Source of the DNA: Verrucomicrobiia bacterium
Lineage (GTDB): Bacteria; Verrucomicrobiota; Verrucomicrobiia; Limisphaerales; Fontisphaeraceae
Direction of reading: 5' to 3'
Length of the DNA stretch: 64,000 bases
Assembly: GCA_026414565.1 (NCBI GenBank)
Contig: JAOAIT010000055.1
Coordinates: forward strand, 1-64,000
Position 1 is the stretch's first letter. Each line of letters begins with the position of its first letter. This document shows, one piece after another, positions 1 to 64,000 of the stretch. The translations under genes were made by a program, and so were the position numbers. Below the pieces are notes generated by a model. It was not told the DNA's origin, made no database searches, and saw only the letters and a list, made by a program, of their open reading frames with translations.

Positions 1-1866
1 CACCAACGCGTGGGCATGCCGTCCGAATGGCGCTCCCTGGGCCGCGCCCTCTCTTCCGGCCGCCGCGATCTGCCGGTGTTGGCGGCGGACAAGGCGGGCA
101 ACTTGTACGCGGCCAGTTTTGGCGGGCGCTGGAATGCGCGCCTGAATGGCCAGTGGGTTGGCGAGCAACGCCTGCCCGCGCCGCGGGGGCACAAGCTGGG
201 TTTCGTGGCGCTTGCCACCACGCCGGACGGCCAGGTCTGGGCTTGTTGGGAAGAGGGCGACCAGGTGAATAATGACCAACTGGCCGGAACGTCGGGCTTG
301 TGGCTGATGCCACTCATCGCCCAGGCTGTGCGGCCGGCCGCCGAGGCCCCCCGTCCGGCCGCGCAGCCTGTCCGCCCCGCCACAATGGCGGTGCCGCGCC
401 AGATTCCGCCCCGGGTCAAGCAATGGGACCGTCTGGAGGTGGCGGTGGACGCCAACCGCAATTACCCGGACCCGTTTCGTGATGTTTCGCTCGATGCCAC
501 TTTTACCCGTCCGGATGGCAGCTCGGTGAAGTTCTGGGGGTTTTACGACGGCGGCCAGACGTGGCGACTTCGCTTCATGCCCGACCGCCCGGGCCGGTGG
601 AAGGTGAGCGCCGCTTTTTCTGATGGCGCGCCGGCTTTGCAGGGAGAGTTCGAGTGTGTGGCATCCGACGGCCCGGGGATGATTACCGTACACCAACCCA
701 ACCCCGTCTGGTTTGGTTACCGGGACGGGCCGGCGGTGCTGGTGCGGGGCCTGCATGTGGGCGACCGCTTTTTTGCCCGCAACTTTGCTGATCCACAGCG
801 CGAAGCGTTTCTCGATTGGGTGCAGGCGCATGAATACAACCTGCTTTCAGTGGCCAGTCATTACTTGAATCGCAACGCCCCGGGCCGCGGCCGCGGCTGG
901 CAAACGCCCGCGCTCTGGCCCCTGAATCCGGCCGAGTTTGCCTGGCTGGAAACCCAGCTCGAGGCGCTGGCCCGCCGCCGCATCCTGGTGTATCCCTTCG
1001 CCGGTTTTTTTGGTCGGGATGCCAATTTCCCCCGCTCGCCCCAGGACCAGGCGCTGTACGTGCGCTACACCTATGCCCGCCTGGGGGCTTACTGGAACCT
1101 GTTGTTGAATGTTGCCGGCCCGGAACCATTGCTGCGCGAGCACCCCTACCTGAGCCGCGAGGAGGTCAATCGTCTGGGCGCGCTCATCCAGCAGCATAAC
1201 GTGTTTGGCAAACCGCTCTCGGTGCACAACCGCACGGGCGATGATGAATTTCGTAATGAACCGTGGCTGACTTACGGCACGCTGCAGGGACCGAAGACCG
1301 TCAACCGCGCTCACCTGGCCCGGGGGTTGCTCGAAAGCCATCACCCGGCCAAACCGTTGCTGGCGCAGGAGACGCTGTGGTCCGGCAACACCTATCACAT
1401 CCAGGGCATCAAGCGGGATTATTCGGATGACGACCTCCGCAAAAACACCTTTGTCATCCATTTTTGCGCCGCCGCGCTGGTTTTTGCCGATAATTCAGGC
1501 GATTCCTCCAGCGGGTTTTCCGGCACGCTTGATTTGGCCGCCTGCAAAACGAACCGCCACGCCGCCGTCAAACGCGCCTGGGACCTTTGCGCCGCGCTGC
1601 CCTTTGGCAGCCTGAAGCCGCGCCCGGATTTGGTGAAGGGCGCGCATGCCCATTGTTTGGCCGAGCCGGGGCGCCTGTTCCTGGTGTACTTGGAAACCAG
1701 CCAGCCGGTCACTGTGCGGGTGGGCGACGGCGCGTGGCGTGCCACATGGATTGACACCCGCCCGCCATATCCGCGCCGGGATGGCGGTGTGATGCGCGAT
1801 GACCAGCCGGTAACTCCGCCGCCTGGCGGGGATGATTGGGTGTTGCAATTGGAACCGGCGCCGTAA
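1..1866 (+). CDS. Exported polysaccharide-degrading protein, DUF5060 plus apiosidase-like barrel (5' partial)
   Basis: The frame is open at base 1, so the true start lies outside the window; the GTG at 10 is only the first in-window start codon. The first ~95 visible residues look like a beta-propeller blade pair (AADKAGNLYAASFG and TTPDGQVWACWEEG). An Ala/Pro-rich linker follows, then a DUF5060-like beta-sandwich at about residues 135-220 (RFMPDRPGRWKVSAAF). Next comes a TIM-barrel region of the apiosidase/DUF4038 kind at about 230-530. A GPEP motif follows LLNVA where such barrels carry the first acidic catalytic residue, and LLAQETLWSGN supplies a second candidate Glu. The C-terminal ~80 residues (FLVYLETSQPVTVRV) resemble the small beta domain that ends these proteins. 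The neighbour at 2204 carries the same DUF5060-barrel core, so both probably act on related plant or algal polysaccharides outside the cytoplasm. The exact substrate cannot be read from the sequence. Confidence 0.75.
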   Translation, partial: HQRVGMPSEWRSLGRALSSGRRDLPVLAADKAGNLYAASFGGRWNARLNGQWVGEQRLPAPRGHKLGFVALATTPDGQVWACWEEGDQVNNDQLAGTSGLWLMPLIAQAVRPAAEAPRPAAQPVRPATMAVPRQIPPRVKQWDRLEVAVDANRNYPDPFRDVSLDATFTRPDGSSVKFWGFYDGGQTWRLRFMPDRPGRWKVSAAFSDGAPALQGEFECVASDGPGMITVHQPNPVWFGYRDGPAVLVRGLHVGDRFFARNFADPQREAFLDWVQAHEYNLLSVASHYLNRNAPGRGRGWQTPALWPLNPAEFAWLETQLEALARRRILVYPFAGFFGRDANFPRSPQDQALYVRYTYARLGAYWNLLLNVAGPEPLLREHPYLSREEVNRLGALIQQHNVFGKPLSVHNRTGDDEFRNEPWLTYGTLQGPKTVNRAHLARGLLESHHPAKPLLAQETLWSGNTYHIQGIKRDYSDDDLRKNTFVIHFCAAALVFADNSGDSSSGFSGTLDLAACKTNRHAAVKRAWDLCAALPFGSLKPRPDLVKGAHAHCLAEPGRLFLVYLETSQPVTVRVGDGAWRATWIDTRPPYPRRDGGVMRDDQPVTPPPGGDDWVLQLEPAP

Positions 1867-2203
1867 GGACCGGGATGAACTCCAAGGGCTGGAACCTTCT
1901 GGCCGCATATTCCGCACTCAGAAGTGACTCCTGGATGGACTTGGCGCGCCCCGCGTCCGCCCGCGTGGCGACAGCGGCCATGACGGCTTCGAGCGGGCGG
2001 CCGCGGCAAGGGAGGCAACCTCAGTGGGGCGGCAAAAAGACTTGCCGTGGGGGGGGGGGAATCGGAGAAGGTTTTCCTCAGTTGTGACACCATGAAAAAT
2101 CCCGCTGGCCGTGGCACTGAAGGCGCTGCCGGGCAGCGGATGTTCCCATAGGGGCGATTTCTTGTCAGCTCCATGAAGAAATGACCTTTAGCAGCTCACT
2201 GCC
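1867..2203. other. Intergenic gap (337 bp) with a G11 tract
   Basis: No convincing gene is seen between the two DUF5060 genes. The notable element is a run of eleven G at 2049-2059. No clear intrinsic terminator or strong promoter consensus is visible. The last 100 bases before 2204 are less GC-rich and could hold a promoter that I cannot pin down. Confidence 0.5.
2049..2059. repeat. Homopolymeric G11 tract
   Basis: Eleven consecutive G residues lie about 145 bp upstream of the start at 2204, in non-coding sequence. Tracts of this length are prone to slipped-strand change. Placed upstream of a secreted enzyme gene, it could alter promoter or leader spacing, but no promoter is recognised next to it. 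Confidence 0.9.
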
Positions 2204-5200
2204 ATGAACTTGATCCCATTTCCCCCTCGTTATTTATGGCCGTTCTTCATGCTTTGGGCTGGTTGCGGCACTCTGGCCGCCGCCGTCACCCCGCCCACCG
2301 AGGGCCGCCAGCCCGCCCGCTGGCGGGCGGAAACCACCGACTGGCAGGCGGCCACCAATCTGGTCATCGGCGATTGGGGTTTCAATCGCCCCGGTTACCC
2401 GGAGGGACTGTACATTCACGGCATCACCCGGCCCGCTGGCGAGCCTGTCACCAATCCGGTGATCTACGACAACGACGTGTATGACGATGTCTTTGACGAC
2501 GAGCTGGCGTACGTGATGGCCAGCGAGGGCGAGATGAACCTCGTGGCGCTCATCGTCACGCCGGTGCTGACGGATTTCTGGGGCTTTTCCAAACCGGGCT
2601 GGATCCAAACCGCGCATGATTCGCGCCGCAACGCCGAATTAAGCGGCTTGCGAATGGAGCGCATCCCGCCGATCACCGTGGGCACCGAGGCGCCCAACGA
2701 AAAGGCGGGTGAAAACAAGGATTCGGCGGGCGCGCGGTTGTACGTGCGGCTCATCAACGAGCACTTTGCGCGTGATCCGCAGCGGCCCGTCATCGTCAAC
2801 ATCGGCGGGCAGGGCGCCACGCTGGCCTCGGCGTACGGGCTGGACCCGTCCATCGCGCACAAGTGCATCGTGTATTACACCGATCTGCGGGTTTATAACG
2901 GGCATTACCAGTGGGCCTCCAAACTGATCGCCGCTCACTTCCGCGTGGTGAGCTGGGGCGACGACAACTGGTGGATTACCAAGCCGGCGCAGAACCAGTG
3001 GCGTGTGCTGCCGCGCCCGGAGAAGGCCGAGGGCCGGGAAAACGACGCCCGCAGCGGCGAGTGGCGACAACTGACGGAACTGCGCGTGCCGCTGCTGGAT
3101 CATATCGTCAAACAATTCCAGACCCGCGGCGAATATTGTCAGGGCCCCAAAAAAGCTGATGGTTATCTGGACGGCACCTTTTTGCATGCCTGGCTGCCGG
3201 GCATTTTCAGTGGCGCGGCGTTGCGGGAGATTCGCGGGGGGCAGGTGTTGCACGTGACCCGGTTCACCGAGGTGAACGAAGCGCGCGTCAAAGCCTTCGC
3301 CAACGCCCGTCTGCTCAACGCTCAGGCCTACCGGCGCGCCGCCGACCCAGGCGGCGTGTCATCCTCGGGGATTTCCCCGTCGCCAGCCCGGCAACTGCGG
3401 GCCGCGTTGTCCACCAATACGGTGGAGGTCTATGACTTTGTGGAAATCACGCTGCGGCCGGAGCCACCCATCAGCGGCAACCCATTCACCAATGCAGTCG
3501 TGGAAGGAGAGTTCATGCCGGCCAAAGGCGGCGCCGCGGTAAAAGTGGACGGCTTCTGCGACAGCCAGGATGGCAGCGTGTATCGCCTCCGCTTCATGCC
3601 GTCCCAACCGGGCGAATATCGCTACAAGGTCACGCTGCGCCACGGAGATCAGACGCTGGCGCACGAGGGGGCGTTCAACGCCCGGCGCGCCAATCGCCGT
3701 GGCATCCTGCGCGTGGACCCGAAATATCCGAATCATTTCCTCTGGGAAGGCACCGGCGAGCATTACTTTTGGAACGGCACCACCACCTACTACTTGATGG
3801 GTTGGCAGGACGACGCGGTCATCCGCCAGGCCATTGACCGCCTGGCCGCCTGCAAGATTAACCGCCTGCGCGTGCTGGTTTATGGCCGCAATGGCGACCG
3901 CCCCTGGAACCAGCCGGTCAGGTCCACCGCCGGCTTCAAGCTGTACTTAAATCCCTGGCTCGCCGCGCGGCCGGACGACGTGCAGAATCCCGGCTTCGAC
4001 CTTGCCCGCTTCAACGTCGAGTATTGGCAGAAGTTTGAACGCATGCTGCGGTACGCCCGCGAGCGGGATGTCATTATCTCGGTGATATTTTTTATCGGTT
4101 ATCAGGTCCTGCCCACCCCCTTTGCGGCGTACAGCGAGGACGAACAGCGGTACTACCGTTACGGCGTGGCGCGGCTGGCGGCCTTCAGCAATGTGACGTG
4201 GGACCTGGGCAATGAGCACGATGCCCATCGCGAAGTGCCCAAGTGGTGCGACTGGCTGGGGCCGCTGGTCAAACAATGGGACCCCTACGATCATCTGTTG
4301 TCCGCGCACAACAAGATTTACCGCACGCCCGGCCAGACCTGGAACGACATGCAACTGATCCAGCGCTGGGATGCCGGTCAGAATGCCTTTCTGCTGGGGG
4401 AGCGCGCCAGGCAGGCGGCCACCGGCCGCATCATCCCGCAAATCAATGAGGAATACGGCTATGAAGACTTGTGGGAAAAGCAGCCCGGTGAACGCAACGC
4501 CGATTCCCGCCGCCGGTGCGCGTGGGAAATTGCCATGGCGGGGTGTTACCAAACCACCGGTGAGACCGCCAACCGCGGCACCGGTTTTCCCCCGGACACC
4601 GGCGGCGGCTGGGTCAACGGGCGCGGCGATGACACCATGACCCTGTTGCGCGGCCACGTGCATCTGGTGGACTTTTTTACCGCCTTCGACTGGTGGCGCG
4701 CCGAGCCGCGCAATGATTTGGTCCAGCCCCCGGCCTTGTGCTTGGCGGAGACGGGCGAGGTTTATGCGGTGTATCTGCCACGCTCGGCCCGCGTGAAAAT
4801 CACCCTCCAAGGCCCCCTGAGTTATCGCGCCCGCTGGTTCAATCCCCGCACCGGCGAGTGGCTGAAACAGCCCGATGCCAGCGGGCCGGTCTGGGAGACC
4901 CCGGAACCGCCCGGCGAAGGGGACTGGGCGCTGCTGTTGACGCGGTTTGACTGGACCACGCGCGAGTGGAAAAGCTACCTGAATCACGACGGCCTCCAGT
5001 TCAACAACAATCGCTGGGCGGGCGAAAAAGGCTCCCTGCGGGTCCGCTTCGGGCCGCCCACGGCCAGTTGGTGGACCACGCACAATGGCAACCGCTGGGA
5101 TTTTCCGGTGTCGGCCCCGTGGGTGGGAGTGGGCAGCGACTGGGGCAATATCTCCACCAATTCGCCTTTTCCCATCAGGCTGAGCGAGCTGGAAGTGCTG

Positions 5201-5704
5201 AAAGCCTCTCTCTCGGCGACTGTGCCGTTGGGCAAGACCAACCAAATGTTCAAAATCTATTGGCAGCTTTATTTCTCCGACCAGCCCCAGGGCAAATTCA
5301 ACCGGGGCGATTTCGCGCCGACGGTCTATGGCGTCAACATCCCCTCCAACCATTGGGGCACCGTGCGCGGCCGCACGGTGGTGGACGGACGGACCTGGCG
5401 CTTTGCCGACCAGGGAACCAGCTCCGGCATGGGGCGCTTCATCATCCCGATGTTGGAACCGCCATTGACGCCCGATGACAATGGGGTGGTGGAAATCCGC
5501 AACGTGGACATCAAAGCCCTCATTGACTGGTGCATCGCCCAGGGCTTCTACCGCGCTGAAGATTACTGCCTGGTCATCCTCGCCGGTTGGGAAGTCTGGG
5601 TGCAGAACGACATCCTGCGCATGAACGACATGGCCTTCACCATCAAACAAAAGAACAAACCGGCGGTGACTATTCCCGCTTGGACCACCATGATGGACCC
5701 ATGA
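2204..5704 (+). CDS. Large exported multidomain carbohydrate-active protein (nucleoside-hydrolase-like, DUF5060, apiosidase-like barrel, GH12-like C-terminus)
   Basis: 1166 residues. The ATG start is followed by a hydrophobic export signal ending near LWAGC, an imperfect lipobox with W at -3, so lipidation is possible. Residues ~45-330 resemble a nucleoside-hydrolase-like fold: an Asp-rich segment (NDVYDDVFDDE), then a typical IVNIGGQGATLASA stretch. Residues ~395-475 are DUF5060-like (RFMPSQPGEYRYKVTL). Residues ~485-800 form an apiosidase/cellulase-type barrel with WDLGNEH (Glu671) and INEEYGYE (Glu749/750) as candidate catalytic acids. A small beta domain follows at ~820-890. The last ~260 residues (FNNNRWAG ... 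LAGWEVW, Glu1130 ... MNDMAFTI) have the layout of a GH12 jelly roll, but the usual first catalytic Glu (EIMIW) is not apparent. The stop overlaps the next gene by ATGA, implying translational coupling. Domain calls come from reading motifs, not from a search. Confidence 0.75.
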   Translation: MNLIPFPPRYLWPFFMLWAGCGTLAAAVTPPTEGRQPARWRAETTDWQAATNLVIGDWGFNRPGYPEGLYIHGITRPAGEPVTNPVIYDNDVYDDVFDDELAYVMASEGEMNLVALIVTPVLTDFWGFSKPGWIQTAHDSRRNAELSGLRMERIPPITVGTEAPNEKAGENKDSAGARLYVRLINEHFARDPQRPVIVNIGGQGATLASAYGLDPSIAHKCIVYYTDLRVYNGHYQWASKLIAAHFRVVSWGDDNWWITKPAQNQWRVLPRPEKAEGRENDARSGEWRQLTELRVPLLDHIVKQFQTRGEYCQGPKKADGYLDGTFLHAWLPGIFSGAALREIRGGQVLHVTRFTEVNEARVKAFANARLLNAQAYRRAADPGGVSSSGISPSPARQLRAALSTNTVEVYDFVEITLRPEPPISGNPFTNAVVEGEFMPAKGGAAVKVDGFCDSQDGSVYRLRFMPSQPGEYRYKVTLRHGDQTLAHEGAFNARRANRRGILRVDPKYPNHFLWEGTGEHYFWNGTTTYYLMGWQDDAVIRQAIDRLAACKINRLRVLVYGRNGDRPWNQPVRSTAGFKLYLNPWLAARPDDVQNPGFDLARFNVEYWQKFERMLRYARERDVIISVIFFIGYQVLPTPFAAYSEDEQRYYRYGVARLAAFSNVTWDLGNEHDAHREVPKWCDWLGPLVKQWDPYDHLLSAHNKIYRTPGQTWNDMQLIQRWDAGQNAFLLGERARQAATGRIIPQINEEYGYEDLWEKQPGERNADSRRRCAWEIAMAGCYQTTGETANRGTGFPPDTGGGWVNGRGDDTMTLLRGHVHLVDFFTAFDWWRAEPRNDLVQPPALCLAETGEVYAVYLPRSARVKITLQGPLSYRARWFNPRTGEWLKQPDASGPVWETPEPPGEGDWALLLTRFDWTTREWKSYLNHDGLQFNNNRWAGEKGSLRVRFGPPTASWWTTHNGNRWDFPVSAPWVGVGSDWGNISTNSPFPIRLSELEVLKASLSATVPLGKTNQMFKIYWQLYFSDQPQGKFNRGDFAPTVYGVNIPSNHWGTVRGRTVVDGRTWRFADQGTSSGMGRFIIPMLEPPLTPDDNGVVEIRNVDIKALIDWCIAQGFYRAEDYCLVILAGWEVWVQNDILRMNDMAFTIKQKNKPAVTIPAWTTMMDP

Positions 5705-7155
5705 TCCGGAAATATAACCACACCAGAATTCCACACCTGCTGGCCATGACAAAAGCGTGCAACCCCGGCGCCCTCCTCTCTGTGCTCCTGGCCGCCAGCC
5801 TGGCGGCAGCGGAGAAACCGCGTTGCGTGGTGGTCAGCGATATGACTCACGACGACGGCAACTCGCTGATCCGCATGTTGTATTACGCCAACGAGCTGGA
5901 TCTTGAAGCGATCACCATCGCGCCCCAGGAGCCGGACCACCGGTGGAACTCCGACGCCCCTTGGAAAAAAGTGCAGGCGATTTTAGACGCCTACGCCAAA
6001 GTCTATGACCGGCTCAAGGCGCACGACCCGGCCTATCCCACCCCCGAATACTTACGCCGCATCACCAAACGCGGCCACGGCGCCCTGCCAATCATCTGGC
6101 TGACCAAGGGCCATAAAGTGGACGACTGGATCGGTGAAGGCCGCACGCCCAACGGCCAGCCCAAGGACTCCGAGGCTTCAGACTTTTTGGTCGAAGTGCT
6201 GCTGCGCGACAATCCTCGCCCCTTGTACGTCGGTCTGTGGGGCGCGCCTCTGGTTTTTTCGCAGGCGCTGTACTGCCTGCAAAGCCGGCAGCCGGCGGAG
6301 CGGGTGGCGCAAATCATGGCCAAAGTGCATGTCTATTCCATCCACTTGCAGGACATCACCATGGATTACTTCTTTGACCTTCCCCGCTGGCAGGCCACGC
6401 CGCCGGGCAAAATCCAGGATTTTGCCTGGACGCCGTGGAGCGGCCCCCGCTTTCTTCACCCGCCGGCGCGGCTGCTGGTGGACATCAATCATTTCTGGTT
6501 TTACATTGGCGAGTCCCAGGCCATCACGGCGCAGGTGCCCGAGCATGGCCCGCTGGCCGCGCTCTATGACCGCGGCGGCGAAGGGGACACCCCGGCCTTC
6601 CTCTTTTTGCTGAGTGCCAATCTGGGCCTGAACGACCCCTGGGATCCCACCCAAGGTTCGTGGGGCGGCCGTTTCACACCGGGCAAAGGTGACGGCCAGC
6701 CGTGGCCCAATGTCTTCTCGACCGCGCGCGTGCGCGACCGCGAGCTGAAACGCTGGGCGCCCGACGTGCGCGCCAGTTTCCTGGCCCGTCTCCAGTACAC
6801 CATCAAACCGCCCGGCGAGGTCAACCACCCGCCCAGAGTGGTGTTGAATGGGGACCGCTCGGCCAAGGTTTTACGGCTGGCGGCCAGGCCCGGGCAAACC
6901 TTGACGCTGGATGCCGCCGGCACCGCCGACCCTGACGGCAACGAACTGACCTATAAATGGTGGCACTATCAGGAGACGGGCACCTACTCCAAACCGCTCA
7001 AGCTCCCGGAGGCGCATCAGCCGGTGTTGCGCTGGACGGCGCCCGATGACTTGGGCGACCAAACGGTGCATCTCGTGCTCGAGGTGCGCGATAACGGCAG
7101 CCCGTCCCTGGTGGCATATCGCCGGGTTATCCTGACCGGCACGCCCGCCCCGTAA
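5701..7155 (+). CDS. Sde182-type (DUF1593) nucleoside-hydrolase-like exported protein
   Basis: 484 residues from the ATG at 5701, which overlaps the previous stop (ATGA). An in-frame ATG at 5746 gives a shorter, more classical signal peptide (MTKACNPGALLSVLLAASLA) and may be the used start. The mature protein opens with CVVVSDMTHDDGNSL then RMLYYANELDLEAI, the signature region of the cellulose-binding Sde182 nucleoside-hydrolase-like family, with Asp residues where hydrolases bind calcium. Residues ~375-484 match the family's C-terminal beta domain (DAAGTADPDGNELTYKWW). Family members are usually encoded with polysaccharide-degrading enzymes; the substrate is not settled. Coupling to the 2204 gene, which carries its own nucleoside-hydrolase-like N-terminus, argues that both act on the same glycan or glycoside. 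No terminator is evident before the unrelated gene at 7363. Confidence 0.8.
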   Translation: MIRKYNHTRIPHLLAMTKACNPGALLSVLLAASLAAAEKPRCVVVSDMTHDDGNSLIRMLYYANELDLEAITIAPQEPDHRWNSDAPWKKVQAILDAYAKVYDRLKAHDPAYPTPEYLRRITKRGHGALPIIWLTKGHKVDDWIGEGRTPNGQPKDSEASDFLVEVLLRDNPRPLYVGLWGAPLVFSQALYCLQSRQPAERVAQIMAKVHVYSIHLQDITMDYFFDLPRWQATPPGKIQDFAWTPWSGPRFLHPPARLLVDINHFWFYIGESQAITAQVPEHGPLAALYDRGGEGDTPAFLFLLSANLGLNDPWDPTQGSWGGRFTPGKGDGQPWPNVFSTARVRDRELKRWAPDVRASFLARLQYTIKPPGEVNHPPRVVLNGDRSAKVLRLAARPGQTLTLDAAGTADPDGNELTYKWWHYQETGTYSKPLKLPEAHQPVLRWTAPDDLGDQTVHLVLEVRDNGSPSLVAYRRVILTGTPAP

Positions 7156-7342
7156 GGCGCGCACCCCGCCAGTGCCCGCCCCGCACCCCCGGCCCCCCGC
7201 CAATGCGCAACGCCCAGCTCCCCGGCCAGTGCCCCCCAAACCTCACCGGCAGGCGTTTGGTTTCGATGGGCTTGATGACGCCATGTTCACTGGGCTGCGT
7301 CGTGGCGGAAAAGTTTTGGGTGAAGAAGCGTGCGGGATTCGC

Positions 7343-7348
7343 TATACT
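7343..7348 (+). promoter_or_regulatory. Candidate -10 element for the GHKL-helicase gene
   Basis: TATACT lies 14 bp before the ATG at 7363. That would give a very short leader, and no Shine-Dalgarno is seen. No -35 with normal spacing is present (TTGGGT is 21 bp upstream). The call is weak. Confidence 0.25.
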
Positions 7349-7362
7349 TCGCGCGTGAATCC

Positions 7363-10300
7363 ATGGAACTAACTGTCAACCGACTACGGGAGAGCACCCT
7401 TAAAGCTTACGAGGCGCGTCCGGCACTCCTGCGTGAACATTATGGAATCGAACAGGTGGTACTGGCCGGTGGCTATGGATATCGGCAGGTGATGGAGCTT
7501 GTCCAGAATGGAGCTGACGCTGTTTTAGAGGCTTGCGAGCAGGGAAATTCCTTGTCCTCCGGCAATATTGTACAGGTGATCCTTCGCGGCTCACGACTTT
7601 ACGTTGCCAACACAGGCGCCCCTCTTAGTGAGGAAGGCATCGATGCTCTGATGAGTTCCCATTCTTCCCCCAAGCGTGGCAATCAGATTGGCCGGTTTGG
7701 ACTCGGCTTCAAGTCATTGCTCCGGCTGGGTGGATGCATAGATTTATTCACCCGTTCCTGTGGGGCTGTGCGATTCGATCCAGAGCGGTGTCGGCGTGAG
7801 TTGCGGGAAAGGTTTGGTGTGACCGAAGTCCCGGGGTTGCGGCTGGCATGGTCGCTCGATGAATCAGAGCGGGCTGCTGACCCATTGCTGGCAGACTTGG
7901 CCTGGGCCGAAACCATCGTGCGTGCCGAGATCAAGACGGCCGACATGGAGGCCCACTTACGGCAGGAGATCAGTGCCTTCCCGGCGGAGTTTCTGCTCTT
8001 TCTGCCCGTCTCCCTGGTTTTAGAGTTGGATGACGGAGAAAAGCCGCCTCGAACAATTTGTGCTAAGCCTAATGGCGTTCGCCGTATTCTTCGCATCGGG
8101 GCGGAAGAGTCGCTTTGGCAGGTCGTTTGCCGCGAAGTGGCCATTACCGACGTGCGCGCCCGTGCCGACGCAACCCACATTCACGCCCGCGAGAAAGTTC
8201 CGGTGGCTTGGGCTGTGCCGCTGGATGCGAAGCGGGAGGAAGCCGGACGTTTCTGGGCGTTCTTCCCGACGCACACCCCAACTTACTTGCCGGGCATTGT
8301 TAATGCGCCGTGGAAGCTGAACAGTGATCGGAATGCGATTATTGGCGGGGAGTGGAACTCGGCGCTAATGTATGAAGCGGCCCGGCTTATTGTGGAGACG
8401 TTACCCACACTTTCCACGCCTGAAGATCCGGGGCGGCCTCTGGATGCTTTCCCACGTCAGCTGGCGCGTACGGATGAGGATGCAGCTCCACTGGTCGAGG
8501 CAGTCTGGAAGGCATTGGAAAGCGCCGCCGCCGTGCCCAATGCGGCTGGGAAGCTAAGGCCAGCGCTCAAGTTGTGGCGCCATCCACTGGACGATGCCGA
8601 CATTGCCAACCAGTGGCAGAGGCTCGCCAAGAATGAGCAAAAGACCGAACTGGTTCATCCTTCCTGTTATGAGCGCCAGCGGGGCAGTCGGCTAAATGCC
8701 TTGGCGGAGCGGCTGGCCGCGCGCGGAACTCAAACCCCGCACGAACCAGTTCTGCGTAAACAGGCGCCTTCTGCGTGGTTTGCAGCGGTGGCTTCTACTG
8801 AGCTGGCCCGGGCAGTCGAGGTTTTAAAGCTCGCCGCAGCCTATGCAGATCACTGCTTGCCCTGGGAATGGAGTTCTCAGGTTCGGCCTACACTAGCAAT
8901 CATCTTGACGGACCGGGGGAAGCTGGTGACGGCCAACCAGGCGGTGTTCGCCCCGGAAGGCACGCGTGTGCCGGATGGCCGACATCCCGTTGCCCGCGTG
9001 TTATGTGAACAGGCCGAGGCGAGGCGGATTATAACCGAGGTGATGAAAGTCAAACCGCTGGACGAAAGCGTGTGGCTTGACGTCCTTCGGGAGGCGTTAC
9101 GCGGAATCCCCGATTCCCCTGCCGACAGCCAGGACAAAGGATGGTTGGCATTCTGGAACCTACTCAGAAAAGCTCCCCCGGGGGTAGCTCAAGAATTCAT
9201 CACTGAGAATGGCAGCCAAGTCCAGGTCAGGCGAAACGACGGCCAATGGGTTCCGCAAGATGAAGTGCTGCTTCCAGGGGAACTGGTCAGCGCGGAGGAG
9301 AGCTCATCAAATAAGAATGTCCTTGTTGATCCGGCTGTGCACGCTACTGATATCGAGTTGTTGAAACGCTTAGGGGTATCGGACTTTCCAAAGGGGAAGG
9401 TTACTGTTCGAGACTGCTTGGCCTTAGACAATTGGCTCCGGCATTGGCGCGCTTACTACCGCCGCCATGTGGATGGACGGGCACGCTGGGATTACCTAAA
9501 GCCGTCAAGGTTTGAGTTTCCAAAAGGCTGGCTTTTCCTTCCGAAATTGATCGGCCCAGCTCGAGCAAAGCTGACCGCATACTTTATTGATCAGCTTGGC
9601 GGGGGCGAGTTCCCGGAGAGCGTACAATTCGGGCACTCCAGTGTACGAAGCTACCCTGAGATTCACGTTCCGCATCCTTTGCCTTGGTTTTTGCTGCAAC
9701 ACGGGGTAGTGCAAGTGGGCGACTACATAGTATGTCTTGCGGCGATCCTCGCGCGGCGGCATGAGCCTGCACTGGCCAAACTGCCCGTCTGGACGCAACT
9801 AAAGCTAGCGCTCGAAAAACACGACGGTGTTGAGCCGCAGGTGCGGGCAACTGAGAAGGAAATTCAGGCGCTGTGGCACGCGTTGATAAAGCTGCTGGCC
9901 ACGGACGGGGCAGTTGCGGACGACTCGCTGCAAGCTCTTTGGAGCGGTGCGGCAAAGGATGGCATAGTTCCCGAAACGCTCCCTAGTGCGACAGGCGCAA
10001 TTCCCTTGTCCCAAGTTTTTGTAAGCGGGTCGCCTGACCTTGCTCGTCGCGCTCGCACGAACGGTCGCATCGTGGTCACGCTGGATAATGAAACGCTGCA
10101 GCTCTGGTTAAACAAAGGAGCGCAGAACCTGGAAAGCTTAATGTTCCCTGAGTGGACGCAGCAGATCGGCCCGGCAGCGCTGCTTGTTTTCACCGTGCCT
10201 GAGCTTGCCGAAGTCATGCAGTCTGAGGTGAAGGATACCGCCCGCTGCCAGCCAGTAGCAGGGCTGAAGCTGAACATCGCTGGCCAGGCCGAGCCTGTGC

Positions 10301-12063
10301 CATGCCTTATGTGGCAAAATTGCTTGTTCCTCGATTTGGCTGAGCTGTCCAAGTGGTCAAGGGCCGAACGGCTTAGGCACCTGTTAGCCGAGGTTGCACC
10401 TGCTGGCTGGTTGATGTACACCCCGGAAGAAGCGTTGCGAATTTTAGGGGATGCACAGGTTGACGCGCTGCGCGCAAGGGTGGCTGGAGGCAACACGCTC
10501 GCCGAGCGATTGCTGTTGGCCGTTGGAAACCGGCGCGAACCGCTAGAAAAAGCTCTTGGTGGTTTGGCCGGAATGGAATTCATCCGGCAGTGCCAGCCGC
10601 TGCAACTTGCCGAATTGATCCTTGCACAACTCGGTCCGGCCACGCTTGTCACTCTGAAAGACGCATTGAAGGACGAAGGATTGAAACCCCCATCACGGTG
10701 GAACTCAGCCGAAGCCCGTGCCTTCGTTGCCAGCATCGGTTTTCCAGAGGAATTCGCCGCTTCAGCTGAAGGGCGACGCGAGCCGGAGGAGATAATCAGT
10801 GGACCGATTGATTTGCCGCCTCTCCACGATTTTCAGGAAGAAATCCTGGCTGGCATCAAGACCTTGCTCAAGTCCAATCAAGGTCGTCGCCGCGCCGTGA
10901 TCAGCCTGCCAACAGGCGGCGGCAAAACACGGGTAACAGTCGAGGCCGCAGTGTTGCTGGTGCTCAAACCCGAAGGGGAACAACGCAGTGTGCTGTGGGT
11001 CGCGCAGACAGATGAACTCTGCGAGCAGGCGGTGCAGGCATTTCGACAAGTCTGGATCAATCTCGGAGCGCAGCGGACTAACTTGCGGATCATCCGTTTT
11101 TGGGGCGGACACCCAGACCCCGCGGCTTACGAGCCGGGCAAACCAGTCGTCGTAATTGCCTCCATTCAAACCCTGCAAAACCGAATGGGGGGGACCAATT
11201 TAGAGTGGCTGCAAAAGCCCGGCCTCGTCGTGGTGGACGAGTGCCACCATGCCATCACACCCAGTTATACAAACCTGCTTCGATGGCTGGATGCAGAAGC
11301 TCCACGTTTCGGACAGCCGCCAAAAGAAGAGCCGCCGATTCTGGGCTTGAGCGCGACACCATTTCGAACGGACGATGAGGAAAGCCGGCGCCTCGCCCGC
11401 CGTTTCGACCAGCGCTGGCTTCCGCCAGACCAGCAAAACCTGCACCGGAAATTGCTTGTCCAAGGTGTTCTGGCCAAGGTCATAGCAGAACCGCTCGACT
11501 CGGGCGTCGCCGTGTCTGAAGACCTTCTCGACGAGTTGATGTCACTGCTTGACAGTGGCGGGGGCCCTGATTTCGAAAGGCAGCTGGAAAATATAAACCA
11601 ATCCCTCGCCCGAAACGAGCAGCGCAACGAACGCCTTGTCGCACGGATCAAGAGCGCCGAAGAAAAGTCCATCCTTTTCTTCGCCAATTCAGTGCTTCAC
11701 GCAGAAGAGATGTCCGCCCGCCTGAATCTGGAGCGTATTCCAGCAGCGGCGGTGAGTGGTAAAACAGCGCCCGCGGCCCGGCGTTACTTCCTTGAACGTT
11801 ACCAACGCGGCGAAATCCGCGTGCTCTGCAATCACACGGTTCTCAGCACCGGCTTTGATGCACCGAAGACCGACATGATCCTTATTGCCCGGCAGGTCTT
11901 CAGCCCTGTTCGCTACATGCAGATGGTGGGGCGTGGGCTGCGTGGCCCGAAAAACGGTGGCACGGAAACTTGCCGGATCGTGACCGTCTTGGACAACTTG
12001 GGCCGATTCCAAGACCGCCATCCCTACCACTACTGCCAGCGATATTTTTCGACTAATATGTAG
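7363..12063 (+). CDS. Sacsin/NOV-type GHKL ATPase fused to SF2 (DEAD/DEAH) helicase; candidate defence protein
   Basis: 1566 residues from ATG 7363; an in-frame GTG at 7330 would add 11. The N-terminus is a Bergerat-fold GHKL ATPase of the sacsin/NOV kind: N-box ELVQNGADA (Glu45, Asn49), ANTGAPLSEEGI as the ATP-lid G1 motif (from ~82), and GRFGLGFKS (110-118). FFPTHTPTYLPGIVNAPWK (~310-330) resembles the following Hsp90-like middle segment. Residues ~400-1130 show no family I recognise. The C-terminus is an SF2 helicase: PTGGGKT Walker A (1183-1189), DECHH motif II (1292-1296), GLSATPFRTD motif III (from 1328), and QMVGRGLRG motif VI with Arg1524/1527 as likely arginine fingers. The protein ends ~35 residues after motif VI, leaving little room for another domain. 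The gene is less GC-rich and uses more varied third bases than its neighbours, which suggests transfer. It stands alone between polysaccharide and regulatory genes. Helicases paired with GHKL ATPases occur among anti-phage systems; defence is an inference. Confidence 0.85.
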   Translation: MELTVNRLRESTLKAYEARPALLREHYGIEQVVLAGGYGYRQVMELVQNGADAVLEACEQGNSLSSGNIVQVILRGSRLYVANTGAPLSEEGIDALMSSHSSPKRGNQIGRFGLGFKSLLRLGGCIDLFTRSCGAVRFDPERCRRELRERFGVTEVPGLRLAWSLDESERAADPLLADLAWAETIVRAEIKTADMEAHLRQEISAFPAEFLLFLPVSLVLELDDGEKPPRTICAKPNGVRRILRIGAEESLWQVVCREVAITDVRARADATHIHAREKVPVAWAVPLDAKREEAGRFWAFFPTHTPTYLPGIVNAPWKLNSDRNAIIGGEWNSALMYEAARLIVETLPTLSTPEDPGRPLDAFPRQLARTDEDAAPLVEAVWKALESAAAVPNAAGKLRPALKLWRHPLDDADIANQWQRLAKNEQKTELVHPSCYERQRGSRLNALAERLAARGTQTPHEPVLRKQAPSAWFAAVASTELARAVEVLKLAAAYADHCLPWEWSSQVRPTLAIILTDRGKLVTANQAVFAPEGTRVPDGRHPVARVLCEQAEARRIITEVMKVKPLDESVWLDVLREALRGIPDSPADSQDKGWLAFWNLLRKAPPGVAQEFITENGSQVQVRRNDGQWVPQDEVLLPGELVSAEESSSNKNVLVDPAVHATDIELLKRLGVSDFPKGKVTVRDCLALDNWLRHWRAYYRRHVDGRARWDYLKPSRFEFPKGWLFLPKLIGPARAKLTAYFIDQLGGGEFPESVQFGHSSVRSYPEIHVPHPLPWFLLQHGVVQVGDYIVCLAAILARRHEPALAKLPVWTQLKLALEKHDGVEPQVRATEKEIQALWHALIKLLATDGAVADDSLQALWSGAAKDGIVPETLPSATGAIPLSQVFVSGSPDLARRARTNGRIVVTLDNETLQLWLNKGAQNLESLMFPEWTQQIGPAALLVFTVPELAEVMQSEVKDTARCQPVAGLKLNIAGQAEPVPCLMWQNCLFLDLAELSKWSRAERLRHLLAEVAPAGWLMYTPEEALRILGDAQVDALRARVAGGNTLAERLLLAVGNRREPLEKALGGLAGMEFIRQCQPLQLAELILAQLGPATLVTLKDALKDEGLKPPSRWNSAEARAFVASIGFPEEFAASAEGRREPEEIISGPIDLPPLHDFQEEILAGIKTLLKSNQGRRRAVISLPTGGGKTRVTVEAAVLLVLKPEGEQRSVLWVAQTDELCEQAVQAFRQVWINLGAQRTNLRIIRFWGGHPDPAAYEPGKPVVVIASIQTLQNRMGGTNLEWLQKPGLVVVDECHHAITPSYTNLLRWLDAEAPRFGQPPKEEPPILGLSATPFRTDDEESRRLARRFDQRWLPPDQQNLHRKLLVQGVLAKVIAEPLDSGVAVSEDLLDELMSLLDSGGGPDFERQLENINQSLARNEQRNERLVARIKSAEEKSILFFANSVLHAEEMSARLNLERIPAAAVSGKTAPAARRYFLERYQRGEIRVLCNHTVLSTGFDAPKTDMILIARQVFSPVRYMQMVGRGLRGPKNGGTETCRIVTVLDNLGRFQDRHPYHYCQRYFSTNM

Positions 12064-12431
12064 TCTCTGTCTCCTGATGCACACCCTGGTGAAATACGCA
12101 GAGGAATCTCCCAGGCGTTTATCTGGCGGCTGGCACAAGATGGCCGTTGCATTTGCTCAGTGAGACTGTGCCGGACGTTGGGCTGGCGTTGGCGTCGCTC
12201 ATTGGCGATCAGTCCTTTACAATGGCCTCAAAGCTAATGATTGCGTGTTGCGCCTGATGCGCTCGGAGGCCGTGCCAGCCGGATTCATCAGCATTGTCTT
12301 GGGCCAGTTGCAAGCGGCAGGAGGGAGGGTGTTCAGGCGGGCGGCGGGAGGGGAAGGTGGGGGGTGTGGACCTCGTATGGGGTGATTTTGCACTTGAGAC
12401 TCAGTCTCATTTGTCTTAGGTTGTCGCGGCT
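12064..12431. other. Intergenic gap (368 bp) between helicase and AraC-family gene
   Basis: I see no gene or intact mobile element. The first 180 bp are mixed composition. The stretch around 12310-12370 is purine-rich with short G runs. The 3' end carries the Fur-like palindrome at 12395-12409 and the likely promoter of the AraC-family gene. No intrinsic terminator for the helicase gene is apparent. Confidence 0.5.
12395..12409. promoter_or_regulatory. Perfect 7-1-7 palindrome, Fur-box-like operator
   Basis: TGAGACTCAGTCTCA is an exact inverted repeat around a central C, 23 bp upstream of the AraC-family start. It fits the 7-1-7 architecture of Fur sites (TGATAAT-n-ATTATCA), with outer TGA/TCA and several inner positions matching. 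TTGAGA at 12394-12399 and TAGGTT at 12417-12422 (17 bp apart) could be -35 and -10, which would put the operator inside the promoter. Confidence 0.55.
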
Positions 12432-13436
12432 ATGGGCGAGCGCCCGTGTTCATCCGCCGCGTCGTGTCCGGTCGAGCAACCGGATGGTCCCGCCATTTGC
12501 CCCCTGGCGGGGGCGGCAGATTCGGCATGCCCCCCGGGCGGCGCCGCGCGGCCGGACAGCAGCGGAGGCCGGGATTTCCGGGTGCAGTGGCATGAGGTCT
12601 GTCCGCCGCGTTCCTTGGCGTATCAGCCGGCGGTTTTTCCGGAAAGTGTGGCCATCTGTCTGAATTTGGCGGGCCACGGCAAAATCTGCGCCGCGGACGG
12701 CGAGGCGGTGCAACTGGAGCCGGGCACGGCGGCTTTTTACGGGCGGCGCCGTGGTGAGCTGCACGCGGAGCGGGCCGGCGCCCAGCGGCATCAGTTCATC
12801 ACCCTGGAGCTTTCCCTGGCGTTTTTGAGGCGACAAAAAAAGGACAACCCTCCCTGGCATTCGGCGGTGCAGCGGCTGCTGGCGGGGCGGACCCGCCTGA
12901 CCCTGTCCGACCCTGTGGCCTTCACGCCGGCGCATCGTTTGTTGATTGGCACTTTGCGGCATCCGCCTCCGGTGGCCCAGGTGTGCCGGCTCTGGTACCA
13001 GGCCAAGGCGCTGGAGGCGGCGAGCCTTTTTTTGGTGGCGCCCGGCCCCGCAGAACCCTGCCCGGATGAGCAGGCGGCATCCCGCCTGCAACGCCTCAAT
13101 CAGGAGCGCGCGCTGGCCGTGGCGGCCTACTTGCGCGAGCATCTGGCGGAGCCGCTGACCCTGGAGCAAATTGGCCGGGCGGTGGGGGTCAGCCCCTGCT
13201 ATTTGAGCCGCATTTTTGCGCAGGCCATGGGGTGCGGCATTTTTCAATACCTGCGCGATTTGCGCCTGGATCGCGCCGCCGAATTGCTGCGGCAGGGCCG
13301 GGGCAATGTCACCGAGGCCGCCTTCTCGGTGGGGTACTCCAGCTTGAGCCATTTCAGCCAGGCATTTCGCGAGCGGTTTGGTTGCTGCCCGGGGTTGTAT
13401 CCGCTCCAGACGCCCGCCCAGAAACCCCGGTCCTGA
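12432..13436 (+). CDS. AraC-family transcriptional regulator, probably iron-responsive
   Basis: 334 residues. The C-terminal ~100 residues are a two-helix-turn-helix AraC domain: helix LTLEQIGRAVGVSPCYLSRI, then FQYLRDLRLDRAAELL and the second HTH VTEAAFSVGYSSLSHFSQAF, ending RERFGCCPGLYP in place of the usual G-x-sP-x-xYR. The N-terminal ~220 residues form the effector/dimerisation part (SVAICLNLAGHGKICA, then VQLEPGTAAFYG), in the style of PchR-like siderophore regulators. The first ~45 residues are low-complexity and the start has no clear Shine-Dalgarno, so translation could begin later. A Fur-like palindrome just upstream and a PepSY membrane protein downstream fit a role in iron acquisition; ligand and targets are inferred. 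Confidence 0.8.
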   Translation: MGERPCSSAASCPVEQPDGPAICPLAGAADSACPPGGAARPDSSGGRDFRVQWHEVCPPRSLAYQPAVFPESVAICLNLAGHGKICAADGEAVQLEPGTAAFYGRRRGELHAERAGAQRHQFITLELSLAFLRRQKKDNPPWHSAVQRLLAGRTRLTLSDPVAFTPAHRLLIGTLRHPPPVAQVCRLWYQAKALEAASLFLVAPGPAEPCPDEQAASRLQRLNQERALAVAAYLREHLAEPLTLEQIGRAVGVSPCYLSRIFAQAMGCGIFQYLRDLRLDRAAELLRQGRGNVTEAAFSVGYSSLSHFSQAFRERFGCCPGLYPLQTPAQKPRS

Positions 13437-13593
13437 GCCGGTTGATTTTAGCCGTTTAAGTTGAGGAGGATCTTTTCGTCTCGTCTCATCCCGCCCGGCG
13501 CTTGTCGCGAGCGGCGCAAGAACGCAAGGGGCCGACAAAGAAACGCAAGCGGCCGTTAGCGCGCGGGCGGGGGCATGGCGTATCAAGGAGGGC

Positions 13594-14310
13594 ATGAGGA
13601 ACAACCTGAAAACCTCGGTCGGCCGCCCCGCCGGATGGTGGAAGGCGGGATTCACCTTGATTGAGTTGCTGGTGGTGATGGCGATCATCGCCCTGCTGGC
13701 CAGCCTGCTTTTGCCGGCGTTGAGCAGCGCCCGCGAACGGGCGCGGCGTACCAACTGCGTTTCCAACCTGCGGCAGGTCTATCTGGCCATGGCCATGTAC
13801 GCCCAGGATAACGAAGATTCCATGCCGGTAAAATATGAGGTCAAAAAGACTTCCCTCAAGGCGGAGGACGTGGCCAAGGGCAAGGAACTGCAGACGCTGG
13901 AAAATGGCATTCACCTCCTGCTGGCGCCGTATCTGGGCAGCAACGGCCGGCCGCCTTCGCGGGTGTTTCGGTGCCCGTCGGATCACGGCGACGCCACCGA
14001 TGCCACGCCGGTTTTTGAGCGGCGCGGCACCAGCTACCAGGTGGAGGGGGTGGACACCGGCCGGAAACCGCAGGACCTCTATAAAAACCGTTTCTCCGCC
14101 CGCGGCACCATGGATATGGCCTTTGATTTGTTCAAACCGTGGGACTCGGACGATCCCCGGAAGGTGCAGGAGAAAATTAGCAAAGGCGAACTGGGGCCGG
14201 TCAAATGGCATGCCAAAGTTTTCAACAAGGTCATGGGCGACGGCCGCGTGATTACCATCGCCTCGAAGGAGCAGGACAAAGAGTCCAAGGGCGAAACCAA
14301 GGACGACTGA
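13594..14310 (+). CDS. Type II secretion-like pseudopilin, DUF1559/SBP_bac_10 type
   Basis: 238 residues. A basic leader precedes the prepilin cleavage motif [14 protein letters not shown], followed by a hydrophobic helix ([18 protein letters not shown]) and [20 protein letters not shown]. Near the C-terminus is H-x9-DG ([15 protein letters not shown]), the hallmark of the DUF1559 pseudopilins expanded in planctomycetes and verrucomicrobia. The protein is presumably processed by prepilin peptidase and anchored in the inner membrane; its cargo or surface role is unknown. AAGGAGG lies only 2 bases before the ATG, unusually close, but no better in-frame start is visible. It has no neighbouring secretion genes, as is common for this family. 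Confidence 0.85.
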
Positions 14311-14366
14311 TACGTTGGATGGTGGAGAATCAAGCGCCTCAATTATTAACTCGATTTCCTAAACGT

Positions 14367-15122
14367 ATGAATCCTTCCCCTACTCCCACGGTAAAGCCCA
14401 AAAACTGGCTCTTGCTTCAATCGCGCGTCTGGCACCGCTGGGCGGGTGTCATTGCGGCCTTGTTTCTGGTGGTGGTCAGCCTTACCGGCATAGTGCTGAA
14501 TTACAAAAAGCCCATTTTTCAGACCCTGGGTTTGGAACCAGCGCCCCTCGCCGGGGACAAGGAGAAAACGTCCTCCTCCGCCAAATCTGCAGGCGAACCG
14601 CGCCAGGCGAGCCATTTGCAGACGTTGCCAGTCTCGATGGCCCAGGCGTTGGCCGTGGCGCGGGAGCAGTGGGGCGACGCCCCCCTGGAGCGCGTGGAGC
14701 TGAAGCTGGAGCAGGGCGAGTGGCTTTATAAAATCAAGCGCCAGGGCGGGGCGGAAATCTGGATCTCTGCCGCCACAGGCGCGCACTTCAGCAAAGGCGC
14801 GTATGAAAAAGCGCGCCGTGCGCCCGATGGCACAGCCATCAAGAGCTTCGACTGGGGCAAGTTCGTGCTGGATTTGCACACCGGCAAAATCGGCGGGCCG
14901 GTGGGGGTGGCCGTGATGACCGGTGTGGCCGGGGTGCTGTTTTTTCTGACGCTTTCCGGGCTTTACCTGTGGCTGAAGCCCCTCCTGTTGCGGCGGGCCA
15001 ATGCCGCCGCGCGCCCAAGCCCCGCCGTGGCGGAGGGCCAAGCCAGAGGCGCTCTCCAAACCGGTGTGGCGCGCGCCCCAACGCCCGCCACGGCCGCACG
15101 CCATGGGGCCGGGACATCGTAA
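14367..15122 (+). CDS. PepSY-associated inner-membrane protein
   Basis: 251 residues from ATG 14367. The first transmembrane segment at about residues 23-47 (HRWAGVIAALFLVVVSLTGI) carries the W-H-R-W-x-G opening typical of PepSY_TM proteins. A periplasmic PepSY-like region (LAVAREQWGDAPLERVELK, then GEWLYKIKRQGGAEIWISA) follows. An LHTGKIGG motif precedes a final membrane pair near residues 175-210 (VAVMTGVAGVLFFLTLSGLYLWL). The C-terminal ~40 residues are Ala/Pro/Arg-rich. Relatives include FpvG-like periplasmic reductases used in ferrisiderophore iron release. This copy is shorter than the four-helix versions, so whether it binds haem or acts in reduction is uncertain. The AraC gene with a Fur-like site 2 kb upstream supports a link to iron. 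Confidence 0.75.
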   Translation: MNPSPTPTVKPKNWLLLQSRVWHRWAGVIAALFLVVVSLTGIVLNYKKPIFQTLGLEPAPLAGDKEKTSSSAKSAGEPRQASHLQTLPVSMAQALAVAREQWGDAPLERVELKLEQGEWLYKIKRQGGAEIWISAATGAHFSKGAYEKARRAPDGTAIKSFDWGKFVLDLHTGKIGGPVGVAVMTGVAGVLFFLTLSGLYLWLKPLLLRRANAAARPSPAVAEGQARGALQTGVARAPTPATAARHGAGTS

Positions 15123-15202
15123 CCATCTTTACATAGCCATTTGGGCAGTTAAACGTTTGTTCAGGCACTTGCGCTTGTCTTATTCCCGGCGGCGCAGGCG
15201 CG

Positions 15203-15219
15203 GAAAGGAGGTGAACCAG
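15203..15219 (+). other. Near-perfect complement of the 16S rRNA 3' tail
   Basis: GAAAGGAGGTGAACCAG matches the complement of the conserved bacterial 16S 3' end (GAAAGGAGGTGATCCAG) with one mismatch in 17. No start codon sits at normal spacing; GTG at 15211 directly abuts GGAG and opens only a 12-codon frame ending at 15249. It lies 110 bp before the serine palmitoyltransferase start. It could be a ribosome standby site in that gene's leader, or chance. Confidence 0.5.
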
Positions 15220-15328
15220 GAGGCTCAGGCTCCTATCTGCGCCCCCTGAGGGGGGGCGGGGAGGGGGTACAGCCAATAATTTTGATTGAATAAATAACCT
15301 TAACTTGCGACACAAAAGGCCGGCTAAT

Positions 15329-16594
15329 ATGAGTCGGGACACTTATTCGCCCATAATTGAGCAGGGCTTGGGAGCCAGTTCGCCGTCCGGCGGCACGGGG
15401 GGCACGGCGGATTTGCCGCTGTTTGACAAGGTGCGCGCGTTCAAAAGCGCGGAGCAGGTGCGCGCGGCAGGGCTGTACCCCTATTTCCGGATGATTTCCT
15501 CGGCGCAGGACACTGAGGTGATCATGAACGGCCGGAAGGTGTTGATGCTGGGTTCCAACAGCTACCTGGGGCTGACCAATCATCCCAAGATCAAGGAGGC
15601 CGCCATGGCGGCCGTGGCCAAGTACGGCAGCGGCTGCGCCGGCTCGCGCTTTCTGAATGGCACCCTGGATTTGCACCTCGAGTTGGAGGAAGCCTTGGCC
15701 AAGCTGGTGAACAAGCCGGCCGTCCTCCTCTACAGCACCGGCTTTCAAGTCAATTTGGGCGTAATCAGCGTCATGGCCGGCAAGGATGAGTACATCCTGG
15801 CCGACAAAAGCAATCATGCCAGCCTGGTGGAAGGCTGCCGCCTGGCCCTCGGCGATTATTCACGCTTTGCGCACAATGACATGGAGGCTTTGGAGGCGCG
15901 CCTGCAAAAGCTACCCTTGGAGGCCGGCAAGCTGATTGTGGTGGATGGCGTTTTCAGCATGGAGGGGGACATCATCAACCTGCCCGAGGTCTGCCGGCTG
16001 GCCCGGGAATATCGGGCGGCGGTGATGGTGGACGATGCGCACGGCATCGGGGTGCTGGGCCCCGGCGGGGCGGGGACGGTGGCGCATTTCGGTTTGACGG
16101 ACCAGGTGCAATTTATCATGGGCACGTTCAGCAAGTCCCTGGCCAGCCTGGGAGGGTTCATCGCATCGGATGCGGCGACCATTGATTATCTGAAACACCA
16201 CTCCAAGACGGTCATTTTCAGCGCCAGCATGAGTCCGGCCAATGCGGCGGCGGTGCTGGCAGCGGTCAAGATTATGCAGAGCGAGCCGGAGCGCATGGCC
16301 CGGTTGTGGCACAACACCGAGCGCATGAAGCAAGGGCTCCTGTCGCTGGGCTTTGACTTGGGCGGCTCCCAAACCCCCATCCTGCCGGTGTATGTGCGGG
16401 ATTTGCTCAAGACCTTCCAATTTTGCAAGCGGCTGGAGCAGGAGGGGGTGTTTGTGAATCCCGTGGTGTCGCCGGGCATCCCGCCGGGCATGGAGTTGTT
16501 GCGGGTGAGCCTGATGGCCACGCATACGGATGCCCAAATTGACTTCGCGCTGGACAAATTCGCCAAGGTGGGGCGTGAGCTGGGCATCATTTAG
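15329..16594 (+). CDS. spt: Serine palmitoyltransferase (alpha-oxoamine synthase family)
   Basis: 421 residues from ATG 15329. A fold-type I PLP enzyme predicted to condense serine with an acyl thioester to 3-ketosphinganine, the first step of sphingolipid synthesis. Landmarks: [39 protein letters not shown] for cofactor stacking; VDDAHGIG with Asp235 and His238; and [13 protein letters not shown] with Lys269 as the PLP Schiff-base lysine. The SLASLGGF and [12 protein letters not shown] segments are more like serine palmitoyltransferases than AONS or KBL enzymes. The protein is soluble, like known bacterial SPTs. It begins a run of three genes spaced 6 and 8 bp apart whose other members fit ceramide formation. 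An AT-rich leader with no confident promoter precedes it. A close paralogue function (KBL or another 2-oxoamine synthase) is the alternative. Confidence 0.87.
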
Positions 16595-16600
16595 CGGGCC

Positions 16601-17587
16601 ATGAAAGTGCTGTTGACCGGCGCCAGCGGGCTGGTGGGCAGCCACGTGCTGGACCACCTTGTCCAGGCGGGCGTCCCGGTGCGGCTGCTGCTGCGGGCCA
16701 CGAGTCCCCGTCAGTGGATTGCCCCGCATGGGGACAAGGTTGAAGTGCAGGAGGGGGCGCTGGATGCGCTGGAGGCGTTGGGGCCGGCCCTGGAGGGGGT
16801 CACACACGTCATTCATTGCGCCGGAGCCACCAAGGCCTTGGATCGGGAGGGGTATTTTCGCGTCAATCACGCCGGGACTTTGAACCTGGTGGCGGCCATC
16901 AACCGCCACGCCAGCCACATCGAGCGGCTGGTGCATGTTTCCAGCCTGGCCGTCACCGGGCCGGCCACCGCGGCCCGGCCCGCGCGCGAAACCGATCCAC
17001 CGCGTCCCCTGACGGATTACGGCCAGAGCAAACTGGCTGCGGAACAGGTGGTGCGGGAACAATGCCGGGTGCCGGCGGTGATCCTGCGGCCGCCGGGGGT
17101 GTATGGGCCGCGCGACAGCGAATTCTTCAAGCTGTTCAAGGCGGTGCGGCGGGGGCTGCTGCCGTGTTTTGGCGGAGGGCGGCAGCAGTTGAGCCTGGTG
17201 TACGCGCCGGATTTGGCGGCGGCCATCGTGCATTGCCTGACTCACCCGGGGGCGGTGGGCAAGGTGTTTCACGTGGCCCATGCCGAAGTAATCCACGTGC
17301 GGCAGGTGGGGGAGGTGGCGGCGCGCTACTGGGGCCTCAAACCGGTGCCCCTGGTGCTGCCTGTGGCGGCCTTGTGGCCGGTGTGTGCGGCGCAGGAAAT
17401 CATCAATCAAGTCACCCGCCGGCCGCAGGTGGTCAATTTGCAAAAATACCGTGAGCTGGCGGCACCGGGCTGGGTGTGCGATGTAAGCCGGCTGAAGGAA
17501 TGCACGGGCTTCAGCGCGCCCACGCCGGTGGAGCAGGGCGTGCCCGCCACCCTGGACTGGTACCGGCAGGCGGGCTGGCTGCAATAA
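16601..17587 (+). CDS. NAD(P)-dependent epimerase/dehydratase-family reductase, ceramide-reductase (CerR)-like
   Basis: 328 residues, an extended short-chain dehydrogenase. LLTGASGLVGSHV (from ~4) is the dinucleotide-binding TGxxGxxG loop; VIHCAGATKA and HVSSLAVTGP follow. The catalytic Tyr140-x3-Lys144 sits in DYGQSKLAAEQ, and ILRPPGVYGPRD shapes the substrate pocket. The C-terminal third is not typical of sugar epimerases. It begins 6 bp after spt, so both are surely cotranscribed. In Caulobacter a protein of this superfamily (CerR) reduces the 3-keto group during ceramide synthesis, and the same role is the simplest reading here. Sequence alone cannot distinguish reduction of ketosphinganine from keto-ceramide. 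Confidence 0.72.
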   Translation: MKVLLTGASGLVGSHVLDHLVQAGVPVRLLLRATSPRQWIAPHGDKVEVQEGALDALEALGPALEGVTHVIHCAGATKALDREGYFRVNHAGTLNLVAAINRHASHIERLVHVSSLAVTGPATAARPARETDPPRPLTDYGQSKLAAEQVVREQCRVPAVILRPPGVYGPRDSEFFKLFKAVRRGLLPCFGGGRQQLSLVYAPDLAAAIVHCLTHPGAVGKVFHVAHAEVIHVRQVGEVAARYWGLKPVPLVLPVAALWPVCAAQEIINQVTRRPQVVNLQKYRELAAPGWVCDVSRLKECTGFSAPTPVEQGVPATLDWYRQAGWLQ

Positions 17588-17595
17588 GGGGGCCC

Positions 17596-18537
17596 ATGCG
17601 GCATTATCGTTTCATTGATTACGCGACCCAGGGCTACGTGGCCCTGGTAGGGTTGCTGGTGTTGTTGTTTCACAATGAAACTGTGCCCCAGTGGCGCTGG
17701 CTGGTGCTCGGCCATTTTGGGCTGGTGGCAATGATCCATGGCATGATCGTGCAGGAGGCCACCGGCCGGCATGGCGCTTTGCTGCGGTTTGTCCGCCATT
17801 TTTACCCCATCCTCCTGTACGTGCCAATTTACAATGAAACCGGCCATCTAAATCAGATGTTTGCCCGGGGCATGCTGGACCCGTGGTTTATCCGGTTGGA
17901 GGAGCAAATTTTCGGGGGGCAGCCCAGTTTGTTGTTCATGGACCGGTTGCCGTATCTGTGGGTAAGCGAGGTGTTTTACGTAGCCTACTTTTCCTACTAC
18001 CTCATGATTACCGGCTGCGGGCTGGCGTTGTACCGGCAGGACCGGCGGCAGTTCTTCCACTACATTTCGCTGGTCTCGGTGGTGTTTTATGCCTGTTTTC
18101 TGGTGTACATCTTCCTGCCCGTCGTTGGCCCGCGCATTTTTTACCGGGATTTTGGCAATTTTGACCTGCCGGCCGCAGTGATGCCGGCGCAGGTGCCGGA
18201 GTTTCCCGCGGCGGTGCAAAAGGGGCTTTTTTACCAGATCATGGCCATTATCTACCATCATTTTGAGACCCCCGGGGCCGCCTTTCCCAGCAGTCATGTG
18301 GCGGTGGCGGTGACCACGTTGTATTTTTCCTTCCGGTATTTGCGGGCCATCCGGTGGGTGCATGCGGTGGTGGTATTTTTATTGTGTTTGAGCACGGTTT
18401 ATTGCCGGTATCATTATGCAGTGGATGTGCCGGCGGGGCTGGTGATGGCGGCGCTCATGATTTGGGCGGGCAACCGTCTGATCCGGCGGCTGGAAGGGCC
18501 TGCGGCGTTGCCGGGCGGCGGCGCAGAAAAATCTTGA
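17596..18537 (+). CDS. PAP2-family membrane protein, inositol-phosphoceramide-synthase-like
   Basis: 313 residues from ATG 17596, 8 bp after the reductase. Around six hydrophobic segments are visible (e.g. GYVALVGLLVLLF; SLVSVVFYACFLVYIFLPVV; VVVFLLCLSTVYC; GLVMAALMIWAG). The PAP2_3/AUR1-type phosphatase-transferase motifs are present: PSSHVAVAV with Ser232, Ser233 and His234, and RYHYAVDVPAG with Arg271, His273 and Asp277. EVFYVAYFSYYLMI is characteristic of the AUR1-like branch. Such enzymes transfer a phospho-headgroup, often phosphoinositol, onto ceramide, or dephosphorylate lipid phosphates. Position after a serine palmitoyltransferase and a CerR-like reductase favours ceramide as acceptor. 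The donor headgroup is unknown, and no inositol-related gene is near. Confidence 0.78.
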   Translation: MRHYRFIDYATQGYVALVGLLVLLFHNETVPQWRWLVLGHFGLVAMIHGMIVQEATGRHGALLRFVRHFYPILLYVPIYNETGHLNQMFARGMLDPWFIRLEEQIFGGQPSLLFMDRLPYLWVSEVFYVAYFSYYLMITGCGLALYRQDRRQFFHYISLVSVVFYACFLVYIFLPVVGPRIFYRDFGNFDLPAAVMPAQVPEFPAAVQKGLFYQIMAIIYHHFETPGAAFPSSHVAVAVTTLYFSFRYLRAIRWVHAVVVFLLCLSTVYCRYHYAVDVPAGLVMAALMIWAGNRLIRRLEGPAALPGGGAEKS

Positions 18538-18547
18538 AAAAAAACCT

Positions 18548-18576
18548 TTGACAAGCTCCCGGTGCAGGCGTAGATT
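18548..18576 (+). promoter_or_regulatory. Sigma70-type promoter for tRNA-Thr/tuf with GC-rich discriminator
   Basis: TTGACA (18548-18553), 17 bp spacer, TAGATT (18571-18576), followed by CGCCCCCGTC. The -35 is consensus and the spacing ideal. The C-rich discriminator is typical of stringently controlled stable-RNA and ribosomal promoters. Confidence 0.85.
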
Positions 18577-18618
18577 CGCCCCCGTCATTGGGCCTTGAAA
18601 CAGGACGACTACGTTAGT

Positions 18619-18649
18619 CCCTGTGCGATTTTCGGGAAGGAACACAGGG
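18619..18649 (+). other. Leader hairpin upstream of tRNA-Thr
   Basis: CCCTGTG (18619-18625) can pair with CACAGGG (18643-18649) across a 17-nt loop, between the predicted transcription start and the tRNA. A T-rich stretch (TTTTGTCTTTT) follows 12 bases later. It may be a processing or antitermination element; it is not a clean terminator. Confidence 0.4.
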
Positions 18650-18699
18650 TCTAATGGTAGTTTTGTCTTTTACAATGACAGGAAAGTGACGCATGGAAC

Positions 18700-18775
18700 G
18701 CCCATGTAGCTCAGTTGGCAGAGCGCGTCCTTGGTAAGGACGAGGTCATCAGTTCAATCCTGATCATGGGCTCCA
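18700..18775 (+). tRNA. tRNA-Thr (GGT)
   Basis: The acceptor stem GCCCATG pairs with CATGGGC. The D-arm GCTCAGTTGGCAGAGC is present, and the anticodon loop TTGGTAA gives anticodon GGT. The T-loop TTCAATC and an encoded CCA at 18773-18775 complete it. It lies 71 bp upstream of tuf, so it is probably cotranscribed with it, as in several bacteria. Confidence 0.95.
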
Positions 18776-18846
18776 TGTCAAAATCTGCGCCGGCGTGAGG
18801 CGCCGGCATGAGTGGAAAAACGTAAACATCAACCGTAGGAACTGCG

Positions 18847-20037
18847 ATGGCAAAAGAGCAATTTCAACGTACGAAACCACACGTCAACGTGGGGACGATT
18901 GGGCACATTGACCATGGGAAGTCCACGCTGACCGCTGCAATCGTGCATGTGCAGTCCCAGAAGGGCCTGGCCAAGCCGATCAGCTATGCCGACATCACCA
19001 AGGGCGGCACAGTGCGTGACGAAACCAAGACCGTGACCATCGCGGTGTCCCACGTCGAATACGAAAGCAACACCCGGCATTACGCCCACATTGACTGCCC
19101 GGGGCATGCCGACTTCATTAAAAACATGATCACCGGCGCGGCCCAAATGGACGGCGCCATCCTGGTGGTGGACGCCGCCGAAGGCCCGATGCCCCAGACC
19201 CGCGAGCACATTCTGCTCGCCCGGCAGGTGGGCGTGCCGGCCATTGTGGTCTTCCTGAACAAGATTGACCTGGTGGACGACAAGGATTTGCTGGACCTGG
19301 TGGAGATGGAGGTGCGCGACCTGCTGACCAAATACGGTTTTGACGGCGCCAACGCCCCCGTCATCCGCGGCAGCTCCCGCGCGGCGATGGACTTGAAGCC
19401 CGAGGGCATCAAGGCGGTGGAAGACCTGCTGGAGGCCATTGACAAGTACATCCCGCTGCCCACCCGCGAGGTGGACAAGCCGTTCTTGATGTGCATTGAG
19501 GACGTGTTCAACATTGAAGGCCGTGGCACGGTGGTAACCGGCCGTGTCGAGCGCGGCGTGCTCAAGCGCATGGAGGAAGTGGAAATCGTCGGTCTGCGGG
19601 AGACCCGCAAGACGGTGGCCACAGACATTGAAATGTTCCGCAAGCTGCTGGACAGCGCCCAGGCGGGCGACAACGTGGGCGTGCTGTTGCGCGGCATCAA
19701 GAAGGACGAAGTGGAGCGCGGCATGGTGCTGGCCAAGCCCGGCTCGATCACGCCGCACACCCACTTCAAGGCCGAGGTGTACGTGCTGTCCAAGGAAGAG
19801 GGTGGCCGGCACACGCCGTTCTTCACCAATTACCGTCCGCAGTTCTATTTCCGCACCACGGACGTGACCGGCACGGTCACGCTGCCGCAGGGCGTGGAAA
19901 TGGTGATGCCGGGCGACAACGTCTCCATGGAGATCAAGGTGATTGCGCCGGTGGCCATGGAGAAGCTGCAACGTTTTGCCATCCGCGAAGGCGGCCGCAC
20001 CATCGGGGCCGGCCGTATCACGGAGATCTTGGACTAA
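18847..20037 (+). CDS. tuf: Elongation factor Tu
   Basis: 396 residues, full length. It delivers aminoacyl-tRNA to the ribosome as a GTP complex. G1 is GHIDHGKST and G3 DCPGHADF; G4 is NKIDLVDD in place of NKCDMVDD. Domains 2 and 3 are intact ([51 protein letters not shown]). Switch I is unusual: where E. coli has APEEKARGITINTSHVEY, this protein reads [20 protein letters not shown]. The Mg-binding Thr is kept but RGI is lost. From memory, planctomycete and verrucomicrobial EF-Tu proteins share this form, so it is a lineage marker rather than damage. The gene lies between tRNA-Thr and tRNA-Trp, upstream of secE; no second tuf follows fusA. Confidence 0.97.
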
Positions 20038-20057
20038 CCTGAGGTTTTGGCGGCGGA

Positions 20058-20081
20058 GGCGCCCCGCCGCAGCGGGGCGCC
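20058..20081 (+). other. GC-rich hairpin between tuf and tRNA-Trp
   Basis: A perfect 10-bp stem, GGCGCCCCGC (20058-20067) with GCGGGGCGCC (20072-20081), closes a CGCA loop. No U-run follows, so it is more likely an mRNA-stabilising or RNase-processing hairpin separating tuf mRNA from the downstream tRNAs than an intrinsic terminator. Confidence 0.6.
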
Positions 20082-20140
20082 CCGGCGCGAACCACCGGCA
20101 AGCGACCGGAGAGACAGTGAGCAACAATCTCTGCGGCAAC

Positions 20141-20216
20141 AGGGCGTTAGCTCAATTGGTAGAGTAGCGGTCTCCAAAACCGCCTGTTGGGGGTTCGAGT
20201 CCCTCACGCCCTGCCA
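20141..20216 (+). tRNA. tRNA-Trp (CCA)
   Basis: The acceptor AGGGCGT pairs with ACGCCCT. The D-arm is GCTCAATTGGTAGAGT, and the anticodon loop CTCCAAA gives anticodon CCA. The T-loop is TTCGAGT and the 3' CCA is encoded (20214-20216). A tRNA-Trp just upstream of secE-nusG is a widely conserved arrangement. Confidence 0.96.
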
Positions 20217-20227
20217 GTTTTTTTGCC

Positions 20228-20316
20228 GGAGAGGTGGCAGAGTGGTCTAATGCGGCGGTCTTGAAAACCGCTTCCCGCGTCGCGGGACGGGGGTTCGAAT
20301 CCCTCCCTCTCCGCCA
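20228..20316 (+). tRNA. tRNA-Ser (TGA)
   Basis: The acceptor GGAGAGG pairs with CCTCTCC. The anticodon loop CTTGAAA gives anticodon TGA. A long variable arm with CCCGCG/CGCGGG pairing marks a class II tRNA. The T-loop is TTCGAAT and the CCA is encoded. It sits 11 bp after tRNA-Trp and 15 bp before secE, so it must be processed from the secE transcript. Confidence 0.95.
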
Positions 20317-20331
20317 AGTCAGAGCACAATT

Positions 20332-20598
20332 ATGGATACGGGTGAAATTTTGAAGATTCTGGGGCTGGCAGTGCTGGCCGCCGTGGTGTTTTACCTCTGG
20401 CGGAAGGGGCATTTCCTGCGCCTGAATCGGTATATCCAGGAGACCCGGGAAGAGCTGCGCAAGTGCACCTGGCCCGGGCGGGAGGAATTGAAGGGCAGCA
20501 CGGTGGTGGTGATCGTCTCGGTGGCCTTGTTGAGCGTGTTTACCATTGCCGTGGACCTGGTGTTAACCCTGATCATCAACGTGGTGACCTCCGTCTAG
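20332..20598 (+). CDS. secE: Preprotein translocase subunit SecE
   Basis: 88 residues. Part of the SecYEG protein-conducting channel in the inner membrane. The conserved cytoplasmic amphipathic helix and hinge is clear (IQETREELRKCTWPGREELK), followed by the essential membrane helix (STVVVIVSVALLSVFTIAVD). An additional hydrophobic N-terminal segment (residues ~8-24) suggests two membrane spans rather than the single one of minimal SecE proteins. It is located 15 bp after tRNA-Ser and 17 bp before nusG, the standard secE-nusG pair. Its partner SecY is encoded at 44365; secG is not in the window. Confidence 0.93.
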   Translation: MDTGEILKILGLAVLAAVVFYLWRKGHFLRLNRYIQETREELRKCTWPGREELKGSTVVVIVSVALLSVFTIAVDLVLTLIINVVTSV

Positions 20599-20615
20599 CC
20601 TCCGCCTTTGAGTCT

Positions 20616-21173
20616 ATGCCGCAACCCAAAAGCCAGTGGTTTGTTGTCCACACCCTTGCCGGCCAGGAACTCAAGGTCAAGGACAGCCTGGAAAAACGCA
20701 TCAAGGCCGAGGAGATGCAGGATTATATCGAGGAGGTCCTGGTGCCGATGGAGAAGATTGTGGACGTGCGCGGCGGCAAAAAAACCGTCAGCACCCGCAA
20801 GCTCTATCCCGGCTATGTCTTTCTGCGCATGAAATTGCTGGATGAAAACAACCGGCTGATTGACCGGCCCTGGTATTTTGTGCGCGAAACGCAGGGGATC
20901 ATTGGCTTTGTGGGCGGGGACCGGCCGGCCCCCACGCCGGACGAGGAAATTGAGAGCATCAAGGCGCAGATTAGCGAGTCGGAAGACGTCGAGAAACCCA
21001 AGGTCAACTTTGAGGTGGGCGAGACGGTCAAGATCAATGATGGGCCGTTCCTGAATTTCAGCGGGGTGATTGAGGAAATCGAACCCGAGCGCGGCAAGCT
21101 CAAGGTGACGGTGAACATTTTCGGGCGCAACACGCCGGTGGAACTTGAATACTGGCAGGTCGAGAAAACCTGA
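20616..21173 (+). CDS. nusG: Transcription termination/antitermination protein NusG
   Basis: 185 residues, starting at ATG 20616 ([18 protein letters not shown]), since upstream in-frame sequence belongs to secE. The NGN domain opens with [20 protein letters not shown] and contains [11 protein letters not shown] and PGIIGFVGG-like residues ([14 protein letters not shown]). A linker leads to the C-terminal KOW domain ([20 protein letters not shown], then [19 protein letters not shown]). It binds RNA polymerase clamp helices, suppresses pausing and couples with Rho or S10; both rho and rpsJ are in this window. Length is close to E. coli NusG (181). Confidence 0.97.
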
Positions 21174-21208
21174 ACGCGTGGCCGCCTGGTCAAGCACAAG
21201 CACGTTTT

Positions 21209-21634
21209 ATGGCAAAGAAAGTTGTCGGTCAGATCAAATTGCAAATCACCGCCGGCCAGGCCAATCCGGCGCCGCCGGTGGGGCCTGCCCTCGGTCAGCA
21301 TGGCGTGAACATCATGGCCTTTTGCAAGGAGTTCAACGCCAAGACCCAGAGCCAGGCCGGCATGACCATCCCGGTGGTCATCACGGTGTACCAGGACAAG
21401 TCGTTCACTTTCATCACCAAATCGCCGCCGGCCTCGGTGTTGCTCAAGAAGGCGGCCGGCATCGCCAGCGGCTCCAAGGTGCCCAACAAGGAAAAGGTGG
21501 GCAAGGTCACGCGCAAGCAGGTGATGGAAATTGTGAAGCTCAAGCAGAAGGATTTGAACGCCAACTCGGAGGAGGCGGCGTTCCGCATGATTGCGGGAAC
21601 GGCCCGCAACATGGGCATTGAAATCGTGGACTAA
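21209..21634 (+). CDS. rplK: 50S ribosomal protein L11
   Basis: 141 residues, the usual length. It binds the GTPase-associated centre of 23S rRNA and forms the base of the L7/L12 stalk. The N-terminal domain shows [30 protein letters not shown], including the proline pair of the thiostrepton site, and the C-terminal RNA-binding domain ends [12 protein letters not shown]. It begins 35 bp after nusG and precedes rplA, the ancient L11 operon order. Confidence 0.97.
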
Positions 21635-21691
21635 CACCTCCCAACCAACGCGGGAGAGGGTCACCCCCTCGCTGGCACCGCACCCTGAACC

Positions 21692-22399
21692 ATGGCAGTC
21701 AAACGCAGCAAACGATACAAAAAGGCGGTCAGCCTGCTGGGCGACCGCAAGCCGCAGCCCCTGAAGGCGGCGGTGGCCCTGCTGGCCAAGATGCCCCGGG
21801 CCAAGTTCACTGAAACGGTGGACCTGGCGTTTCACCTCGGCGTGGATCCCAAACAGAGCGATCAGATGATTCGCGGCACCGTGCCGCTGCCCCACGGCAC
21901 CGGCAAGGTGGTGCGCGTGCTCGTCTTTGCCAAGCCGGGCGCGGCCGCCGAGGCCGCCAAGGCCGCCGGGGCGGAATACGTGGGCTTCGACGACATGATT
22001 AAGAAGTGCCAGGAAGGCTGGGCCGAGTTTGATGTGGCCATCGCCACGCCCGAGGCCATGACCGAGGTCCGCAAGCTGGGCAAAATCCTCGGTCCCCGGG
22101 GGTTGATGCCCAACCCGAAAACCGGCACGGTGACCGATGACACCGCCAAGGCGGTCAAGGAGTTCAAGGCGGGCCGGGTGGAATACAAGGTGGACAAGGG
22201 CGGCAACGTGCATGTGCCGGTGGGCAAAATCAACTTCCCCCCGGAACAGATCGAGGAAAACGCCCGGACGGTGATCGAAGCCATTTTCAAGGCGCGGCCG
22301 GCCAGCGTCAAAGGGCGTTATGTTTTGAGCTGCACCCTCTCCACCACCATGAGTCCGCCGGTGCCGGTGGACCTGAAGGAGTTTGCCACAACCGCCTAA
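21692..22399 (+). CDS. rplA: 50S ribosomal protein L1
   Basis: 235 residues. L1 forms the mobile stalk that helps release deacylated tRNA, and usually represses its own mRNA. Motifs include HLGVDPKQSDQMIRGTVPLP, GKILGPRGLMPNPKTGTV and a C-terminal domain ending SCTLSTTMSPPVPVDL. The leader between rplK and rplA (57 bp) is short, and I did not recognise a convincing L1-binding mimic. Length is typical. Confidence 0.97.
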   Translation: MAVKRSKRYKKAVSLLGDRKPQPLKAAVALLAKMPRAKFTETVDLAFHLGVDPKQSDQMIRGTVPLPHGTGKVVRVLVFAKPGAAAEAAKAAGAEYVGFDDMIKKCQEGWAEFDVAIATPEAMTEVRKLGKILGPRGLMPNPKTGTVTDDTAKAVKEFKAGRVEYKVDKGGNVHVPVGKINFPPEQIEENARTVIEAIFKARPASVKGRYVLSCTLSTTMSPPVPVDLKEFATTA

Positions 22400-22426
22400 C
22401 AGCAGCCTGCTGCGGAGGAAATCAAC

Positions 22427-22954
22427 ATGCGCGCGGAAAAACAATTTTTGACTCAGGAATATCTGGCCCGGTTGAACGCTTCGCCGTTCTTCCTGGCCGT
22501 GGACTACACGGGCCTCAAAGTGGCCCAGCTCACCGCCCTGCGCCGCCAACTGGCCGAGGCCGGAGCCGAGCTGCACGTGGTGAAAAACACCATCTTTCGC
22601 CATGCCGCCCGGCAGGCCGGCGTGGAGCTGACCGGACCGCTGGAGGGGCCGGTGGCGGTGGTGACAGGCCGGAAAGACGTGACCTTGGCTGCCAAGGCGT
22701 TGAAGGCCTTTGCCGCGGCCGAGCAGGACAAGCCCAAAATCCGGTTTGGATATTTGAACAATCAGCGGCTGGATGCGTCCATGGTATTGGCGCTGGCGGA
22801 CCTGCCGTCGCGGGAAGTGTTGCAGGCCAAACTGCTGGGGTTGCTGCAGACGCCGGCCAGCCGGCTGGTGGCGCTGCTCAACACGCCGGCCTCGCAACTG
22901 GCCCGCGTGTTGCAGGCCAAAGCCGAAAAAGGCGCCGCCCCGGCCGCGGCCTGA
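22427..22954 (+). CDS. rplJ: 50S ribosomal protein L10
   Basis: 175 residues. It anchors L7/L12 dimers on the stalk. The rRNA-binding N-terminal domain shows FFLAVDYTGLKVAQLTALRR and ELHVVKNTIFRHAAR; the C-terminal helix that carries L7/L12 dimers ends LLNTPASQLARVLQAKAEKG. GCGGAGGAAATCAACATG provides a good ribosome-binding site. The 155-bp gap to rplL contains a strong hairpin. Confidence 0.96.
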   Translation: MRAEKQFLTQEYLARLNASPFFLAVDYTGLKVAQLTALRRQLAEAGAELHVVKNTIFRHAARQAGVELTGPLEGPVAVVTGRKDVTLAAKALKAFAAAEQDKPKIRFGYLNNQRLDASMVLALADLPSREVLQAKLLGLLQTPASRLVALLNTPASQLARVLQAKAEKGAAPAAA

Positions 22955-22985
22955 CCATGCAAGTCCTGAGCGGACTTCATCACCC

Positions 22986-23018
22986 TTTCCGCCCTGCGCG
23001 GCCAACGGAGGGCGGAAA
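22986..23018 (+). other. Hairpin in the rplJ-rplL gap
   Basis: TTTCCGCCCT (22986-22995) pairs perfectly with AGGGCGGAAA (23009-23018) over a 13-nt loop. Without a following U-run it is not an intrinsic terminator on this strand. It may be a processing site allowing the higher rplL dosage (multiple L7/L12 per ribosome). Confidence 0.5.
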
Positions 23019-23109
23019 CAGACAAAAACTTAACATGTAACTCGCCGGCCCGCGGGCAGCGGGCTGAATTCCGGCGCGGCCGCGCCGGGCGGCGAAACAG
23101 AAAGGACCT

Positions 23110-23508
23110 ATGGCACTGGACAAAGCAAAAATCGTGGAAGAACTGAGCAACGCGACGGTTTTGGAAATCGCGGAGCTGGTCAAAGAACTGGAAGCCAAGT
23201 GGGGCGTTACGGCAGCCGCGCCGGTGGCGGTGGCGGCGGCCGGTGGCGCGCCGGCGGGAGGCGGGGCGGCAGCCGCGCCTGCCGAGGTCAAGGACACCTT
23301 TGACGTGATCCTGGCCAAGGTGCCGGCGGACAAGAAGATCCCCGTCATCAAGGCGGTGCGGGAAATCAAGGCCGGTCTGGGTCTGGCGGAAGCCAAGGCG
23401 CTGGTGGAAGGCGCGCCCAAGCCGGTGCTCGAAGGCGCCAACAAGGCGGATGCCGAAGCGGCCAAGAAGAAGCTCGAAGAGGCCGGCGCATCCGTGGAAC
23501 TCAAGTAA
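23110..23508 (+). CDS. rplL: 50S ribosomal protein L7/L12
   Basis: 132 residues. The N-terminal dimerisation domain is followed by a long Ala/Gly/Pro hinge (residues ~40-62). The C-terminal factor-binding domain ([33 protein letters not shown] split over ~65-98) then ends [17 protein letters not shown]. The hinge is somewhat longer than in E. coli (120 residues). It recruits EF-Tu, EF-G, IF2 and RF3. An AAAGGACCT ribosome-binding site precedes the ATG. Confidence 0.97.
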
Positions 23509-23518
23509 TCATCGGCCG

Positions 23519-23548
23519 AAGGGGTGGCGCCGGGTGGCGCCGCCCCTT
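23519..23548 (+). terminator. Attenuator-like hairpin between rplL and rpoB
   Basis: AAGGGGTGGCGCC (23519-23531) pairs with GGCGCCGCCCCTT (23536-23548), 13 bp with one G-U pair and a 4-nt loop, ten bases after the rplL stop. No real U-tract follows, so full termination is unlikely. Its position matches the partial attenuator that lowers rpoBC relative to rplL in E. coli. Confidence 0.55.
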
Positions 23549-23731
23549 TGGCGGTCCGGCCAGGTAACAGCCGGCAGACGGACTGGCCAAGCAAGAAAGC
23601 AGAGTATCGGTCGGATTTATCCATGTTGCGGCGAGCACCCCCGGCAGCGGGGGGACTCGCCTTGTGCTGTCTAAGCCCGAAACTGGCCGGGTGGCTGGCC
23701 CCCAGCCCCCCGGCGCAACCTAGCAAGACTC

Positions 23732-27625
<3,894 letters not shown>

Positions 27626-27645
27626 ACCTTTAAGCGCAGACCCTG

Positions 27646-27667
27646 CGGGCGGGGGCCACCCCGCCCG
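27646..27667 (+). other. Hairpin between rpoB and rpoC
   Basis: CGGGCGGGG (27646-27654) pairs with CCCCGCCCG (27659-27667), a 9-bp stem with a GCCA loop, followed by CCCTTTGCC. The weak T content argues against strong termination. It may affect rpoB/rpoC mRNA stability. Confidence 0.5.
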
Positions 27668-27685
27668 CCCTTTGCCACAGCCACT

Positions 27686-31858
<4,173 letters not shown>

Positions 31859-31891
31859 GCTGTCAAGAGAAAAATTTTTTTCAAATACTTG

Positions 31892-31919
31892 TTGCAACCT
31901 GAAAACTCTTTGCTAATAT
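31892..31919 (+). promoter_or_regulatory. Promoter for the str operon (rpsL)
   Basis: TTGCAA (31892-31897), 16 bp, TAATAT (31914-31919), then CCGCGCTCC as a GC-rich discriminator. This AT-rich island in the 123-bp rpoC-rpsL gap is the clearest internal promoter of the supercluster. Confidence 0.7.
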
Positions 31920-31981
31920 CCGCGCTCCTTTCCTCTCCCGGGGAAAGGCGCTGAAAGAAGCACAACACGGAACTTACAATA

Positions 31982-32371
31982 ATGCCGACGATAAATCAGC
32001 TCGTCCGTTTTGGGCGCCGCAAGGTCGCCACCAAGTCGAAGGCGCCGGCCCTCGAAGGGTCGCCCTTCCGGCGCGGCGTCTGCATTCAGGTCATGACGCG
32101 CACGCCGAAGAAGCCGAACTCGGCCATGCGCAAGGTGGCCAAGGTGCGCCTCACCAACGGGTATGAGGTCATTGCCTACATTCCCGACGAAGGGCACAAC
32201 CTGCAGGAACACTCCATCGTGCTGGTGCGCGGGGGGCGTGTAAAGGACCTGCCCGGCGTGCGCTACCACATCGTCCGCGGCACCCTGGACGCCGCGGGGG
32301 TGGAAAAGCGCCGCGTCAGCCGCTCCAAATACGGGGTCAAACGGCCCAAGGCCGCCCCGGCGAAATCGTAA
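31982..32371 (+). CDS. rpsL: 30S ribosomal protein S12
   Basis: 129 residues. A decoding-centre protein. [20 protein letters not shown] and [17 protein letters not shown] carry the wild-type lysines altered in streptomycin resistance and the Asp modified by RimO in many bacteria. [14 protein letters not shown] is typical. First gene after the promoter at 31892; rpsG follows after 12 bp. Confidence 0.98.
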
Positions 32372-32383
32372 CGCTTTGGTATT

Positions 32384-32857
32384 ATGTCTCGACGTCGTCA
32401 AGCTGTCCGCCGGCCCATGGCCGAAGACCCGAAGTATCACAGCGTGCTGGTCACCCGCCTGATCAACACGGTGATGAAGTGGGGCAAGAAAAGCACGGCC
32501 CAGCGGATCGTCTATGGGGCCTTTGACCAGATCGTGGCCAAAAACCCCCAGGCCAACCCGCTGGAAGTCCTCCAGCGCGCGGTGGACAATGCCAAGCCGC
32601 GCATTGAAACCAAGGCCCGCCGCGTGGGCGGCGCCACCTACCAGGTCCCCCTGGAAGTGCCGCCTGACCGCCAGATCTCCCTGGCCATGCGCTGGATGGT
32701 GGATTTTGCCGACGCCCGCAAGGGCATCGCCATGCGCGAAGCCCTGGCGGCCGAAATCATGGACGCCTACCAGGGGCAGGGCAACGCCATACGCAAACGC
32801 GACGAAGTCCATCGGATGGCCCAGGCCAACAAGGCCTTTGCCCACTTCCGCTGGTAG
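32384..32857 (+). CDS. rpsG: 30S ribosomal protein S7
   Basis: 157 residues. It nucleates assembly of the 30S head and lines the E site. MSRRRQAVRRPMAEDPKYHS is the standard N-terminus, with NTVMKWGKKSTAQRIVYGAF and the beta-ribbon GGATYQVPLEVPPDR. It ends AFAHFRW. In E. coli S7 autoregulates the str operon. Here a terminator-like hairpin, rather than an obvious S7 site, follows before fusA. Confidence 0.98.
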   Translation: MSRRRQAVRRPMAEDPKYHSVLVTRLINTVMKWGKKSTAQRIVYGAFDQIVAKNPQANPLEVLQRAVDNAKPRIETKARRVGGATYQVPLEVPPDRQISLAMRWMVDFADARKGIAMREALAAEIMDAYQGQGNAIRKRDEVHRMAQANKAFAHFRW

Positions 32858-32870
32858 TGGTGGTCTTGGG

Positions 32871-32908
32871 ACGCCCCGTCGGCTGCGCTGCAAACCGGGG
32901 CGTTTTTA
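32871..32908 (+). terminator. Intrinsic terminator between rpsG and fusA
   Basis: ACGCCCCG (32871-32878) pairs with CGGGGCGT (32896-32903) over a 17-nt loop and is followed by a T-run (TTTTTATTG). The long loop may reduce efficiency, giving partial termination inside the str operon and a lower or separately controlled fusA level. Confidence 0.75.
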
Positions 32909-32931
32909 TTGTCTGACACGGAAAAATTTGC

Positions 32932-35106
32932 ATGGAAACTGCGACGGAAAAGAAAGTGCTCGATGCGCCGAACCGGCCCTATCCGCTGGCCCGGACGCGC
33001 AACATTGGTATTGCCGCGCACATTGACGCCGGCAAGACCACCACCACCGAGCGCATTCTTTATTACACGGGCCTCATCCACCGCATGGGCGATGTGGACG
33101 ATGGCAACACGGTGACCGACTGGATGGAGCAGGAGCGCGAGCGCGGCATCACCATCACCTCCGCCGCCACCACCTGTTATTGGAAACCCAAGGACGACGG
33201 CTGCGCCAAGCTCTTCACCAACGAGAATTTCCGCATCAACATCATTGACACCCCCGGCCACGTGGACTTCACCGCCGAGGTGGAGCGCTCCATGCGGGTG
33301 CTCGACGGCGCGGTGGCCGTGTTCTGTGGCGTGGCCGGCGTGCAGCCCCAGTCCGAGACCGTCTGGCGCCAGGCCAGCAAATACCGCGTGCCCCGGATCG
33401 CGTTCATCAACAAAATGGACCGCACCGGCGCCAATTTCGAGAACGCCCTCAATGACCTCCGCCGCAAGCTGGGCGCCTATGCCTATCCGGTGATGCTGCC
33501 CATCGGCAAAGAGGACCACTTCCAGGGGGTGATTGATGTCATCAATCAAAAGGCCATCATCTACGATCCCGAGGATGAACTGGGCGTCAAGTTTTCCGTC
33601 ACCGACATCCCGGCCGACCTCCGGGAGCGCGCCGCCGCCGCCCTGGCCGAGCTGGTGGACGCCGTCTCCAACAAGGACGATGCCATCGCCGAGCTGGTCA
33701 TTGAGGAAAAACCCGTGGACCCCCTGACCCTCAAGGCTGCCATCCGTCGCCTCACCTGCAATCTGGAACTGGTGCCGGTGCTCTGCGGCAGCGCCTTCCG
33801 CAAGCGGGGCGTGCAGCCTTTGATTGACGCCATCGTGGACTATCTGCCCAGTCCGCTGGATGTCCCGCCCGCCCAGGGCGAAGACCCCGATGACCACAGC
33901 CCCGTCCTCGTGCCGGCCGATGACAATGCCAAGTTCTGCGCCCTGGCGTTCAAGCTCTGGACCGATGCCTACGCCGGCAAGCTGGTCTTCTTCCGCGTCT
34001 ATAGCGGCACCCTCAAGAAGGGCGACATCATTTACAATCCCCGCACCCGCAAGCGCGAGCGCGTCAACCGCCTCATGATGATCCAGGCCGACAAACGCCT
34101 GGATGTGGACCAGGTCTTTTCGGGCGACATCGCCGCCCTGGTGGGCCTGCGCAATATCACCACCGGCGACACTCTCTGCGACGAGGATTTCAGCGTGCTG
34201 CTGGAGCCGCCCACCTTCCCCGAGCCGGTCATCAGCATGGCCATTGAGCCGAAGACCAAGGGCGACCGTGACAAGCTCACCGAGGGCCTGCAGCGGCTGG
34301 CCGAGGAAGATCCCACTTTCCGCGTCTTTACCAACCAGGAAACCGGCCAGCTCATCATCGCCGGCATGGGCGAGCTGCACCTGGAAATCATCCGTGACCG
34401 GCTGTATCGCGAGTTCAACGTGCAGGCCAACGCCGGCGCCCCGCAGATCGCCTCCCGCGAGACCATCACCGCCAAGGCCGAGGGCGAGGGCAAATTCATC
34501 CGCCAGTCCGGCGGCCGCGGCCAATACGGCCACGCCATCATCCACATCGAGCCGAATGAGCGCGGCAAGGGTGTGCAGATCGAGAGCAAGATCGTGGGCG
34601 GGGCCATCCCGAAGGAATACATCCCCGCGGTCATCAGCGGCATCGAGGAGGCCGTCCGCACCGGTGTGTATGCCGGTTATCAAATCATTGACATCAAGGT
34701 GGACATTGTGGACGGCACCTTCCACGAAGTGGACTCCAGCGAGCTGGCCTTCAAGATGGCCGGCATTTTCGCCCTCAAGGAGGCCTTCCGCAAGGCCAAC
34801 CCCATCCTCCTGGAGCCGGTCATGAAGGTGGAGGTCACCACGCCGGACGAATATCAGGGCGACATTTTGGGCGACATCAACCGCCGCCGCGGCCACGTGG
34901 AGCACATCGAAGTGCGCAACGGCGCCACCGTGCTCACCGCGCGCGTGCCGCTGGCGGAAATGTTCGGCTACGCCACCGCCGTGCGCTCCCTCTCCAAGGG
35001 GCGCGCCTCCTACTCCATGGAGCCGCTCACTTTCGAGCCGGTGCCGGCGGGCATCGCCGCCCAGCTTTTGGATCAGGCCAAAAACCGGCCTGCCGCGCGA
35101 ACTTAA
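32932..35106 (+). CDS. fusA: Elongation factor G
   Basis: 724 residues, slightly longer than the ~700 usual. It is the translocation GTPase: G1 [19 protein letters not shown], switch [18 protein letters not shown]3 [22 protein letters not shown]4 [10 protein letters not shown]. Domain II ([20 protein letters not shown]), domain IV ([16 protein letters not shown]) and domain V ([14 protein letters not shown]) are present. The complete canonical RGITIT here contrasts with the altered switch I of the EF-Tu in this window. The protein resembles EF-G1. The expected second tuf copy does not follow; rpsJ is next. Confidence 0.97.
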
Positions 35107-35131
35107 CCCCAACCCTTAACTTGTTCTTTAT

Positions 35132-35440
35132 ATGCCTGGACAACGCATACGGATTCGCCTCAAGGGCTACGATTACCGGATCGTGGACTCCTCGGCGCAC
35201 GAAATTGTCGAGACCGTCAAGCGGACGGGCGCCCGCGTGGCGGGCCCGGTGCCCCTGCCCACCCGCATCGAGCGCTTCACCGTCCTGCGCTCGCCGCACG
35301 CCGACAAAAAATCCCAGGAAACCTTCGAACAGCGCACCCACAAGCGGCTGATTGACATCATCGAGCCGACCGCCAAAACCGTGGACGAGCTCAAAAAGCT
35401 CACTCTGCCGGCGGGGGTTGACATCACCATTAAAATCTAA
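35132..35440 (+). CDS. rpsJ: 30S ribosomal protein S10
   Basis: 102 residues. First gene of the S10 operon block. [20 protein letters not shown] and [20 protein letters not shown] then [11 protein letters not shown] are diagnostic. S10 joins the 30S head and also acts as NusE, partner of NusB and NusG in antitermination and coupling. It follows fusA by 25 bp, joining the str and S10 operons. Confidence 0.98.
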
Positions 35441-35446
35441 GTCTCT

Positions 35447-36163
35447 ATGATTGGTTTACTTGGCAGAAAGCTGGGACACGCCCGCGTCTATGACGCCAAC
35501 GGCGTCATCGTACCGGTGACCATTGTCCAGGCCGGGCCCAACCGCGTGTTGCAGTGCAAAACGCCCGAGCGCGACGGCTACAAGGCCGTGCAACTGGGTT
35601 TTGGCGAGCAGAAGGAAACCCGCCTCACCAAGCCGTTGCTGGGCCACGTCAAAAAGCACAACGGCGCTCCCGTCCGCATCATCCGCGAATTTCGCGACTT
35701 CGCGCTGGACGTCAAACCGGGCGACACGGTGGGCGTGAACATCTTCCGCGCCGGTGATTACGTGGACGCTGTAGGCATCACCAAGGGCCGCGGCTTCGAG
35801 GGCGTGGTCAAGCGCCATCACTTCCGCGGCGGCGACATGAGCCACGGCGCCAAGGGCTGGCACCGCCGCAGCGGCGCCATCGGCTGCCGTCTGTTCCCCG
35901 GCACCGTCAACCGCGGCATGCGCATGCCCGGCCACATGGGGCAGGTGCGCCGCACGGTGCAAAACCTCCAGATCATCCAGGTCCGCGAGGCGGAAAACCT
36001 CCTCCTCATCAAAGGTTCCATGCCGGGCGCCGAGGGGGACTACGTCATCATCCGCGAATCCAAGAAACGCTCGCGCGTGCTCGAAAAAGCCCGCCAGGAG
36101 CGCATCGAGAAACACAAGGCCATGGCCAAGGGCGGTAAAACCAAGGCCGTGGCCAAGAAGTGA
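35447..36163 (+). CDS. rplC: 50S ribosomal protein L3
   Basis: 238 residues, longer than E. coli (209) because of a Lys/Arg/Ala-rich C-terminal tail after IIRESKKRSRVLEKARQ. GLLGRKLGHARVYD opens it; the peptidyl-transferase-reaching loop contains GRGFEGVVKRHHFRGGDMSHGAKGWHR split over ~108-134, including the Gln/His-type loop region, then GTVNRGMRMPGHMGQ. An early 50S assembly protein; starts 6 bp after rpsJ. Confidence 0.97.
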   Translation: MIGLLGRKLGHARVYDANGVIVPVTIVQAGPNRVLQCKTPERDGYKAVQLGFGEQKETRLTKPLLGHVKKHNGAPVRIIREFRDFALDVKPGDTVGVNIFRAGDYVDAVGITKGRGFEGVVKRHHFRGGDMSHGAKGWHRRSGAIGCRLFPGTVNRGMRMPGHMGQVRRTVQNLQIIQVREAENLLLIKGSMPGAEGDYVIIRESKKRSRVLEKARQERIEKHKAMAKGGKTKAVAKK

Positions 36164-36174
36164 GGACTGCTGAC

Positions 36175-36801
36175 ATGAAACTCACCGTTCAAGATTTGCA
36201 GGGCACGCCCCAGGGCGAAGTCGAAGTGCCGTTTCCGGTGATCGAAAACGGCAAGGGCACCCAGGCCGTGCATGACGTGGTGGTGGCCTACCTCGCCGCC
36301 CAGCGCTCCGGCACCGCCTGCACCAAAACCATGGGCGAAGTGGCCGGTACGGGCAAAAAACCTTGGCGCCAGAAAGGCACCGGCCGCGCCCGCGCCGGCT
36401 CCTTCCAATCGCCCCTCTGGCGTGGCGGTGGCATCGTATTCGGCCCCAAGCCGCGCGATTTTCATAAGAAAGTCAACGAGACCACCCGCCGTCTGGCCCT
36501 GCGCAAGGCCTTGAGCGAGCGCATCAAGGCCAGCGAGGTCATCGTGGTGGACGAGTTGAAGCTGGCCCAGCCCAAGACCCGTGAGCTGGTGCGCCTGCTG
36601 GACACCCTGGCCCCCGGCGTGACCGTGTTGCTGGTGACCGACAGCATTGATCAAAACCTGCGCCTGGCCGCCCGCAACCTGCCCCACGTGGAGCTGGTCA
36701 CCGGGACCGAGCTTAACTGCTACCAGGCGCTGAAACCGGCCAAAATCGTGTTCACCCGCGCCGCGCTGGCACAGGTGGGCCAGCGGCTCAGCCAATCCTG
36801 A
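36175..36801 (+). CDS. rplD: 50S ribosomal protein L4
   Basis: 208 residues from ATG 36175; an in-frame GTG at 36160 overlaps the rplC stop and is a less likely start. The extended exit-tunnel loop is visible ([20 protein letters not shown] then [20 protein letters not shown]). The C-terminal half resembles the globular domain that in E. coli represses the S10 operon by attenuation; no S10 leader attenuator is seen here because fusA lies immediately upstream. Confidence 0.97.
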
Positions 36802-36805
36802 TCCT

Positions 36806-37087
36806 ATGAACGCTTTTGAAATCATCAAAACCGTCCGCGTGACCGAAAAGGGCACCCTCCAGGCCGAGAAGCTCAACCAGTACACCGTGGTGGCGGACCC
36901 CCGGGCCAACAAGGCCCAGATTCGCAAGGCGGTCGAGGAGCTGTTCAAGGTCAAGGTCATCGCCGTCAACACCCTCAACATGCCCGGCAAGGCGCGCCGC
37001 CAGCGCACCCCCCAGGCCGGCATGACCAGCGAGTGGAAAAAGGCCATTGTCACCCTCAAAGAAGGGGATCGCATCAACCTCACCTAA
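36806..37087 (+). CDS. rplW: 50S ribosomal protein L23
   Basis: 93 residues. It lies at the tunnel exit and docks trigger factor and SRP. FEIIKTVRVTEKGTLQAEKLNQYTVVADPRANKAQIRKAV matches the family core in order, and the tail ends EGDRINLT. Four bases separate it from rplD. Confidence 0.95.
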   Translation: MNAFEIIKTVRVTEKGTLQAEKLNQYTVVADPRANKAQIRKAVEELFKVKVIAVNTLNMPGKARRQRTPQAGMTSEWKKAIVTLKEGDRINLT

Positions 37088-37101
37088 CCTTTTGTTGATT
37101 T

Positions 37102-37956
37102 ATGCCTGTTAAAACCTTTCGTCCCCTGACGCCGTCGCGCCGTTACATCACGGTGGCCGACTTCAGCGAGATTACCAAGACCGAGCCGGAAAAGAGCCTG
37201 GTGGTGACCCGCAAGAAGACCGGCGGCCGCAACTGCTACGGCCGCGTCACCGCCCGGGGCATCGGTGGCGGCCACAAGCAGAAAATCCGGCTGGTGGACT
37301 TCAAACGTCGCCGCCACGGCCAGGTGGCCACGGTGGAGGCGATTGAGTACGATCCCTGCCGCTCCGCCCGGCTGGCCCTGGTGAAATATCCCGATGGCGA
37401 GAAGGCCTACATCCTCTGCCCCAAAGACCTCAAGGTCGGCGCCAAGGTCTCCAGCGGCCCGGACGCGCCGGTTGAGGTGGGCAATCATCTGCCGCTGAAA
37501 AACATCCCCATCGGCATGGCCATTCACAACATCGAAATGGTGCCGGGCCGCGGCGCGCAGATGGTGCGCTCGGCGGGCAGCTCGGCCACGCTGATGTCGC
37601 GCGATCAGGGGTATGCCACCCTCCGCCTGCCCTCGGGCGAAATCCGGCGGGTCCACGAAAACTGCTACGCCACCATCGGCGAGGTGGGCAACGCGGACCA
37701 TGAAAACATCGTCTGGGGCAAGGCCGGGCGCACGCGGCACTTCGGCCATCGCCCCATCACCCGCGGCGTGGCCCGCAACCCGGTGGACCATCCCAACGGC
37801 GGCGGCGCCGGCAAGAGCAAGGGCGGTGGCGGCTGGCAACAGTTGACCTCCCCGTGGGGCTTGCTGGCCAAAGGCTACCGCACCCGCAACAAACACAAAC
37901 CCTCCAACCGCTTTATCGTGGTGCGGCGTGACGGCCGGCCCATGAAACGCAAGTAA
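37102..37956 (+). CDS. rplB: 50S ribosomal protein L2
   Basis: 284 residues. A core peptidyl-transferase-region protein. The N-terminal basic part ([16 protein letters not shown]), [40 protein letters not shown] and the C-terminal [19 protein letters not shown] are present. The active-site loop reads [16 protein letters not shown]: the functionally important His (E. coli H229) is kept, while the second His of HPHGGG is Asn. Variation at that second position occurs in related phyla, so function should be normal. Confidence 0.97.
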
Positions 37957-37977
37957 CCTGCTTTGACCTGAGAGCCT

Positions 37978-38259
37978 ATGGGACGTTCAATCAAAAAAGG
38001 TCCGTTTGTGGACCCCTCGTTGATGAAGAAAATCCAGGCCGCCAAGGAGTCCAAGTCCAAGGCGCCCATCAAAACCTGGTCCCGCCGTTCCATGATCACG
38101 CCCGACTTTGTGGGCTTGACCTTCAACGTGCACAACGGCAAGGTGTTCCACCCGGTTTTTGTGACCGAAAACATGGTGGGCCACCGGCTGGGAGAGTTTT
38201 CTCCCACCCGCATCTTTAAGAAACACGGCGCTCACACCGCCAAAGCCGAGGCCAAGTAA
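37978..38259 (+). CDS. rpsS: 30S ribosomal protein S19
   Basis: 93 residues. [43 protein letters not shown] and [12 protein letters not shown] then KKHGAH match the family throughout. It pairs with S13 in the 30S head. It follows rplB by 21 bp and precedes rplV by 3 bp. Confidence 0.98.
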
Positions 38260-38262
38260 CCT

Positions 38263-38601
38263 ATGCAAGTACAGGCGATCACTCGCAATGTCCGGATGTC
38301 CCCGCAGAAAGTGCGGGAAGTCACCCGTCAAATCCAGGGTCTGCCCGCCCTGGAGGCCCGCGCGGTGCTGGCGGTGGTGCCGCGCAAATCCGCCCGGCTG
38401 GTGGCCAAAACCCTCGATTCGGCCATCGCCAACGCGGAGAACAACCATCAATTGCAGGCCGCCCGCCTGGTGGTGGCCCAGGCCGTCGCCCTGACCGCCA
38501 GCCGCCTCAAACGCTACACCCCCAAGGCGCGCGGCATGGCCGGCCCCATCATCAAACGCAACAGCCACATCAAAATCGTTCTTTCGGACGGAGCCAAATA
38601 A
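38263..38601 (+). CDS. rplV: 50S ribosomal protein L22
   Basis: 112 residues. It contacts all 23S domains and lines the exit tunnel. The N-terminus ([20 protein letters not shown]) and the tunnel hairpin near [19 protein letters not shown] are clear, with [12 protein letters not shown] at the end. The hairpin loop looks regular, with no insertion suggesting macrolide resistance. Confidence 0.97.
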
Positions 38602-38606
38602 TTACT

Positions 38607-39281
38607 ATGGGTCAAAAAACCAATCCCATCGGTCTGCGCGTCGCCGTCAACCGTGACTGGCGCTCCAAGTGGTACGCCGAGAAAAAAGACTTCGGCAAGC
38701 TGCTCGTGGAGGACTTTGAACTGCGCCGCTATTTGAAGGAGAAACTCAAGGACGCGGCGGTGCCCAAAATCCAGATCGAGCGCGCCGGCAACCGCTGCCG
38801 CATCACCATCTTTACCGCCCGCCCGGGCGTGGTCATCGGCCGCAAGGGCACCGAAATTGACAAGCTCAAGGAGGATTTGAGCAAAAAAACCGGCAAGGAA
38901 ATTTACGTCGAAATTCAGGAAGTCAAAAATCCTGACCTCGACGCCCAACTGGTGGCCGAGGGCGTGGCGGTGCAACTGGAGCGCCGCGTCTCCTTCCGCC
39001 GGGCCATGAAGCGGGCGGTGCAAACCGCCATGGAGCAGGGCGCCGAAGGCATTCGCATCCGCTGCTCGGGCCGCCTCGGGGGCGCCGAACTGGCCCGGGT
39101 GGAGCAATATCTCGAAGGCCGCGTGCCCCTGCACACCCTCCGCGCCAACATTGATTATGGCTTTGCCGAAGCCCACACCCTTTACGGTAAACTGGGCATC
39201 AAATGCTGGATCTGCCGGGGCGAAAACAAACCCGAAGCCACTAAGAACCAACGGGCCGCCGCCCCCGCGGCCGGCCGTTAA
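38607..39281 (+). CDS. rpsC: 30S ribosomal protein S3
   Basis: 224 residues. [23 protein letters not shown] opens it. The KH domain has [21 protein letters not shown], and the C-terminal half gives [20 protein letters not shown] and [20 protein letters not shown]. It forms part of the mRNA entry helicase with S4 and S5. The short C-terminal tail is Ala-rich. Five bases follow rplV. Confidence 0.98.
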
Positions 39282-39296
39282 TTCTGAGACTGTTTT

Positions 39297-39713
39297 ATGC
39301 CTTTACAACCTGCACGCGTTAAATACCGGAAAATGCACCGCGGCAGCCGCGCCGGTCTGGCCACCCGCGGCAACACGGTCGCCTTTGGCGAGTTTGGCCT
39401 GCAGGCCCTGGAGCGCTGCTGGCTGGACACCAAGCAACTGGAGGCCGCCCGCGTGGCCATCAGCCGCTTCATGAAGCGCCGGGGCAAGCTCTGGATTCGC
39501 ATTTTCCCGGACAAATCCTACACCAAAAAGCCGTTGGAAACCCGCATGGGCAAGGGCAAGGGACCCCTGGAATCCTGGGTGGCCGTCATCAAGCCCGCCC
39601 GCGTGCTCTTTGAAGTGGACGGCGTGCCCGAGGTCGTGGCGCGCGAGGCCTTCCGCCTGGCCGCGGCCAAACTGCCCATCCACACCAAATTCATCTCCCG
39701 GCACCAGCACTGA
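39297..39713 (+). CDS. rplP: 50S ribosomal protein L16
   Basis: 138 residues. [61 protein letters not shown] and [20 protein letters not shown] match the family through its length. L16 helps position aminoacyl-tRNA at the A site. It sits between rpsC and rpmC in the standard order. Confidence 0.98.
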
Positions 39714-39717
39714 CGCC

Positions 39718-39915
39718 ATGAAAATGAGTGAATTGAAAGACTTGACCCTGGTGGAGCTGCAGGCCAAAAGCCGCGACCTCCGCCAGGAACTTTTCAACCT
39801 GCGCCTCCAGAAGGCGGGCAGCCGCCTGGAGAACCCCGTCCGGCTGCGTCTCCTCCGGCGTGACATCGCCCGGGTGGAGACCGCCATCACCGCCCGCAAG
39901 AAAACCCAGGCTTGA
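39718..39915 (+). CDS. rpmC: 50S ribosomal protein L29
   Basis: 65 residues from ATG 39718 (or ATG 39724, two codons later). [20 protein letters not shown] then [21 protein letters not shown] and [11 protein letters not shown] are the two-helix hairpin of L29, which sits beside L23 at the tunnel exit. Too short to stand out by length alone; position between rplP and rpsQ confirms it. Confidence 0.95.
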
Positions 39916-39926
39916 ACCTTTTGACT

Positions 39927-40226
39927 ATGGCTGACACCTCCTCCCAACCCACCGCCGCCGCCCCCGCCCGCCGTCGCAAAGAGCGCACCGGCGAGGTGGT
40001 CTCCAACAAGATGGCCAAGACCATTGTGGTCCGCGTCGAGCGCCGCTTTCCCCATCCCCGCTTCAAGAAAATTGTGCGGAGCTACAAAAAATATTACGCG
40101 CACGACGAGAAAGGCGAGGCCAAGCCCGGCGACCTTGTGCGCATCGAAGAAACCCGCCCGCTCAGCCGCCTCAAACGCTGGCGGCTGGTGGAAATCCTTG
40201 AGCGCGCCGCCACCGCGGCCGCCTGA
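39927..40226 (+). CDS. rpsQ: 30S ribosomal protein S17
   Basis: 99 residues from ATG 39927. After an Ala/Pro-rich ~18-residue lead, the OB-fold core is clear: [20 protein letters not shown] then [19 protein letters not shown] and [20 protein letters not shown]. It is an early 16S 5'-domain binder. The extra N-terminal and Ala-rich C-terminal residues lengthen it over E. coli (84). Confidence 0.96.
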
Positions 40227-40241
40227 AACCTGTCCTGACCT

Positions 40242-40607
40242 ATGCTGCAAGTCCGTTCCATCCTCGACGTGGCCGACAACACCGGCGCCAAACGCGCGGC
40301 CGCCATTGGTGTGCTCGGCCGGAACCAGATGTATGCCCGCGTGGGCGACGTCATCAAGGTCCACATCAAAGAGGCCGCGCCGGACGGCACCATCAAGAAA
40401 GGCCAGGTGGCCGATGCCGTCGTCGTCCGCACCCGCCGGCCCATCCGCCGCAGCGACGGCTCCTATGTCCGCTTTGACAGCAACGCCGTCGTCATCATCA
40501 ACAAGGAACGCGAGCCCATTGGCACCCGCATCTTCGGCCCGGTGGCCCGCGAGCTGCGCGACCTCAAGTTCACCAAAATCATCAGCCTGGCTCCGGAGGT
40601 AGTCTGA
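40242..40607 (+). CDS. rplN: 50S ribosomal protein L14
   Basis: 121 residues. [54 protein letters not shown] and [25 protein letters not shown] are diagnostic. It forms intersubunit bridges and binds the silencing factor RsfS. First gene of the spc block, 15 bp after rpsQ. Confidence 0.98.
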
Positions 40608-40610
40608 TCT

Positions 40611-40895
40611 ATGCCCAAACTGCACGTCAAAAAAGGCGACGAAGTGGTGGTCATCAGCGGCGCCCACAAGGGCCGCCGCGGCCGCGTCATTGAAGTCCAG
40701 CCCGCCAAGCAGCGCGTGCTGGTGGAGGGGGTCCGCATGCTCAAGAAGACCATCAAGAAAGGCCGCAGCCAGCTCCATCCCCAGGGCGCCATCATCGAGC
40801 GCGAAGGCCCCATCCACATCAGCAACGTGATGCGGGCCGATCGCTACGACGCCCGGCGGGCCGGCAAGACCCCCGCCGCCGCCGCTGAATCTTGA
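40611..40895 (+). CDS. rplX: 50S ribosomal protein L24
   Basis: 94 residues. The KOW motif [20 protein letters not shown] is followed by [20 protein letters not shown] and an RNA-binding loop ([16 protein letters not shown]). It initiates 50S assembly and lies near the tunnel exit. The C-terminus ends in a short Ala-rich tail instead of a zinc-like finger. Confidence 0.96.
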
Positions 40896-40918
40896 GCCTT
40901 GCCTCTTTGCACCCAGCC

Positions 40919-41464
40919 ATGAAACCGAGATTGCAGGAAAAATACGAAAACGAAGTGGTGCCCGCCCTCATCGCCAAGCGCCAGTACAAAAACCGGCATG
41001 AGGTGCCCCGCCTCGAAAAGATCGTCATCAACATGGGCGTCAGCTCCCAACTGGAGAAAAGCGCCGTGGAGGATGCCGCCAAGGACCTGGCCCTGATCAC
41101 CGGCCGCAAACCCGTCATCAGCAAGTCCCGCAAGAGCATCGCCAACTTCAAACTTCGCGCCGGCCATCCAGTCGGCTGCTATGTGACGCTCCGCCGGGAG
41201 GTCATGTACGAGTTCTTTGACCGCCTGGTGGCCGCCGCCCTGCCGCGCATCCGCGACTTCCGCGGCCTGTCCCCGCGCTCCTTCGACGGCCGGGGCAACT
41301 ACTCGCTGGGCATTGCCGAGCAGACCATTTTCCCGGAGGTGGACCTGGACAAGATTAAACGCACCCAGGGCATGGACATCACCATCGTCACCACCGCCCG
41401 CACCAACGAGGAAGCCTACGACCTCCTCAAACTCCTGGGCTTCCCCTTTGCCGAAAACCGTTAA
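40919..41464 (+). CDS. rplE: 50S ribosomal protein L5
   Basis: 181 residues from ATG 40919 ([17 protein letters not shown]); an in-frame TTG at 40892 overlapping rplX is an unlikely start. [46 protein letters not shown] and [16 protein letters not shown] are family landmarks. L5 binds 5S rRNA and contacts P-site tRNA and S13. Confidence 0.97.
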
Positions 41465-41484
41465 CCTTTTTTGCTGGAATTGAT

Positions 41485-41754
41485 ATGGCGAAAAAATCCT
41501 GGTCCGAACGCAACAAGAAACGCATGGCGCTGGTCAAGAAGTATGCCGCCAAGCGCGCCGAGCTGAAGGCCAAGCACGATTACGCGGCCCTGGCCAAGCT
41601 GCCGCGCAACTCCAGTCCCGTGCGCGTGGTCAACCGCTGCCCCATCAGCGGCCGCCGCCACGGCTATTTCCGCAAATTCAACTGCTCCCGTCTGACCTTC
41701 CGGGAACTCGCCCTCCAGGGCCTCATCCCCGGCGTCACCAAAGCTAGCTGGTAA
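41485..41754 (+). CDS. rpsN: 30S ribosomal protein S14
   Basis: 89 residues. This is the long, zinc-independent form: the region that carries two CxxC pairs in short S14 has [20 protein letters not shown], lacking the full set of cysteines. It ends [15 protein letters not shown]. It assembles late in the 30S head with S3 and S10. Confidence 0.97.
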
Positions 41755-41763
41755 CCCTGTCCT

Positions 41764-42150
41764 ATGAGCGACCCCATTGCCGACATGTTGACGCGCCTCC
41801 GCAACGCCGCCCACGCGGGCCAGCCCGCCGTGGAGGTGCCGCATTCCCGTTTGAAGGAAAGCCTCGCCGCCATTCTCAAGCGCGAAGGCTACATCGCCGA
41901 ATTCACCGTCGCCGGCCAGGCGGTCAAAACCCTCAAACTGCACCTCAAATACGAAGGCCGCCGGCCGGTCATCGAAGGCTTGCAGCGGGTCAGCAAACCC
42001 GGCCGCCGCATCTACACCGCCGCCACCTCGGCCCCGCGCGTGCGGGGCGGACTGGGCATTGCCGTCCTCTCCACCTCCCGCGGTCTCATGACCGATGCCG
42101 AGGCGCGCAAAAACCATCTGGGCGGCGAGGTGCTCTGTTACGTCTGGTAA
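41764..42150 (+). CDS. rpsH: 30S ribosomal protein S8
   Basis: 128 residues. DPIADMLTRLRNAAHAGQPA and the C-terminal GLGIAVLSTSRGLMTDAEAR are characteristic (the latter is the 16S helix-21 binding loop region). In E. coli S8 represses the spc operon at the rplE start. I did not recognise an S8 site here by eye. Ten bases after rpsN. Confidence 0.97.
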   Translation: MSDPIADMLTRLRNAAHAGQPAVEVPHSRLKESLAAILKREGYIAEFTVAGQAVKTLKLHLKYEGRRPVIEGLQRVSKPGRRIYTAATSAPRVRGGLGIAVLSTSRGLMTDAEARKNHLGGEVLCYVW

Positions 42151-42169
42151 TCCTTAACGCTTGCTGCTT

Positions 42170-42706
42170 ATGTCGCGTATTGGCAAACAACCGATTGTGA
42201 TCCCGCCCAAGGTCAAGGTGGACATCAAGGGCCACACCGTCCTGGTGGAAGGTCCCAAGGGCAAGCTCAAGTATGACTTGCCCCAGCGCACCACTGCCGC
42301 CGTCGAAAGCGGCAAACTGGTGGTCCACCGCGAGGGCGACGACGCCCAGGCCAAGGCCCTCCATGGCCTGAGCCGCGCCATCCTCAACAACATGGTGCGG
42401 GGCGTCACCGAGGGCTTTGTTAAAAAGCTCGAAATCCACGGCGTGGGCTTCAAGGCCTCCGTGGCGGGCAAGACCGTCACCCTCAACCTGGGCTATTCCC
42501 ATCCCATCAACTATGACCTGCCCGACCAGGTGAAGGTCACCGTGGAGGAAAACACCCGCATCACCGTGGAAGGCCCCGACCGCCAGCAGGTGGGGCAGGT
42601 GGCTGCCGATTTGCGCGCCTTCTACCCGCCCGAGCCCTACAAAGGCAAAGGCATCCGCTATGTGGGTGAGCGCATCATCCGCAAGGAAGGCAAGACCGTC
42701 CAATAA
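42170..42706 (+). CDS. rplF: 50S ribosomal protein L6
   Basis: 178 residues from ATG 42170 (MSRIGKQPIVIPPKVKV), preferred over an upstream in-frame TTG at 42161. Two homologous alpha-beta domains: VLVEGPKGKLKYDLP and VTVEENTRITVEGPDRQQVGQ; the C-terminal sarcin-ricin-binding segment is RAFYPPEPYKGKGIRYVGE. It sits at the factor-binding site. Confidence 0.98.
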   Translation: MSRIGKQPIVIPPKVKVDIKGHTVLVEGPKGKLKYDLPQRTTAAVESGKLVVHREGDDAQAKALHGLSRAILNNMVRGVTEGFVKKLEIHGVGFKASVAGKTVTLNLGYSHPINYDLPDQVKVTVEENTRITVEGPDRQQVGQVAADLRAFYPPEPYKGKGIRYVGERIIRKEGKTVQ

Positions 42707-42756
42707 CCGTGCTTTAAGTGATGGGGCTACGGCCCAATCCGTGGCCCGTGAACACC

Positions 42757-43122
42757 ATGAGAACCGAAGTTAAACATCGTCTGGCCACCCTCCGCCACTG
42801 GCGGGTGCGCAAGAAAATCACCGGCACCGCCCAGCGGCCCCGCATGAGCGTCTGCTTCACCGGCAAACATATTTACGTCCAGTTTGTGGACGATGTCCGC
42901 GGCGTGACCCTGGCCTCGGCCTCCACCCGGGTCAAGCCCCTGCCCGACGTGGGCAAGCTCAAAGCCAACGTCCAGTCGGCCGCCATCATTGGCCGCCGGG
43001 CCGCCGAGGCGGCCCTGGCCAAAGGCATCACGGCGGTGGTGTTCGATCGCGGCAGCAACCGTTATCATGGCAAGGTCAAGGCGCTGGCGGATGCCGCGCG
43101 CGAAGCGGGCTTGAAGTTTTAA
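42757..43122 (+). CDS. rplR: 50S ribosomal protein L18
   Basis: 121 residues from ATG 42757, the start that gives normal family length; in-frame GTG 42718 and ATG 42721 would add 12-13 atypical residues. [40 protein letters not shown] and [24 protein letters not shown] are typical. It binds 5S rRNA with L5. Confidence 0.95.
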
Positions 43123-43146
43123 CCTCATTGAACAGGAGCTGTCACC

Positions 43147-43848
43147 GTGGCTGAAAATCCCAAAAACGAAAACCTGGACCCTGCCCTCGAGCAGGAGCAG
43201 GAACAGCATGCCCCCCCCGCTGATGTCCGTGGCGGAGAAGTGGGCGAATCACGCGGCGGTGGCCGTGGCCGCCGGGGCCGGGGCCGTCAATCCGCCGAAT
43301 CGGCCGAGGCCCAGGATGGCCAGGCCGGCGAAGAGTTGATGGAGAAAGTGGTCTTCATCAACCGCTCCGCCAAGGTGGTCAAGGGCGGGCGCCGCTTCAG
43401 TTTCTCCGCCCTCGTGGTGGTGGGCGACCGCAAGGGCATGGTGGGCGTGGGCCTGGGCAAGGCCGGCGAAGTGGCCGACGCCATCCGCAAGGGCGGCGAA
43501 GTGGCCCGCCGCAACATGGTCAAGGTCTGGCTCAAGGACGCCACCATCCCGCACGAAGTTTTCTCCGAATACGACGGGGCCCGCGTTTTGCTGCGCCCCG
43601 CCTCGCCCGGTACCGGCATCATTGCGGGCAAGACCGTCCGCGCCGTGCTCGAATCGGCGGGCGTGCGCGATGTGTTGACCAAGTCCCTGGGCAGCAAAAA
43701 CGCCGCCAACGTGGTCAAGGCCACCTTGAATGCGTTGTTGCGCCTGCGCCTGCGCGAGCAGATTTACTACAGCCGCGGCCTGCCGTTGCGCGCTCCCACA
43801 GCGGAGGCCGCGCCGGCCGCCGCCCCGGAAGCTCCGGCCGCCGTGTAA
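43147..43848 (+). CDS. rpsE: 30S ribosomal protein S5 with long N-terminal extension
   Basis: 233 residues from a GTG start, against ~165 in E. coli. Residues 1-60 are acidic then Gly/Arg-rich ([31 protein letters not shown]). The core begins at about residue 64: [37 protein letters not shown], and [20 protein letters not shown]. The C-terminus adds ~20 Ala/Pro residues. S5 is part of the mRNA entry tunnel and decoding accuracy. No rpmD (L30) lies between it and rplO; only 31 bp separate them. Confidence 0.97.
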
Positions 43849-43879
43849 CCTTTTTTGAACGCCAACTGACATTTAGCCT

Positions 43880-44341
43880 ATGCGTTTACATGATTTGAAC
43901 CCCCGGCCGGGCGCCAAGCACCGCCGCAAACGGCTCGGCGCCGGCGAATCCAGCGGTCACGGCAAAACCAGCGGCCGTGGCGGCAAGGGTCAGACCGCCC
44001 GCTCGGGCAGCTCCATCCGGCCCACTTTCGAGGGCGGCCAGATGCCGCTCATCCGCCGCCTGCCCAAGCGCGGCTTCAACAATGCCCGCTTTGCCGTCCG
44101 TTACCTGCCGGTCAATCTCGAGGCGTTGAACCGTTTCGACGACGGCGCCCGCGTGGACGAGGCCCTGCTGCGCCAAACCGGTCTCGCCAACGGGCGGGCC
44201 GACGGCATCAAGATTCTGGGCAAGGGTGAATTGAAGAAAAAACTGACCGTGGTGGCCCATGCGTTCAGCGCTTCGGCCCGCGCCAAAATTGAAGCGCTGG
44301 GCGGGGTGTGTGAAACGGCCGCCGCGGCGGCCAAGGCTTGA
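43880..44341 (+). CDS. rplO: 50S ribosomal protein L15
   Basis: 153 residues. LHDLNPRPGAKHRRKRLGAG then GSSHGKTS-like GESSGHGKTSGRGGKGQTAR is the classic Gly/Arg/Lys-rich rRNA-binding extension, followed by FEGGQMPLIRRLPKRGFNN. The C-terminal globular domain ends KIEALGGVCETAAAAAKA. A late 50S assembly protein. It precedes secY by 23 bp. Confidence 0.97.
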   Translation: MRLHDLNPRPGAKHRRKRLGAGESSGHGKTSGRGGKGQTARSGSSIRPTFEGGQMPLIRRLPKRGFNNARFAVRYLPVNLEALNRFDDGARVDEALLRQTGLANGRADGIKILGKGELKKKLTVVAHAFSASARAKIEALGGVCETAAAAAKA

Positions 44342-44364
44342 TTCTCAGGGGATATTCAGGGGTT

Positions 44365-45762
44365 ATGCTCGCCAAAATCGCCAACACCTTCACCAATGCC
44401 TTCAGGATTCCGGAGCTGAAGTCCCGCATCCTGTTCACCTTGTTTATCCTGGCTGTGTGCCGGTTGGTGGCGGTCATCCCCATCCCCGGAATTGACGGCT
44501 CGGTGCTGTTTGAGCACTTCCGTGAGCTGGAGCGACAGCAGGGGCAGGGCGGTGGCCTCATGGGCATGTACAGCCTCTTCACCGGCGGCGCCCTGGAACG
44601 GTGCGCCATCGGCTCGCTGGGCATCATGCCCTACATCAGCGCCACCATCATCATCCAGTTGCTGACCGCCGTCATCCCCCGCCTCAGCAAACTGGCCCGC
44701 GAGGAGGGCGGCCGCCCCAAAATCATCCAGTACGGCCGCTATCTCACCGTGCTGCTCTGCCTGGGCTGGGGCATGATCATGGCCCACGTCTGGGAAAACC
44801 CCCGGGAAATGTTCCAGGGCCTGGATCAGGACCTGGTACGCAACCCCGGCTGGTTCTACCGCATCCAAACCACCGTCATCCTCACCACCGGCACCCTGTT
44901 GCTGATGTGGCTGGGCGAGCAGATCAGCGAGCGCGGCATCGGCAACGGCGTCTCCCTCATCATCACCATCGGCATCCTGGCCCGGGTGCCCCAGGCCGCC
45001 CATGCGCTGCTGGACATGTTCTCCTCCGGGGGCGCCATTGCCGAGAAGTTCACCATCTTCCACGCGGTCTTCCTGGTGATCATGCTCGCGGCGGTGGTGG
45101 CGGGCACCATAGCCATCACCCAGGCCCAGCGCAAGGTGGCCGTCCAGTACGCCCAGCGCGCGGTGGGCCGCAAGGTCTATCAGGGCGGCACCTCGTTCAT
45201 GCCGCTGCGCGTCAATTATGCGGGCGTCATGCCGATCATCTTCGCCCAGGCCATCCTCATGTTTCCCCAGAAAATCATGGAAAGCCTGGGCAACCTGCCC
45301 GGCGTGGGCGCCGGCCTCAAGGGCATCTTCCGCGCCATTGGCGCCTCCCTCAATCACGGGGAACCGGCCTACTTCCTGATTTACGGCCTGATGATCATGT
45401 TCTTCTCCTACTTCTGGGTCGCCACCCAGTTCAATGAAATCCAGATCGCCGATGACCTGAAGAAATACGGCGGTTACATCCCGGGGGTGCGCCCCGGCCA
45501 GGCCACCAGCGATTTTCTGCACCATGCCATGAGCCGCATCACCCTGGCGGGCGCGGTCTTCCTCACTGTCATTGCGGTGATACCGGACCTGCTGTATAAG
45601 GTGATGAATGTGCCCTATCAGGTGGGCCAGTTCTTTGGCGGCACCAGCCTGCTCATCACCGTGGGCGTGATGCTGGACACCATGCGCCAGATGGAAACCC
45701 ACCTCCTGATGCGCCACTACGACGGCTTCTTGAAGAAAGGCCGCCTGCGCGGGCGCATCTAA
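44365..45762 (+). CDS. secY: Preprotein translocase subunit SecY
   Basis: 465 residues from ATG 44365 (MLAKIANTFTNAFRIPELKSR), a standard SecY N-terminus; an in-frame ATT/ATG-like start at 44338 overlapping rplO is not favoured. Ten hydrophobic segments can be traced. Landmarks are RILFTLFILAVCRLVAVIPIPGIDG (TM1 and plug entrance), GIMPYISATIIIQLL, GEQISERGIGNGVSLIITIGI, and the cytoplasmic ribosome-binding loops AQRKVAVQYAQRAVGRKVYQ and KKYGGYIPGVRPGQATSDFL. It forms the Sec channel with SecE (20332). No adk follows; map is next. Confidence 0.97.
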   Translation: MLAKIANTFTNAFRIPELKSRILFTLFILAVCRLVAVIPIPGIDGSVLFEHFRELERQQGQGGGLMGMYSLFTGGALERCAIGSLGIMPYISATIIIQLLTAVIPRLSKLAREEGGRPKIIQYGRYLTVLLCLGWGMIMAHVWENPREMFQGLDQDLVRNPGWFYRIQTTVILTTGTLLLMWLGEQISERGIGNGVSLIITIGILARVPQAAHALLDMFSSGGAIAEKFTIFHAVFLVIMLAAVVAGTIAITQAQRKVAVQYAQRAVGRKVYQGGTSFMPLRVNYAGVMPIIFAQAILMFPQKIMESLGNLPGVGAGLKGIFRAIGASLNHGEPAYFLIYGLMIMFFSYFWVATQFNEIQIADDLKKYGGYIPGVRPGQATSDFLHHAMSRITLAGAVFLTVIAVIPDLLYKVMNVPYQVGQFFGGTSLLITVGVMLDTMRQMETHLLMRHYDGFLKKGRLRGRI

Positions 45763-45788
45763 CCGGCCGAACCCGAGGGATCACGAGC

Positions 45789-46583
45789 ATGATCGTCATC
45801 AAAACCGGACGCGACCTTGAAGCCATGCGGGCAGCCTGCCGCGTGGCCCGCGCGGTTTTGGATGAAGTCGCCGCCGCGGTGGCCCCGGGGGTGACCACCC
45901 GGGAGCTGGACGACTACGCCGCCGAGCGCATCAAACATTACAACGCCCGCAGCGCCTTTTTGGGGTATCGGGTGGGCAGCCTCAAGTACCCGTGCCACAC
46001 CTGCATCTCCATCAACGAGCAGGTGGTGCATGGGCTGGCCGGCCCGCGCCGCATTGCCTTTGGCGACCTTGTCAGTATTGACGTGGGCGTGTATTATGAA
46101 GGTTTTGTGGGCGACAACGCCCGCACCGTGGCGGCCGGCGGCTGCACGGACCCCGTGGCCCTGCGCCTGTTGGAAACCACGGAAACCGCGTTGCAGCGCG
46201 GCATCGCCGCGGCCGTCGCCGGCAACCGCGTGCGCGACATCTCGCGGGCCGTGCAGGAGCATGTGGAGAGCCAGGGCTTCAGCGTGGTGCGTGAATTCGT
46301 GGGCCACGGCGTGGGCCGCCACATGCACGAAGAGCCGCAGGTGCCCAATTTTGTCGAGCCGGGCCGCGTTTCGCCGTTGCTTCGGCCGGGGATGACCCTG
46401 GCCATCGAGCCGATGGTCAATGCCGGCCGGCCCGGCGTGAAACGTTTGAAAGATGGCTGGACAGTGGTGACCGAGGATGGTTCACTGTCCGCCCATTTTG
46501 AGCACACCGTCCTGGTGACGGAGGGCGCGCCGGAAATCCTGACGTGCACGAGTCAAACACCATTCGCGCTGAGGGCGTCGTGA
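45789..46583 (+). CDS. map: Methionine aminopeptidase, type I
   Basis: 264 residues. It removes the initiator Met from nascent proteins. Metal ligands are visible in order: IDVGVYYEGFVGDNARTV (two Asp), GHGVGRHMHEEPQVPN (His), MTLAIEPMVNAG (Glu) and EDGSLSAHFEHTVLVTE (Glu). The substrate-side His is in SLKYPCHTCISINEQVVHG. A pseudo-zinc-finger extension is absent, so it is a type Ia-like enzyme. Its last 40 bases overlap the predicted infA start. Confidence 0.96.
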   Translation: MIVIKTGRDLEAMRAACRVARAVLDEVAAAVAPGVTTRELDDYAAERIKHYNARSAFLGYRVGSLKYPCHTCISINEQVVHGLAGPRRIAFGDLVSIDVGVYYEGFVGDNARTVAAGGCTDPVALRLLETTETALQRGIAAAVAGNRVRDISRAVQEHVESQGFSVVREFVGHGVGRHMHEEPQVPNFVEPGRVSPLLRPGMTLAIEPMVNAGRPGVKRLKDGWTVVTEDGSLSAHFEHTVLVTEGAPEILTCTSQTPFALRAS

Positions 46584-46774
46584 TCGCCGTGCTCCAGGAG
46601 CGGTTGTACCGGGTGCAGTTGGCCAACGGCCATCAATTCCTGGCCTTTGTCACGGCCCGGCGCGCGGCGGCGGGCGACCGCTACGCCCTCGGCCAGCGCG
46701 TGGTGGCGGAACTTTCGCCTCTGGACCTGAGCAAGGGGCGGCTGGTGGGGCGCGTGGACGCCCCCCAAGGTTGA
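46544..46774 (+). CDS. infA: Translation initiation factor IF-1
   Basis: 76 residues. The S1-like OB fold is recognised by IRAEGVVIAVLQERLYRVQL, ANGHQFLAFVTARRAAAGDR and VVAELSPLDLSKGRLVGRVD, which align along IF-1 with normal spacing. The GTG start at 46544 is inside map; the only other in-frame start nearby, GTG 46580, would remove the first conserved strand. The 40-bp overlap implies translational coupling to map. rpmJ follows after 15 bp, the usual infA-rpmJ-rpsM order. Confidence 0.93.
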   Translation: MHESNTIRAEGVVIAVLQERLYRVQLANGHQFLAFVTARRAAAGDRYALGQRVVAELSPLDLSKGRLVGRVDAPQG

Positions 46775-46789
46775 ATTTGGAGTGAAGTT

Positions 46790-46903
46790 ATGAAAATACG
46801 GGCATCGGTGAAAAAACTGTGCGAGAATTGCAAGATTATTAAGCGCAAAGGCGTCATCCGCGTCATTTGCACCAATCCGCGCCACAAGCAGCGGCAAGGT
46901 TGA
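46790..46903 (+). CDS. rpmJ: 50S ribosomal protein L36
   Basis: 37 residues, starting at ATG 46790 and ending TGA 46901-46903. [20 protein letters not shown] and [16 protein letters not shown] give the zinc-binding CxxC-x12-C-x4-H arrangement of the C+ form. It stabilises 23S structure near the GTPase centre. Position between infA and rpsM is canonical. Confidence 0.97.
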
Positions 46904-46923
46904 GCTTTTAACTGAAGAACACT

Positions 46924-47319
46924 ATGGCACGCATCATCGGCGTTGAAATCCCGGGCGACAAACGCATCGAAATCGCCCTCCGCTACATCTACGGCATCGG
47001 GCCCACCACGGCGCTGGAAATCTGCCGCCGCGCCAACATCCCCCTGGGCACGCGCGCCAAGGATTTGACCGAGCAGCAGCTTTCCCAAATCGTGCACGCC
47101 ATCCAGGAAGGCAAGTACGTGATCGAGGGTGATTTGCGCCGCGAAATCGGTCTGAACCTTAAGCGCCTCCAGGCCATCAAATGCTATCGCGGCATCCGCC
47201 ACCTGCGCGGCCTGCCCGTCCGCGGCCAGCGCACCCAGACCAACGCCCGCACGCGCAAAGGCCCGCGCAAGACCGTCGGCGTGGTCCGCAATCCCAACGC
47301 CAAGGCTGGCATCCACTAA
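46924..47319 (+). CDS. rpsM: 30S ribosomal protein S13
   Basis: 131 residues. [20 protein letters not shown] then [18 protein letters not shown] form the helix-turn region, and [20 protein letters not shown] is the conserved basic C-terminus that reaches the P-site tRNA. It makes bridges to L5. Twenty bases follow rpmJ. Confidence 0.98.
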
Positions 47320-47337
47320 TACCCTGTTTAACCTGCT

Positions 47338-47970
47338 ATGTCTGACGAGACCAAAAAACCCGCTCCTGCTCCCAAGGAATCCAAACCGGAAACCGGCGCT
47401 CCGGCCGCGGAAAAGCCGGCCAAGGCTGGCAAGAAAGCCGCTCCCGCTGAGGGCAAGGCGGCGGACGCCAAGGCGTCCGATGCCAAACCCGGGGCGGAGG
47501 CCAAGCCTGCTGCTGACGCCGCCGCCGGTGCTCCGCCTGCGGCAGCCTCGGCGCCCACGGCGGCCGAGCTGCTGGGCGATGATCTGGCCGCTAAAAAAAT
47601 CGTCAAGGCCAAGGGTGCCAAAAACATTGTCAGCGGCATTGCCCACATTCTGGCCACCTTCAACAACACCCAGGTCAGCATCACGGACATGCACGGCAAC
47701 GTGATCGGCTGGGCCACGGCCGGCCGCGTGGGCTTCAAAGGCTCCCGCAAAAGCACCGCCTTCGCCGCCCAGCAGGTGGCCCAGGAGGCCGCCCGCCAGG
47801 CCATGTCCCACGGCATGAAGGAAGTCGAGGTCCACGTCAAAGGCCCCGGCTCCGGCCGGGAGGCCGCCATCCGGGCGTTGCAGGCCATCGGCCTGGAAAT
47901 CACCATCATCAAGGACGTCACCCCCGTGCCGCACAACGGGTGCCGTCCGCGCAAGAAACGCCGTGTCTAA
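47338..47970 (+). CDS. rpsK: 30S ribosomal protein S11 with ~80-residue N-terminal extension
   Basis: 210 residues, against ~129 usually. The first ~80 are Lys/Ala/Pro-rich low complexity ([20 protein letters not shown] and similar), followed by [20 protein letters not shown]. The S11 core then starts: [60 protein letters not shown] and [18 protein letters not shown], all intact. The same codon style runs through extension and core, and no internal start with a good ribosome-binding site replaces the ATG at 47338. The extension's role is unknown. Confidence 0.95.
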
Positions 47971-47998
47971 CCATAACCCTTTATAATTTCCGAAGCTC

Positions 47999-48607
47999 AT
48001 GGCACACTACACCGGTCCACGCGTTCGCATCAGCCGTCGGTTCAAGACCCCCATCTTTGGCCCCTCCAAATATTTGGAGCGCCGCCAATATGGGCCGGGC
48101 GTGCACGGTCCCAAGGCGCGCCGCAAGGTCACCGATTACGCTCTGGGTCTGATTGAAAAGCAGAAGCTCCGCTACTATTACGGCCTGCAGGAGCGCCAGT
48201 TCCGCGGCGTCTACGAAAAGGCCCTGCGCCGCCGCGGCGTCACCGGCGAGCAGATGTTGCAACTGCTCGAGTGCCGGCTGGACAATGTGGTTTATCACCT
48301 GGGCTTTGCCCCCACCCGCCCGGCCGCGCGCCAGATGGTCACCCATGGCCACATCCGCGTCAACGGCCGCAAGGTGAACATCCCGTCCTACACCCTGAAG
48401 GTCAACGACGAGATTGAAGTGCGCAACCACAACGTCAGCCGCCAGATGGCCACGCGCAACCTGGAAAGCTCCACCAGCCGCGCCGTGCCCGACTGGTTGC
48501 TGCTCGACAAGGACAATTTCAAAGGGCGGGTCGTGCGCATTCCGTCGCGTGACGAAATCCAGCCCATCGCCAATGAACAGGCCGTCGTCGAATTTTATTC
48601 CCGCTAA
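47999..48607 (+). CDS. rpsD: 30S ribosomal protein S4
   Basis: 202 residues. The cysteine-free (C-) form: the N-terminal zinc cysteines are replaced (RVRISRRFKTPIFGPSKYLE). EKQKLRYYYGLQERQFRGVY and the S4 RNA-binding domain (LLECRLDNVVYHLGFAPTRP, ARQMVTHGHIRVNGRKVNIP) are intact. It nucleates 30S assembly and can repress the alpha operon; the 107-bp gap to rpoA, with possible stem CTTCCGGG/CCCCGGAGG at 48651-48683, may matter for that but is unproven. Confidence 0.97.
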   Translation: MAHYTGPRVRISRRFKTPIFGPSKYLERRQYGPGVHGPKARRKVTDYALGLIEKQKLRYYYGLQERQFRGVYEKALRRRGVTGEQMLQLLECRLDNVVYHLGFAPTRPAARQMVTHGHIRVNGRKVNIPSYTLKVNDEIEVRNHNVSRQMATRNLESSTSRAVPDWLLLDKDNFKGRVVRIPSRDEIQPIANEQAVVEFYSR

Positions 48608-48714
48608 ACCATAACTCGCCCCGCGTAGGGCAGGGCAAATATACGGGCGCTTCCGGGTGGCGGGAATAAATCCCCGGAGGCCGCCAGGTTAAATTTGCCG
48701 GAAAGGAAAAAACT

Positions 48715-49767
48715 ATGCCAGTTCGTCTAGGCCGTTTCGAGATGCCCAAGCGGTTGGTCAAGGAAGAAACCACCGCCACCGAAACCTACGCCAAGTTCAT
48801 CGCCGAGCCGTTTGAAACCGGCTACGGCCACACCATCGGCAACTCGCTGCGCCGGGTGCTGCTCTCCTCCCTCGAGGGGGCGGCCATCACCAGTGTGCGC
48901 ATCGAGGGCGCCATGCATGAATTTGCCACCGTGGACGGGGTCGTCGAAGACGTCACCGACATCGTGCTGAACCTCAAGAAAATCCGCTTCAAGGCGCACA
49001 CCCGCGAGGAACAGGTGCTGTACCTGTCGGTCAACAAGGAAGGCGACGTGCTGGCGGAGGACATTCAGCTCAACCAAAACCTCGAGCTGGTCAACCCCAA
49101 GCAGAAAATCTGCACCCTTGACAAAAAGCGCAAGCTGGAGATGGAACTCACCGTCAAGGTGGGCCGCGGTTTCTGCCCGGGCGACGAGAACAAAAAACCT
49201 GACCAGGCCATCGGCGTCATCCCCATTGACTCCATCTTCTCGCCGGTGACCCGGGTGAAATACTCCGTGGAAGCCGCTCGCGTGGGGCAGCGCACGGACT
49301 ATGACCGCCTGATCCTTGAAATCTGGACCGACGGCCGCCTTTCTCCCGATGATGCCCTCACCCAGGCCTCGGCCATCCTGCAGAAGCATCTGGATGTCTT
49401 TGTCGGCTACGACAAGAACGCGGTCGAATTTGAAGAGCAGGTGGACCGCCAGGACGACGAGCGCGCCAAGCTCAAGAAACTGCTCAACATGAGCGTCAAC
49501 GAAATCGAGCTGAGCGTCCGCGCCGCCAACTGCCTTAACAACGCCAACATCACCACCGTGGGCCAGTTGGCCATGAAGACCGAGTCCGAAATGCTCAAAT
49601 ACCGCAACTTCGGCAAGAAATCGCTCAACGAAATCAAAGAAAAACTCGCCGCGCTGGGCCTCACCCTGGGCATGCACTTTGACCCGGACCTCATTGAGGC
49701 GGCGCCCGCCCCGGCAGGCTCCTCCTCGGCCCGCGACGACATCAAGAACCTCCTTGCCAACGATTGA
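48715..49767 (+). CDS. rpoA: DNA-directed RNA polymerase subunit alpha
   Basis: 350 residues. The N-terminal assembly domain has EPFETGYGHTIGNSLRRVLL, SSLEGAAITSVRIEGAMHEF and SPVTRVKYSVEAARVGQRTD. A linker is followed by the C-terminal DNA/activator-binding domain with SVRAANCLNNANITTVGQL and MLKYRNFGKKSLNEIKEKLA. A preceding GGAAAGGA supplies a ribosome-binding site. Slightly longer than E. coli (329) with a short Ala/Ser-rich tail. Confidence 0.98.
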   Translation: MPVRLGRFEMPKRLVKEETTATETYAKFIAEPFETGYGHTIGNSLRRVLLSSLEGAAITSVRIEGAMHEFATVDGVVEDVTDIVLNLKKIRFKAHTREEQVLYLSVNKEGDVLAEDIQLNQNLELVNPKQKICTLDKKRKLEMELTVKVGRGFCPGDENKKPDQAIGVIPIDSIFSPVTRVKYSVEAARVGQRTDYDRLILEIWTDGRLSPDDALTQASAILQKHLDVFVGYDKNAVEFEEQVDRQDDERAKLKKLLNMSVNEIELSVRAANCLNNANITTVGQLAMKTESEMLKYRNFGKKSLNEIKEKLAALGLTLGMHFDPDLIEAAPAPAGSSSARDDIKNLLAND

Positions 49768-49773
49768 TGCTTT

Positions 49774-50214
49774 ATGCGCCATTTGAAACGTACCGCCAAG
49801 CTTGGCCGCCAGTTCCAGCATCGCAATGCCATGCTGGCCAACCTGGTCTGCAGCCTGATTAAACACAAACGCGTGACCACCACCCTCGCCAAGGCCCGCG
49901 CCGCGCGCAGCCTGGCCGAGAAAATGGTCACCCTCGGCAAACGGGGCACCTTGCATGCTCGCCGCCTCGCCGCCGCCCGGTTGCATCAGGAGGATGCCGT
50001 CAAGATTCTCTTCAACCAGATCGCGCCGGCCCAGAAAAACCGTCCCGGCGGTTATACCCGCATCGTCAAGCTCGGCCAGCGCCGCGGCGACGCCGCCCAG
50101 CAGGCCATCCTGGAATGGGTTGAACTGCCGGTGACCGAAACCGAGGCGCCCAAGACGACGGAGGAAAAAGCCGCCGCCCCGGCTCCGGCCGCCACGGCGG
50201 GCGCGTCCAAGTAA
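49774..50214 (+). CDS. rplQ: 50S ribosomal protein L17
   Basis: 146 residues. MRHLKRTAKLGRQFQHRNAM, LANLVCSLIKHKRVTTTLAK and RAARSLAEKMVTLGKRG match the conserved N-terminal part, and YTRIVKLGQRRGDAAQQAIL the C-terminal part. It ends with an Ala/Thr/Pro-rich tail of ~25 residues. Last gene of the supercluster; an intrinsic terminator starts 28 bp downstream. Confidence 0.97.
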   Translation: MRHLKRTAKLGRQFQHRNAMLANLVCSLIKHKRVTTTLAKARAARSLAEKMVTLGKRGTLHARRLAAARLHQEDAVKILFNQIAPAQKNRPGGYTRIVKLGQRRGDAAQQAILEWVELPVTETEAPKTTEEKAAAPAPAATAGASK

Positions 50215-50241
50215 TCTGACCGCCTGATTGAATGGCACAAC

Positions 50242-50270
50242 AACCCGCGTCCCCGTGACGCGGGTTTTTT
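50242..50270 (+). terminator. Intrinsic terminator after rplQ
   Basis: AACCCGCGT (50242-50250) pairs with ACGCGGGTT (50258-50266) over a 7-nt loop, with an uninterrupted T-run at 50265-50270. This is the most canonical Rho-independent terminator in the window and ends the alpha operon. Confidence 0.92.
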
Positions 50271-50340
50271 GTTGGCCCGCGTTGGCTTGTCCCTGCACTT
50301 TTCTTTTGTCCCTGCGCGCTCCGGCGATTATCCTCCCGCC

Positions 50341-51702
50341 ATGCATCAACTGATCAAACACTTGTTGCACGCACAGGCGCCCCGGGAGGAGGTCATTGTC
50401 AAGGGCTGGGTGCGCACCCGCCGCGATGCCAAGGGCTTTTCCTTTTTTGAAATCAATGACGGCTCCTGCCTCGCCAACCTCCAGGTGGTGGTGAATGATG
50501 GCACGCCAACCAATGCCGAAATCACCCACATCCTCACCGGCGCCTCGGTGATCATTCAGGGCGCGCTGGTGCCCTCGCCCGCCGCCGGCCAGAAGTGGGA
50601 GGTCCATGCCCGCCGCGTCGAGCTGGTGGGGCCGGCCGATGCCACCTATCCCCTCCAGAAAAAAGGGCACTCGCTGGAGTTTCTGCGCACCATTGCGCAC
50701 CTCCGCCCGCGCTCCAATCTCTTCGGTGCCGTCTTTCGCACCCGCAGCCGGCTGGCCCACGCCGTACACCAGTTCTTTCAGGAGCGCGACTTCGTCTATG
50801 TCCATACCCCCATCATCACCACCAGCGACTGCGAAGGGGCCGGCGAGATGTTTCGGGTGACCACCCTCAAGGGCGAGCCGGGCGAAAAACCGGAGGACGA
50901 TTTCTTCGGCAGGCCGGCCTACCTCACCGTGAGCGGCCAGCTCGAAGGGGAGGCCCTGGCCTGCGCGCTCTCGCGCATTTACACCTTTGGCCCCACCTTC
51001 CGCGCCGAAAACTCGAACACCGCACGCCACGCGGCGGAGTTTTGGATGATCGAGCCGGAAATGGCATTTTGCGACCTGGCGGCGGACATGGACCTGGCCG
51101 AGGAGTTCATCAAGGCCATGGCCGCCCACATGCTGGATCATTGCGCCGAGGACCTCGCCTTCTTCAACAAGTTCGTGGACAAGGAAGTCACCACCCGCCT
51201 CAAGTTTGTGGTGGAGCGCCCCTTCCAGCGCCTTCCCTACACTGACGCCATTGAGATCCTGCAGGCCTCGGGCAGGGCCTTTGAGTTTCCCGTGCGCTAC
51301 GGCGTCAACCTGCAATCCGAGCATGAGCGCTACCTCACGGAGGAGCATTTCAAATGCCCGGTCACCGTCTTTAATTACCCGCGCGAAATTAAACCCTTCT
51401 ACATGCGCGTCAATGACGATGGCCGGACCGTCACGGCCATGGACGTCCTGGTGCCCGGCATCGGGGAGGTCATCGGCGGCGCCCAGCGCGAAGAGCGTCC
51501 CGACCGCCTCCAGGAGCAGATGGCCTTTCACCGGCTCAACCCGGCCGACTACTGGTGGTATGCCGACCTGCGCAAATTCGGCACCGTGCCCCACGCCGGT
51601 TTTGGCCTGGGTTTTGAGCGGCTCATCATGTTCCTGACCGGAGTGGGCAACATCCGCGACGTCATCCCCTTCGCCCGCACGCCCAAAAACGCCGATTTTT
51701 AG
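50341..51702 (+). CDS. asnS: Asparaginyl-tRNA synthetase
   Basis: 453 residues from ATG 50341; longer in-frame sequence back to 50269 crosses the terminator and is not coding. A class IIb synthetase charging tRNA-Asn. The OB-fold anticodon domain is at ~15-110 ([20 protein letters not shown], then [13 protein letters not shown]). Motif 2 lies in [20 protein letters not shown] and motif 3 in [25 protein letters not shown] and the family size separate it from aspartyl enzymes. Two 10-bp direct repeats (TTGTCCCTGC at 50287 and 50306) lie upstream, the second a possible -35 with TTATCC 16 bp on. Its presence suggests direct Asn charging rather than amidotransferase-only charging. Confidence 0.95.
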
Positions 51703-51777
51703 AACCGCTCCGGCCCTGGCGTAGCGCGGGGAATGCCCGCGGCGGGTCACCTGGGGCGGTGCGCGAAAAAATAATTG

Positions 51778-51972
51778 TTGCATCCGGGGGAAAATGGGTT
51801 AGTTTTAGGTTGTCACAGGCGCGGCCGCGTCAGCACAGCATTAACTGGTAGTGTTCATGGGAGTGCAGCGGCTTTCCCGAAAGTTCAACGTTCAAAACGT
51901 TTCGGGGTTGGTTTCAGGATGTTCCATGGCCTGGTGACACAACACAATACTGGATAGCTAGGTAGATACCTT
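51778..51972 (+). promoter_or_regulatory. Promoter and long leader of rho
   Basis: TTGCAT (51778-51783) and TAGTTT (51800-51805) with 16 bp between are a plausible promoter, giving a leader of ~160 nt. Within it CCCGAAA (51876-51882) can pair with TTTCGGG (51900-51906). A frame of 12 codons from ATG 51919 to the stop at 51955-51957 (part of a longer open stretch) ends 15 nt before rho. Rho genes are often autoregulated through their leader; that is the likely purpose. Confidence 0.5.
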
Positions 51973-53109
51973 ATGGGTTCACATTCCAATTCGGCCCATT
52001 ATCCCGACTACGGTTCGGGGTATTTGGAAATCTCGGAAAAGGGCTTCGGCTTTTTGCGGTCTCCTGACAACTTCTTTGCGCCCAAGCCCACCGACATCTT
52101 CGTGACGCCCGACACCATCAAGCGCAGTTTCCTGCGGGAAGGGGCGCTGGTGGAGGGCACGCTACAGCCCCCGCACCGGGGCACCAGCCCGCAGTTGCGC
52201 ACGGTGGAAAAGGTCAACGGCATGCCCTTCCAGGAGTACGTCAAGACCTTGCGCTTTGAGAACCTGACCACCATTGACCCGGTGGAAAAGTTCAAACTCG
52301 AAACCACCCCCGACCTCATCGAAACGCGCATCATTGACCTGGTGACCCCCATTGGCAAGGGCACCCGCGGCCTGATCGTGGCTCCGCCGCGCACCGGCAA
52401 GACCACCATCCTCAAGCAAATTGCCAACGCCATTACCGCCAATCACCCGGAAGTCCATGTCCTGGTCCTGCTCATTGACGAGCGGCCGGAGGAGGTGACC
52501 GACTTCCAGCGCTCGGTGAAGGCCGAGGTCGTGGCTTCCTCCAATGACCAGGACCTGGAGACCCATGTGCGCCTCTCGCGCTTCATGATCGAGCGCTGCC
52601 GCCGCATGGTCGAGGCCAAGAAAGACGTCTTCGTCCTGCTGGACTCCATCACCCGCGTGGCCCGCGCCTACAACAGCGTCCATGGCGGCTCCGGCCGCAC
52701 CATGACCGGCGGGGTGGACGCCCGGGCGTTGGAAATCCCCCGCAAAATGTTTGCCGCCGCCCGCAAAATCGAGGAAGGCGGCTCCCTCACCATCATCGCC
52801 ACCGCGCTGGTGGAAACGGGCAGCCGCATGGACGAGCTGATCTTTCAGGAGTTCAAGGGCACCGGCAACATGGAGCTGGTGCTGGATCGCAAGCTCAGCG
52901 ACCGCCGCCTCTTCCCGGCGATTGACATCCCCCGCAGCGGCACCCGCAAGGAGGAAAAACTCTTCCCCAAGCATCAAATTGAGTCCGTGCGCAAATTGCG
53001 GCGCATGATGGTGGACCTCAACCCGGTGGAGGCCATGGAAACCCTCATTGCCGCCTGCAAGAAGCACAAGACCAATGACGAGCTGCTGGCCAAGCTCGAT
53101 CGTGGCTGA
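51973..53109 (+). CDS. rho: Transcription termination factor Rho
   Basis: 378 residues, shorter than E. coli (419). The usual N-terminal three-helix domain is missing: the protein starts almost directly in the primary RNA-binding OB fold (GYLEISEKGFGFLRSPDNFF, TDIFVTPDTIKRSFLREGAL). The motor is complete: Walker A in VAPPRTGKTTIL (Lys143), LLIDERPEEVTDFQRSVKAE, Walker B DSITRVARAYN, the Q-loop/R-loop region HGGSGRTMTGGVDARALEIP and the arginine-finger segment FQEFKGTGNMELVLDRKLSDRR split around ~295-320. It should form the RNA-dependent hexameric helicase. Adjacent to a WYL regulator 7 bp downstream. Confidence 0.96.
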   Translation: MGSHSNSAHYPDYGSGYLEISEKGFGFLRSPDNFFAPKPTDIFVTPDTIKRSFLREGALVEGTLQPPHRGTSPQLRTVEKVNGMPFQEYVKTLRFENLTTIDPVEKFKLETTPDLIETRIIDLVTPIGKGTRGLIVAPPRTGKTTILKQIANAITANHPEVHVLVLLIDERPEEVTDFQRSVKAEVVASSNDQDLETHVRLSRFMIERCRRMVEAKKDVFVLLDSITRVARAYNSVHGGSGRTMTGGVDARALEIPRKMFAAARKIEEGGSLTIIATALVETGSRMDELIFQEFKGTGNMELVLDRKLSDRRLFPAIDIPRSGTRKEEKLFPKHQIESVRKLRRMMVDLNPVEAMETLIAACKKHKTNDELLAKLDRG

Positions 53110-53116
53110 GGGCTGA

Positions 53117-54172
53117 ATGCCCCGCGGCTGTGCCGGGCTCATGGGCAAGCGCGCCACCAGAAAAGCGCCCGATCGGACGGCCCAGTTCACCCGTCCGCCG
53201 CTGGACCGGGTGCGGCGCATCCATCACGAGATCGCCAACGGCAAATACCCCAACGCGCGGCAGTTGGCGCAGGAGCTGGAGGTCAATCCCAAAACGATTT
53301 ACCGCGACCTCGAATTCATGCGCGACCGCCTGGAGCTGCCGCTGGCTTTTGACCCGCGGCGCAACGGTTACTATTACACCGCGCCGGTGACGGATTTGCC
53401 GGCGGTCAGCATCAGCGAAGGCGAATTGTTTGCCCTCGTCCTCGCCGAAAAAGCCCTGGGACAATATCGCGGCACGCCCTTTGAAAAACCGCTCCTGGCG
53501 GCCATTGAAAAAATCGCTGCCGGCCTGCCTGAGACCATTAGTGTGGCGCTGCAAGACCTCCAGCAAAGCATCTCCTTCCGCACCCGCGTCGAGCCATTGC
53601 TGGATTTGGAGGTGTTTCGCACGCTCGCCGATGCGGTGAGCCACCGCCGCCAGTTGCGCCTGCGCTACCGCAAGCCCGGCGGCGGGCCGGTGGAGGAGCG
53701 CCTCGTGGATCCCTTTCACCTGGCCAACATCAACGGAGAATGGTACCTCTTCGCCTACGACCATCTGCGCCAGGCCCCCCGCACGTTTGTGCCCATGCGC
53801 ATTCAGTCCGCCACGCCCACGGGCAAAACCTTCCAGCGCCCCAAAAAATTCTCCCTGGAGAACTGGCTGCGTGGCAGTTTCGGGGTGATGCAGGGCAGGG
53901 GGGATTACCGCGTGATCCTGCGCTTCACGCCCGAGGCCGCCGATTATCTGCGCGAAAAAAAATGGCACGAAACTCAGGAGCTGCGCGATCTGCCCGAGGG
54001 CGGCGTGGAGGTGACCTTCCGCCTCTCCGGCCTGTCCGAAGTGCAGCGGTGGGTTTTGAGCTGGGGCGGCCATTGCCGGGTGATCGAGCCGCCTGAACTC
54101 GCCGCCGCCGTGCGCCAGGCGGCGGAGCGGATTCTGGAGCAACCGCCGGCAGCTCCCTCCCGCAAGGCCTGA
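53117..54172 (+). CDS. WYL-domain transcriptional regulator (YafY type)
   Basis: 351 residues; ATG 53141 is an alternative start. The N-terminal winged helix is visible as RVRRIHHEIANGKYPNARQL then AQELEVNPKTIYRDLEFMRD. A middle region leads to the WYL domain, whose signature tripeptide appears as GEWYLFAYDHLRQAPRTFVP (residues ~210-230). The C-terminal extension (VILRFTPEAADYLREKKWHE; LSGLSEVQRWVLSWGGHCRV) is typical. WYL proteins sense nucleic-acid fragments or nucleotides and often respond to DNA damage or control defence genes; none of the latter is adjacent. It lies 7 bp after rho, suggesting cotranscription. Confidence 0.88.
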   Translation: MPRGCAGLMGKRATRKAPDRTAQFTRPPLDRVRRIHHEIANGKYPNARQLAQELEVNPKTIYRDLEFMRDRLELPLAFDPRRNGYYYTAPVTDLPAVSISEGELFALVLAEKALGQYRGTPFEKPLLAAIEKIAAGLPETISVALQDLQQSISFRTRVEPLLDLEVFRTLADAVSHRRQLRLRYRKPGGGPVEERLVDPFHLANINGEWYLFAYDHLRQAPRTFVPMRIQSATPTGKTFQRPKKFSLENWLRGSFGVMQGRGDYRVILRFTPEAADYLREKKWHETQELRDLPEGGVEVTFRLSGLSEVQRWVLSWGGHCRVIEPPELAAAVRQAAERILEQPPAAPSRKA

Positions 54173-54213
54173 GCGCGGCGCGCAAGCGGGGCCTGCGTGT
54201 CAGCCACGTTTCG

Positions 54214-54248
54214 CCGGCGGGTCCTCCCGCGCATGACCTCCCCGCCGG
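54214..54248. other. Inverted repeat between convergent genes
   Basis: CCGGCGGG (54214-54221) pairs with CCCGCCGG (54241-54248) over 19 nt, in the 92-bp gap between the WYL gene and the minus-strand propeller gene. It could be a shared bidirectional transcription end, but neither strand shows a U-run. Confidence 0.4.
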
Positions 54249-54264
54249 TATGGCACGCCGCTCA

Positions 54265-56292
54265 TTATTTCCCCAAACCCAGGCACCGCAAAACCTTGGG
54301 GCCGCGGACGTAGAGCCTGCCCCGGGCCACGGCAGGAAAGGCGTACAACTCCGCGTCCTCCTCAAACAGGCGCTGCTGGGAGAGGGGCCGGAAATCCGGT
54401 GCCGTGGCATCCAGCAGGAGCAGGTCCCCGTGGTAACCCAGGCACAGCACTCTTTCACCATCGGTGATGAAAGAGACATGCTCGCCCCACGCCTCCTCCT
54501 CCTTTTTCCAAAGGGTCACCCACTGCTTCAAATCTGTGCGCCACTCCAGGCCAAGCAGGCCGTCACTGTTGCCCACCAGGCGCTGCCCTGCCACCACGGG
54601 CGTGGCAGTCACCGGCCGCAGGTTTTGCGCCACCCCGATAGGCTGCGGATTCAACCGGCCCCGCCGATCAAAGCGATGCCAGCGGCAGCCATTATTTTCT
54701 GTGGCCAACACCAGCCCATCGCCCAGCGGCACCGGCGTGGGCACGTTGAAGTCCCCTTCTTCTGGAGGCGTCAGTTTCCACAAGCGCCGCCCGCTTTGCG
54801 TCTCCCAGCCGCCCAAACTTTTTTCCTCGTAAGCCACCACCTGGCTCTGGCCATGCCACTCCCCGGCCACCAGCGCCGCATAACCCGGCTGGCCGCTGCC
54901 GGCACCTGAACACAGCAGTTTGCCGCTGGCTGGATCCAGTCCCACCAGAAAATTCTTGGTGCCCCCTGGCAGCACCCACAGCCGGTTTTCAAACAGAAGC
55001 GGCGAATTGGCATAACCCCAATGGGGCATGCGGCCTTGGAAATCCTTGACCAGATGCCGTTTCCACAAAATCTTGCCACTCGCCAGCTCCACCGCCAGCA
55101 AATCCCCATACGCCCCCAACAGATAGGCCCGGCCCCGGGCCAGCAGGGGCGTGGCGCGCGGGGAGTTGCCATAATCCAGTCGCGGCCCGCGGGTGCGCTG
55201 CGCCAGCGTCCAAACCACTTCGCCCGTCTCCGCGCGGAAACACCGCCACAAGTCCGCCTCGTCCAGGGGATCGCGGTCGCTCACCACCACGTACCCCTCG
55301 GCGGCGGCCACACCCCCCAGGCCGGCGTGATTCAACTTGCGCTCCCAAAGCACGGGCAGGGGCTGGGGCAGAGCGGCGGGCAACCGGGCCGTCAATCCCC
55401 GCCGCAGTGCGCCTCCCCAGCCGGGCCATTCCTGCAGGGCTTGGCTCACGTCCTCGTAGGGGACAAACCCATCACGTGATTCCAGCCGCTGACAGAGCTT
55501 GCGGTCTCCGGCCACGGCCTCCAATGCCTTGCCCAGTGCCTCGGTCAGGGACGGCTCCAGCTCTCGATGGATGAACACCGTAATGAACGGCACAGGCGCG
55601 GTGCGCCCCACCACCCGCAGAGAACGGGGCGGGATATTGCCGCACCCCTCCAACAACGGCAGCGCATAGCTGGATAGTACCCCCACCGCTGCCGGCTGCC
55701 CGGCGTGGTCCAGCAGCTCTTGGGCGGTGGTGGTGCAACTGGGCAAAATCCTGGCAACCTTCCCCGGCTTGATTCCCGCCCCCCTCAGGGCGTCCAGCGC
55801 GGCGGCGTGCCTCTCCGTTTCCTCCTCCGGCCCCAACCACACCTCCCGGTTTTCCAAATCAGCCAGGTCCTGGGCGGTATCGGCCGTCGGCACAACAAAC
55901 AAGCCGCTCAAGGTGGTCCTGCCCTGCCAATCGGTCAACTGGGCCAGGGGCTGCAAGGGCCAGCCCCGGGACTTCACCGCATGCGCGATCATGGATTCCT
56001 TGCCGATCACCACCTCGGGGCCCCGGGGGAGCGTGGCCGAGTGCACGGCCTCCTCGCTGGCGGCAAACGCCACCTTGACCGCCCGTTTCAGGCTTTTGGA
56101 TAAATAGCGCCCCAAGGCCTCATAGTCGCGCTGCCCGGTGCCCGCCACGCAGGCGCAACACAGCTCTTTCGCCAGGGGGTCCATCACCCAAACCGTCAGG
56201 GGCACGGCCTGGGAGGCCGGCGCGGCGGCCCGGAGCAGACCGGCAATCAAACATCCTGCGGCCGTGGCCAGCCTCAACCAACGGGAAGTCAT
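54265..56292 (-). CDS. PhnD-like periplasmic-binding domain fused to PQQ-type beta-propeller
   Basis: 675 residues. A signal peptide (RLATAAGCLIAGLLRAAAPA) precedes a phosphonate/phosphite-binding-protein-like domain at ~30-300. Its features are DYEALGRYLSKSLKRAVKVA, VVIGKESMIAHAVKSRGW, LFVVPTADTAQDLADLENRE and AVGVLSSYALPLLEGCGN. The remainder (~325-675) is an eight-bladed-type PQQ-like propeller with repeated ETGEVVW, ASGKILWKRHL, ASGKLLCSGAGSG and TQSGRRLWKLTP blade ends. Catalytic dehydrogenase residues are not evident, so it is more likely a binding or scaffold protein than a PQQ enzyme. It follows the 57476 gene by 23 bp on the same strand. The ligand is unknown. Fusions of these two folds are known to me mainly from planctomycetes and verrucomicrobia. 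Confidence 0.75.
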   Translation of the reverse strand: MTSRWLRLATAAGCLIAGLLRAAAPASQAVPLTVWVMDPLAKELCCACVAGTGQRDYEALGRYLSKSLKRAVKVAFAASEEAVHSATLPRGPEVVIGKESMIAHAVKSRGWPLQPLAQLTDWQGRTTLSGLFVVPTADTAQDLADLENREVWLGPEEETERHAAALDALRGAGIKPGKVARILPSCTTTAQELLDHAGQPAAVGVLSSYALPLLEGCGNIPPRSLRVVGRTAPVPFITVFIHRELEPSLTEALGKALEAVAGDRKLCQRLESRDGFVPYEDVSQALQEWPGWGGALRRGLTARLPAALPQPLPVLWERKLNHAGLGGVAAAEGYVVVSDRDPLDEADLWRCFRAETGEVVWTLAQRTRGPRLDYGNSPRATPLLARGRAYLLGAYGDLLAVELASGKILWKRHLVKDFQGRMPHWGYANSPLLFENRLWVLPGGTKNFLVGLDPASGKLLCSGAGSGQPGYAALVAGEWHGQSQVVAYEEKSLGGWETQSGRRLWKLTPPEEGDFNVPTPVPLGDGLVLATENNGCRWHRFDRRGRLNPQPIGVAQNLRPVTATPVVAGQRLVGNSDGLLGLEWRTDLKQWVTLWKKEEEAWGEHVSFITDGERVLCLGYHGDLLLLDATAPDFRPLSQQRLFEEDAELYAFPAVARGRLYVRGPKVLRCLGLGK

Positions 56293-56315
56293 AACGGCGG
56301 CAGCTCGTGCCTCGG

Positions 56316-57476
56316 TTAGCGGGTGAAAACGTGAATGGTATTGTCCCCCGTGTTAAGCAGGAAAAGCTTTTTCTCGTCGGCACTCATCGCCACCGACACC
56401 CGCACACACCCGTTCTTGTAGGTCGGGTGGGCCAGCACGCCCAGAAACTTCCCGTCCGGTGTGAAGCGTTTTACTACCACCGGCGGGCCGGATTCGGCCG
56501 CCAGAATGTCGCCGTTGGGGGCGAAGGTGAGATTCTTCGGTTCACAGCACCCGCCAAAACCATCGGCCGCTGCGCGGTCAAATTTGCCAAACTGGGTGAC
56601 CAGCCGGCCCTGGGCATCATAACATTCCACCTTGTGTTTGCCGTTGTGCGCCAGCCACAGTTGGCTGCCACGCCCCTGAATGTCCATCTGCCCGCAACAC
56701 CCCGAAAGACGGCCCACAAAGCGCGCCGGGTTGGATAGTTTGGCGTCCAGACGCCAGACCATGAAACCAAACTCCGCCGGGGAGGGGGCCGAAACAAAAA
56801 CTTCCTCGCCAATAACCGCAATGCCGGCGGCATGGCCGCGGCGGGTCGCCAGCGTCTTGCTCAGGTTTTCCATCAACCGATCCAGTTCCGCCTCCTTCAT
56901 GCCCGAATTCATTTCCTTGTATTCCTTGCGCACGCGCACCATCTCCTCCTTGATTTGCTCCTTCCATTTTTCCTGCTCCGCGGCGGGCACCTGCAAGGCC
57001 GGGGCGGGCATTTCCAGCAGGATTTTCCCTTGCGGGTTGAGCTTGCACACCTTGCCGATGCCCGCCACGTAGAGGCAGCCTTGGGCATCGGTGCAGATCG
57101 CTTGCGGGATGAATTTAAGGGGAATTTTCTCCAGCACCTTGCCCGCGGGGGAAATGACCTGCAGCTCGGTGGGCCCTTGGTTTGCTTCCGGTCCCACGCA
57201 AACTACCAGGTTCCCTTGCTGGTTGAGGCAGAAGTTATTGATGGTGCCGCCTTTCGTCGGCACCTTGATCACGTTTGCCTGCTTGTATTTAGGTTTCCAT
57301 GCCGGATTAGCGGCGCGCGCCTTTTCCAGCTTGCGATTGGATTGCTCCGTGCCCTCCTCCTGGGCGAGCACAGGCAGGAGCATCGCACTCAGCACGAGCA
57401 GCAGGGTTGCGCTGAAGGTTGCTTTGCATCCCACGCTCCTTGGGCGTGGCCGGATGACGAATGGATTTGGGCGCAT
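56316..57476 (-). CDS. Exported NHL/SMP-30-like beta-propeller protein with paired cysteines
   Basis: 386 residues from the minus-strand ATG at 57476; open sequence further upstream lacks a signal and is not favoured. The signal peptide is ATFSATLLLVLSAMLLPVLA. Propeller blades are seen as GGTINNFCLNQQGNLVVCVG, AICTDAQGCLYVAGIGKVCK, AAGIAVIGEEVFVSAP, LTFAPNGDILAAESGPPVVV and VAMSADEKKLFLLNTGDNTI. A charged ~55-residue helical insertion (EQEKWKEQIKEEMVRVRKEY) interrupts the blades near residue 190. Two CC pairs, in GRLSGCCGQMDIQG and GFGGCCEPKNLTFAP, flank the central hole region and could bind metal or form disulfides. The first gene of a two-gene operon with the PhnD-PQQ fusion; function unknown. 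Confidence 0.7.
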   Translation of the reverse strand: MRPNPFVIRPRPRSVGCKATFSATLLLVLSAMLLPVLAQEEGTEQSNRKLEKARAANPAWKPKYKQANVIKVPTKGGTINNFCLNQQGNLVVCVGPEANQGPTELQVISPAGKVLEKIPLKFIPQAICTDAQGCLYVAGIGKVCKLNPQGKILLEMPAPALQVPAAEQEKWKEQIKEEMVRVRKEYKEMNSGMKEAELDRLMENLSKTLATRRGHAAGIAVIGEEVFVSAPSPAEFGFMVWRLDAKLSNPARFVGRLSGCCGQMDIQGRGSQLWLAHNGKHKVECYDAQGRLVTQFGKFDRAAADGFGGCCEPKNLTFAPNGDILAAESGPPVVVKRFTPDGKFLGVLAHPTYKNGCVRVSVAMSADEKKLFLLNTGDNTIHVFTR

Positions 57477-57783
57477 GAAAAGGACGGACTGACGATATGT
57501 TGGTAGTCGCCATGGTAACGCTCCACCCCCCGGGGGAGCCCGGGCTGACCGTTCACTAGTTTCGACCTTAGATTGACCCAAACGTTCAAAAAAGGAAAGC
57601 CTCAAGCGCAAATATTGCCCTTCGGCAAACCGTGCCGGGCAGGGCAGGGCGGGAGGCTGCCTGCCGGACTGCAGCCCCTCTTCGGTCCGACACCGGGCGC
57701 GCCCAGGAGGCATTATCCCTGCGGCGCGCCCGCCCATTTTCCACTTGTGCCGCGCCGCGGCTTGGGGCTTTATCAGGGGCGTT
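57477..57783. other. Divergent intergenic region (307 bp)
   Basis: It separates the minus-strand propeller operon from fabG. It contains a CCCCCCGGGGG palindrome near 57524-57535 and an A-run/AT-rich patch near 57570-57615. I could not assign promoters confidently on either strand, although one is expected in each direction. No gene is seen. Confidence 0.45.
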
Positions 57784-58527
57784 ATGCAACTCTTGGCAAA
57801 CCAAGTGGCGGTGGTGACCGGCGCCGGGCGCGGCATCGGGCAGGCCATTGCCTTGAAACTGGCGGGCGCCGGGGCCGATGTGGCCGTGGTGGACGTAAAA
57901 CTGGAATTCACCCAGGAAACGGTGGACAAAGTCAAAGCCCTGGGCCGGCGCGCCTGGGGGTACGCGGCCAACGTGGCCTCGGCCGCCGAGGTCAAGGCCG
58001 CCGCCGACCAGATCCTCGCCGATGCCGGCAAGGTGGACATCCTTGTCAATAACGCCGGCATCACGCGCGACACCCTGCTCATGCGCATGAGCGAGGAAGA
58101 CTGGGACGCCGTGCTCGACATCAACCTCAAGGGCACCTTCTTGTTCACCCAGGCCTTCTGCCGCAGCTTCCTCAAACAGCGCTCCGGCCGCATCATCAAC
58201 ATTGCCTCGGTCATCGGGCTCATGGGCAATGCCGGCCAGTGCAATTACGGCGCCAGCAAGGCGGGGGTCATCGGCTTCACCAAATCCGCCGCGCGGGAAT
58301 TTGCCAGCCGGGGCATCACCGTCAACGCCCTGGCCCCCGGCTTCATTCAGACCGCCATGACTGACAAACTGACCGCCGAACAAAAAGAGGCCATCCTCAA
58401 AAATGTGCCCCTCGGCACCCTGGGCCAGCCGGACGACGTGGCGGAGGCCGTCCTCTTCTTTGCCAGCCCCGGCGCCCGCTATATTACGGGCCAGGTGCTG
58501 GCGGTGGACGGGGGATTGGCGATGTAA
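57784..58527 (+). CDS. fabG: 3-oxoacyl-[acyl-carrier-protein] reductase
   Basis: 247 residues from ATG 57784. A short-chain dehydrogenase reducing beta-ketoacyl-ACP with NADPH in fatty-acid elongation. VVTGAGRGIGQAIALKLAGA is the cofactor loop, VDILVNNAGITRDTLLMRM the NNAG motif, INIASVIGLMGNAGQCNYGASKAG holds Ser and Tyr155-x3-Lys159, and TVNALAPGFIQTAMTDKL the PG motif. It ends YITGQVLAVDGGLAM, the classic FabG C-terminus. Followed by acpP and fabF, forming a partial fab cluster. Confidence 0.95.
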   Translation: MQLLANQVAVVTGAGRGIGQAIALKLAGAGADVAVVDVKLEFTQETVDKVKALGRRAWGYAANVASAAEVKAAADQILADAGKVDILVNNAGITRDTLLMRMSEEDWDAVLDINLKGTFLFTQAFCRSFLKQRSGRIINIASVIGLMGNAGQCNYGASKAGVIGFTKSAAREFASRGITVNALAPGFIQTAMTDKLTAEQKEAILKNVPLGTLGQPDDVAEAVLFFASPGARYITGQVLAVDGGLAM

Positions 58528-58662
58528 ATTTTTCACAAAATACCGCTGGACAGAACCGCCGCCCCCCATTAGACAAGTCGCCGGCAATGCGTTGATCGCG
58601 CCATGCGGCAACACCGCCGCGCAGCGGGAAAACCGCGCCGGAAAAAAGCGCAAAATGCAGGC

Positions 58663-58691
58663 TTGACGGTTGGGGCGCGGCTGGCATAGAG
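58663..58691 (+). promoter_or_regulatory. Candidate promoter for acpP
   Basis: TTGACG (58663-58668) is followed by 16-18 bp and CATAGAGA (58685-58692) as a poor -10, about 35 bp before the acpP ATG. It falls in the 198-bp gap after fabG. The good -35 is the main support. Confidence 0.45.
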
Positions 58692-58725
58692 ACAACAGAC
58701 ATTTAACAACGAACGGAGAATACCG

Positions 58726-58968
58726 ATGGCTGATAAACCAGTTGAAACGCGGGTCAAGGAAATCATCGTCGAGCAATTAGGCGTGAATCCTGACGAAGTG
58801 ACAAGCGACGCCAAGATCGTGGACGATTTGGGCGCCGATTCCCTCGACATTGTCGAGCTGGTCATGGCGCTGGAGGAGGAATTCGGCAGCGAAATCCCCG
58901 ATGAGGAGGCCGAAAAGCTCCAAACCGTCGGGGATGTCATCAAGTACATCGAAGACATTAAGAAGTAA
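58726..58968 (+). CDS. acpP: Acyl carrier protein
   Basis: 80 residues. A small acidic four-helix protein that carries acyl chains on 4'-phosphopantetheine. The attachment site is Ser39 in [20 protein letters not shown]. The N-terminal [16 protein letters not shown] and the acidic C-terminus [20 protein letters not shown] are typical. A GGAGAATACC ribosome-binding site precedes the ATG. Given the serine palmitoyltransferase operon, note that some bacteria use a dedicated ACP for sphingolipids; this one looks like the housekeeping AcpP next to fabF. Confidence 0.97.
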
Positions 58969-59031
58969 CCGGCCGGGAGAAACCATCGGGGCAGCTCTGG
59001 CTGGGAAAAGCCCTGGCTGCCCTTTTTGTTT

Positions 59032-60291
59032 ATGGCAAGCAGTTGGTCCGAGCGCCGGGTTGTCATCACCGGCATGGGTGTCGTCACCCCCTTGGGGCAC
59101 GACCCGCAAACGCTGTGGCAAAATGTCGTCTCCGGCCAGTGCGGCATTGACCGCATTACGGCCTTTGATCCCTCGGAGTTTGACTGCCAGATTGCCGCCG
59201 AGGTCAAAAACTTCGACCCCTCCCCGGCCTTCCCCTCGCCCAAGGAAGCCAAGCGCTCGGACCGCTTCGCCCAGTTTGGCGTCTATGCCGCCTGGCAGGC
59301 GCTCCAGGATTCAGGCCTGGACCTCGAGCGCGTCAACCGCGATGAAATCGGCGTGTTCATCGGCTCGGGCATCGGCGGCCTTCACACCACGGCCGAGCAG
59401 CACAAGGTGCTCCTCTCCCGCGGACCGGGCCGCGTCTCGCCCTTCATGATCCCCATGCTCATCCTGAACATGGCCTCCGGCATGTTCTCGATGTACTACA
59501 AACTGCGCGGCCCCAACGTGGCCACCTGCTCCGCCTGCGCCACCTCCACCCATGCCGTTGGCGAGGCCTGGCGCACCCTCAAAATGGGCGACGCCAAGGC
59601 CATCTTTGCCGGCGGCAGTGAAGCCACCATCGTCCCCTTGGGCATCAGCGGCTTCTGCGCCATGCGCGCCATGAGCACCCGCAACCATGAACCCAAAAAG
59701 GCCTCCCGGCCGTTTGACGCCGAGCGCGATGGCTTCGTCATGGGCGAAGGCGCCGCCGTGGTGCTGATGGAAGAATTGGAGCATGCCCGGGCGCGTGGCG
59801 CCAAAATCTATGCCGAGGTGGTCGGGTACGGCAACACGGCCGACGCCTACCATCTCAGCGCCCCCTCCCCCGGTGGCGAAGGCGCCGCCCGCTGCATGGC
59901 CATGGCCCTCCGTTGCGCGGGCCTGCGGCCGGAGGACATTGACTACATCAACGCCCACGGCACGGCCACCCCCAGCGGCGACGTGGCCGAAACCCAGGCC
60001 ATCAAAACCGTCTTTGGCGACCACGCCCGCAAACTCGTCGTCAACTCCACCAAAGGCGCCACCGGCCACATGCTCGGCGCCGCCGGCGCCACCGAGCTGG
60101 TCATCAGCATCCTGGCCATGCAAAACCAGGTTTCCCCGCCCACCATCAACCTGGAAAAGCCGGATCCCGAGTGCGACCTGGATTACGTGCCCAACACCGC
60201 CCGCGAAATGCGGATCCGCGCGCTCCTGAACAACTCCTTCGGCTTCGGCGGTCACAACGCCACCGTCGCCTTGCGCCAGTTCAACGGCTAG
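59032..60291 (+). CDS. fabF: 3-oxoacyl-[acyl-carrier-protein] synthase II
   Basis: 419 residues from ATG 59032. A condensing enzyme that elongates acyl-ACP with malonyl-ACP. The thiolase-fold triad is visible: Cys169 in TCSACATSTHAVGEA, His in DYINAHGTATPSGDVAETQA and His in NSTKGATGHMLGAAGATELV. RVVITGMGVVTPLGHD opens the protein and LNNSFGFGGHNATVAL ends it. It lies 63 bp after acpP; fabG-acpP-fabF is a common core order, here without fabD or fabH. Confidence 0.96.
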   Translation: MASSWSERRVVITGMGVVTPLGHDPQTLWQNVVSGQCGIDRITAFDPSEFDCQIAAEVKNFDPSPAFPSPKEAKRSDRFAQFGVYAAWQALQDSGLDLERVNRDEIGVFIGSGIGGLHTTAEQHKVLLSRGPGRVSPFMIPMLILNMASGMFSMYYKLRGPNVATCSACATSTHAVGEAWRTLKMGDAKAIFAGGSEATIVPLGISGFCAMRAMSTRNHEPKKASRPFDAERDGFVMGEGAAVVLMEELEHARARGAKIYAEVVGYGNTADAYHLSAPSPGGEGAARCMAMALRCAGLRPEDIDYINAHGTATPSGDVAETQAIKTVFGDHARKLVVNSTKGATGHMLGAAGATELVISILAMQNQVSPPTINLEKPDPECDLDYVPNTAREMRIRALLNNSFGFGGHNATVALRQFNG

Positions 60292-60445
60292 GCGCGGACC
60301 TCCTTCCACAAGCGAATCACTGCCCAGGGGAGGCCGAAACCGGCCTTCACAACCTGCCGCTGCCATTCAGGGACTCTGGCTTAAAACCTTGAAGCAAAGC
60401 GTACCTGAAAGACCCGCCTCCGCGTGCCATTGAACAAGCGTTGAG

Positions 60446-60468
60446 CAGCCCCTTGCCCAGGGGGGCTG
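60446..60468. terminator. Possible terminator between convergent fabF and leuC-like gene
   Basis: CAGCCCC (60446-60452) pairs with GGGGCTG (60462-60468) across 9 nt, followed on the plus strand by GGTTTATC. The T-run is weak. It sits in the 183-bp convergent gap, where nothing else is seen. Confidence 0.4.
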
Positions 60469-60474
60469 GGTTTA

Positions 60475-61842
60475 TCACAAATACTCCCGCGGATCCGTGA
60501 TCCGGCCGGTCAGGGCGCTGGCGGCCACCGTGGCCGGGCTGGCCAGGAACACCTGGCTTTCCTTGTGGCCCATGCGGCCCGGGAAATTGCGGTTGGTGGC
60601 GCTGATGCACTTCATCGGCTTGTTGATGCGTCCGAACGTGTCCACCGGCCCGCCCAGGCAGGCGGCGCACCCGGCGTTCTCGGTCATCAACACCCCGGCA
60701 TCCACCAGGATCTGCCAGATGCTCTTGTCCCCCCACCGGGTGGTCTGCAAATCCCGCACAATCTCCGGCGTGGCCGGCACGCCAAAGGTGTCAATGACCA
60801 CCTTGCGGCCTCGGATGATCCGCGCAAACTCCACAAAATCACTCGTCTTCCCGCCCGTGCAGGACCCGATGTAGGCGCGATCCAGCTTGATGTGCTCCAG
60901 TTCCTTGGCGAGCTTGCGCTGGCCGGGGTCCGGATGGCAGGCCACCGTCGGCTCCAGTTTGCTCAAATCCACCACCAGCTCGTAAATGAACTTCTGATCC
61001 TTGTCCGGCTCCACCGGTTCATAAGTGGTTTTTGTGCCGTTGAGGCGGGTCCGGTTGTCCACGTATTCCGCCGTCCGGGCGTCAAACTCGAAGATGCCGT
61101 TTTTGCCGCCGGCCTCGATGGCCATGTTGGCGATCGTCATGCGGTCATCCATCGAAAGGCCGGCCACGCCCGGGCCGTCGAACTGCATGGCCCGGTAGGT
61201 GGCGCCGTCGAAGCCAATTTCGCCGATGATGTGCAATATGATGTCCTTGGCCATCACCCCCGGCTGGAGCTTGCCCTCGAAGCGGAAATGCATCGTCTCC
61301 GGCACCTTGAGCAGCAGTTTGCCGGTGCCCATCACAAAGCCGGCGTCGGTGTTGCCGATGCCCGTCGCAAACTCGTTGAACGCCCCTGCCGTGCAGGTGT
61401 GGCTGTCGGTGCCAAACAACACCTCCCCGGGGCGGGTATGGCCCTTTTGCGGCAGCGCGCTGTGGCACACGCCGGCGTACTGCGAGCCGTACTGGCGCAC
61501 AAAATGCCCCTTGGCCGGATCAAACTGCCAGGTCCCGTTGGGATCATCAATCACGTCATAGAAATAAATCAGCCCCTGCTCCTTCACAAACTGCCGCAGC
61601 AGGTTCACGTTGCGGTTGGAGTTCGAGTCGGCGGTGAAGATGTAATGATCCGGAATGATCACCACCTTCGTGCGATCCCACACCTTGGCGTCCGGTCCAA
61701 ATTCCCGCTTGAACACCCCTATGGTCCCCGGCCCGCACACGTCGTGCGTCATCAGCACGTCGGCGTTCACCCACACATTCTCCCCCGCCTGCACCCGGGC
61801 CTTGCCGGCGGCGCGGGCCAACACTTTTTCCGTCAACGTCAT
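60475..61842 (-). CDS. 3-isopropylmalate dehydratase large subunit-like (aconitase superfamily)
   Basis: 455 residues. A [4Fe-4S] hydro-lyase of the LeuC/HacA class that isomerises 2- to 3-hydroxy tricarboxylates with a separate small subunit. Cluster ligands are the Cys in YIGSCTGGKTSDF and the CAAC pair in ENAGCAACLGGPVD, ~63 residues apart. Substrate and cofactor segments include THDVCGPGTIGVFKREFG, IIPDHYIFTADSN, LFGTDSHTCTAGAFNEFATG and ATNRNFPGRMG. FPGRMG-HKESQVFLASPATVAAS is typical of LeuC. The matching leuD small subunit is not in the window, so leucine synthesis, homoaconitase or a related dehydratase cannot be separated. Convergent with fabF. Confidence 0.85.
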   Translation of the reverse strand: MTLTEKVLARAAGKARVQAGENVWVNADVLMTHDVCGPGTIGVFKREFGPDAKVWDRTKVVIIPDHYIFTADSNSNRNVNLLRQFVKEQGLIYFYDVIDDPNGTWQFDPAKGHFVRQYGSQYAGVCHSALPQKGHTRPGEVLFGTDSHTCTAGAFNEFATGIGNTDAGFVMGTGKLLLKVPETMHFRFEGKLQPGVMAKDIILHIIGEIGFDGATYRAMQFDGPGVAGLSMDDRMTIANMAIEAGGKNGIFEFDARTAEYVDNRTRLNGTKTTYEPVEPDKDQKFIYELVVDLSKLEPTVACHPDPGQRKLAKELEHIKLDRAYIGSCTGGKTSDFVEFARIIRGRKVVIDTFGVPATPEIVRDLQTTRWGDKSIWQILVDAGVLMTENAGCAACLGGPVDTFGRINKPMKCISATNRNFPGRMGHKESQVFLASPATVAASALTGRITDPREYL

Positions 61843-61950
61843 AGCGCGGTAAATCTAACGTTGCCGGCGGCCCCGCGCAACAGCAATGACGCCCGCCCCC
61901 GCCCCCGCTGCCCCTCGACAGCCCGCCCGCCCGCAGGCTATCATGCCCCC

Positions 61951-62904
61951 ATGAACTTTCTGGTTACCGGTGGCGCGGGTTTCATTGGCTCCCATGTCTG
62001 CGAGGCCCTCCTGCAGCGCGGACATGCCGTGTGGGTGGTGGACGACTTGAACGACTTCTACGCCCCCGCGCTCAAACAGGCCAACCTCCGCGCCCTCCAG
62101 GCCCTCGGCCGGGACTTCGAGTTTGTCCAGGGCGACATCACCGACCCGGAGACCCTCGAAGAGGTGTTCAGCTTCGCCCGCTTTGACCAGGTCATCCATC
62201 TGGCGGCGCGGGCCGGCGTGCGGCCCAGCCTGCTGCAGCCCGCCCTTTACCTGCGCGTCAATGTGGAGGGCACGGCCCTGTTGCTCGAAGCCGCCCGGCG
62301 GCACCGCGTCCGCAAGCTCATCATCGCCTCCTCCTCCTCCGTGTACGGCGTGAATGCCAAAGTCCCCTTCAGCGAAAACGACCCCATCTTCACCCCCATC
62401 AGCCCCTACGCCGCCAGCAAGCTGGCCTGCGAAGCCCTCGGCCATGTCTATCATCATGTCCACGGCCTGGACGTGGTCATGCTCCGCTTCTTCACCGTAT
62501 ATGGCCCGCGCCAGCGCCCCGATTTGGCCATCCACAAATTCGCCCGCCTCATCCTGGCCGGCCAGCCCATCCCCGTCTTCGGCGACGGCTCCACCGCCCG
62601 GGACTACACCTACATCACCGACACCGTGGCCGGCGTGCTGGCCTGCACCGACCGGGAGTTTGGATTTGAAATCATCAATCTGGGCGAGTCCCAGACGGTG
62701 ACGCTCAACCGGTTGATTGAGGTCCTGGAACAGGAACTGGGCCTGAAAGCCCTAATTGACCGGCAGCCGCCCCAACCCGGCGATGTGCCCCTCACCTACG
62801 CCAACATCGAAAAGGCGCAACGCCTCCTGGGTTACGCCCCCCAGGTCAAAATCGAGGAGGGCATCCGCCGTTTTGTGGCGTGGCTCAAGGCCAACCCCTC
62901 CTAG
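61951..62904 (+). CDS. NAD-dependent UDP-sugar epimerase (UDP-glucuronate/UDP-glucose 4-epimerase-like)
   Basis: 317 residues from ATG 61951. An extended SDR: NFLVTGGAGFIGSHVCEALL cofactor loop, FVQGDITDPETLEEVF, VIHLAARAGVRPSL, and IASSSSVYGVNAKVPFSEND with Ser. Its catalytic YAASK occurs in PISPYAASKLACEALGHVYH. LRFFTVYGPRQRPDLAIHKF and FGDGSTARDYTYITDTVAGV are the substrate-binding parts characteristic of UDP-glucuronate 4-epimerases and related enzymes. It supplies activated sugars for surface polysaccharide. Its TAG stop shares the CTAG palindrome (62901-62904) with the stop of the convergent flavodoxin-like gene. Confidence 0.88.
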   Translation: MNFLVTGGAGFIGSHVCEALLQRGHAVWVVDDLNDFYAPALKQANLRALQALGRDFEFVQGDITDPETLEEVFSFARFDQVIHLAARAGVRPSLLQPALYLRVNVEGTALLLEAARRHRVRKLIIASSSSVYGVNAKVPFSENDPIFTPISPYAASKLACEALGHVYHHVHGLDVVMLRFFTVYGPRQRPDLAIHKFARLILAGQPIPVFGDGSTARDYTYITDTVAGVLACTDREFGFEIINLGESQTVTLNRLIEVLEQELGLKALIDRQPPQPGDVPLTYANIEKAQRLLGYAPQVKIEEGIRRFVAWLKANPS

Positions 62905-63581
62905 GCCGCCGCCAGCCCGGCCAGCCGCAGCACCACCTGCGCCACATGGGCGCCGGTCTTGCGCGCCGAATCCAGCCCCACCTCGTCCCCGCTGATCTCG
63001 TCTTTGGCCGCCATCAACGTGCCCCCCAGATAGGCCGGAGAATTGCCCCCCACCACCAGCATGTTGAAGCTCAGCATGGCCCCGTGGATTTGCTGGATGA
63101 TCAGCTCCTGGCCGCCATTCCGATTCCCGGCCACCGCCACCACCCCCACCGGCTTGTTGGCAAACACGTTTTTCGGGTCCCGCAGCGCATAACAGCGCTC
63201 GATGAACGCCTTGCACAACGCGCTCATGCTGCGGAAATACGAAGGCGACCCGATAATGAGCCCCCCAAAGGCCGGATCCTGAAACTTGGGCAGCAAAGGC
63301 GTAAGATCATCTTTGCGCGGACTGGGCGAATGGCCGTTGACCTGCAGCCCGCCCAAATCCACCAGCTCCGTTTGAATCCGCGCATCCACCGCCCGCGCCC
63401 CCTCCAGAGCTGCCTGCACGGCTTTGGCGGTCGTCATGCCACGGCGCGGGCTGCAGGCCACGCCAATGATTTTAAGCGGGGCCGCGCCCGCCTCCGCGGC
63501 GCCAACCCCAGGCAGGGCGGCCGCCGCCGCCGTGACACTGGCGGCCGCAATAAACTTCCGGCGATCAAAGGTTTTTTTCAT
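62901..63581 (-). CDS. Tat-exported NADPH-dependent FMN reductase/flavodoxin-like protein
   Basis: 226 residues from the minus-strand ATG at 63581. A twin-arginine signal, DRRKFIAAASVTAAAAALPG, begins it. The flavodoxin fold follows with IIGVACSPRRGMTTAKAV as the FMN phosphate loop, GGLIIGSPSYFRSMSALCKA for the isoalloxazine site and NKPVGVVAVAGNRNGGQELI. Tat export fits a protein folded with bound FMN before translocation, so it should act in the periplasm as a reductase or electron carrier. Partner and substrate are unknown. Its first bases are preceded by an A/T-rich stretch that may hold the promoter. It ends in a CTAG shared with the epimerase stop. Confidence 0.83.
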   Translation of the reverse strand: MKKTFDRRKFIAAASVTAAAAALPGVGAAEAGAAPLKIIGVACSPRRGMTTAKAVQAALEGARAVDARIQTELVDLGGLQVNGHSPSPRKDDLTPLLPKFQDPAFGGLIIGSPSYFRSMSALCKAFIERCYALRDPKNVFANKPVGVVAVAGNRNGGQELIIQQIHGAMLSFNMLVVGGNSPAYLGGTLMAAKDEISGDEVGLDSARKTGAHVAQVVLRLAGLAAA

Positions 63582-63848
63582 GGGTTTTGTAAGACAACAG
63601 CTTGGCGTTTTGCCGACCATTGAACAACCAGAAAATGTTGCTCCCTGTTCCCTTGGCAAACCCGCCGCCCCGGCGTATATTGACTGCAAATGGGCCGGCC
63701 CCCTGCCACGCAAACCATGCGCTGTGGACGGCGTGATGCTCCCCGCCGCCGCAACAACCGCCCCCATTTCCCGGGCCTGCACGCCGGCTCGTGCCCCCTT
63801 GTTGGCCACCCCTTGAACTTTGCCGGGCCAGTCGGGCAAAAAAATTTT

Positions 63849-64000
63849 TCCAGGTCAGGAGCTCAAAACCCCAAAAAATGGGGGGCTCCTGACCTAAGTC
63901 ACAAATCACTAATGCCAAACAAGATACGCATATTTGAGAAAATCTTTATTGATAAAGAAGCAAACAGCATGCCAACTCAAAAATGGCCTCCTGACCTGGA
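63849..64000. repeat. Inverted/direct repeat cluster at the window edge, possible mobile-element end
   Basis: TCCAGGTCAGGAG (63849-63861) is the exact reverse complement of the last 13 bases, CTCCTGACCTGGA (63988-64000). An internal copy, GCTCCTGACCT (63885-63895), also pairs with AGGTCAGGAGC (63852-63862), making an 11-bp stem around a C4/G4-containing loop. The stretches CAAAAAATGG...CTCCTGACCT and CAAAAATGGCCTCCTGACCT form an imperfect direct repeat ~103 bp apart. The DNA between is strikingly AT-rich compared with the rest of the window. Confidence 0.7.
63912..64000 (+). CDS. Possible start of an AT-rich gene running off the window (3' partial)
   Basis: An open frame from ATG 63912 runs 29 codons to the window end without a stop (begins MPNKIRIFEKIFIDKEANSM). 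Codon use is AT-rich, unlike every other gene here. There is no Shine-Dalgarno, and the repeat copy at 63988 lies inside the frame. It may be the beginning of an acquired gene such as a transposase, or a chance frame in a repeat element. No family is recognised. Confidence 0.25.
   Translation, partial: MPNKIRIFEKIFIDKEANSMPTQKWPPDL

What the first reader, a model, noticed from the sequence alone, without database searches (positions are those of the whole stretch)
2204..5704. Unusual architecture: nucleoside-hydrolase-like, DUF5060-barrel and GH12-like jelly roll in one exported protein
The N-terminal third resembles the Sde182/nucleoside-hydrolase fold, the centre an apiosidase-like barrel with intact acids (Glu671, Glu749/750), and the C-terminus a GH12-type fold that keeps GWEVW (Glu1130) but seems to lack the first catalytic Glu. 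The terminal domain may have become a glycan-binding module.
Basis: inference. Interest (0 to 1): 0.52.

Follow-up and report, generated by a model that had tools for sequence, protein, structure and literature searches.

The report
Three-part secreted sugar-cutting protein
One exported bacterial protein joins a sugar-binding fold borrowed from nucleoside-cutting enzymes, a probably working plant-sugar-cutting barrel and a cellulase-shaped domain that has lost its catalytic centre; related genomes carry the first part as a separate gene beside apiose-cutting-type enzymes, which hints that the two work together.

Summary
Window 2204-5704 (+) is one open frame of 1166 aa with a signal-like start. 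(1) Residues about 82-382 take the nucleoside-hydrolase (NH) fold (model Z 19; 22 of 22 PDB sequence hits are NHs or Sde_0182), in a subfamily that Pfam does not recognise. (2) Residues 396-915 are DUF5060 + apiosidase-like barrel + Collagen_bind_2; E671 and E750 sit on the catalytic positions (E750 in 33 of 33 rows with a letter there; E749 is not the nucleophile). (3) Residues 916-1166 are a GH12 fold (Z 22). Of five GH12 signature residues invariant in 30 of 30 relatives, only the acid/base (E1130) remains; Asp, nucleophile Glu, Met and Trp are Q1021, G1043, N1045 and P1047. So it is very probably a dead GH12, plausibly a glycan anchor (not shown). New here: relatives of the NH module lie within 10 kb of apiosidase-family barrels in 7 of 12 genomes (this one included), with stop/start overlap in three, and one other genome has an NH fused to a barrel in the opposite order. 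The exact three-part fusion was seen only in this genome. Most likely a cell-wall glycan hydrolase with furanoside-recognising and glucan-binding modules; substrates are inferred.

The parts
2204..2284 (+). Signal-peptide-like start (residues 1-27), hydrophobic stretch then AAA|V
   Evidence: read directly in the translation; no signal-peptide program was available
2447..3349 (+). NH-fold domain (about residues 82-382); Asp residues D89, D91, D98, D99, D323 and N232 at or near the metal/ribose positions
   Evidence: AF2 model pLDDT 65.5, pTM 0.74; VIA Z 19.1 to 1mas_B, 246 aligned, 3.1 A; relatives' profile hits RihA 1yoe at 1.6e-14; D89, D91, D98, N232, D323 invariant in 11 rows
3419..3637 (+). 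DUF5060 beta domain (406-478)
   Evidence: Pfam PF16586 1e-13
3638..4738 (+). Apiosidase-like TIM barrel; acid/base E671 (codon 4214), nucleophile E750 (codon 4451)
   Evidence: Pfam PF13204 2.2e-11 on 593-781; 4n0r 1e-18; column counts
4739..4939 (+). Collagen_bind_2 beta domain (846-912), usual C-cap of such barrels
   Evidence: Pfam PF12904 2.3e-5
4949..5701 (+). GH12-fold domain with lost catalytic centre: Q1021 for Asp, G1043 for nucleophile Glu, N1045 for Met, P1047 for Trp; acid/base E1130 kept
   Evidence: phmmer to GH12; AF2 pTM 0.74; VIA Z 22.1; profile and column counts
5701..7155 (+). Next gene: Sde182-type NH-like protein + Sde0182_C domain; its ATG (5701-5703) overlaps the stop TGA (5702-5704)
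   Evidence: overlap read directly; Pfam PF07632 1.5e-50, PF21027 2.3e-25
1..1866 (+). Upstream gene, cut by the contig start: DUF5060 protein
   Evidence: Pfam PF16586 5e-21; contig C55 begins at window base 1

Best explanation
A secreted three-module protein for plant-type (or similar) cell-wall glycans. The central barrel is the working part: a retaining glycosidase of the DUF5060/apiosidase-like group, with E671 as acid/base and E750 as nucleophile. The N-terminal NH-fold domain recognises, and may hydrolyse, a furanoside on the same glycan through its Asp/metal pocket; it derives from a stand-alone protein that in related genomes is co-translated with apiosidase-family enzymes. The C-terminal domain is a former GH12 glucanase that lost the nucleophile and three further centre residues and now serves as a beta-glucan-type anchor. 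Shown: fold of each module, the residues kept and lost, the gene overlaps. Inferred: secretion, catalysis by the barrel, furanoside binding, glucan binding, the substrate.
For: Folds. Barrel acids kept. GH12: Asp, Glu, Met, Trp and acid/base Glu are each 30 of 30 in relatives, and P0001 keeps one of the five; 24 of 65 positions conserved in at least 90% of relatives are kept, among them N936, W938, W980, E1130, W1132. Genomic context: 7 of 12 genomes have a PF13204 barrel within 10 kb of the N-type NH gene (G000 and G513 with the NH fused to a barrel, G472, G463, G551 with overlapping stop/start, G533 at 3.2 kb, G467 at 6.9 kb); naive expectation 0.17 genomes, P about 2e-11. Sde182-type genes also pair with it: overlap in the window, adjacent in L141, 1.4 kb away in L139, fused in L151. 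Sde_0182's NH domain keeps Ca2+, is inactive on nucleosides and was proposed to interact with furanose sugars (PMC8910321, passages read).
Against: No substrate, activity or binding was tested. 5 of 12 N-type genomes show no PF13204 barrel within 10 kb (two of them have none in the assembly). The barrel's PF13204 match is partial (profile 74-271 of 320), so 'apiosidase' may be the wrong substrate. The chance figure assumes random placement, whereas such genes cluster. Both models have middling confidence and were made with relatives' alignments, so the fold tests are not fully independent of the sequence tests. Only one genome carries the whole fusion; its same-genus neighbour G453 lacks it.
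Confidence: 0.55

Rival explanations
1. The N-terminal NH-fold domain is a true furanosidase (a second enzyme in the chain), so the protein is a two-enzyme fusion acting in sequence with the barrel.
For: D89, D91, D98, N232 and D323 are invariant in 11 N-type rows; P0001 has Asp at 99 as canonical NHs do, where 0 of the 10 other N-type rows has it; overlap with apiosidase-family genes in relatives.
Against: The register of the second Asp pair is ambiguous: the profile alignment to RihA puts it elsewhere. P0001 has Tyr at a position that is Asp in most rows (Y235). The solved relative Sde_0182 is reported inactive on nucleosides.
Confidence: 0.25
2. The C-terminal GH12 domain is simply decaying or purely structural, with no glycan-binding role.
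For: Only 24 of 65 conserved positions are kept; Met and Trp of the centre are lost too; no second protein with this degenerate domain was found.
Against: The frame is intact with the same third-base G+C as the other modules (80.5 against 81.2 and 80.0); N936, W938 and W980 are kept.
Confidence: 0.25
3. The C-terminal domain still cuts glycans by another route (for example an inverting or substrate-assisted mechanism with E1130 as acid).
For: E1130 is kept in its motif; D1036 lies seven residues before G1043 and one phmmer pairing puts it on the nucleophile position.
Against: Asp, Met and Trp of the centre are lost as well; the profile and MAFFT registers do not place D1036 there.
Confidence: 0.07
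4. The fusion is an assembly chimera of neighbouring genes.
For: Whole architecture in one genome only; the genome is a 71-contig assembly.
Against: One uninterrupted frame of 1166 codons, uniform third-base G+C and stop/start overlap with the next gene, and an independent NH-barrel fusion in G513.
Confidence: 0.05

Closest known systems
Sde_0182 of Saccharophagus degradans (PDB 2yhg; PF07632 + PF21027)
   Same: multidomain protein with an NH-fold domain joined to carbohydrate-related modules; model Z 16.9, 245 aligned, 3.3 A
   Different: the N-domain here has no PF07632 match, belongs to another NH subfamily and is joined to a glycosidase barrel and a dead GH12; the Sde182-type protein is the next gene
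DUF5060/apiosidase-like glycosidases (PDB 4n0r; PF16586+PF13204+PF12904)
   Same: domain order DUF5060-barrel-cap and both Glu residues; best relatives 46-54% identical
   Different: of the relatives examined by Pfam, some end at the cap and others carry Laminin_G or Big modules; none has an NH domain before or a GH12 fold after
GH12 endoglucanases (1h0b, 3wx5, 7mkr)
   Same: jelly-roll fold over the whole domain (Z 21-22), acid/base Glu, NxW and WG motifs
   Different: nucleophile, Asp, Met and Trp of the active centre are replaced
PsXLP1, a catalytically dead GH12 of an oomycete (PMC8960721, passage read)
   Same: a GH12 protein that lost activity and kept a binding role
   Different: PsXLP1 lost the other catalytic Glu by truncation and binds a protein; here the nucleophile side is lost inside a bacterial multidomain protein

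Membership tests
Nucleoside hydrolase fold superfamily (N-domain) | overall NH fold | tested here: met
   VIA Z 19.1, 246 aligned, 3.1 A; all 50 listed rows are NH-fold; Foldseek best 7.2e-6
Nucleoside hydrolase fold superfamily (N-domain) | DxDxxxDD metal/ribose motif and C-terminal Asp (motif recalled) | tested here: inconclusive
   D89xD91 and D323 are invariant in the subfamily; DD at 98-99 in P0001 comes after a longer loop and the register differs between alignments
PF07632 Sde182_NH-like (N-domain) | match over the curated cut-off | tested here: not met
   no PF07632 row for P0001 at E up to 1
Active nucleosidase / furanosidase | hydrolysis of a furanoside | not testable with these tools
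   needs enzyme assay
DUF5060/apiosidase-like barrel | Pfam matches over cut-off for all three domains in the usual order | tested here: met
DUF5060/apiosidase-like barrel | two catalytic Glu | tested here: met
   E671 and E750
True apiosidase (GH140; name recalled) | release of apiose | not testable with these tools
   PF13204 match is partial (74-271 of 320), so membership is not claimed
GH12 fold | GH12 jelly roll | tested here: met
   phmmer 3.7e-8; Z 22.1, 208 aligned, 2.5 A, with listed rows 1-43 GH12-type
GH12 enzyme | catalytic nucleophile Glu | tested here: not met
   Gly1043 on the position that is Glu in 30 of 30 relatives
GH12 enzyme | acid/base Glu | tested here: met
   E1130, 30 of 30 Glu in relatives
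GH12 by Pfam PF01670 | match over cut-off | tested here: not met
   no PF01670 row for P0001 at E up to 1, although the relative L106 passes

The most novel reading that the evidence does not exclude
The N-type NH proteins are a dedicated partner of apiosidase-family barrels: a new class of furanoside-processing (or furanoside-presenting) proteins built on the nucleoside-hydrolase fold. P0001 is the fused form that exposes this partnership, with a dead GH12 recruited as its cell-wall anchor.
Probability: 0.3. Interest if true: 0.7.

Novelty: new variant of a known kind. Interest (0 to 1): 0.47.

Why it matters
NH-like domains in carbohydrate-degrading bacteria (Sde_0182 type) have no established role. 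The fusion here and the overlapping genes in relatives tie one such subfamily to a defined enzyme group, which makes the role testable with furanosides such as apiosides. The C-terminal domain gives a bacterial case of a glucanase fold kept after its catalytic centre was lost.

Tried and rejected
Close relatives of the C-domain: none in genome contigs by its own peptides, in viral contigs, in plasmids at E up to 10 (one 28% partial match at E about 2) or in 387 phylum genomes beyond its own. A profile with two PDB GH12 segments found 28 GH12 loci, mostly actinobacterial, and three places in 196 genomes of the order besides its own: L105 and L106 keep the nucleophile; L107 I dropped, because its frame reads as an aldo/keto-reductase-like protein (my reading).

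N-domain alone: no PDB hit by phmmer; in 387 phylum genomes one other weak match (G369, E 3.4e-4), which I dropped because its frame gave no NH family. Of the 21 genomes, I used 12 with strong matches for the neighbour count; G553 (strong, but a 182-aa fragment) and the eight weak ones (E 5e-10 or weaker) were left out before the count. A profile of the 11 N-type rows matched 38 of 357 phylum genomes, but nearly all by a short shared stretch of other NHs; I looked closely only at L151.

I first missed apiosidase neighbours in L142 and L143 because my ORF picker took shadow frames; the PF13204 search and one search corrected this. In L063 (G399) the adjacent 230-aa frame has only a sub-threshold Collagen_bind_2 match and was not counted.

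'4N0R' returned only unrelated population-genetics papers. DUF5060 is named in one held paper, whose title is on another subject. Seven paper searches showed no report of an NH/apiosidase pairing or of this fusion, judged from the listings; the library lacks most subscription papers.

Full report
Observation. Window 2204-5704 (+) is one uninterrupted frame of 1166 codons with third-base G+C of 81.2, 80.0 and 80.5 per cent in its three parts. Its stop overlaps the start of the next gene (ATGA at 5701-5704), which encodes a Sde182-type NH-like protein (PF07632 1.5e-50, PF21027 2.3e-25). Upstream, cut by the contig start, lies another DUF5060 protein.

Barrel. Pfam finds DUF5060, Apiosidase and Collagen_bind_2 in this order, and the nearest solved chain is 4n0r (1e-18). 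Aligned with 34 barrel frames from related genomes (L003 and L072 are copies of one place; two rows lack the region), E671 is Glu in 29 and Asp in 4 of 33 rows, P0001 included; E750 is Glu in 33 of 33 and E749 is Asp in 18. E750 is therefore the nucleophile position. The close relatives L035, L036, L037 and L005 carry Asp at the acid/base position.

C-terminal domain. phmmer with the domain alone gives 1h0b at 3.7e-8, and all six GH12-type hits lie above a gap to unrelated chains at E about 0.9. The AF2 model (14 rows, pLDDT 69.8, pTM 0.74) matches 1h0b at Z 22.1 over 208 residues, 2.5 A; listed rows 1-43 are GH12-type, then GH11. The model used GH12 relatives as its alignment, so the sequence result is the independent one. 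A profile built from 30 relatives without this protein places G1043 on the nucleophile, N1045 on Met, P1047 on Trp and Q1021 on Asp; each is invariant in 30 of 30 relatives, as is the acid/base Glu, which is kept as E1130. A MAFFT addition gives the same register. phmmer pairings gave D1036 or P1039 instead; none gives Glu. The patterns that fetched 28 of the 30 did not include these sites. Kept positions include N936, W938 and W980; that residues of this kind line the glucan cleft is recalled, not tested.

N-terminal domain. No Pfam match. Stand-alone relatives occur in the same order. A profile of 17 rows, five of them more canonical NHs, hits 22 PDB sequences, all NHs or Sde_0182, best 1yoe at 1.6e-14. 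The model (pLDDT 65.5, pTM 0.74) matches 1mas_B at Z 19.1 over 246 residues, 3.1 A, and all 50 listed rows are NH-fold, including 2yhg (Sde_0182) and XopQ. D89, D91, D95, D98, N232 and D323 are invariant in the 11 N-type rows. P0001 has D98-D99 where the ten others have D then N, A or K.

Neighbourhood. In 12 genomes with strong N-type matches, PF13204 barrels lie within 10 kb on the same strand in 7: this one and G513 (NH fused to a barrel; in G513 a PF13204 gene lies about 3.2 kb away), G472, G463 and G551 (stop/start overlap with a 479-520-aa apiosidase-type frame), G533 (3.2 kb) and G467 (6.9 kb); in G515, G451, G485, G439 and G399 they do not. Random placement would give 0.17 genomes, an approximation that ignores clustering. 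G513 carries a barrel followed by an NH domain in one 709-aa frame (DUF6298 2.3e-8, IU_nuc_hydro 1.4e-12), the opposite order. Sde182-type genes pair with N-type genes in the window, in L141 and L139, and are fused in L151.

Distribution of the whole. In 387 phylum genomes the barrel or its cap has relatives in 38 (own included), the C-domain in its own genome only and the N-domain in its own plus one dropped weak match. In 58 genomes of the order no second full-length match appeared; the same-genus genome G453 has only two short matches, both in the barrel's cap region.

Reading. The parts support a secreted cell-wall glycan hydrolase whose active part is the barrel, with an NH-fold module that probably handles a furanoside and a dead GH12 as a probable glucan anchor. 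A review states that the NH domain of Sde_0182 keeps Ca2+, is inactive on nucleosides and is thought to interact with furanose sugars (PMC8910321, passages). Apiose being a furanose in plant glycans (recalled) makes the pairing with apiosidase-family enzymes sensible, but this barrel's match to that family is partial and the substrate is open. Dead GH12 proteins are known (PsXLP1, PMC8960721, passage).

Noticed in passing
window 7330-12063 (+): 1577-aa protein: N-part like the defence protein TmtA (PADLOC 9.3e-42), C-part an SF2 helicase (ResIII 1.6e-19); possible anti-phage gene right after the glycan genes.
   Followed up: partly
L147:5603-7729 (-), genome G513: Barrel followed by an NH domain in one 709-aa frame, the reverse order of P0001; a nearby frame (954 aa) joins an apiosidase-like barrel and a GH5-type (Cellulase) match.
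   Followed up: partly
L151:1363-3315 (+), genome G020: N-type-like NH domain fused to a Sde182-type NH domain in one 651-aa frame.
   Followed up: partly
L106:1489-3015 (-), genome G465: GDSL/SGNH esterase fused to a GH12 domain that keeps both catalytic Glu.
   Followed up: no
L005, L035, L036, L037: Close barrel relatives with Asp in place of the acid/base Glu at the E671 position.
   Followed up: no
window 2049-2059: Run of 11 G between the upstream gene and the start of P0001, the only homopolymer of 9 or more in the window; a possible slippage site.
   Followed up: no
L065:8388-10241 (+), genome G439: N-type NH domain followed by two NIPSNAP matches in one 618-aa frame.
   Followed up: no

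Follow-up and report, generated by a model that had tools for sequence, protein, structure and literature searches.

A TmtA-related fusion of a GHKL ATPase and an SF2 helicase, probably a defence gene, in a Verrucomicrobiia genome and across eight phyla

The window, a stretch of 64,000 nucleotides from a Verrucomicrobiia genome, carries a gene whose product joins a GHKL ATPase of the TmtA/sacsin type, a repeat scaffold and an SF2 DNA motor of the RadD/SauUSI/HsdR type in one polypeptide. The gene probably arrived by horizontal transfer and probably defends against phages or other foreign DNA, and its homologues form a family of the same design. The family has this architecture, both of its ATP sites are conserved, its spread across phyla is patchy, and it is repeatedly associated with R-M and DISARM-type genes. 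The label of defence gene is strongly supported by this genomic context, as far as sequence can tell. The fusion is most likely an unnamed relative of TmtA, with a helicase in place of a nuclease-like tail. The features of the window are as follows.

7363 to 12063, plus strand: whole gene, a fusion of sacsin/TmtA-like GHKL ATPase, repeat middle and SF2 helicase (1566 aa)
7411 to 8517, plus strand: GHKL ATPase and S5-like middle domain, residues about 17-385, from profile and structural matches
8518 to 10812, plus strand: middle scaffold of repeated helix/beta-hairpin units, residues about 386-1150, from the secondary-structure pattern of the model
10822 to 11997, plus strand: SF2 helicase/translocase core, residues 1154-1545, with Walker A, DECH, SATP and motif VI
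15275, no strand: end of synteny with the same-genus genome G244, which is syntenic from this position rightwards only

The open reading frame starts with ATG at 7363, ends with a stop at 12063 and has no internal stops; an in-frame GTG alternative lies at 7330. The GHKL part contains the motifs E45-x3-N49, N83-x-G85 and G110-x2-G113-x-G115, including ELVQNGADA at residues 45-53 and GRFGLGFKS at 110-118. The helicase part contains PTGGGKT (1183-1189), DECHH (1292-1296), SATP (1330-1333) and QMVGRGLRG (1520-1528), and forms the C-terminal end of the protein with no domain after it. Pfam profiles place the SF2 helicase at 1154-1527 (ResIII 1.6e-19, Helicase_C 2.5e-11), and the NCBIfam sacsin N-terminal ATP-binding domain matches residues 41-122 at 3.7e-15, exceeding its cut-off. 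The single GHKL/SF2 chain of 1566 residues and all the motifs quoted in the first-pass annotation are thus borne out by reading frame, profiles and models. Motif II of the GHKL domain reads N83-T-G85 (window 7609-7617). The position of N83 is that of the adenine-binding Asp in Hsp90, and it is an Asn in 85% of the 68 members of the family. The nucleotide specificity of the GHKL domain may differ.

AlphaFold2 models were built as two overlapping halves, residues 1-1160 and 375-1566, from alignments of 42 sequences, with mean pLDDT of 87.6 and 87.0, respectively. The N-terminal fold is that of Hsp90/sacsin and the C-terminal fold that of RadD/XPB/DEAD-box proteins. Residues 17-385 superpose on TRAP1/Hsp90 (Z 15.5, 286 aligned, 4.6 Å) and on human sacsin SR1 (Z 13.7, 182 aligned, 3.3 Å), and also on TopoVI-B and GyrB. 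A sequence search of the PDB with the 1-1160 profile gives sacsin/Hsp90 matches only, over about residues 44-131. DbpA, XPB, FANCM, RIG-I and RadD all match the C-terminal 420 residues in structure with Z of about 21-24, DEAD-box and RIG-I/MDA5 helicases scoring about equally. The Foldseek list for this half is headed by RadD and SauUSI. By sequence, the nearest solved helicase is RadD (7e-16), and further relatives are SauUSI (7clg, a 953-residue 'putative helicase' entry), an HsdR and XPB. SauUSI, HsdR and RadD therefore provide the closest solved helicase cores to the SF2 part; in contrast to them, the fusion has no nuclease or specificity domain and its helicase is terminal.

The middle region was hardly probed by the structural searches, which were mostly drawn to the GHKL and SF2 domains. 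Its first three units are related in register by profile similarity (P about 1e-4 each), and the remaining units have weak, suggestive similarity only. Residues 535-1150 match no nuclease family in Pfam, PADLOC or NCBIfam. The conserved polar residues of the middle (H432, R440, D656, H660, D663, C962, D991) are scattered. A nuclease hidden in the middle was considered and rejected, as no conserved catalytic set is present among 68 sequences and the few conserved polar residues are unlike a metal-nuclease site. The earlier statement that the protein has no nuclease motif is supported, and none is conserved among the 68 aligned sequences.

The best PADLOC family for the window protein is TmtA (2.2e-41); the match covers only residues 4-534 of the protein and, in the model of 1538 positions, positions 12-519. 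Profile-profile comparison aligns residues 3-411 to TmtA-type proteins with a probability of 99.9. Past residue 411 no homology is found: for residues 375-1566, hhalign gives a probability of 0.3 against two proteins of the TmtA type. These two proteins from Verrucomicrobiota (L100:6254-10480, which lies among conjugation-like genes, and L101:7190-11161) carry NOV_C (PF13020) at the C-terminus and lack a helicase; the comparison of tails uses them, as members of the same phylum, in place of the experimentally tested TmtA. Their NOV_C tail presumably adopts a PD-(D/E)xK-like fold. No NOV_C is found in the window protein, where the SF2 helicase stands instead. The fusion is thus similar to Tiamat (TmtA) in its homologous N-terminal 411 residues, its single gene and its length, and differs from it in the C-terminal module. 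Plain Tiamat identity was rejected for the window protein on these grounds. Since the TmtA match is limited to the N-terminal half, annotation pipelines may nevertheless call the fusion Tiamat.

A 2023 survey lists Tiamat among the systems of unknown mechanism (PMC10482375), and the literature searched holds no established mechanism for Tiamat-type proteins. The search, which covered the fusion and Tiamat together with its domains and did not include the original Tiamat paper, returned nothing on the fusion. The protein had been proposed as undescribed; this stands for the fusion itself as far as the searched literature goes, but not for its N-terminal 411 residues, which belong to the TmtA superfamily. 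Another comparable protein is VcSduA (Shedu type I-D), a GHKL ATPase with a PD-(D/E)xK nuclease that acts in one-gene direct defence (PMC12137116). Both proteins have an N-terminal GHKL ATPase and a DNA-acting C-terminal module in one chain, whereas the C-terminal part of the window protein is an SF2 motor and not a nuclease. DUF4263, the Shedu nuclease domain, has no Pfam match in the window protein up to E = 1.

The family comprises 66 distinct near-full-length homologues from eight phyla. A scan of one genome per species gives 80 loci, and in most of them the whole fusion is a single frame. Among 68 aligned rows, the catalytic positions are kept at 97-100%: E45 and N49 at 0.97, K1188, D1292 and E1293 at 1.00, R1524 and R1527 at 0.99, and D52 within that range. 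The dN/dS ratio is about 0.11-0.20 in four pairs, and 0.12 between the window gene and L103. The tree of the family has three clades. Clade I includes the window copy and spans Pseudomonadota, Verrucomicrobiota, Planctomycetota, Myxococcota and Armatimonadota; clade II consists of 38 Actinomycetota and one Chloroflexota; clade III contains Chloroflexota, Acidobacteriota, Acidimicrobiia and others. The sister of the window copy is a Myxococcota copy with 63% identity and a support of 96. In the class of the window organism, the fusion is present in 5 of 384 genomes (about 1.3%), in one case only as a fragment, and another class of Verrucomicrobiota has one additional copy. Phage records contain stand-alone helicases that match but no fusion, and plasmid records contain partial relatives only.

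Several variants of the gene occur. The copy at L103:7353-12131 (genome G031), which is 72% identical to the window gene, has one in-frame TGA near residue 139; therefore, either loss of function is tolerated or the stop is a bin or assembly error. Second, partial copies of the fusion gene lie beside the full-length one at L070:9938-15831 and L047:3-14575. The Arthrobacter plasmid p2MP (L012:8443-17386) has a gene for a 1096-aa protein that matches the N-terminal residues 13-399 of the fusion. Its companions are genes for a 5mC methyltransferase, an ATP-binding protein, a PD-(D/E)XK protein and a Z1 protein, and the set is possibly a helicase-free split version of the fusion.

The strongest contextual evidence comes from clade II. 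Neighbour figures for all clades are raw counts per locus, and the neighbour genes were predicted with an in-house ORF caller that had been trained on codon usage and may be wrong about some small genes. A DrmA-like helicase lies within 10 kb of the fusion in 38 of the 39 clade II loci, a UvrD- or NERD-type helicase is the next gene in 33, a 5mC methyltransferase is present in 33, DrmB in 31 and Vsr in 20. The order fusion, UvrD/NERD, DrmA and DrmB is uninterrupted in two-thirds of the loci (26 of 39). For a representative operon, PADLOC identifies DrmA (PDLC02575, 1e-238) and DrmB (PDLC02583, 2e-70); its methyltransferase is nearest to DruM2/type II methyltransferases and matches DrmMII at 6e-41. 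In 81 further clade II neighbour proteins, DrmC falls outside the 25 commonest families, which leaves at most a few. The link of clade II to defence genes speaks for itself through the recurrence of this operon in divergent genera and is strongly supported. A divergent set of a PDC-M33A-like HTH gene, a gene for a protein of unknown type and a DUF6339 gene occurs at L049:4915-8911 and its clade II equivalents (23-26 of 39 loci), and may have a regulatory role or form another system in its own right.

Similar to DISARM, the clade II operons encode a DrmA-like protein, a DrmB-like protein and a 5mC methyltransferase. In contrast to DISARM, they have the additional fusion and the UvrD- or NERD-type helicase. 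DrmC, a PLD nuclease that DISARM loci often lack, does not appear among the recurrent neighbours identified. DISARM can dispense with this nuclease, and for DrmAB a physical blockade of the DNA has been put forward (PMC9142583). ARMADA, BRIGADE and TALON are YprA-family systems, of which ARMADA has BrxHII-like and PglX-like genes as its defining members (PMC12458937). The clade II loci resemble these systems as multi-helicase operons with a YprA/DrmA-type helicase, and their UvrD-type helicase has a counterpart in the GajB-like UvrD helicase of ARMADA II (PMC12458937). BrxHII-like and PglX-like genes are absent from the recurrent clade II clusters B-L and from the 25 commonest further families. 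The YprA survey points to numerous DISARM-like classes that are still uncharacterised, and the terms sacsin, GHKL and Hsp90 do not occur in its main text (PMC12458937).

In clades I and III, the association with R-M and defence genes is suggestive. The fusion lies between hsdM and hsdS in three clade I loci (L017, L031 and L014), together with one further gene in L031 and L014, and the hsdS frame overlaps it by 4 bases in L017 and L031. It adjoins the PADLOC candidate PDC-S68 in L014 and L071, accompanies a type III methyltransferase and a ResIII protein in L018, lies upstream of a PLD and SNF2 pair in L103, and is divergent from a UvrD-DrmA-DrmB-NERD row in L033. On a contig from a viral collection (L126:123-12635, clade I), it adjoins an IS transposase gene and a type I R-M locus, in a row that also includes a Ser/Thr kinase and a metalloprotease-like gene. 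The clade III copies include one beside HsdR and an HsdM/S fusion (L040) and one beside a GmrSD-Schlafen protein (L091). In several phyla the fusion stands alone, with no partner that can be recognised (L019, L024, L025, L027, L028 and L039), and solitary copies adjoin ordinary genes such as alaS, rsmB, T2SSF, GDH and PALP. The solitary copies of clade I are located at sites unrelated to one another. At L023:9281-9983, a HEPN-domain gene and a small upstream gene lie directly 5' of the fusion and are possibly a toxin-antitoxin pair.

The first-pass annotation had described a single gene with no partner. This is true of the window copy, which is solitary, but not of the family, since clade II and several clade I copies belong to operons, of the R-M kind in clade I. 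The proposed association with defence is upheld at the level of the family by the repeated R-M and DISARM-type context in sequenced loci. A consistent housekeeping neighbourhood in all relatives, which would have spoken against it, was looked for and not found.

The three genes nearest to the window gene encode an apiosidase-like protein, a Sde182-like protein and AraC. In contrast to DISARM, the window gene has none of the partners DrmA, DrmB and methyltransferase among these three, and the translations read in the left part of the window include no recognisable defence gene. The contig starts 7.4 kb upstream of the gene, which bounds the left neighbourhood. The complete same-genus genome G244 lacks the fusion gene, and positions 1-15275, fusion included, are not at the matching place there, being either rearranged or absent. 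The AraC and prepilin/PepSY genes of the window are located elsewhere in G244. The left end of the contig (1-15275) is a variable segment beside the EF-Tu/rpoBC block. The GC3 of the fusion gene is 0.62 compared with 0.79-0.90 in eleven other window genes. Its absence from G244, the broken synteny and the low GC3 together fit an acquisition of the window copy by horizontal transfer.

Three observations count against the defence reading. The neighbours of the window gene and of several solitary copies are ordinary genes, the nearest solved helicase, RadD, is a repair protein, and the G031 copy has its in-frame TGA. The first two would suit a role in genome maintenance, in which a repair helicase akin to RadD, joined to an ATPase clamp of the MutL/Hsp90 kind, serves as an accessory repair factor; RadD is nearest by sequence and first in Foldseek, and the solitary copies sit beside ordinary chromosomal genes. 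However, the window protein scores 99.8 bits against the 720-bit cut-off of the RadD equivalog in NCBIfam, the gene is present in about 1% of the genomes of the class and missing from the same-genus genome, and R-M/DISARM neighbours recur, so this role is quite improbable. A still more remote proposal is a nucleic-acid sensor for abortive infection, whose helicase recognises phage RNA or DNA ends like RIG-I/MDA5 and whose GHKL domain signals to a host effector or activates it. The superposition of the SF2 core on DEAD-box and RIG-I/MDA5 helicases about equally well and the lack of a conserved nuclease in the chain agree with such a sensor, but this fold similarity has no discriminating power, the sequence relatives (RadD, SauUSI, HsdR, XPB) are DNA motors, and the clade II partners are DNA methyltransferases and DNA helicases.

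In the alternative closest to the favoured reading, the fusion serves R-M and DISARM-like systems as an accessory subunit or as a regulator and is no autonomous defence, with solitary copies that depend on systems elsewhere or are orphans nearing loss. A subunit would agree with the fixed order in which the clade II fusion, UvrD, DrmA and DrmB follow each other and with the coupling to hsdS by a 4-base frame overlap in L017 and L031, and an orphan with the in-frame stop of the G031 copy. Partnerless copies in several phyla, however, and an intact window copy with conserved catalytic residues argue against dependence on partners, and the dN/dS of the pair of window gene and L103 speaks against long-standing decay. 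This alternative is accordingly held to be unlikely, and a defence gene in its own right is preferred.

For such a defence gene, the following mode of action is proposed. By analogy with Hsp90, GyrB and TopoVI-B, the GHKL domains would dimerise upon ATP binding and so function as a clamp or gate. A feature of foreign DNA or a phage component may be sensed by the ATPase together with the repeat scaffold, and closure would license the SF2 motor to translocate on DNA. Translocation would then block replication or transcription, or expose the DNA to other nucleases. DNA is the presumed substrate because the closest sequence relatives and the partners are DNA enzymes; by fold comparison alone, DNA and RNA motors are inseparable. 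In clade II, DrmA-DrmB and the UvrD-type helicase may add motor activity, and the 5mC methyltransferases may mark self and non-self. The window protein would act alone or with host nucleases.

A more specific version of this proposal, given about an even chance, is that of an unnamed defence family with two lifestyles. One is the solitary, nuclease-free, GHKL-gated SF2 translocase of the window type, and the other is the first subunit of an undescribed DISARM-like multi-motor machine of actinomycetes. At the same level of confidence, and jointly with the two lifestyles, this machine would consist of the GHKL-SF2 fusion, a UvrD-type helicase, DrmA-DrmB, one or two 5mC methyltransferases and often a Vsr endonuclease.

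The findings bear on more than the window organism. Calls of 'Tiamat' that rely on the N-terminal ATPase alone may bring unlike proteins together under one name. The clade II operons would widen the DISARM-like class by a conserved GHKL-helicase subunit that is absent from the main text of the YprA survey (PMC12458937). If the proposal of two lifestyles is correct, the exchange of the C-terminal module, NOV_C or SF2, on a sensor-type N-terminal half would be a design principle of the superfamily, and the retention of the GHKL half with a tail swapped for a DNA motor would hint at which half senses and which half acts.
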